From a virus, in the IMG/VR virus record IMGVR_UViG_3300032308_001479, positions 1 through 27,752 of that record: 27,752 nucleotides of DNA; one strand, written 5' to 3'. This document shows positions 1 through 27,752 of this stretch, piece after piece. A model generated the notes under the pieces. The model had not been told where the DNA came from. It searched no databases and saw only the letters and a program-made list of their open reading frames with translations. Every line of letters begins with the position of its first letter. Position 1 is the stretch's first letter. The translations under genes and the position numbers were made by a program.

Positions 1-342
1 AGCCTATTTGAGAAGATTGGTTTGGCAGCAACTGCACAGAAGTACTGGTCAGATAATGGTGTTTCTGTAACACTATCTTTTGATAAAGATACAGAAAAGC
101 AGTTTGTAGCTCCAGCACTCAACATGTATGAGGGTCAACTAAAGGCAGTATCCTTCTTGCCAATGGGAGATAAGGTTTATCCACAGCAACCTTATAGTGA
201 GATTTCAAGAGAAGAATACAACGCATATGTAGGAACAATTGGTAAGATTGATTGGTCTGCTATTTATGATGGTGTACAAAATCTTGAGGCTGAGGGAGAG
301 CAATACTGCTCAACTGATGCTTGTGAGATTAAACTGTATTAA
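1..342 (+). CDS. Adenosylcobalamin-dependent ribonucleoside-triphosphate reductase (class II), C-terminal part
   Basis: The reading frame is open from base 1, so the gene is cut by the window edge; about 113 residues remain. It ends in GEQYCSTDACEIKLY, where the two cysteines are spaced C-x4-C, the arrangement of the C-terminal redox pair that re-reduces the active site in Lactobacillus-type B12-dependent RTPR. Upstream, YWSDNGVSVTLSFD, the ALNMYEGQLKAVSFLP stretch and the YPQQPY block match the conserved C-terminal region of that family. The enzyme reduces ribonucleoside triphosphates to deoxy forms using adenosylcobalamin, without needing a separate radical-generating subunit. In a phage it would raise the dNTP supply during infection. 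It lies on the same strand directly before the structural genes. Family assignment is firm; the catalytic barrel is outside the window. Confidence 0.88.
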   Translation, partial: SLFEKIGLAATAQKYWSDNGVSVTLSFDKDTEKQFVAPALNMYEGQLKAVSFLPMGDKVYPQQPYSEISREEYNAYVGTIGKIDWSAIYDGVQNLEAEGEQYCSTDACEIKLY

Positions 343-373
343 TGGTAACTAGTGGTACAAATTAGCATCATTA

Positions 374-382
374 TGGTATACT
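374..382 (+). promoter_or_regulatory. Extended -10 promoter (TGG-TATACT)
   Basis: TGGTATACT sits in the 47-base gap after the reductase gene. The last T of the hexamer is at 382, so the expected transcription start is about 389-390, on the ATG at 390. No convincing -35 box is seen. The same TGn-TAnnnT motif recurs before six other genes here. Confidence 0.6.
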
Positions 383-389
383 TATGGTT

Positions 390-800
390 ATGAGTCAAAC
401 AAATAATCCATTAATCAATCAAAACACTGGTTTGCCAATTGTTGGAAACGTACGTAAAAAGGTAATTGAAAAGAACTACGACTGGGGACTATATGTCTAT
501 AAAAAGGCAAGTGGTCGTTGGTTCACTGACGGCAATGGAAACGTTCTTAACATTGAGTCTATGCGTGGCGATATTTCAAAGATATCTGAACTAAAAAATG
601 CAGCAAAGCACTACGGTGATCCAGGAGATGGAGAAGCGATCTTTGTTCCTGGCCTTACACGCATTTCAGAAGAAGAGCATTCAGAGCAACTTGATCGTAT
701 GGTCAATGGCTTAATTCCTTCCAAGAATGACCTTGGTGCTTGGAAGGCTGCAAATGATACACTTAATACACATGGAAGAGAATCGTACGAAAATGGATAA
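390..800 (+). CDS. Conserved phage protein of unknown function upstream of portal
   Basis: A 136-residue soluble protein I do not recognise. It starts MSQTNNPLINQNTG and contains KNYDWGLYVYKKASGRWF, which reads like a compact beta-rich segment with conserved aromatics, then a charged helical half (ISEEEHSEQLDRM). No signal peptide, membrane segment or catalytic motif is visible. An ATG at 384 is in frame two codons earlier, but 390 is preferred because it coincides with the transcription start predicted from the -10 element at 377-382 and there is no Shine-Dalgarno for either. It lies between a nucleotide-metabolism gene and the portal gene and overlaps the portal start by a few codons, so it is probably co-expressed with head genes. 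A virion or packaging accessory role is only a guess from position. Confidence 0.7.
   Translation: MSQTNNPLINQNTGLPIVGNVRKKVIEKNYDWGLYVYKKASGRWFTDGNGNVLNIESMRGDISKISELKNAAKHYGDPGDGEAIFVPGLTRISEEEHSEQLDRMVNGLIPSKNDLGAWKAANDTLNTHGRESYENG
755..763 (+). promoter_or_regulatory. Possible extended -10 inside the end of the preceding gene (TGA-TACACT)
   Basis: TGATACACT fits the motif found before other genes. Its predicted start at about 770 is two bases before an in-frame ATG (772) of the portal frame. It lies in coding sequence and could be chance, so it is weaker than the intergenic copies. Confidence 0.3.
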
Positions 801-2397
801 TGAAGAGTATCAGTATATATCTGCAAGTTTAAACACGCAAGATGAAAAAGAAAATCCCTTTAGAGATCAAGACCCATTCAAAAAGTCATGGGATATGCTT
901 AAAGATTTTTCTGGACTAGAACAAAACTTTCGCCGTAGAACAGCAAGAAACCTTAATAAGTTTGCAGATGTAAATAATGCAGGATATCTAGATTCTGCAA
1001 ATGTTACACCATCAGGTGTAGATGCTTCATCAAAGCAGATTAATCCTGGAACGGTATACAGAAATGGTTACGGACTATTTGACGTAATTACTCCTCCATA
1101 TAATCTATATGAACTTGCAAATTTTTATGATACATCTTTTGCTAACCACGCTGCTATTGATGCAAAGGTTGCAAACATTGTTGGGCTTGGATATTCATTT
1201 GAACCAACAGATCGTACTATGCTTTCTTTTGAGGGTAAAGAACAAAGCGCTACAGATAAAGCACGTAAGCGTATGGAAAGAATGAAGCTTGAGATGCGTG
1301 ACTGGCTAGAAAACCTTAATGATGATGATTCATTTACCAAGACAATGGAAAAAGTTTATACAGATGTTGAGTCTACTGGAAATGGATACCTTGAAATAGG
1401 TCGCACAGTCAATGGAGACATTGGGTATGTTGGCCACATTCCATCAACAACAATTCGTGTTCGTCGTTTGCGTGATGGATATATGCAGATAATTGCACAA
1501 AAGATTGTATACTTTAGAAACTTTGGTGCAACAAATCCTAATCCAGTTACAGAAGATCCACGACCAAATGAGATTATTCATATTAAGGAATATTCTCCAC
1601 TAAATACTTTCTATGGAATCCCTGATATTATTGCAGCACTTCCTTCACTTATTGGTGATCAACTTGCATCACAATATAACATTGACTATTTTGAGAATAA
1701 AGCTGTTCCAAGATATGTCGTAACCCTAAAAGGTGCAAAGCTTTCTGGAGAAGCAGAGGATAAGATGTTCCGCTTCTTGCAGACAGGTCTTAAAGCACAG
1801 TCTCATAGAACACTTTACATCCCTCTTCCTGGAGATACTGACCAGAATAAGGTTGAGTTTAAAATGGAGCCAATTGAGAATGGTATTCAAGATGGTTCAT
1901 TTAAGGAATATCGCAAGCAAAATCGTGATGATATTCTTGTTGCTCAACAGGTGCCAATTTCAAAACTTGGTGGTACTGACTCAGCAGCTATTGCAGCATC
2001 AATTGCACAAGATAGAACATTCAAGGAACAAGTTTCTCGTCCTGCTCAAGGACATCTAAATAAAGTAATCAACAAAATCATTAAAGAAAAAACAGACGTT
2101 CTTGAGTTAAAGTTTAACGAACTTACACTTACAGATGAAATTACTCAATCACAGATTCTGGAAAGATATGTCAAGACTCAGGTCATGATGCCAAATGAAG
2201 CTCGTGAAGCAATTGGTCTTCCACAGCATCCAGATGGAGATACTCCATTTGAAATGTCTTCAAGACAAGCAACAGATGCTAGAGCAAACACTGCTGGTAA
2301 CAGATCAAGAGATACCGAACGAAACAATAGTCAATCTGATGGGCCTGCAACCACAACTGGACGTAACCCACAGGGTGAGGGTAGAGCGTCTCAATAG
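793..2397 (+). CDS. Phage portal protein (HK97/PBSX type)
   Basis: A 534-residue portal protein, the twelve-subunit ring through which DNA enters and leaves the capsid. Supporting blocks are YGIPDIIAALPSLIGDQLAS, the IDYFENKAVPRYVV strand-helix region, IPLPGDTDQNKVEFKMEPI, and the DDILVAQQVPISKLGG region with its following helical GTDSAAIAASIAQDRTF, all typical of this portal family in order and spacing. The C-terminus (from about residue 500) is polar and repetitive in N, S, T, R and G, probably disordered. The start at 793 has a loose GGAAGAG Shine-Dalgarno 12 bases upstream. An in-frame ATG at 772 with a possible leaderless promoter is the main alternative and would add seven residues. It overlaps the previous gene by 8 bases and is followed by the protease gene, the usual head-gene order. 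Confidence 0.9.
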   Translation: MDNEEYQYISASLNTQDEKENPFRDQDPFKKSWDMLKDFSGLEQNFRRRTARNLNKFADVNNAGYLDSANVTPSGVDASSKQINPGTVYRNGYGLFDVITPPYNLYELANFYDTSFANHAAIDAKVANIVGLGYSFEPTDRTMLSFEGKEQSATDKARKRMERMKLEMRDWLENLNDDDSFTKTMEKVYTDVESTGNGYLEIGRTVNGDIGYVGHIPSTTIRVRRLRDGYMQIIAQKIVYFRNFGATNPNPVTEDPRPNEIIHIKEYSPLNTFYGIPDIIAALPSLIGDQLASQYNIDYFENKAVPRYVVTLKGAKLSGEAEDKMFRFLQTGLKAQSHRTLYIPLPGDTDQNKVEFKMEPIENGIQDGSFKEYRKQNRDDILVAQQVPISKLGGTDSAAIAASIAQDRTFKEQVSRPAQGHLNKVINKIIKEKTDVLELKFNELTLTDEITQSQILERYVKTQVMMPNEAREAIGLPQHPDGDTPFEMSSRQATDARANTAGNRSRDTERNNSQSDGPATTTGRNPQGEGRASQ

Positions 2398-2419
2398 TTG
2401 AGAAAATGTTTAAAAGGTT

Positions 2420-2428
2420 TGGTATAAT
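2420..2428 (+). promoter_or_regulatory. Extended -10 promoter for the protease/scaffold/capsid unit (TGG-TATAAT)
   Basis: A perfect TATAAT preceded by TGG lies in the 40-base gap after the portal gene. The expected transcription start is about 2435, giving a leader of about three bases before ATG 2438 and no room for a Shine-Dalgarno. TTGAGA at 2398-2403 could act as a -35, but the 19-base spacing is long. Confidence 0.75.
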
Positions 2429-2437
2429 AGAAGCGTC

Positions 2438-3730
2438 ATGAATATAAATAAAGCACATTGGTCAACAGACGGCGATAATGTACGTCTGTCAATGCCTCTT
2501 ACAAAAGTAGACAAAGAGAAGCGTATCGTTTCTGGATTTGCGTCTTTGGATAACCTTGATAAGCAAGACGATATTGTTACAACAGAAGCATCAATGGAAG
2601 CATTTGCAAAGTTCCGTGGCAACATTAGAGAAATGCATCAGCCATCAGCAGTAGGAAAGATGGTTTCATTTAAAGAAGAAAAGTATTTTGATGCAGATTC
2701 AAAGAAGTTTTATAAAGGTGTTTTTGTTTCAGCCTATATTTCAAAGGGTGCACAAGATGCCTGGGAAAAAGTTCTTGATGGCACATACACTGGTTTTTCT
2801 ATTGGGGGACGAATGAACAAGTGGGATGATGCATATGATGAAAAAGCAGATAAAACAATTAGAGTTATTAAGGAATACGATTTGATTGAGTTGAGTCTTG
2901 TAGATTCCCCAGCAAATCAATTTGCAAATATTGTGTCCGTTGAAAAGATTAACGGAGTAGATACATTGACAGGATCATCAGCCAACCTAGTTGTTGAAAA
3001 TGTATTTTATGACTCAGAGTCTGGCCTAGTAACTTTGTCAGTAAACGAATCAGAGGTAAGTCCAGTCACTGGTGAAGAAATGAAAAACATTGGTTTTGTT
3101 GAAAAAAATGATTCAGAAAAAACAGAAATGATAAAGTTCTTAGTTGATAGTGCAAAAGGCATTAGAACAATTAAGATAGCAAAGGAGGATAATCCTATGA
3201 CAGAAAATACAGAAGCAGTTGCAGAAGCAACTCCAGAAGTTAACGAAGTTGAGGTTGCTCCAGAGGCTCCTGCAGAGGCAGTTGCAAAGTCACTAGAAGT
3301 TACAGAAGAAGTTGTAGCAGAAAAGTCAGATGCAGTTGTTGAAGAGGTTAGTGCTCCTTCTATTGAAGAAGTAACAGAGAAGGCTGACGAAGCAATCATT
3401 GAGGTTGCAACAGCAACAGCAGAAGTTGCTAAGGCAGTTTCTGAAATTCAGAACTCTGTAACTAATGCCTTGAGCGATCTTGCAGCAACAGTAAAGGCTA
3501 TGCAAGCCAATGTTGATGCAATTACAAAGTCTCTTGAATCCGTAACAGAGGAAGTTAAGGAAGTTAAGGGAAGCTTTAATGAATTTGGAAAGACCGTTGA
3601 TGCCGTAGTTGCAGATACCGCTTTCCGCAAGTCTGGCGATCTCGGCGAGATTGTACAGGAATCACCTAAAGTGATTCAGAAATCCCTATGGGGCGGACGT
3701 TTCCTCACAAATTCCGACCTATTTAACTAA
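2438..3730 (+). CDS. Prohead serine protease (XkdF-like) with C-terminal scaffold domain
   Basis: A 430-residue protein in two parts. Residues 1-170 form an XkdF/U35-type prohead protease: the IVSGFASLDNLDKQDDIV strand region, a candidate catalytic His67 in REMHQPSAVGK, Ser121 in TGFSIGG, and the conserved IELSLVDSPAN strand with Asp156. Residues 254-430 are an acidic, alanine/glutamate/valine-rich scaffold region with predicted coiled coil, ending in a conserved-looking SLWGGRFLTNSDLFN tail. Residues about 171-253 are a linker that may carry cleavage sites. By family knowledge the protease acts inside the prohead, degrading scaffold and itself before DNA packaging. Translation seems to begin within about three bases of the mRNA end with no Shine-Dalgarno, suggesting modest expression. 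The scaffold part also has its own start at 3197. The capsid gene follows. Confidence 0.87.
   Translation: MNINKAHWSTDGDNVRLSMPLTKVDKEKRIVSGFASLDNLDKQDDIVTTEASMEAFAKFRGNIREMHQPSAVGKMVSFKEEKYFDADSKKFYKGVFVSAYISKGAQDAWEKVLDGTYTGFSIGGRMNKWDDAYDEKADKTIRVIKEYDLIELSLVDSPANQFANIVSVEKINGVDTLTGSSANLVVENVFYDSESGLVTLSVNESEVSPVTGEEMKNIGFVEKNDSEKTEMIKFLVDSAKGIRTIKIAKEDNPMTENTEAVAEATPEVNEVEVAPEAPAEAVAKSLEVTEEVVAEKSDAVVEEVSAPSIEEVTEKADEAIIEVATATAEVAKAVSEIQNSVTNALSDLAATVKAMQANVDAITKSLESVTEEVKEVKGSFNEFGKTVDAVVADTAFRKSGDLGEIVQESPKVIQKSLWGGRFLTNSDLFN
3181..3188 (+). promoter_or_regulatory. Strong internal Shine-Dalgarno for the nested scaffold
   Basis: AAAGGAGG inside the protease gene is 8 bases before an in-frame ATG at 3197. 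It is one of the best ribosome binding sites in the window, whereas the protease's own start has none. Confidence 0.75.
3197..3730 (+). CDS. Capsid scaffolding protein, nested in frame within the protease gene
   Basis: An internal start at codon 254 of the protease frame would give a 177-residue protein beginning MTENTEAVAEATPEV. The composition is that of a scaffold: long acidic A/E/V-rich helices, a central heptad-like stretch around SDLAATVKAMQANVDAITKS, and a C-terminal basic/aromatic segment (VIQKSLWGGRFL) of the sort that docks on capsid protein. The evidence for separate expression is the strong ribosome binding site at 3181-3188. The precedent is lambda, where scaffold Nu3 is made from an in-frame start inside protease gene C. 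Scaffold is needed in hundreds of copies and protease in few, which this arrangement would supply. The capsid gene begins 27 bases after the shared stop codon. Separate translation is an inference from sequence. Confidence 0.7.
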   Translation: MTENTEAVAEATPEVNEVEVAPEAPAEAVAKSLEVTEEVVAEKSDAVVEEVSAPSIEEVTEKADEAIIEVATATAEVAKAVSEIQNSVTNALSDLAATVKAMQANVDAITKSLESVTEEVKEVKGSFNEFGKTVDAVVADTAFRKSGDLGEIVQESPKVIQKSLWGGRFLTNSDLFN

Positions 3731-3742
3731 AACAAAATCACT

Positions 3743-3751
3743 AGGAGGTGA
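3743..3751 (+). promoter_or_regulatory. Full-match Shine-Dalgarno of the capsid gene, fixing its start
   Basis: AGGAGGTGA matches the whole anti-Shine-Dalgarno and lies just before ATG 3757. A GTG at 3748 in the same frame is part of this site and is therefore not the start. Confidence 0.8.
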
Positions 3752-3756
3752 ACAAT

Positions 3757-4884
3757 ATGTCAGAAACAACAAACACAGAGCTTCAAAAGTCTTTTAATCA
3801 TCCCACAGGTGATGGCGTTGCCGTATCAGGTGGAATTGGTGGTGCAGTAGCACGAGGACCTCTTGGAAATCTAACTCCAGCAGAGTCACTTGGTAACATT
3901 GCCACAGCGAACTTTGGAGTAACAACAGGCGCAAACGCAGTAAACCCATCAGGTACACCTGGTGGTATCCTTGCACCAGAACAGGCTCGTCGCTTCATTG
4001 ATTATGTATGGGATGCAACTGTACTAGCCAAGGATGGTCGTAGAGTTACAATGCGTGCTAACACAATGGAACTTGAGAAGGTCAACGTTGGAGAGCGTGT
4101 AATCCGTGCAGCAGCACAGGCACAGCCTACATTTACAAATGCAGGTGCAACATTCTCTAAGGTAGAACTTACAACCAAGAAGATTCGTCTTGACTGGGAA
4201 GTTTCAACAGAAGCACTTGAAGACAATATTGAAGGCGCAGCACTTGAAGATCATCTAGTTCGCTTGATGACAAATGCATTCGCAAATGATATTGAAGACC
4301 TTGCCATTAATGGTGATGGTTCAACAGGCGACTTCCTTTCAATCATGGAAGGTTTCGTAAGCCGTGTTAAGACAGATGGTGATGCACATGAGTCAATCGT
4401 TACTGTAACAGATAACGCATGGACACCAGATGTTATGCAGGATATCATTCTTGCAATGCCACGCAAGTACCGTGCTATCAAGAACAACCTAAAGTTCTAC
4501 GCAGGTACAGATGCATTCCAGGGAATCGTTAAGAATAACGGTACACTTGCTGATGCAGTTGCAGAAGCATTTGCAGGACAGATCGCAGGATCAACACAAG
4601 CTAATCGTCAGGCTTACCTAGATGGTGGAGCACAGACATTTGGTGGAGCACGTACAACACGTGTTCTTGGTGTTGACGTTCAGGAAGTTCCATACTACCC
4701 AGCAGGCTATGTAGATCTTACATTCCCTTCAAACCGTGTATGGGGATTCCAGCGAGATATCACTGTAAACCGCACATACCAGCCAAAGAAGGACACAATT
4801 GAATACACAGTATTCGTCCGCTTTGGTCTACAATGGGAAGAGCTTGATGCAGTTGCTTACGCAGATGCTGCAGTAGAGTCATAA
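3757..4884 (+). CDS. Major capsid protein, HK97 fold
   Basis: A 375-residue coat protein of the HK97-fold phage capsid family. The N-terminal about 65 residues are glycine/alanine/proline-rich and flexible. The folded part begins near GGILAPEQARRFIDYVWDAT and includes VRLMTNAFANDIEDLAINGD, the IILAMPRKYRAIKNNLKFY helix-strand, the VLGVDVQEVPYYP segment, and a C-terminal strand set around KKDTIEYTVFVRFGLQWEEL. These are the family's spine helix, A-domain and P-domain signatures in the usual order, and the length is normal. It forms the icosahedral shell after scaffold-directed assembly. Very high translation is expected from the full Shine-Dalgarno. It seems to be transcribed from the promoter at 2420-2428, and a hairpin follows the stop codon. 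Confidence 0.93.
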   Translation: MSETTNTELQKSFNHPTGDGVAVSGGIGGAVARGPLGNLTPAESLGNIATANFGVTTGANAVNPSGTPGGILAPEQARRFIDYVWDATVLAKDGRRVTMRANTMELEKVNVGERVIRAAAQAQPTFTNAGATFSKVELTTKKIRLDWEVSTEALEDNIEGAALEDHLVRLMTNAFANDIEDLAINGDGSTGDFLSIMEGFVSRVKTDGDAHESIVTVTDNAWTPDVMQDIILAMPRKYRAIKNNLKFYAGTDAFQGIVKNNGTLADAVAEAFAGQIAGSTQANRQAYLDGGAQTFGGARTTRVLGVDVQEVPYYPAGYVDLTFPSNRVWGFQRDITVNRTYQPKKDTIEYTVFVRFGLQWEELDAVAYADAAVES

Positions 4885-4902
4885 TCTCAAATTAACTTGA
4901 CG

Positions 4903-4935
4903 AGGGAGACAGCGTAAAAACTGTCTCCCTTAGTC
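4903..4935 (+). terminator. Hairpin after the major capsid gene, probable terminator or mRNA stabiliser
   Basis: AGGGAGACAG (4903-4912) pairs perfectly with CTGTCTCCCT (4921-4930) across an 8-base loop. The run of T after it is short (TTAGTCATATT), so termination may be partial, or the hairpin may protect the capsid mRNA 3' end. A promoter starts 12 bases later. Confidence 0.7.
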
Positions 4936-4941
4936 ATATTC

Positions 4942-4950
4942 TGATATAAT
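4942..4950 (+). promoter_or_regulatory. Extended -10 promoter for the connector operon (TGA-TATAAT)
   Basis: TGATATAAT just after the capsid-gene hairpin. The predicted start is about 4957, so the mRNA would begin at or next to the GGAGG ribosome binding site (4957-4961), leaving a leader of about ten bases before ATG 4967. Confidence 0.7.
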
Positions 4951-4966
4951 AGCAGTGGAGGTCAAC

Positions 4967-5305
4967 ATGTCATTGATAGAAGAATTAAAAAGCAAAACTG
5001 TATTTGAATTAAAATCATATGCAAAGAAAAATAACATTGACCTATTTGGGGTAAGTACAAAAAATGATATTTTAGAAGTAATTTTTAGCTTTGTGCACAA
5101 AGAGTCATCAGAGCTAGTGGTTAAAAAGACACAGCCAAAAGAAAAGGTAGCAATTTATTCAGTTCGCAATCTTAGCTGGAATGGTGTTGGTGAGTTAACC
5201 AAGGGGTATAACATAGTCACTAAGGAGGATGCTGATAAATGGATAACAAACAAGTCTGTACGCACAGCTTCTCCAGAAGAAGTGAAGAGAGCATACGGTA
5301 AGTAA
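4967..5305 (+). CDS. Head assembly / connector protein with N-terminal HeH/SAP-like motif
   Basis: A 112-residue protein. Residues 1-45 (IEELKSKTVFELKSYAKKNN followed by a second helix around TKNDILEVIFSF) resemble the helix-extended loop-helix (HeH/SAP/Rho-N-like) motif found in many phage head-maturation proteins downstream of the capsid gene. Residues 60-112 form a second small domain with YSVRNLSWNGVGELTKGYNI and a C-terminal TASPEEVKRAYGK, a motif common in phage head-tail joining proteins. The ATG at 4967 is chosen because GGAGG lies 5 bases before it; a GTG at 4955 is in frame but overlaps the leader. It opens the connector operon and is followed after 3 bases by the next gene. Exact role not determined. 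Confidence 0.75.
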   Translation: MSLIEELKSKTVFELKSYAKKNNIDLFGVSTKNDILEVIFSFVHKESSELVVKKTQPKEKVAIYSVRNLSWNGVGELTKGYNIVTKEDADKWITNKSVRTASPEEVKRAYGK

Positions 5306-5308
5306 GCC

Positions 5309-6274
5309 ATGGAAGTTTTAAGAGTACCACCATACCCTATTAATCTTGTATATAATGTTGTTGCTCCAAACATCATGCATATAGTAGAAATTAAAGATAA
5401 AGATAGAAATGACATTCTTGCAGAGTATCAAGTAAGATCTTCTGCAGACTCAAAAATTACTATACAGCTGTCTGAAGATTTAACAAAGTACGATGATGGC
5501 TACTACTTAGTTGTTTATCAGGGACTATTGATAGATCAAGACCTAATAGTTATTGAGGATAATTTAGAAATAAAAAGACCTTATGTAAACCCTAACAAGC
5601 TAGCTACGACAGCTTCTGAGATTGCAGAGTATGTCAAGTACGAAAGAATTGCAAGAGCCATAATTGATTCAATTACTGGTGGATTTTACTATAAGCTTGA
5701 TTGGCTTGATAAGACTGGGCAAGGAACCGACTATCTTCCTATTTGGGAAAGAACTTATAAAATCTTAAAGGCATATGAAAACTCATTGCTAGTTTATGAT
5801 GCAAGCTTAGAATCTCCTGTTCTTGGTGAATGGGTATACGAATTAACAAAAGATAAAACTGCTATTATTAAAAATACAGAACAGGCAGGAATGATTGGTA
5901 ATAGATCTGAGCAAAAAAGCTCAACTATTAGTACTGCCTCATCAGATTCATTTAATGTTTATGATACAGATTATAGCGAAAATGCGTATACCTTCTCAAC
6001 TGGATCACATTTTCCAGAAGGATGGGATTATTTATTCCTGCTTGAAACGGGATATAAGGTTGTTCCACACGATATATATGAAGCAGCGTTAATGCTTATT
6101 GAAGACATTAAGTGTGGCAAAATAGATTATTACAAGAGATATGTGACATCGTATAATACAGAGCAGTTTAGAGTTCAGTTTGATAAGACAATTCTGGACG
6201 GTACTGGTAACATGCTTGTTGATAAGATTCTTGATAAGTATAAGAAGAGTATAACAAGAATAGGTATTCTTTAA
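5309..6274 (+). CDS. Head-tail connector / neck structural protein
   Basis: A 321-residue protein placed where the head-tail adaptor is found in siphoviruses. Residues 1-95 look like a beta-sandwich (VVAPNIMHIVEIKDKDRN, then a strand-rich stretch to about YYLVVYQGLL). Residues 95-160 contain the helical TASEIAEYVKYERIARAIID segment typical of gp6-like adaptor proteins, which form a ring under the portal. The middle (about 205-230) is serine-rich and probably flexible; the C-terminal part is alpha/beta with HDIYEAALMLIEDIKCGKID. It is larger than the usual 100-170 residue adaptors, suggesting an added N-terminal beta domain. It starts 3 bases after the previous stop and its stop overlaps the next start (TTTAATG). 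Assignment rests on position and the helical motif. Confidence 0.62.
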   Translation: MEVLRVPPYPINLVYNVVAPNIMHIVEIKDKDRNDILAEYQVRSSADSKITIQLSEDLTKYDDGYYLVVYQGLLIDQDLIVIEDNLEIKRPYVNPNKLATTASEIAEYVKYERIARAIIDSITGGFYYKLDWLDKTGQGTDYLPIWERTYKILKAYENSLLVYDASLESPVLGEWVYELTKDKTAIIKNTEQAGMIGNRSEQKSSTISTASSDSFNVYDTDYSENAYTFSTGSHFPEGWDYLFLLETGYKVVPHDIYEAALMLIEDIKCGKIDYYKRYVTSYNTEQFRVQFDKTILDGTGNMLVDKILDKYKKSITRIGIL

Positions 6275-6720
6275 TGCAATGCGAGCCAACAGACTTTTTA
6301 TACCCAATGCTTGCAGATGTCTACTATCCAATAGTAGATCAGGGAGCATACGGTAACGTAAAGAAGCAATGGATTCTTGACAGATCTATTGCCTGCAATT
6401 TTGCACCAACTGGCCAGTCAGCAACTGAAGATGTTAAGCCAAATGTTAATATAACTAAAGAAAATATATTATTAGGAAGAACCAAGACAGACATTAGAGT
6501 ATCCTCATCAAACAACAGAAACTCAGTAACTAACGTAGTCGTAACAAACATAAGAACACCACAGCAAGAAGACGTATACCTAGAAACCTCTGGTCCAAGA
6601 AACGGACGCTCAACTATATATGAAATAGCATCAACTGAAGCTATAGTTGGTCCGTTTGGCAGTGTAGAGTATTACAAGGTAGTCTTAAGAAGATCAGAGA
6701 ATCAGGCAAGTGACCTATAA
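6274..6720 (+). CDS. Probable head closure / head-tail joining protein
   Basis: A 148-residue, mainly beta protein. The opening LYPMLADVYYPIVDQGAYGN and the central IACNFAPTGQSATEDVKPN are similar in layout to small beta-barrel head closure (stopper) proteins; the C-terminal SVEYYKVVLRRSEN gives a final strand. No enzymatic motif is visible. It is translationally coupled at both ends by TAATG overlaps, so its dosage should match its neighbours. The call is made from order (adaptor, stopper, neck, terminator) as much as from sequence. Confidence 0.5.
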   Translation: MQCEPTDFLYPMLADVYYPIVDQGAYGNVKKQWILDRSIACNFAPTGQSATEDVKPNVNITKENILLGRTKTDIRVSSSNNRNSVTNVVVTNIRTPQQEDVYLETSGPRNGRSTIYEIASTEAIVGPFGSVEYYKVVLRRSENQASDL

Positions 6721-7391
6721 TGAAAGTTATAATGAATGACGCTGCTTTTAAAAAAGACATGAAGAATATCATGAACTACTCAATTGGATTCTTAGAAGGC
6801 GTACAAGCAGGAAAAACTAAGTTTTTAAATAATGTTGGATTAATGACAAAAGAACTATTAGAACAATATATTGACTCAAATGCCAGGGTAAATCCAGAAG
6901 CACTACACCATATGTATGAATGGTATAAAGTGGGAAGTCCTGATGCACGTCTATATAATATAAACTATACTATAAGCAACCTTGGCCTTTCGTTTGTGTC
7001 AACAATGAAGCAATCAACATCAATTAAAGATGGCTCATCAGTACCTTTTTATAATAAGGCTAAAATAATGGAAGAAGGCACTCCAGTAACCATAAGACCA
7101 ACAAAGGCAAACGCATTGGTTTTTGAAGATGGTGGAGAAACAGTCTTTACTAAAGGCGAGGTTGTAGTACAGTCACCTGGTGGAACAGCAACAAAAGGTT
7201 CTTTTGAAACCGTAGTAGATACATTTTTTAATAGATATTTTACTCAAGCATTTTTAAAATCAAGCGGAATGTATCAACACCTAAGCAACGCTGATGTATA
7301 TAAAAAGAATATGTTAGCAGGAAAAGCTTCTGGAAAGATTAAAGGACAGCAAGTAGGATATAAATGGATAGTGAATGCGGGGATTAGATAA
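6720..7391 (+). CDS. HK97 gp10-like neck / tail completion protein
   Basis: A 223-residue protein with an N-terminal helix (FKKDMKNIMNYSIGFLEGVQ), a second helix through FLNNVGLMTKELLEQYID, and a basic C-terminal strand ending YKWIVNAGIR. The sequence around ALHHMYEWYKVGSPDARLYN and the later IMEEGTPVTIRP matches the general pattern of the HK97 gp10 / minor capsid family, where a helical N-terminus is followed by a mixed beta domain. These proteins sit between head connector and tail terminator. It starts within the previous stop codon and overlaps the next start in the same TAATG way. Confidence 0.6.
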   Translation: MKVIMNDAAFKKDMKNIMNYSIGFLEGVQAGKTKFLNNVGLMTKELLEQYIDSNARVNPEALHHMYEWYKVGSPDARLYNINYTISNLGLSFVSTMKQSTSIKDGSSVPFYNKAKIMEEGTPVTIRPTKANALVFEDGGETVFTKGEVVVQSPGGTATKGSFETVVDTFFNRYFTQAFLKSSGMYQHLSNADVYKKNMLAGKASGKIKGQQVGYKWIVNAGIR

Positions 7392-8044
7392 TGGCAAATG
7401 ACTCACTACTAAATACACCAGTTCTTTGGATTAATAAATACTTACAATCTAAGCTGCCAGAGCTTGTAAAACAGGTTGGATCAGATAATGTAACAAACTT
7501 TACAGACCTTCCTGGCATAGGAGTTCCTTTATTTCCATCAATGCCATCCTCTATTGATAATCTAACGGAGCAGTGGGTAGTCATAGATGATGTAAGATAT
7601 CCCTATGCTGGAGTTATGGCAACATGGGATAGACTAATTAAAATGAATCGTAAAGGGTTCCCACACATTAAATGTGAACAACTACTATACTATTTTTATG
7701 CAACTGAGGCAGATGTTACTGAAACAATGGTTCAAATCCAAGAGGCTGTTCTTAGACTTATGGATCGTTTTGATGAAACAGCAGAAGAGATAAATAACTG
7801 GTGTTCTAATAGACAGATAAATCTAGGAACACAGCAGAACCCAGTTTTAGTAGACAACATGTTCTACTTCCACAACTTTAAGGTATACCAACTTGAGGAG
7901 ACCAGAGACATAATTGATTTTGGCACAGCCAGAACCTATGGCGGAAACAAGATAATCATTGACTTTGATTACCACCAGATGCCAGACCTAACAGGCAGTA
8001 CCTGGGCTCCAGAGCCTAAACTAGCGACAAAAATAGTCCTATAA
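7391..8044 (+). CDS. Probable tail terminator protein
   Basis: A 217-residue protein in the position of the tail terminator, the ring that stops tail tube growth and binds the neck. It begins with a helix (LNTPVLWINKYLQSKLPELV), has a PGIGVPLFPSMPSS turn, and a YPYAGVMATWDRLIKMNRKG region followed by long helices (VTETMVQIQEAVLRLMDRFD). The C-terminal half is beta-rich (MFYFHNFKVYQLEETRDIID, KIIIDFDYHQMP), consistent with the alpha/beta terminator fold. It is longer than lambda U or SPP1 gp17. It is the last gene of the coupled connector set; a new promoter follows at 8050. Functional call is by order and fold pattern only. Confidence 0.5.
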   Translation: MANDSLLNTPVLWINKYLQSKLPELVKQVGSDNVTNFTDLPGIGVPLFPSMPSSIDNLTEQWVVIDDVRYPYAGVMATWDRLIKMNRKGFPHIKCEQLLYYFYATEADVTETMVQIQEAVLRLMDRFDETAEEINNWCSNRQINLGTQQNPVLVDNMFYFHNFKVYQLEETRDIIDFGTARTYGGNKIIIDFDYHQMPDLTGSTWAPEPKLATKIVL

Positions 8045-8049
8045 AACAC

Positions 8050-8058
8050 TGTTATAAT
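8050..8058 (+). promoter_or_regulatory. Extended -10 promoter for the major tail protein (TGT-TATAAT)
   Basis: TGTTATAAT lies just after the connector operon. The predicted transcription start is near 8065, giving the longest leader in the window (about 57 bases) before ATG 8122. GTTG/CAAC copies in the leader could form only a weak stem. Confidence 0.7.
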
Positions 8059-8121
8059 TGAGTTGAGGAAACACAACGCCGTACAACTTAATATCTATTC
8101 TTACAGAAAGAGGTGAAATAA

Positions 8122-8766
8122 ATGGCATATAGTCGTGGAACGTCTACCAACATTATCGTTGGCGCAGCAGCACTATTTGTTGCAGACAATACATTGGCTC
8201 CTACAGGAGCTAATGCACTACCAGCTTTTACTAATGCTGAGTCATACAGAGAGACACTTTCAAAGTCTCCAGCAAGCTCATCATTTACAAACGTAGGTTA
8301 CACTATGAATGGTCTTGAATTGCAGTTCCAGCCTGACTTCGGTGAAGTACAGGTTGACCAAATTCTTGACGTTGCTAAGCTTTACAAGCAAGGAATGCAA
8401 GTTAATCTTTCAACAGCATTTGCTGAGGCTACATTAGAAAATCTTCTATTGGCTCTAGCATATGGTGATTCAAAGCTTACTACAACACTTAATGGAGACA
8501 AGACATTAGACTTGTCAGCAGGAGATATCGGTGAATGCCCAGTTGAGCGAGGAATCGTTGCAGTTGGTCCAGGAACTGGTGACTGCGTAGACTCTGCATA
8601 CGTAGAGCGTGTTTATGCAGCATACCGTGCACTTTCAATTGAAAATGTAACAGTGTCTGCTAAGCGTGAAGAAGCTTCAATGTTTGAGGTTTCATTCCGT
8701 CTTCTTCCAGAAGATGGTGGATCATACGGTAAGATCGTTGATCGCACATGGGGCGACCAATCATAA
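8122..8766 (+). CDS. Major tail (tube) protein
   Basis: A 214-residue protein forming the tail tube. The layout GTSTNIIVGAAALFVADN, then LSKSPASSSFTNVGYTMNGL and LQFQPDFGEVQVDQILDVAK is typical of actinophage-type major tail proteins, in which a beta strand carries the 'T..G....Y.P...ev.vdq.' pattern before a helix. The second half, with SIENVTVSAKREEASMFEVS and a terminal FRLLPEDGGSYGKIVDRTW, supplies the strands of the tube barrel. AGAGGTG precedes the start at good spacing. It has its own promoter upstream and a strong terminator downstream, so it can be expressed as a single-gene transcript, fitting the high copy number needed. It sits just before the chaperone genes and tape measure gene, the normal order. 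Confidence 0.88.
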   Translation: MAYSRGTSTNIIVGAAALFVADNTLAPTGANALPAFTNAESYRETLSKSPASSSFTNVGYTMNGLELQFQPDFGEVQVDQILDVAKLYKQGMQVNLSTAFAEATLENLLLALAYGDSKLTTTLNGDKTLDLSAGDIGECPVERGIVAVGPGTGDCVDSAYVERVYAAYRALSIENVTVSAKREEASMFEVSFRLLPEDGGSYGKIVDRTWGDQS

Positions 8767-8788
8767 TAACAACTTAATAATACGACTT

Positions 8789-8825
8789 AGCCCATCTCAT
8801 AACGAGGTGGGCTTTGTTGTTTTTG
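8789..8825 (+). terminator. Rho-independent terminator after the major tail protein gene
   Basis: AGCCCATCTC (8789-8798) pairs with GAGGTGGGCT (8804-8813) over a 5-base loop, with one G-U pair, followed by TTGTTGTTTTTG. This is a standard intrinsic terminator isolating the tail tube transcript. Confidence 0.88.
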
Positions 8826-8834
8826 TGGTAAACT
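8826..8834 (+). promoter_or_regulatory. Extended -10 promoter for the long tail chaperone (TGG-TAAACT)
   Basis: TGGTAAACT begins right at the end of the terminator's T-run. The predicted start is about 8841, three bases before ATG 8844, so the transcript is nearly leaderless and has no Shine-Dalgarno. The spacing from hexamer to ATG (9 bases) equals that at the protease gene. Confidence 0.6.
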
Positions 8835-8843
8835 TGATATATC

Positions 8844-9581
8844 ATGGCGACATCAATTTATAAAACAAAAAATATTTATCTATTTGACGGAACAGAAATA
8901 GAGATAATGCCTCTTAAGATTAAGTACCTTAGAGAGTTTATGGATGCCTTTAATAAGATTAAACATGCAAAAAATGATGATGAATCAATGATTGTTTTAA
9001 CAGAATGTACAAGAATAGCAATGAAGCAGTATTTCCCTGAAATATCAAAAAGCATAGAAGATCTTGAAGATAATATAGATTTGCCAACAGTTCATGTAAT
9101 ATTAGATGTTGCTGCTAATATCAAGATTGATCAAACGGAGGAAAATCAAGAAAGCCAAGAAAGTCAAGACATTAAGTCAAAAGCACAGAAAGGAGATGTA
9201 GGACCTTCCTGGGAAGAATTTGATCTTGCTAAAATTGAGTCAGAGGTATTTTTGCTTGGTATCTGGAAAGACTATAATGAGTTAGAAGAGTCTTTATCAT
9301 TAGCAGAAATAATGGCAATATTGTCAAGCAAAAGAGAGTTAGACTATCAAGAAAAGAAATTTTTTGCATCAATACAAGGAGTTGATTTAGAGTCTGATGG
9401 CGATGAAGAGCGTGGTCAAAAAGAATGGGAAAATCTTAAAGCAAGAGTATTTAGTCGTGGCGCTACAAGTGATAGCAATGATGTACTATCTTTGCAAGGA
9501 CAAAATGCTAGATCAGCAGGTTTTGGTATTGGCATGGGGCTTGACTATGAAGATGCAAGAGATCCAAACCTTATAAAATAA
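8844..9581 (+). CDS. Tail assembly chaperone, long form (G and T-like regions in one frame)
   Basis: A 245-residue protein. Residues 1-95 are a G-like domain (LFDGTEIEIMPLKIKYLREF and LEDNIDLPTV). Residues 96-121 are a Glu/Gln/Ser/Lys linker. Residues 122-185 carry the T-like region: EVFLLGIWKDYNELEESLSL and a downstream FFASIQGVDLES, a pattern seen in the frameshifted C-terminal part of tail chaperones in siphoviruses. Here both parts are in one continuous frame, so no ribosomal frameshift is needed to make the long product. Its first about 95 residues are paralogous to the next gene. Chaperones bind the tape measure protein and recruit tail tube subunits, and are absent from mature virions. 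The near-leaderless start suggests lower expression than the short form. The last 50 residues are Gly/Ser/Asn-rich. Confidence 0.82.
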   Translation: MATSIYKTKNIYLFDGTEIEIMPLKIKYLREFMDAFNKIKHAKNDDESMIVLTECTRIAMKQYFPEISKSIEDLEDNIDLPTVHVILDVAANIKIDQTEENQESQESQDIKSKAQKGDVGPSWEEFDLAKIESEVFLLGIWKDYNELEESLSLAEIMAILSSKRELDYQEKKFFASIQGVDLESDGDEERGQKEWENLKARVFSRGATSDSNDVLSLQGQNARSAGFGIGMGLDYEDARDPNLIK

Positions 9582-9585
9582 ACCC

Positions 9586-9609
9586 TTTGTATGCTATAAT
9601 TAATACAAA
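9586..9609 (+). repeat. Inverted repeat flanking the -10 of the short chaperone promoter
   Basis: TTTGTAT (9586-9592) and ATACAAA (9603-9609) are perfect 7-base inverted arms around GCTATAATTA, so the -10 hexamer lies in the centre. It could be a binding site or chance in AT-rich DNA. Confidence 0.35.
9592..9600 (+). promoter_or_regulatory. Extended -10 promoter for the short tail chaperone and tape measure (TGC-TATAAT)
   Basis: TGCTATAAT with a predicted start near 9607. The resulting 21-base leader contains GGGAGGG (9615-9621), a strong ribosome binding site 6 bases before ATG 9628. Confidence 0.72.
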
Positions 9610-9627
9610 CCTAAGGGAGGGATCAAG

Positions 9628-9954
9628 ATGGCAACAACCGTGCATGAAGCGCAAACGATTAAGCTAATTGATGGTACAGAAATTACTCTAAGACCGCTTA
9701 AAATTTCACTTTTACGAAAGTTTATGAAAAAGTTTGAGGGTATTGCAGCAGTAGTAGATGATAATGACAAGTCAATTAATCTTTTAATGCAATGTGTATT
9801 AATAGCTATGGAGCAGTACGCTGCTGGATTAGATGTAGATCTTGCAAATCTAGAAGATAACATTGATTTGCCTACTGTCTATAAGATTGTTGAGACAGCA
9901 TCAGGAATTACAATTTCAGATGCAGCTTCAATCTTTGGCAACATTGAAGAATAA
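9628..9954 (+). CDS. Tail assembly chaperone, short form (G-like), paralogue of the upstream gene
   Basis: A 108-residue protein equivalent to the G-like domain of the gene before it. Shared features include the MAT start, DGTEI and PLKI blocks, LR-FM, a Cys followed by I-A-M-QY, and an identical ten-residue LEDNIDLPTV. It ends about 13 residues after this homologous region and has no T-like part. It has a strong GGGAGGG site and its own promoter, so it should be made in excess over the long form, as G is over GT in lambda. The two genes differ at many synonymous positions even within the identical block, so the duplication is not recent. The tape measure gene follows after 23 bases. Confidence 0.82.
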   Translation: MATTVHEAQTIKLIDGTEITLRPLKISLLRKFMKKFEGIAAVVDDNDKSINLLMQCVLIAMEQYAAGLDVDLANLEDNIDLPTVYKIVETASGITISDAASIFGNIEE

Positions 9955-9977
9955 AACTAAATAAAGAGGTGTAGTGA

Positions 9978-12900
9978 ATGGCTGATGTCCAGTCCAATAT
10001 TCAAGTAAGCATTGATACTACTCAGGCACTTGCCAGTATCAAAAACTTACAGAGACAGATATCAGCCTTCCACACATCAATGGCTCAGAGCGGTGCTGCA
10101 GCAAATTCAGTCACTGCTCAAATGCAACAAAATTTAATTAATTCTATAAATGCAACAGGCAAGTTCTCTGCCCAAATGAGAACAATAAAAACAACCACTG
10201 AATCTTTTACAGACTCTTTAGAGAAAAACAAGTTTTCTTTAGGAGAATATTTTAGGTATGCTGGTGGAGCTTCCAAAACTTTTGGTAGGTTGTTTAAGAC
10301 TGAGTTTGAAACAATAAACAAAGTAGCAAGAGAAAATGTAAAAGACCTTCAGACACAATACATCAAGATGGGCCGTGATGCAAACGGTGCAATGAGAGCA
10401 ATCTCTGTAAGACCTTTATCTTTGGATATGAATGATCTTGCAACAAAGACAATGATTGCTTCTGAAAGACAGGCTCTGTTAAATCAATTATTAAAACAAG
10501 GTTCTACCAATCTTCTTAACTTTGGTAAAAATACACAGTGGGCTGGTCGTCAGCTCATGGTTGGTTTTACCATTCCATTAATGGCTGTTGGTTCTGCAGC
10601 AGCAAAAACCTTTATGGATATGGAAACACAGGCCATAAGATTTAAAAAGGTATATGGAGATCTATTTACTCCATCATCAGAAACAAAAGCAGCACTAGAA
10701 GGAATTACAGAGCTTGGAAAAGAATTTACAAAGTATGGCATTGCTGTATCAAGCACGGTAGGTCTTGCAGCAGAAGCTGCAGCTGCAGGTTTTAAGGGAC
10801 TTGATCTACAAAGACAGACTACAGCAGCAACAAAACTTTCTATTCTTGGTCAAGTAGAAAGTCAAAAAGCACTTGAAACAACAATTGCTTTGCAAAATGC
10901 TTTCGCAATGTCATCTGACAATCTTGCCGAATCTATAGATTTTCTTAACGCAGTAGAAAACCAAACAGTATTGTCACTTGATGACATGTCAACTGCAATT
11001 CCAAAAGCAGCCCCAGTAGTACAACAGCTTGGTGGAGATGTAAAAGATTTAGCATTCCTTATGACTGCAATGAAGGAAGGCGGAATCAATGCATCAGAAG
11101 GAGCTAACGCCTTAAAGTCTGGTCTTGCATCTTTAATTAATCCAACTGGAAAAGCAAATGATATGCTTTTAAGCTTTGGAATTAATGCAAAGAAAATTGT
11201 AGAGAACAATAGAGGAAACCTAAAGAAAACCGTTATTGATTTTGCATCAGCTTTAAATGAACTTGATCCACTTAATAGAGCTCAGGTTATTGAGCAAATG
11301 TTTGGAAAGTTTCAGTTTGCTCGTCTGTCTACACTTTTTGCAAACGTTACCAAAGACGGAACACAGGCAGCACGTGTTCTTGACTTAGCTTCAGCATCTG
11401 TTCAGGATTTAGCAGCGATGTCTGAAAAAGAATTAGGAATGACTGCAGAGTCTGCAATGAATAAGTTTAAGGGCGCTGTTGAAAACTTAAAGCTATCACT
11501 TGTTCCAGTGGGAGAAGAATTCTTAAAAGCAGTTACACCAGTTGCAGAATTTGTTACTAAAATTTTAGAAAAGTTTAATGGTCTAAGCGATGGAACAAAA
11601 AAGATTATTGTAACCATAACAGCTATAGTTGCAGGTCTTGGTCCAGTATTCCTTATGACGTTTGGTTTGCTTGCTAATGGTTTAGCCAATATAATTAAGG
11701 GCTTCACTTTCTTAAAAACTATATTTAATAAAACTGGGCAATCATCTGCAACTCTAGGAACTGAAGTTAAATATATGACGCTTGAACAAAGAAATGCAGC
11801 AGCAGTTGCAGCATCTCTTGATCAAGTTCATAAAACGCTTGCACAAACATTTACTGCAGAGGCTTCAGCAGTTGATGCACTTACAAGAGCATATCACAGA
11901 TCTATTGCTGCACAAAGAGGTTTTATACCAACTAGCGCTCCTGTTGGTCGTGGACCAGTAAAGACAAAGGGAAAGTTTGCAAACGGTGGAATTATTGTAG
12001 GACCTGGTGGACCAACATCAGATTCAGTACCAATTATGGCTTCAAATGGAGAAGCAATCATTTCTGCAGCAGTAGTAAAAAAATATCCTGAAATGGTTAG
12101 TAACTTTATTTCTGGAAACATTCCTGGATTTAGAAGGTCTGGAATAATTGGTCCTAAAACAGTTGCAAGCCACATAGAGGGATTTACTCCAGCACAATTA
12201 ACTACAACACTGTCAGACCCAATAATGCAAAGAGTTTTATCAGTTTTGCCAGATGTTGGTGTTAGTATTCAAAGATTGTCTACAACAGCCGATGGAATGG
12301 TAGCAGTAAGCAGAACTATTGAAACATCTCTTAGGGGTCTGTCTAATAGCTTATTAGAAAATAATATTCAAGATGTAACAGCGATAGGAACTGGTGAATT
12401 TGCTGGAACAACAACTCAAACATCTTCTGAAAGAAACTTCATGTTAAATTCTGCTGGCATTGCAGGAGAACCAATAACATTTGAACAAGCGCAAGAAGCA
12501 AGTACAAAGGCTCAATCTTATGTTGATAGACCATCTAAAAATGAAACAGATAATACTAAAGCGCAAAAAGAAGAAGCAAAAAAATTAGTGCAAGAACAAT
12601 TAGATTTTGAAAAAAGTTTAGTTGGACTGTCTCAACAAGAAGTTGAAGCTAGAAAAACAGATTTTACAAAAACCAAATCTACTCAAGCATTAGAGTATAC
12701 ATTAATGCAAAAGGGATTGTCTGCAGAAGAAGCATCTACCTTGGCAAAACAAAAAATTGCAGAGGCAGAAAAAGCAACATTAAGACTTGTAGAAGAAGCA
12801 AGAACAGATTTAGAAAAAAGAAAAATAAAGGAAGCGGCATACAAAGCAACATTGCTAAAAGAAATGGGCGCAGTTGCTGGGTATGACGAAAAAAATACAA

Positions 12901-15900
12901 AGACTGATGTATTTAATAGAACACAGCTTAATGCAGTTCCAAGAGATATGGCAAAGGGTCAGGTTCAATTCGGCACTCCTTATAAGCCAGGACAAGAAGT
13001 GCCAAAGGATGCAGCAGTCTTTGGTTCAGGCAAGTCGTTTATGGGTCTTTCAGGTAAAAGAGTTAAGAGAAACCAAAGTGCTGTTGTAGATGCATCAGTT
13101 AGAGACGACTACTATGATGACAGAGGTAAAATTAAAGCTTTGTTTAAACGTGGATCTAAAGATGGAACAGAGTATACAAGGGGAGTTAAAACATCAACAA
13201 AAGATCCTTATGAGACAAGTCTAGACAGAAGCAGTCCCCACCCATTGGCTGCTACCCACGGTAAAGAAGATGGTGTTGCATATCAAACAGCAAAAGAAAA
13301 AGCAATAAATAAAACAAAAGAAAAAGGAACTCAAAGTGGCAAACCACGTCGTGTTGCAACAAGAGCACAGGGACCTGCACCGATTGGACCAGATGCTCCA
13401 TCAGGAACTGGATTCCTTCCAATAGTTGCACCACTTACAGATGCAGAATCTCGCAGAGAAGACAAAAAGAAAAAAGCTGCAAACAAAAAAAATAAATTGT
13501 TAAGCGCAGGAAGAAAGATGAATTCTCTAAGTGGAGGAATGGGACTTCTTGGTGCTAACATGGCTATGTCTGCTCTTCCAGATTTTGCTGGTAAGGGATT
13601 AGCTCAAGGAGCTTTAACAGGAGCAAATCTTGGAATGATGTTTGGTCCACAAGGAATGGCCATCGGAGCTGGACTTGGTGCAATATCATCTGCTATTTCT
13701 GAACTAATAAACAAACAGAAACAGTTAAAAGCAGTAACTGAAGCAACCTTTAAGTCAAGTGCTGATGTTGCAACATTCTTTGGCAATGCCGTTGTTGATA
13801 CAACACTAAAGGTAGGTGCATTCTCAACAACAATGACTAGTCTGTCAAATTCTGCAAATAAAACATCTCAGTCTTTTGGATTTACAAACGAAGAGCTTGC
13901 AAGATTTAATAAACTAATACAAGATCTTCCAGAAAACAATCCTTTGAAAACAGTAGTTGAAGGATTAGCAAATGAAGATAATCCAGAAAAAATTAATGAA
14001 CTGGCTAAGGCATTTATAACAACACAAGTTGCTATGGGCCAACTAAAACCAGATCAAGCTCAAAAAACCTTAGATTTAATTTTAGCTTCTAGCGGTCACT
14101 TGTCTATGGTAGGCTCATCGTTTATAAATCTTACAACACAAGTACAAGCAATATCTTTAACATTACAGTCCGCTGCAACAAACTCAAAGCTTTTAGGAGA
14201 CACTCTTATTCAGCTAGTTGGCGCAGCAGCAAACAGTTCATCTCTAGCTCAAATGAAGTTAATAATAGATGGCATAGGTCAATCTGGTTTATCAACTGCA
14301 AGAGCACTAGATGCAATGTACTCTGCATTTTTAAGAGTTGGAAACAAAGATGCTGCAAATGGAGTAAAGGTACTAAGAGGTGTTGCTGGAATAACTGAAG
14401 ATGAAGTAGCATTCATAATGGGAGCTGCAGCAAAAGGGTTTAATGCAAAAGTTACTAAGGACACAAATGTCAAGCAGTTAATGAAGGATGCGGAAGCAGC
14501 TGTAGTAGCATATGATAAAGCATCTGCAGCCGCTGATAAAGCTAGAGATTATACAAAGACTAAAGCTTATAAGAACCAACAAGAAGAAATGTCTGGTACA
14601 AAAAAACAAATTGATTTATTAAAGAAAAAGAAAAAACTAATAGATGACCAGATAAAGCAACAGGAAAAAATAACTAATGAGCTTAAAAGACAAAATGACT
14701 TCTTAAATACTCAAAGAAGTTTAGATCAACAAATTGTTGAAGCAAAAATAAAGGGAAATTATATTGAAGCAGCCAGCCTGTTGGCAGAAAAACAGCAAAA
14801 CGCTGTAGAGTTTAATAAAGAAACAGCAATATCTATATTAAAGTCACAATCAGATAAGATACAGGAACAGATAGATGCTTTAGAGGCAAACAATCAAAAG
14901 GTTGTTGATGCAATTAATAAGGGTACTGCTGACGCTGCAGCAAATGCAGACAGGATAGTTGCTGCTGTTAACAATATTAAGCCAGGTTCAATTACAGGTC
15001 CAGCTACTAGTCCAACTAACCCTGCAGATGCAAATAAAGTTGGTGGACCAAGTATTGCAGCTACAGACATAGATCCAAAAACTGGTGAAAGAGTTATGTC
15101 TAAGTATGGACTTAATGAGCCATTATCAAAACTTAGGGGTGGAGCTGGTGCTTGGAAAGTTGGAGATATAGTTAAAATTGGTCCTGGCTTAGATGTTCTT
15201 GGTCTTCAGTCAGCAGATCCGTTAAAACCAATACTTTCTGGATCTGTTAAAATAACAAAAATAGACGCAACTAGAGGACAGTTCTATTACGAACCTGTTA
15301 TTAAAAAAGCTAAGGGTGGAATTGTAAAGCAGTTCAACCCTGGTGGTAAAGTATTAGGTCCAGGAACATCAACTTCTGATTCAATTCCAGCATTGCTTTC
15401 TGATGGAGAGTATGTAATTAAGGCATCTTCTGTTGCTAAGTATGGTACAGAAACAATGGATGCTTTAAATGCTGGTAGGTTTGCAGATGGCGGATTAGCA
15501 TCAAGACCAAAGTATGGTAAAAAACAAAACTGGTTCCAAAGGTATGTATCTAGCCTTAGCGGAATGCCAGGCGCTGAAATGTTTGGTACAGCAGCACTTC
15601 TAAGAAAATTTGCGGGGCAAAGCAAAAAGGGAGATAATTTATCTGCAGCAACAATGCCATTAAACTTTATGGGAATGGGTGCTGGTAGAAGTTTATTCCT
15701 TGGTATGCCACGTGGAATAAAAGCTCTAGAAGAGGCACGTAAAGCTGAACAAACAATGAAAGCAATAGACGCTGCCACTAAAACGGGTAAATTTAAAAAT
15801 CTTCCAATTACACAATTAGGAAAACAACTAGAAGCAACAGTTGGTAAAAGCTTTCCAGTTAAAGGAATTGGTGGTTTATATGAGGGCGCAGACGGAACAA

Positions 15901-18176
15901 AAGAATTTGTCAAGCCAGTAACAGATGCTCTATCTGGTTTATCTGAAATTAGATCTAATTTAATTTCAACAAAAATTGGACTAACTACACCAATTCAAGA
16001 TTTAATAAAAATAATAGATCCGTCAGATCCAAAAGGCAAGAGAACGCTTTTAGCATTAAGGTCTGCGTATAATCCAGAATTTGCAAATCCTACTGGAACG
16101 TTTACGGTTAGTGAATATATAACACAATTAGTTGCTTCTTTATGGCGAGGAGACAGAGACTTACAAAAAGCAAACTTGTCTGGCAGAAATCTTGTTGACT
16201 CAGGAACTTCAGGCGTATACGACTTAGCTTCTGGAATGAGAAATCTGTCTACCTCAATGCCATCAATGCAAGAGCAGGCTGCTATTAATTTACTAGGTGT
16301 AAAGGGCGGGGCAAAAAGATGGTTTGCTGAAACAACAGCACCAATTGCACAATCAATGACACCAGCACAATACCATGATGCAATTATAAAAGAAATTAAC
16401 AGACAAATTCCATTGGTAGAAGAAGCCATAGCATCATTTAAACTAACTGATCCAGATGAAATACAAGCTTATGCAAATCTGATAGATAGACTAAAAGCTG
16501 GAGCAGCACCAGGAGTAGATTGGTCGCCATTTCAATCAATGGCAGCAAGCGTTGTTCCAGCACCAGTAAAAATACCAACTCCAGCAGCACTTGCTAAAAA
16601 GGCTGAAGAATTAGAATTAAGAAAGAGGCAGTCTGGTCATGCTGTAGGATTTTCTGACCTATCGTTTAAAGAGCGAATTGATGGATATGCTAAGGGTGGA
16701 CCAGTAGGACATAAGCACAATAACTCAAATGGAAACTTCTTTAGTAGATTTAATCCAGTAAATGCAATATCATCCATGTTCAGTGGTATGTTTAATGTTG
16801 GTGCCTCTAAGGCTTTTAATACAAGCACTAATATTAAGTCTCAAATAACTCAGCAGGAAAAAGACTACATGGCTCTGAAAACTGGTCAAATACTTTCTGG
16901 GTATACCTCTGCGTTTAATTTAAAGAATAAGACAAGTCCAGAAATATTTGGTAGTAAAAAGCTAGGAACAGCAGCAGATATACTTGGGGTTTTGCCAGGA
17001 CTTGGTGTGGCAGGAAAACTTGGAATTAGTGCTAAAAAAGCTGTTGTTCCAAAAACTACAGCTTATGCACAACAACCAATGTCAGGAGCAAAAGCTTTTG
17101 GTCCATATGATGCTGAACCCATATTAAGATATGTAGAAAGACCTACTAGTTCAAACAACAGAGGAATGAGTCATGTTTTACATAAAGGTGTTTTTGGAGA
17201 AGATGCTGGAACATTCTTTAGAGCATTAAGCGATTATGACATGGCAGAAATTGCTGGGTATGTAAGAGTTCCAAATCCTAATATAGTTAAATTTGATGAT
17301 GCATATAGGGCTCAATTCGCAGATGTACCACACATAGTTGATAAAACTGTAGAGACTAAATGGTCAAGTCTTGCAAGAAGATGGAAGCCAGAAGCTGCAC
17401 AAATATTCCCTAGAGGTGTAAGAGGACCAGAGTTAGGATCAGAGGCATCATTACCGTATCTTGATGTAGATCCAGCATTGCCTATCGGTGGATCCTGGAT
17501 TCCAGATGCTGTAAAATCAATAACAAAAGAGATAGAGTTTGCAAAAGAAATAGCAGCAAGAGGTGGTACTAGCGGTGGACAAAATAGAGCTGTTGCAAGA
17601 ATAATAGTTGACCCTATGGTCCAAGGACTAGCTGACTTTAGATCTCTACTTCCTGGCCATAATGCAAGCCACTTTAATCCTAACTATACAGAAGGAGCGA
17701 TAGCACCATTTACTAGATATATATTAGAGGGAATTAAAAAGAATGCATACGGATATACAGATGAAGCAAAAAATGTTACTCACTTAATAGATGAATATAT
17801 TTTTAGAGCAGTACAAACATCACCTTATGCACAATTTTTAGCTCGTGATTTGCCTGAAAGATTTGGCAAATATGGCAAGTATGACGAACTGCTTCCTATA
17901 GTTAAAAAAGCAAAGGGGGGAATGGTTAACTACAAACTTCCATCATATGAGGTTGGATCACCTTACATCCCTGAAGATCAGATTGCACAACTTCACAAAG
18001 GTGAGCGTGTCCTTACTGCACAAGAAAACAAGAACTTCTCAAGTACTGGACCTGTTACAAACAATATTACAATCAACGGTGCTGATAAAGATCCTAAGCA
18101 AATAGCACAAGAGGTTATGCTACAATTAGAAAGAATGCAAAGCAAAAATAACAAGACGAATTTGGTGGGAAGATAA
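9978..18176 (+). CDS. Tail tape measure protein, very large, with embedded extra domains
   Basis: A 2732-residue tape measure protein, the internal ruler of the tail that is ejected ahead of DNA. Residues about 185-480 are a TP901-type core (QLMVGFTIPLMAVGSAAAKT, then DDMSTAIPKAAPVVQQLGGD). A hydrophobic segment lies at about 541-575 and a glycine-rich one at about 1188-1245. Charged coiled coils are at about 851-968 and 1541-1650. Four modules of the form AKGG...TSDS-P...GE-VI occur at 667-703, 1777-1822, 2237-2244 (partial) and 2644-2684. Between the last three lie a kinase-like region (about 1955-2100) and an unrecognised region (about 2370-2630). The C-terminal module SPYIPEDQIAQLHKGERVLT is a common tape measure ending. 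AAAGAGGTG precedes ATG 9978. Its stop overlaps the next start (TAATG). At the usual 0.15 nm per residue, a fully measured tail would be up to about 410 nm, less if the extra domains do not count. Confidence 0.9.
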   Translation: MADVQSNIQVSIDTTQALASIKNLQRQISAFHTSMAQSGAAANSVTAQMQQNLINSINATGKFSAQMRTIKTTTESFTDSLEKNKFSLGEYFRYAGGASKTFGRLFKTEFETINKVARENVKDLQTQYIKMGRDANGAMRAISVRPLSLDMNDLATKTMIASERQALLNQLLKQGSTNLLNFGKNTQWAGRQLMVGFTIPLMAVGSAAAKTFMDMETQAIRFKKVYGDLFTPSSETKAALEGITELGKEFTKYGIAVSSTVGLAAEAAAAGFKGLDLQRQTTAATKLSILGQVESQKALETTIALQNAFAMSSDNLAESIDFLNAVENQTVLSLDDMSTAIPKAAPVVQQLGGDVKDLAFLMTAMKEGGINASEGANALKSGLASLINPTGKANDMLLSFGINAKKIVENNRGNLKKTVIDFASALNELDPLNRAQVIEQMFGKFQFARLSTLFANVTKDGTQAARVLDLASASVQDLAAMSEKELGMTAESAMNKFKGAVENLKLSLVPVGEEFLKAVTPVAEFVTKILEKFNGLSDGTKKIIVTITAIVAGLGPVFLMTFGLLANGLANIIKGFTFLKTIFNKTGQSSATLGTEVKYMTLEQRNAAAVAASLDQVHKTLAQTFTAEASAVDALTRAYHRSIAAQRGFIPTSAPVGRGPVKTKGKFANGGIIVGPGGPTSDSVPIMASNGEAIISAAVVKKYPEMVSNFISGNIPGFRRSGIIGPKTVASHIEGFTPAQLTTTLSDPIMQRVLSVLPDVGVSIQRLSTTADGMVAVSRTIETSLRGLSNSLLENNIQDVTAIGTGEFAGTTTQTSSERNFMLNSAGIAGEPITFEQAQEASTKAQSYVDRPSKNETDNTKAQKEEAKKLVQEQLDFEKSLVGLSQQEVEARKTDFTKTKSTQALEYTLMQKGLSAEEASTLAKQKIAEAEKATLRLVEEARTDLEKRKIKEAAYKATLLKEMGAVAGYDEKNTKTDVFNRTQLNAVPRDMAKGQVQFGTPYKPGQEVPKDAAVFGSGKSFMGLSGKRVKRNQSAVVDASVRDDYYDDRGKIKALFKRGSKDGTEYTRGVKTSTKDPYETSLDRSSPHPLAATHGKEDGVAYQTAKEKAINKTKEKGTQSGKPRRVATRAQGPAPIGPDAPSGTGFLPIVAPLTDAESRREDKKKKAANKKNKLLSAGRKMNSLSGGMGLLGANMAMSALPDFAGKGLAQGALTGANLGMMFGPQGMAIGAGLGAISSAISELINKQKQLKAVTEATFKSSADVATFFGNAVVDTTLKVGAFSTTMTSLSNSANKTSQSFGFTNEELARFNKLIQDLPENNPLKTVVEGLANEDNPEKINELAKAFITTQVAMGQLKPDQAQKTLDLILASSGHLSMVGSSFINLTTQVQAISLTLQSAATNSKLLGDTLIQLVGAAANSSSLAQMKLIIDGIGQSGLSTARALDAMYSAFLRVGNKDAANGVKVLRGVAGITEDEVAFIMGAAAKGFNAKVTKDTNVKQLMKDAEAAVVAYDKASAAADKARDYTKTKAYKNQQEEMSGTKKQIDLLKKKKKLIDDQIKQQEKITNELKRQNDFLNTQRSLDQQIVEAKIKGNYIEAASLLAEKQQNAVEFNKETAISILKSQSDKIQEQIDALEANNQKVVDAINKGTADAAANADRIVAAVNNIKPGSITGPATSPTNPADANKVGGPSIAATDIDPKTGERVMSKYGLNEPLSKLRGGAGAWKVGDIVKIGPGLDVLGLQSADPLKPILSGSVKITKIDATRGQFYYEPVIKKAKGGIVKQFNPGGKVLGPGTSTSDSIPALLSDGEYVIKASSVAKYGTETMDALNAGRFADGGLASRPKYGKKQNWFQRYVSSLSGMPGAEMFGTAALLRKFAGQSKKGDNLSAATMPLNFMGMGAGRSLFLGMPRGIKALEEARKAEQTMKAIDAATKTGKFKNLPITQLGKQLEATVGKSFPVKGIGGLYEGADGTKEFVKPVTDALSGLSEIRSNLISTKIGLTTPIQDLIKIIDPSDPKGKRTLLALRSAYNPEFANPTGTFTVSEYITQLVASLWRGDRDLQKANLSGRNLVDSGTSGVYDLASGMRNLSTSMPSMQEQAAINLLGVKGGAKRWFAETTAPIAQSMTPAQYHDAIIKEINRQIPLVEEAIASFKLTDPDEIQAYANLIDRLKAGAAPGVDWSPFQSMAASVVPAPVKIPTPAALAKKAEELELRKRQSGHAVGFSDLSFKERIDGYAKGGPVGHKHNNSNGNFFSRFNPVNAISSMFSGMFNVGASKAFNTSTNIKSQITQQEKDYMALKTGQILSGYTSAFNLKNKTSPEIFGSKKLGTAADILGVLPGLGVAGKLGISAKKAVVPKTTAYAQQPMSGAKAFGPYDAEPILRYVERPTSSNNRGMSHVLHKGVFGEDAGTFFRALSDYDMAEIAGYVRVPNPNIVKFDDAYRAQFADVPHIVDKTVETKWSSLARRWKPEAAQIFPRGVRGPELGSEASLPYLDVDPALPIGGSWIPDAVKSITKEIEFAKEIAARGGTSGGQNRAVARIIVDPMVQGLADFRSLLPGHNASHFNPNYTEGAIAPFTRYILEGIKKNAYGYTDEAKNVTHLIDEYIFRAVQTSPYAQFLARDLPERFGKYGKYDELLPIVKKAKGGMVNYKLPSYEVGSPYIPEDQIAQLHKGERVLTAQENKNFSSTGPVTNNITINGADKDPKQIAQEVMLQLERMQSKNNKTNLVGR
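11598..11702 (+). other. Hydrophobic, probable membrane-spanning segment in the tape measure protein
   Basis: Residues about 541-575, including IIVTITAIVAGLGPVFLMTF, are long and apolar enough to span a membrane, perhaps helping form the DNA channel through the host membrane on ejection. The role is inferred from other tape measure proteins. Confidence 0.6.
11976..12086 (+). repeat. Tape measure repeat module 1
   Basis: Residues 667-703, with FANGGI, GPGGPTSDSVPIMASNGEA and a KKY ending. It shares the GG, TSDS-(V/I)-P and GE-(A/Y)-(I/V)-I pattern with module 2 and precedes the long coiled-coil middle of the protein. Confidence 0.7.
15306..15443 (+). repeat. Tape measure repeat module 2
   Basis: Residues 1777-1822: KAKGGIV, GPGTSTSDSIPALLSDGEYV and an AKY ending. 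It lies directly before the kinase-like region. Confidence 0.7.
15840..16260 (+). other. Kinase-like domain inside the tape measure protein (HipA / PI3-4-kinase-like signature)
   Basis: Residues about 1955-2095 show motifs in the order of small HipA/PI-kinase-like folds. There is a glycine-rich loop GIGGLYEG (1963-1970), Lys1979 in EFVKP, and Glu1990 in a helix followed by KIGLTTPI. Then come GDRDLQKAN (2058-2066), resembling a catalytic loop with Asp2059/Asp2061 and Asn2066, and VYDLA with Asp2082 at the metal-binding aspartate position. Each motif is short and the match is by eye; the region is compact for such a fold. If real, it would enter the host or periplasm with the tape measure protein. 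Confidence 0.38.
16686..16709 (+). repeat. Tape measure repeat module 3 (partial)
   Basis: Residues 2237-2244, YAKGGPVG, correspond to the first part of modules 2 and 4 only; the TSDS and GE parts are missing. It separates the kinase-like region from the next domain. Confidence 0.5.
17085..17898 (+). other. Unrecognised globular domain near the C-terminus of the tape measure protein
   Basis: Residues about 2370-2640 look like a folded alpha/beta domain rather than ruler helix. It has aromatic, histidine and tryptophan-containing stretches such as MSHVLHKGVFGEDAGTFFRA, ETKWSSLARRWKPEAAQIF and RSLLPGHNASHFNPNYTEG. I do not recognise the family. It is bounded by modules 3 and 4. Confidence 0.45.
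17907..18029 (+). repeat. Tape measure repeat module 4 (C-terminal type)
   Basis: Residues 2644-2684: KAKGGMV, then YEVGSPYIPEDQIAQLHKGE and RVLTAQEN. This version, with a 'Y..G.PYIP.DQ.A.LHKGE' pattern, is a common ending of Gram-positive phage tape measure proteins. Confidence 0.65.
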
Positions 18177-18649
18177 TGGCATATTTAATTGATGCGGGTA
18201 TACAGGTCTCTCTTAATGGCACCACCTGGTATAAGCTAACAGATCATAATAGAGAACCTATTGGTTTTTCTACAGAATTAATTGAAACACAATCACGTAT
18301 GGCCAATGGAAAAATGAGAAAATATGTAGTTGCTCAAAAAAATAACATATCATGTTCTTGGAAATATGTACCCTCAAAGCAGGCTGAGTGTGTTGATGGT
18401 TTCTATAGTGCTGCCTGGCTTGAGTCATTTTATAAGTCTAATGTAGGAATACCCATTTACTTGAAGGTTGTGTCTTCAGAGCTTGATCCAGACGCAGCTA
18501 TTGGAGTAGTGCCATCTGGAACGTTTGCCACAGCACAGACTGGATCTAAAACATATAGCGTATTTATGAGTGATTTTACTAAAACTATTATTAATAGAAC
18601 AAAGATTTCAGACTACGTAGACATGAGCATTGAGTTTACGGAGATATAA
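18176..18649 (+). CDS. Tail protein following the tape measure gene (possible distal tail / tube-like protein)
   Basis: A 157-residue protein, probably one beta domain: YLIDAGIQVSLNGTTWYKLT, a SCSWKYVPSKQAECVDGFYS stretch, and a C-terminal YVDMSIEFTEI strand. Position directly after the tape measure gene and before the hub is that of the distal tail protein, which forms the ring linking tube and baseplate. It is shorter than most such proteins and may be only the tube-like ring domain. Start and stop both overlap neighbours as TAATG, so it is translated in step with the tape measure and hub genes. No motif proves the role. Confidence 0.55.
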   Translation: MAYLIDAGIQVSLNGTTWYKLTDHNREPIGFSTELIETQSRMANGKMRKYVVAQKNNISCSWKYVPSKQAECVDGFYSAAWLESFYKSNVGIPIYLKVVSSELDPDAAIGVVPSGTFATAQTGSKTYSVFMSDFTKTIINRTKISDYVDMSIEFTEI

Positions 18650-21600
18650 TGCTTAGTAATGTTAGCTCATCTGTTTTTACAAACTCAGAATCTATTGATC
18701 TTGTTCCCGTAGTTTCTGCTGAGTGGAATCATAATTTATTTAGTTCACCTTATATTACGACTGCTGGCATAGGAACAAAAATCTCTGGAACTCCAACAGT
18801 TGCGTATACTGACGCAACAACTGCGGAAAAAAAGGAAAACTTTACAACTAAAAAGTTTACAATGTCAAACGGTACTGGATCAGCAGAATACACAGTATCT
18901 GGGTTATCTGGATTAGCATATAAAGTAATAACATATGTAAAAACCAATAGTGCTTCTCCAGTAATGATTAGCACATATGCAAAAGGATCTGGATCACAGG
19001 TTGGTTCTGAGCAGGCAGAGGCTACATCATTAAAGTGGACAAAGATAGTAACTTATGTGGGATCAAGAGAAAACATTAGTTCATTTACTTATAAGATTGT
19101 AGCAAATAGTTTTGCTGAAGAACAGAATAATGCTACAGTCTTTTTTACATTGCCAGAAATTTATGAGACAACTATATTTGATTATAAAAATGGATCATTG
19201 TTTCCAACAGATAGTGTTTTTTCATATTTTAGGCCAGGTGAATCATATGTGGCTTCAGGCAATGCTAGCTGCTCTTTTCCTTCAAGATATAGAAGAATTG
19301 CTTCACGGGTTAGAAAATCAGAAACAGAAAACACTATATTGACTACCACGTTTGTTGGCAACAAGTATATGCCAGTAACACCAATTATTCAAAACCCAAG
19401 CTTCTTCTTAGCGTCTCCAGGGTACAATCCAGATATACCTAATACTACAGGCAAAGGAACAGTTTTAAAGAATGCACTTCCTACAGACATTAACCCATAT
19501 AAATATTTTGTTTCTGATCCTGCAATCACTAGCCCTTCATACAACCCAAGCATTACGGCTATTTATGAAAAAGGTTTGGTGACTAATAAATTAGTAATAA
19601 AATTTAACACTTTAATGACAATTCCAACTTTCAACCTATATATAAATGGATCACTAGTTACTGCTACTGTAACAACTGCAGCAACACCACCAGTAACATC
19701 TACAACAACAAGCTTATCACCTTTAGCAAATAGCGATTCAGATAATACTGGAGTTATTGTTTTATATTGGACTGGTACTAACTGGACAACAACACCATGG
19801 TCTGCATCAGATATGCCAAAGTTTGCAATAGATGGGTCATTAAATAAGACAACAACAGTTAACAAAATTAGGATTACACAGATAAGTCAGTCGGTTAATT
19901 CTGCATTTACACATCTTTCTGAAAGTACTTCAGCATCTACAGACTTAAAAAGAATGCACCTAATAGAAATATCTCCTAGACTTGAAATTGACTTATCAGA
20001 TTTTGTTTCTGGATTAGAATTAGAAAAATCTTTAGATGGATCAAATACAGTCTTGCCAATATCTTCAATGAATTCCAACGATGTTCGCATAACATTTTCT
20101 GGAATACCAGCAACTAAGAATGGATCTATTGTTCCCATTTTTTCAAACCAAAGCGATAACTCTTTAACAATTCTTTCTAATATGCTAAGAAATAACATTA
20201 AGTTTTATGTTAATTTTCACTTACGTAATAGTACAGTTATTGGAACATTGCCTACATCTCACTCAAATATATATATACCAGCAGGAATATTTTACTCAGA
20301 CTCTTGGCAAGAAAACGACATTCAAGACGTTATAGTACAGGCATATGATGTATCTAAATACTTGCAATCAATGCCTGCGCCAGATTATGTTGCAAATTTA
20401 AAAACGGTATTTTCAGTAATAACAGATATTCTTGACCTTTCTGGATTTACGGATTATGACTATGACTCACTATACAAGGTCTGTAACAATAAGTCACAAC
20501 CACTTGATATATCCTATTACTATGTTAACTCAAGAGATAAGACACTGATTGATGCCCTTAATGATATTTTTGTTGCCTATCAAATTGGTGCATATATTGA
20601 TGAGTATGGAATAATGAGATTCCTAAGTCTTTTTGACATCCTGTCTAATCCTTCAGCAGGACTTGCTATATCAGAAGCAGACATACAGAAAGATGGAGTT
20701 TCAGTATCTAACCAACAAAAACCAGGAAAGATATCTCTAAGATACCAAACACCAAGAATTAAGCAATCTCCATCTTTGCAAAATGTAAAAGATCTTAATA
20801 TTAAAGACTCTCCATCCTTTATTTATACAACATCTAATGACGTTGTGTGGGAGCAGCAGTCAGCTGAATCTCTTGGTTTTAATTATTTACAAGAAGATAT
20901 GTCGTCTGACTCTAATGTTTTAAGCATTAACAAAAATGATCTACTTGACATATTCCATACTTTTAACATGGATGCTAATGGGTATGTTGCTGTAGAAGGT
21001 GAAATTATGTCTTTTCAGTATAAAGAGTATGAACTTTCTTCTTTGTTAGATGAAGAAAAATTAAAAACTGTATCTATTAAAAATAGCATTGAACTATCAG
21101 CAGCAATATCTAATTTTATTAAAGAAGATGCTTTAAGTCTTAGAACAAATGATACTGAAGAGTTGATTGAGGGAAATAGGCAACCTCAAAATAGTGACAT
21201 ATTGATAACACCTACAGGAAACATAACAAATGTTCAACGTGGAATGTATGGAACATTGCCTGCAAGCCATTCAAGAATAACATCTTTGTCAAGTAAAGGC
21301 CTAGTAGAAAAAACTATTAATAGCTCATTCGCTTTCTCTTCAAGCACTGGTAAGACAACTATAACAAACAATCACGACAATCCTGCCAATACAAATCTTC
21401 CAAATGTTACAAAGATTGGGATAATAAGTCAAGGTAGTGCTAACACAAAAGTTGCCGTATGCCCATCTGCTGAAACAAGCAGATCATATAAGACTTATTC
21501 TGTAAAGTTTGACATTTTAAATCAAGCACAAGCTGCAGCAGGATTGTACATTAATCAAAGCAGCTCAGGATCTAGTGACCCACTCTTTGTAGAGATGATT

Positions 21601-22899
21601 AAGTTTAGTGCTACAAACCCATCTCTTGGTATACCCTATGATCCACCACGCTACAAATATATTATGGCTATCTATGACTCAACCCAACTTTATAGCTATG
21701 CTGATGTAACGGCTCAATGTAACAATGCATTAAACAAGCTGCCAAGAATATTTAAAAACTATCCAAATGCAACAAATGCAAACTTAAAATATGGATATGT
21801 TTTTGATCCAGTGTTTAATTTAAGAGTTGTTCTAAATGAAACTGATGGAAAAGATGGAGAAAACGGTGAGACTAATAATTTAAATACAGCCGTATCTGTT
21901 TTTTTAAACAACATAGAAGTTACAACCTGGCAAGTTCCTGATACATCAACAAGTATCGCAGACTGGAAAGCTACTGAAGTAAATAAACTTTCAAGAGTTA
22001 GACAAAAGCCAACAGTTCCAAATATATACGGAGAGTCAAAGAGTTTTGGATTCTATGCATCAAATGTTCCAAGATCAATACCAGATATTTCTTATCCTGG
22101 ATTGACTAGCTCTGGAGAAGTTATTGCTAATCTAAGAGAAATACATGCAACAGAAAGACCACTAATGTCAAGAAGTGCAGGATATTTTTATCAAGAAACA
22201 GAATTTTTAAATGGCATTGTTCAGAAGCAACCATTGTCTTTAAACTCTTTAACCTATATTATGCAGACTACACCAGAAATTTCAGGAATAAACTATTATG
22301 ATGTTCAATACTCAACTCCAGCAGCATGCTCAGTTGATTATGCAACTATTCATTATGCAGTAGTATATCATCCAGGAAATAGCAAGGAGGAGCAAGCATT
22401 TGCTTTAAAGAAGATAGTAACACAAGAATCTGTTGCATATTCAACACCATTAAATACAGGGTTTAGAGCAAGGATGGCACTAGCCAACAATTCACCACAC
22501 GTAGTTCTTTTAACTAACGAGCCAAATGAAGTTGTTAAGACTAAAGTAAACTTAAAGCTTTGGACCAATGAGATTATAGCAGCTTCTGAGCCAGACATAC
22601 TAGAAGCCTTAATTGATGATTCCAATCAGAATGAGGTTGCTCAGCTTGATTCAGAATGGGTACAGTCAAAATTTGCAGGTGAAAAAATGTTAAAGATTGT
22701 TGAATCAGCATTAGATGGATTTGCTACTACTGTAAGTTTAGAAATTTTTGGAAACCCTTTAGTTCAAATTGGAGATGTGGTCAACCTGTCTTATAATTTA
22801 AACGGCATGGTAAATCAAAAACACGTAGTAACTACAGTATCTCATAGCTTTAGCAATGGGCTAAGCACAACACTAACCATGAGCAGAATTAAGTCATAG
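18649..22899 (+). CDS. Baseplate hub / tail-associated protein with carbohydrate-binding-like insertions
   Basis: A 1416-residue protein. The centre (about residues 560-750) looks like a phage hub (gp27/Tal-like) domain: QDVIVQAYDVSKYLQSMPAP, DALNDIFVAYQIGAYIDEYG, and the C-terminal VVNLSYNLNG with HSFSNGLSTTLTMSRI, typical of hub C-termini. Residues about 25-190 resemble a CBM4/9-like beta-sandwich, with SLKWTKIVTYVGSRENISSF and a FFTLPEIYE ending. Residues about 890-1110 resemble a concanavalin/laminin-G-like lectin fold, with VKFDILNQAQAAAGLYINQS and SVFLNNIEVTTW. It would cap the tail tube and bind cell-surface glycans. No peptidase or muramidase motif is seen. Its start overlaps the preceding stop; a promoter follows its own stop. 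The hub role is likely; the lectin calls are by pattern. Confidence 0.68.
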   Translation: MLSNVSSSVFTNSESIDLVPVVSAEWNHNLFSSPYITTAGIGTKISGTPTVAYTDATTAEKKENFTTKKFTMSNGTGSAEYTVSGLSGLAYKVITYVKTNSASPVMISTYAKGSGSQVGSEQAEATSLKWTKIVTYVGSRENISSFTYKIVANSFAEEQNNATVFFTLPEIYETTIFDYKNGSLFPTDSVFSYFRPGESYVASGNASCSFPSRYRRIASRVRKSETENTILTTTFVGNKYMPVTPIIQNPSFFLASPGYNPDIPNTTGKGTVLKNALPTDINPYKYFVSDPAITSPSYNPSITAIYEKGLVTNKLVIKFNTLMTIPTFNLYINGSLVTATVTTAATPPVTSTTTSLSPLANSDSDNTGVIVLYWTGTNWTTTPWSASDMPKFAIDGSLNKTTTVNKIRITQISQSVNSAFTHLSESTSASTDLKRMHLIEISPRLEIDLSDFVSGLELEKSLDGSNTVLPISSMNSNDVRITFSGIPATKNGSIVPIFSNQSDNSLTILSNMLRNNIKFYVNFHLRNSTVIGTLPTSHSNIYIPAGIFYSDSWQENDIQDVIVQAYDVSKYLQSMPAPDYVANLKTVFSVITDILDLSGFTDYDYDSLYKVCNNKSQPLDISYYYVNSRDKTLIDALNDIFVAYQIGAYIDEYGIMRFLSLFDILSNPSAGLAISEADIQKDGVSVSNQQKPGKISLRYQTPRIKQSPSLQNVKDLNIKDSPSFIYTTSNDVVWEQQSAESLGFNYLQEDMSSDSNVLSINKNDLLDIFHTFNMDANGYVAVEGEIMSFQYKEYELSSLLDEEKLKTVSIKNSIELSAAISNFIKEDALSLRTNDTEELIEGNRQPQNSDILITPTGNITNVQRGMYGTLPASHSRITSLSSKGLVEKTINSSFAFSSSTGKTTITNNHDNPANTNLPNVTKIGIISQGSANTKVAVCPSAETSRSYKTYSVKFDILNQAQAAAGLYINQSSSGSSDPLFVEMIKFSATNPSLGIPYDPPRYKYIMAIYDSTQLYSYADVTAQCNNALNKLPRIFKNYPNATNANLKYGYVFDPVFNLRVVLNETDGKDGENGETNNLNTAVSVFLNNIEVTTWQVPDTSTSIADWKATEVNKLSRVRQKPTVPNIYGESKSFGFYASNVPRSIPDISYPGLTSSGEVIANLREIHATERPLMSRSAGYFYQETEFLNGIVQKQPLSLNSLTYIMQTTPEISGINYYDVQYSTPAACSVDYATIHYAVVYHPGNSKEEQAFALKKIVTQESVAYSTPLNTGFRARMALANNSPHVVLLTNEPNEVVKTKVNLKLWTNEIIAASEPDILEALIDDSNQNEVAQLDSEWVQSKFAGEKMLKIVESALDGFATTVSLEIFGNPLVQIGDVVNLSYNLNGMVNQKHVVTTVSHSFSNGLSTTLTMSRIKS

Positions 22900-22912
22900 C
22901 AGGCCCACGGCG

Positions 22913-22921
22913 TGGTATAAT
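22913..22921 (+). promoter_or_regulatory. Extended -10 promoter for the fibre genes (TGG-TATAAT)
   Basis: TGGTATAAT with a predicted start near 22928. The 15-base leader contains AGGAG (22931-22935), the ribosome binding site for ATG 22943. The element is identical to the one at the protease gene. Confidence 0.75.
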
Positions 22922-22942
22922 TAATAGAATAGGAGACACTAA

Positions 22943-23485
22943 ATGCCATATGTAAAAATATCAGACCCACAGATTATTGACCTTGCTGCTTGGCAAAGCG
23001 TAATCAATGTCGTTAATGCCCACGACGATAGCATCCTCTCACTGACTAACAACATAGGTAGTGGAACAGCCACTTCAATTGACTATAATGGTGATGCTGA
23101 CTTTGTTAATACATTTAATCCAGGTACACAAAAAATTTTATACGGAAGAACAAAAGTTCTTATGAGCGAGATGACCACAGTTCCTGATTCAGAGGGCCAG
23201 ATAGTTTATAAAACAGTAGAGTTTAATCAAGATGGAAGCTCAGTTTTTAACGCAAGGCCAATGATGACAGCATCAATACAGTTTGGTCATACAAACATTA
23301 ACGATCTTAAAGACAAGAACTACGATGTAATGTTTAGTCTTTTTAATGTGAACGCAAGCAGCTTTAGCTTTAGAATTAATAGAGCTATCGCTACTCCAGA
23401 TCAAGAAAATGCAAGTAAGCGTGCAGCTGTAATACCAGCAAACAATACTCTTTTCCTAAATTGGTCGGCATTAGGTCCAAGATAG
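22943..23485 (+). CDS. Small tail tip / fibre-associated protein, possibly H-type-lectin-like
   Basis: A 180-residue protein. Residues 1-40 include a helix (DPQIIDLAAWQSVINVVNAH) that could trimerise or attach to the tail. Residues about 60-180 are beta-rich: ILYGRTKVLMSEMT, a RPMMTASIQFGHTN segment, DVMFSLFNVNASSFSFRINR, and the ending LFLNWSALGPR. The last two resemble the 'nvt...F...' and terminal 'W.A.G' pattern of H-type-lectin-like tips on phage fibres. It has its own promoter and AGGAG site, apart from the hub, and is followed after 12 bases by the large fibre gene, so it is likely part of the adsorption device. Fold call is tentative. Confidence 0.5.
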   Translation: MPYVKISDPQIIDLAAWQSVINVVNAHDDSILSLTNNIGSGTATSIDYNGDADFVNTFNPGTQKILYGRTKVLMSEMTTVPDSEGQIVYKTVEFNQDGSSVFNARPMMTASIQFGHTNINDLKDKNYDVMFSLFNVNASSFSFRINRAIATPDQENASKRAAVIPANNTLFLNWSALGPR

Positions 23486-23497
23486 CCTGGTGCCAAT

Positions 23498-26400
23498 GTG
23501 GGAATTTCAAAATATAAAAATAATAAGTCTGTTGCAAAAAACCCAACAGTATCAATTGACGTTGATGACCCAAGAGTATCTTGGGAAAATTTAAAACAAA
23601 CTCAATCTCGGATTGGAGCCGAAATTGAAATTATTGGGGCTGAAGGAAGACAGGTTCTTTTTGGTGGTAGCTTTAGTCCTATTAAAAGCGACAAAAATAT
23701 AATTGATGATAGGGTTGTTAAAGTTCCAGGAGTTCCAGTACCTGGCACACCACCATTACCAGTAGAGAACTTAGTTGGTGAATGGGGTCCAAATGGTGGT
23801 ATAACATTAACTTTTGACTTTGACACAACAGATGACCTTAATTTTTATATAGACAGATTTTTAATAAAAGTTTATGACTCTGAAACAGAAGAGTGGACAA
23901 ACCTAAAAGCTGGTTTTGGATATCTCGGATCAACATTTTTAAACTATGAGTCTGCTGCACAAGAGTTATTTTTATCAGCAAAAGATTTAGATCAGGCGCT
24001 AGATATAAGCACAATTATATCAAACATTACTAAGGTTGCAGTAGCAACTGCTGATATATTAAGTGTTGGTGAATATGTAGAAGCAGACATGCCAGAATTT
24101 GTTTCAGATTTGCCACAGCCAGAATTTACATTAACTGCTGGAATTGACTATTACGTTGTTACTTTTGATGCAGCCAATATAGCATTAGCAGTAAGCAAAG
24201 GTAATTTTTTGGGTGCAATAGTTGAAGAAAAAGTAACAACCGAAACAGTAAAAGCAAATGTTGGAACAACTGGTTGGGTACAGGCTGCTCCAATAAGTTC
24301 TGGAACAAGCGTTGTTGTTTATTGTCCAGACGGTCTACAACGTTGGGTTAGAGTAAGATATGTAAAGGCATATGGAGAGCCATCCATATACTCAGACATA
24401 AAAAATGTTACACCTCTACCTTTTATGCCAGGAAACACTGATCCACCAACACAGTTTACTGCTGCAAGTATTGCTTGGTCAGGAAATGACATACTGGTTT
24501 CTTTTACTCAGCCAACAAGTAATGCTGGAACAACTGTAAAGGTTAAATTAGTTCCTTACATAAACGGTGTAGAAAGTACATCTCTTTATGCACACTTTTA
24601 TCACGTAATTGTTCCTCCAGAAACATCATTTAAAATATTATCATTAGATATGTACGGTCAGTTTGGTACATATTATTCACAGTTTAAAGGATATATAACA
24701 TCGGTTTCTTCTCAAGGAATTGAAAGTACTGGAACTGTTATTATAGCGGGACCAATACAAAGATCTAATTCACTAGCAAACATATACCCAACACTTGGCA
24801 CACCCAATGTAAATAACCCTACTGGAGTATTTAGAGTAACTCCATCTGTTAGTGGATATATAGTTGATTTTGATTTGCCAGCAGGGGCTACCAGGTTAGA
24901 GGTTTATGAAAAGTCTACTCCGTGGACCACTATACCTACAAATGATAATCTTGTAGTTTATTCAGGCCTAAGCCCTGCCAGTATACCGTCAGAAGACAGC
25001 AGTACAAGGTATGTAATAGTTCGTTACTATGACCAGTACGACAATTATTCTTTTTATAGTATGCAAAAAGTTGGACAGACAGCTGGTGTAGAGGTCACAC
25101 CAATTGATGTAGGAATGGACTCTCTAATAGAGTTTCCAATTAAAATATCTACAAATGGTTCTATATTTGCTGGCGATGGAGATCACACGGTTAACCCTAA
25201 AGTATTTTTTAATACAGATGGGCTATTTGCTTATGATGCAGGCGGAGTTGCTACAACACAGATTATAAATGATGCTCTTGCTAATACACCAACATTCATT
25301 ACACAAAATGCAAGAATCGCTCAGTGGTCAATAGATAAGCAGCTTTTTGGAACAGCTCCAAATCAAACGACAGTTAACTACATACAAAATAATCTTTATG
25401 CTACAACTCAAAATAAAAATTACACTGGTATTTCTTCAAATGGAACATACTCGTTTTGGGCTGGAGCAACATCATCATTAAATACGGATGGGCTGGCTGA
25501 TTTTTCTGTAAAACCAAATGGAGAAGTTGTAGCTAAAAAAATTACTATTAATGGTACTGGTGTTCCAGAATCCACATTGATTTCTGCAGGCGGAACAAAT
25601 TTTACAGTTACACAGTCTGGAAAAATAACAGCAAGAGAAGCAATAATCAAGGGAAGTTTTGAGGTTGATGGACAATCCTACTTTGATGCCAATGTTAACG
25701 TTAGAAATGGCTATCTAATTGCGGGTAGCGGTGGAGTTAACGTAGGACCAAACGTACAAATAGGGTCAATGGGACTCCAGGCACTTAATGCACAAAGTTC
25801 AGCAACTACAAAAATATATACATCGCCACTATCTGTATCAATAACAGATGCAGTAACTGGAAATACAGAGTCCGTATCTGGCATTACTCTTTGGAGCAAA
25901 AAAGCTTTATTCGGATCTACAGAATCATCAGGGTTTGTAATAACAGATGGCTCTATCAAGGCAAACTATGTAACAATAGATTCAGCAGATCAGTCAATAA
26001 CATTGAGATCAAAGTCATCTCTCTCAACAAAGGGTATTGTATTAAGAGCAACAAACGATACGGGCTATGCTATATCAGCAGGCAATATTGCTAATCCAGC
26101 AGCTGCTCCCTTTTCTGTGACAACACAAGGAGACCTGTATGCACAAAATGCAACAATTCAGGGTACAATAAAAGCCTCACTTGGAGGATTTGGATATTAT
26201 AATCCAACCACTGCTGCATTAGTAAATGGATGGAATGTAACTGGAAGTGATTCAACAGCTTCAATAACAGCAACAGGTTCTGCATTAATAAATCTAGCTA
26301 GTGGTGGAAAAATAAGGGTTGGTAGTTACGATATCCAAAGTGAAGGTACAGCTTTTTCAATTAAAAATACTTCTAGTGGTCAAAACATTTTAACCACAGA

Positions 26401-26629
26401 TACCAATGTAGCTGGTATATCACGAATTTCCTTGGGTCAAGAAGGAAGACAGGTTGAAGTTAGCAAAAATGCTGAGATATCTGGAGACTATACTAACACT
26501 GCACAGGATTATCGCTCAGGCGGACTAAGAAACATGTATACTATTACCCAAGGACAATATGTTCAAAGTGTATTTCCAAATGCTACAAGTGGCTCTGTCT
26601 TACTTGTTTACGATCCAAATAGCGCATAA
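23498..26629 (+). CDS. Large tail fibre / host-specificity protein with fibronectin III-like repeats
   Basis: A 1043-residue protein with three likely fibronectin III-like domains at about 85-310, 310-430 and 430-550; for example GLQRWVRVRYVKAYGEPSIY then SDIKNVTPLP, and a STRYVIVRYYDQYDNYSFYS strand pair. From about 560 it resembles the C-terminal part of lambda gpJ-like proteins, with TPTFITQNARIAQWSIDKQL and FVITDGSIKANYVTIDSA. Residues about 690-960 have recurring 'V...G...A..A.I.G....' strands (FTVTQSGKITAREAIIKGSF; FSVTTQGDLYAQNATIQGTI), suggesting a trimeric beta-helix shaft. The start is GTG 23498, the only plausible in-frame start, with a weak ribosome site 12 bases after the previous stop. 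It probably contacts the receptor. Confidence 0.75.
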   Translation: MGISKYKNNKSVAKNPTVSIDVDDPRVSWENLKQTQSRIGAEIEIIGAEGRQVLFGGSFSPIKSDKNIIDDRVVKVPGVPVPGTPPLPVENLVGEWGPNGGITLTFDFDTTDDLNFYIDRFLIKVYDSETEEWTNLKAGFGYLGSTFLNYESAAQELFLSAKDLDQALDISTIISNITKVAVATADILSVGEYVEADMPEFVSDLPQPEFTLTAGIDYYVVTFDAANIALAVSKGNFLGAIVEEKVTTETVKANVGTTGWVQAAPISSGTSVVVYCPDGLQRWVRVRYVKAYGEPSIYSDIKNVTPLPFMPGNTDPPTQFTAASIAWSGNDILVSFTQPTSNAGTTVKVKLVPYINGVESTSLYAHFYHVIVPPETSFKILSLDMYGQFGTYYSQFKGYITSVSSQGIESTGTVIIAGPIQRSNSLANIYPTLGTPNVNNPTGVFRVTPSVSGYIVDFDLPAGATRLEVYEKSTPWTTIPTNDNLVVYSGLSPASIPSEDSSTRYVIVRYYDQYDNYSFYSMQKVGQTAGVEVTPIDVGMDSLIEFPIKISTNGSIFAGDGDHTVNPKVFFNTDGLFAYDAGGVATTQIINDALANTPTFITQNARIAQWSIDKQLFGTAPNQTTVNYIQNNLYATTQNKNYTGISSNGTYSFWAGATSSLNTDGLADFSVKPNGEVVAKKITINGTGVPESTLISAGGTNFTVTQSGKITAREAIIKGSFEVDGQSYFDANVNVRNGYLIAGSGGVNVGPNVQIGSMGLQALNAQSSATTKIYTSPLSVSITDAVTGNTESVSGITLWSKKALFGSTESSGFVITDGSIKANYVTIDSADQSITLRSKSSLSTKGIVLRATNDTGYAISAGNIANPAAAPFSVTTQGDLYAQNATIQGTIKASLGGFGYYNPTTAALVNGWNVTGSDSTASITATGSALINLASGGKIRVGSYDIQSEGTAFSIKNTSSGQNILTTDTNVAGISRISLGQEGRQVEVSKNAEISGDYTNTAQDYRSGGLRNMYTITQGQYVQSVFPNATSGSVLLVYDPNSA

Positions 26630-26649
26630 TAAAAGGGGGTGGTCAGAAG

Positions 26650-26781
26650 ATGTCTATCAAGTTAAAAAATGATAATGGTTGGCGAAATCTGTCCTCCATA
26701 AAACTTAAGGTTGATAGTCAATGGAGAAATATAACAAAAGCTTTATTAAAGGTTGGCTCTGATTGGAGAGTTATATTTGGT
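26650..26781 (+). repeat. Three tandem 14-residue W-R repeats
   Basis: The first 44 codons of the last gene hold three units with tryptophan at residues 11, 25 and 39, each followed by Arg and preceded by a K-L-K or L-K-V-type strand. The period is exactly 42 bases at the DNA level, though the copies have diverged in sequence. Confidence 0.75.
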
Positions 26782-27752
26782 AGTTCAGGGCCATCAATAG
26801 AATCACCCTTAGAAATAACAACTAGTAACACTTCTTGGCCAGCAACTCTTACAGGAAGAAATTATCATTGGAAAAATGCAGATACACTTACATATAAGTT
26901 TCAAGAATCACTAACTAATACAACTGACAACGGTGCATGGACAGACCTAATGTCTTATACAACTATCACCAATCCTTCAGTAGGATCATCTAACACAAGA
27001 ACCTTTTCAATAACAAGTGCAAATTTTTCTACGACTGTAAGAAGTAAATGGTTTAGATTTGTTGTAAAAGCAGTAGAGACATCAAGTAATATAACAGCAA
27101 CAGAGTTTAGCAATACCGTAAATATTAGTAAAAGTGCTTTAGTTGGAACTGCAGGAACAGTGGTGATTGCAAGAGATTCTGCAACATCATATGTCTACAG
27201 GGTTACAAATAATGGAACATGGTCTAGTACACCAGTTAGTTATTCATATCAGTGGCAACAGTTGCTAAATGGCACTTGGACTAATATATCTGGCGCAACA
27301 TCAATTTCAAACAACATGAATTCTTTCACTGGTAAAGATGTTAGGTGTAATGTATTTGCAGTAGATGATTTAGGGGCAACGTCTCAACTTCCAATTACAT
27401 CAAACTCATTATTTGTTGACTTTGCTCCACCATCTGTCACTTCTTTTACTGCAACTGGAGGAATATCAAAAATAACATATTCATATGTTGTTACATCTGA
27501 CAATCAGTTTCCTACAATCAAACTAAAAATTGAAAGGCTACAGGCTGGTGGAAGTTACCTACAAACAAATCTAGTAGACTTAGTTGCAAAAACTGGAACA
27601 AACGTTGTTCAGTCAATAACCTTGTCTGGCACATATCGTGCAACATTAACAGCGTCCGATGGTATTAATCCAGACAGCTTTATAGTTGTTGACAATCTAA
27701 CTGTTGCAAACCTTAATCGTACAAATGTAGCAATAGCACAAACCACAACCAA
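26650..27752 (+). CDS. Tail fibre / adhesin-like protein, 5' part, with three W-R repeats and Ig-like domains
   Basis: The frame is open from ATG 26650 to the window end (367 codons), so the C-terminus is missing. AGGGGGTGG (26634-26642) is a good ribosome binding site. Residues 1-44 are three copies of a 14-residue unit, with Trp-Arg at 11-12, 25-26 and 39-40 (NGWRNLSS, SQWRNITK, SDWRVIFG). From residue 45 there are Ser/Thr/Asn-rich beta domains: about 55-160 and 165-260 look Ig-like, the second with the pattern YSYQWQQLLNGTW...VRCNVFAVDD, including a core Trp and Cys. Further strands continue to the edge. It follows the large fibre gene by 20 bases. Likely a surface-binding tail component; exact role unknown. 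Confidence 0.68.
   Translation, partial: MSIKLKNDNGWRNLSSIKLKVDSQWRNITKALLKVGSDWRVIFGSSGPSIESPLEITTSNTSWPATLTGRNYHWKNADTLTYKFQESLTNTTDNGAWTDLMSYTTITNPSVGSSNTRTFSITSANFSTTVRSKWFRFVVKAVETSSNITATEFSNTVNISKSALVGTAGTVVIARDSATSYVYRVTNNGTWSSTPVSYSYQWQQLLNGTWTNISGATSISNNMNSFTGKDVRCNVFAVDDLGATSQLPITSNSLFVDFAPPSVTSFTATGGISKITYSYVVTSDNQFPTIKLKIERLQAGGSYLQTNLVDLVAKTGTNVVQSITLSGTYRATLTASDGINPDSFIVVDNLTVANLNRTNVAIAQTTT

Follow-up and report, generated by a model that had tools for sequence, protein, structure and literature searches.

Introduction

Can the tape measure protein (TMP) of a phage carry an ATP-dependent enzyme, and if so, where would that enzyme act? TMPs are usually regarded as rulers and formers of the DNA channel that contain a cell-wall hydrolase at most. 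An earlier note on this DNA had read, by eye, a set of short kinase-like motifs in a TMP encoded in the window (the whole 27,752-base virus record analysed here), and had suggested that an enzymatic domain at this place could be an effector injected at the start of infection.

The tape measure gene and its surroundings

Based on profile searches and gene order, the open reading frame (ORF) at 9978..18176 (+ strand) encodes a phage TMP of 2732 aa. It matched the TMP profile phrog_10030 with an E-value of 8.4e-105 and contained a PhageMin_Tail domain (Pfam profile, E 8.8e-26; aa 246-443, 10713..11306, +). Within the tail module this long gene comes after the tail assembly chaperone, and the gene order of portal, protease, major capsid, major tail, tail assembly chaperone, TMP and minor tail equals that of the annotated Streptomyces phages Tomas and Beuffert (Stanwilliamsviridae). 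The window belongs to a freshwater phage. As the best cultured matches of the portal, the capsid and the N terminus of the TMP were found in Streptomyces phages, at 30-46% identity, its host is likely actinobacterial. The two genes 5' of the TMP gene, in the tail assembly chaperone region (8844-9581 and 9628-9954), look like paralogues, because both match phrog_10504.

Several modules were recognized in the TMP around the putative kinase. The first repeat module, of the type GG-x-V-GPG-TSDS-P-GEAI, was read from the sequence at aa 670-703 (11985..12086, +). It is followed by a glycine-rich GxxxG stretch resembling a glycine zipper (aa ~1184-1243; 13527..13706, +), which also gave sub-threshold matches to Pfam DUF1269 and Gly-zipper profiles. 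Glycine zippers, which were also noted in TMPs, have a suggested role in the translocation of effectors (PMC10240207). The stretch lies upstream of the cargo and is a possible membrane-insertion element. A repeat module common to the relatives, GGKVLGPGTSTSDSIPALLSDGEYVIKASSVAKYG (aa 1789-1823; 15342..15446, +), precedes the kinase segment. Comparison with relatives delimited a C-terminal module of unknown kind (aa 2370-2645; 17085..17912, +), which was present, at 82-85% identity, only in the loci L120/L206 (L206 being the contig of L120) and L207. The last module, GG...IPEDQIAQLHKGERVL (GG...LHKGERVL; aa ~2647 on; 17916..18032, +), is conserved in the relatives. The kinase-like motifs had been placed between two repeat modules, and this is what we found, with GGKVLGPGTSTSDSIPALLSDGEYVI starting at aa 1789 on the upstream side and GG...LHKGERVL on the downstream side. 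Antisense ORFs overlapping the region of the kinase domain were taken as spurious.

Conservation of the kinase-like residues

The kinase-fold domain was delimited at aa ~1900-2180 (15675..16517, +) from its homologues, an AlphaFold2 model and fold searches. This 281-residue stretch had 11 close relatives and more than 90 with an alignment, solely on environmental viral contigs, and the domain family comprised 72 distinct sequences with the window's own counted. The closer pairs had dN/dS values of 0.11-0.24, indicating that the domain is under purifying selection. Neither the domain nor its alignment had a significant match in searches of Pfam, PHROGs, NCBIfam and PDB sequences. HipA_C (PF07804) had no match in the domain, the window's record or the family members, and the PI3/PI4 kinase profile PF00454 had none in the domain or the family members. 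No relatives were found in 50,697 phage records by tblastn with the consensus or in the genome collection, and the cultured relatives Tomas and Beuffert, when examined, were without the domain. Apparent second copies of the domain inside one ORF had bit scores below 5 and were rejected as noise. In one locus (L119) the TMP reading frame is broken within the kinase domain at bases ~8230-8271, by either a sequencing error or a real split.

All the motifs listed in the earlier note were present in the TMP frame, i.e. GIGGLYEG (aa 1963-1970), K1979, E1990, GDRDLQKAN (2058-2066) and YDL (2081-2083). The equivalents of the beta-3 Lys and the alpha-C Glu, K1979 (15912..15914, +; strand E86-91 of the model) and E1990 (15945..15947, +; helix H95-110), were each found in 77/77 sequences, a set that includes six more distant members scoring 229-310 bits from the search seeded with the TMP N terminus, and in which the counts are of sequences, many of them related to each other, and not of independent events. 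The Gly-rich loop GIGGLY (aa 1963-1968; 15864..15881, +) had G1966 in 76/76 and G1965 in 73/76. In the catalytic loop GDRDLQKAN (16149..16175, +), which comes after helix H155-168, D2059, D2061 and N2066 were each conserved in 77/77, with D2061 and N2066 (+5) spaced as in HRDxxxxN. R1992 and L2062 were likewise conserved in 77/77 in the 78-row alignment.

The expected conservation of the Lys, Glu, Asp and Asn residues held for K1979, E1990, D2059, D2061 and N2066 and failed for D2082 of YDL (16221..16223, +), which had been named as a pocket residue and is Asp in only 27/76. The DFG-like Asp is instead D2074, an invariant residue that had been overlooked; it lies 8 residues past N2066 in a D-x-G motif (D2074-S-G2076; 16197..16205, +), of which D2074 and G2076 were conserved in 77/77. 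Among the D, E, K and N columns of the window's domain, 9 of 58 were fully invariant (78-sequence alignment), and of the six residues with a charged or amide side chain that had been singled out by eye, five belonged to these nine (hypergeometric ~1.5e-4). The motif elements are more than chance, which confirms the original observation. An intact active site (Gly loop, beta-3 Lys, alpha-C Glu, catalytic Asp and Asn, DxG Asp) is well supported by the alignment.

Predicted fold of the domain

The AlphaFold2 model of the domain, made with 56 sequences, had a pLDDT of 86 and a pTM of 0.82. It starts with a helix and three strands (60-64, 77-80 and 86-91, with the Lys at model position 90 = K1979), followed by helix 95-110 (Glu at 101 = E1990), strands 118-124 and 134-141, and helix 155-168. 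The catalytic loop at 169-177 (D172 = D2061, N177 = N2066) is followed by two short strands and D185-x-G187 (= D2074, G2076), after which come four C-terminal helices (208-217, 225-236, 240-263 and 270-286). The order of the elements in the model is the textbook order of kinases, and the D+5=N spacing is that of HRDLKPEN. The model gives good support for a compact two-lobe kinase fold with an N-lobe and a small helical C-lobe.

In the Foldseek search of the PDB all 50 of the 50 matches listed were kinase or pseudokinase structures or complexes with one. The E-values, 2.8e-3 at best, were marginal and the TM-scores of 0.2-0.4 were low, which places the match at the level of the superfamily. VIA-align ranked atypical members of the kinase superfamily first. 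The best was CtkA (Z 10.5; 4.1 A over 196 residues), followed by the N-terminal fragment of LepB (Z 9.5), Golgi casein kinase/Fam20C and HipA (both Z 9.3), and further by PI4KIIIB, HipT (Z 8.9), actin-fragmin kinase (Z 8.8) and PI3K-delta (Z 8.7), and the best of these exceed the Z of 7-8 that the tool gives as typical when a model has no clear match. In BFVD, which contains predicted viral proteins, the matches (E 9e-6 to 3e-4) were large viral proteins, mostly of phages, including two named ADP-ribosyltransferase and one named portal. With a confident model that Foldseek and VIA-align together place close to kinases of the HipA, CtkA and PI3K types, the earlier reading of a HipA/PI3-4-kinase-like fold is supported.

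In HipA the Lys and Glu likewise come first, followed by D(+5)N and the metal Asp, as they do in the TMP domain. The overall kinase fold is shared with kinases of the HipA/HipT/CtkA types (PDB 4pu4, 8ezr, 3akk), which gave top structural scores of Z 8.9-10.5. The TMP domain differs from them in sequence (9-18% identity, no HipA_C match), in being embedded in a phage TMP and in its very short link of 8 residues between the Asn and the DxG Asp.

Cassette behaviour in related tape measure proteins

With the TMP N terminus, 80 loci were found, 67 of them with a complete TMP ORF, and the kinase-fold domain was present in 7 of these 67. The nearest relative by N terminus in this search, L120, matched aa 1-718 of the window at 88% identity and aa 2374-2732 at 85%, and was without the segment of aa ~1900-2373 (15675..17096, +) between these flanks. 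In its place L120 (ORF 4492, aa 1735-1945) had a LysM domain (E 5.8e-11) and a weak match to an M15 peptidase. The reverse was seen for L007, which matched the window at 32% in the N terminus but at 71% over aa 1789-2249, the cassette region. In L016, with a TMP of more than 4415 aa, the kinase was located at 2591-3008 and the counterpart of the window's aa 2236-2367 at 2039-2175, so the modules have been reordered. The window and contig 3300042691_014285 differ by a synonymous divergence of 0.24 across the kinase segment and of 0.67 across the N terminus of the TMP, as expected from recent exchange of the cassette. The kinase started within 100 residues past an L-x-x-GE-x-V-I repeat motif in 38/78 cases, and in one subgroup it fills the gap between two such motifs. 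The kinase-fold segment is a mobile cassette, with gains, losses and exchanges that do not follow those of the remaining TMP.

Proposed function and alternatives

We regard it as fairly probable that the domain is an ATP-dependent phosphotransferase effector that is delivered with the TMP at infection. It would bind ATP-Mg via the catalytic loop (D2061...N2066) and the metal-binding D2074, and transfer phosphate to a protein or another target. The domain would travel in or with the tail and be ejected with the TMP across the envelope, with the glycine-zipper-like stretch lying upstream of it. A folded domain of 30 kDa may not fit the lumen of the tail tube and would need to be unfolded or stored elsewhere; after entry it would refold in the cytoplasm, where ATP exists, and modify a host factor early in infection.

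Because of its need for ATP a kinase, unlike a cell-wall hydrolase, would hardly work outside a cytoplasm, which leaves two places of action: the new host, once the TMP has been ejected, or the producing cell, ahead of packaging. In the second case an active kinase would act late, with tail or chaperone proteins, or host factors at the time of lysis, as its targets, and would be built into the tail only passively. The TMP gene is a late structural gene, the producing cell has ATP, and most relatives assemble without the domain, which could fit an accessory regulator; however, the cassette is frequently exchanged and a LysM-containing segment takes its place in L120, which looks like cargo for entry and not like a conserved role in assembly, and we consider late action unlikely. 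Entry cargo is favoured because the slot is also used by a wall-binding module and its content changes fast, as in conflict systems. The proposal of an injected effector is in this respect plausible.

Still less probable is that the kinase fold serves another ATP chemistry, such as AMPylation or glutamylation, or a non-protein substrate (a small molecule or lipid). The best structural matches (CtkA, LepB, HipA, Fam20C, PI3K) are atypical members, from a region of the superfamily in which the chemistry varies, and the family has conserved features of its own in D2059 and the motifs ASG-R and INLLG-KGG, but the retained residues (Gly loop, K, E, D...N, DxG) are the normal set for phosphotransfer. 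A catalytically dead pseudokinase, used as a structural or ATP-binding scaffold, would agree with the very high divergence from known kinases and the lack of a family match, but is very improbable given that all catalytic positions, among them those of the base D2061 and of the metal ligands, are invariant in 77/77. That short motifs read by eye arose by chance in a non-enzymatic TMP spacer is the least likely reading in view of the confident kinase-fold model, the invariant catalytic residues and the purifying selection.

Relation to known systems

Phage-delivered polyvalent proteins carry kinases, ADP-ribosyltransferases (ARTs), GNATs and peptidases (Iyer et al. 2017, PMC5512222). They, too, have a kinase in a large multidomain phage protein that is delivered, as the TMP would be, and ART-, GNAT- and peptidase-like segments, mostly at motif level, occur in relatives of the TMP. 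The polyvalent kinases are described as missing the entire C-terminal subdomain, whereas our model has four helices after the DxG, and the word "tape" is absent from the text of PMC5512222. TMPs with muralytic domains, those of TM4, T5 (pb2) and phiIPLA35 as cited in PMC6116005, are also alike in having an enzymatic domain within the TMP, and L120 has LysM in the same slot; the muralytic domains, however, act on peptidoglycan outside the membrane, while a kinase needs cytoplasmic ATP. TMPs have been described as cargo of the tail lumen that is ejected into the host membrane, and contractile injection systems of actinobacteria have modular, TMP-related effectors, Sle1/Tme (PMC13277306). These effectors share a TMP-like body, exchangeable functional domains and ejection as cargo, but these systems are not phages and the word kinase is absent from PMC13277306.

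Our search of open-licence papers turned up no report of a kinase domain within a phage TMP. Already known were injected phage proteins with several enzymes (PMC5512222) and muralytic TMPs (PMC6116005). A fold for an ATP-dependent enzyme whose active site is invariant would be of use to the phage only where this portion of the TMP is at work in a cytoplasm, and the cassette makes the old question of the fate of the TMP after ejection testable. It suggests that some phages use the TMP that threads the tail to deliver enzymes into the cell, and that host takeover or anti-defence can start before any phage gene is expressed.

Other contents of the slot

A second kinase-like family, with the canonical pattern D-x-HGGN...AIDFGR, was found twice in L016 and in L123, L201 and L205. 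L016 has three kinase-like domains in its TMP, the window-type one included. In a profile-profile comparison of the window family with this second family (A4) the Lys and Glu were aligned, at a probability of 0.2%, which is not significant. The structure predicted for the second family had a low pLDDT of 39 and was not used, so the assignment is at the level of motifs. In L197 (ORF 3505, aa ~1930-2290) a third kinase-like segment, DIHGMN...QLDFG, matched PI3_PI4_kinase at E 0.1. Zincin-like HExxH motifs occurred in L122 and L124, and there was a CHAP-like match at E 0.013 and a GNAT-like match at E 0.038. Other TMP slots seem to hold kinase-, ADP-ribosyltransferase-, peptidase- and acetyltransferase-like sequences, slot contents other than LysM being below curated thresholds and motif-based.

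More tentatively, and with somewhat more doubt than belief, the TMPs of uncultured, probably actinobacterial phages may be a general delivery platform. Conserved GTSDSIPA-LS-GEYVI repeats would serve as borders between which cassettes of enzymatic effectors are swapped, and the cassettes would be ejected into the host together with the genome. Among them would be two or three families of kinases at the least, domains that resemble ADP-ribosyltransferases, acetyltransferases and proteases, and cell-wall modules.

The second kinase-like family is located at aa ~2150-2540 and 3070-3365 of the L016 ORF that starts at base 3, and at aa 1964-2254 of L123 ORF 2079. An ART-like pattern, HGSQPTGLR...FFGTSSKSEA-MYASGYN, was seen in L122 ORF 8564 (aa 2640-2815) and in L123 ORF 2079 (aa 2340-2500). 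Weak CHAP-, HExxH zincin- and GNAT-like segments were located at aa 1975-2060, 2456 and 3100-3345 of L122 ORF 8564 and at aa ~1900 and 2340-2570 of L124 ORF 6151.
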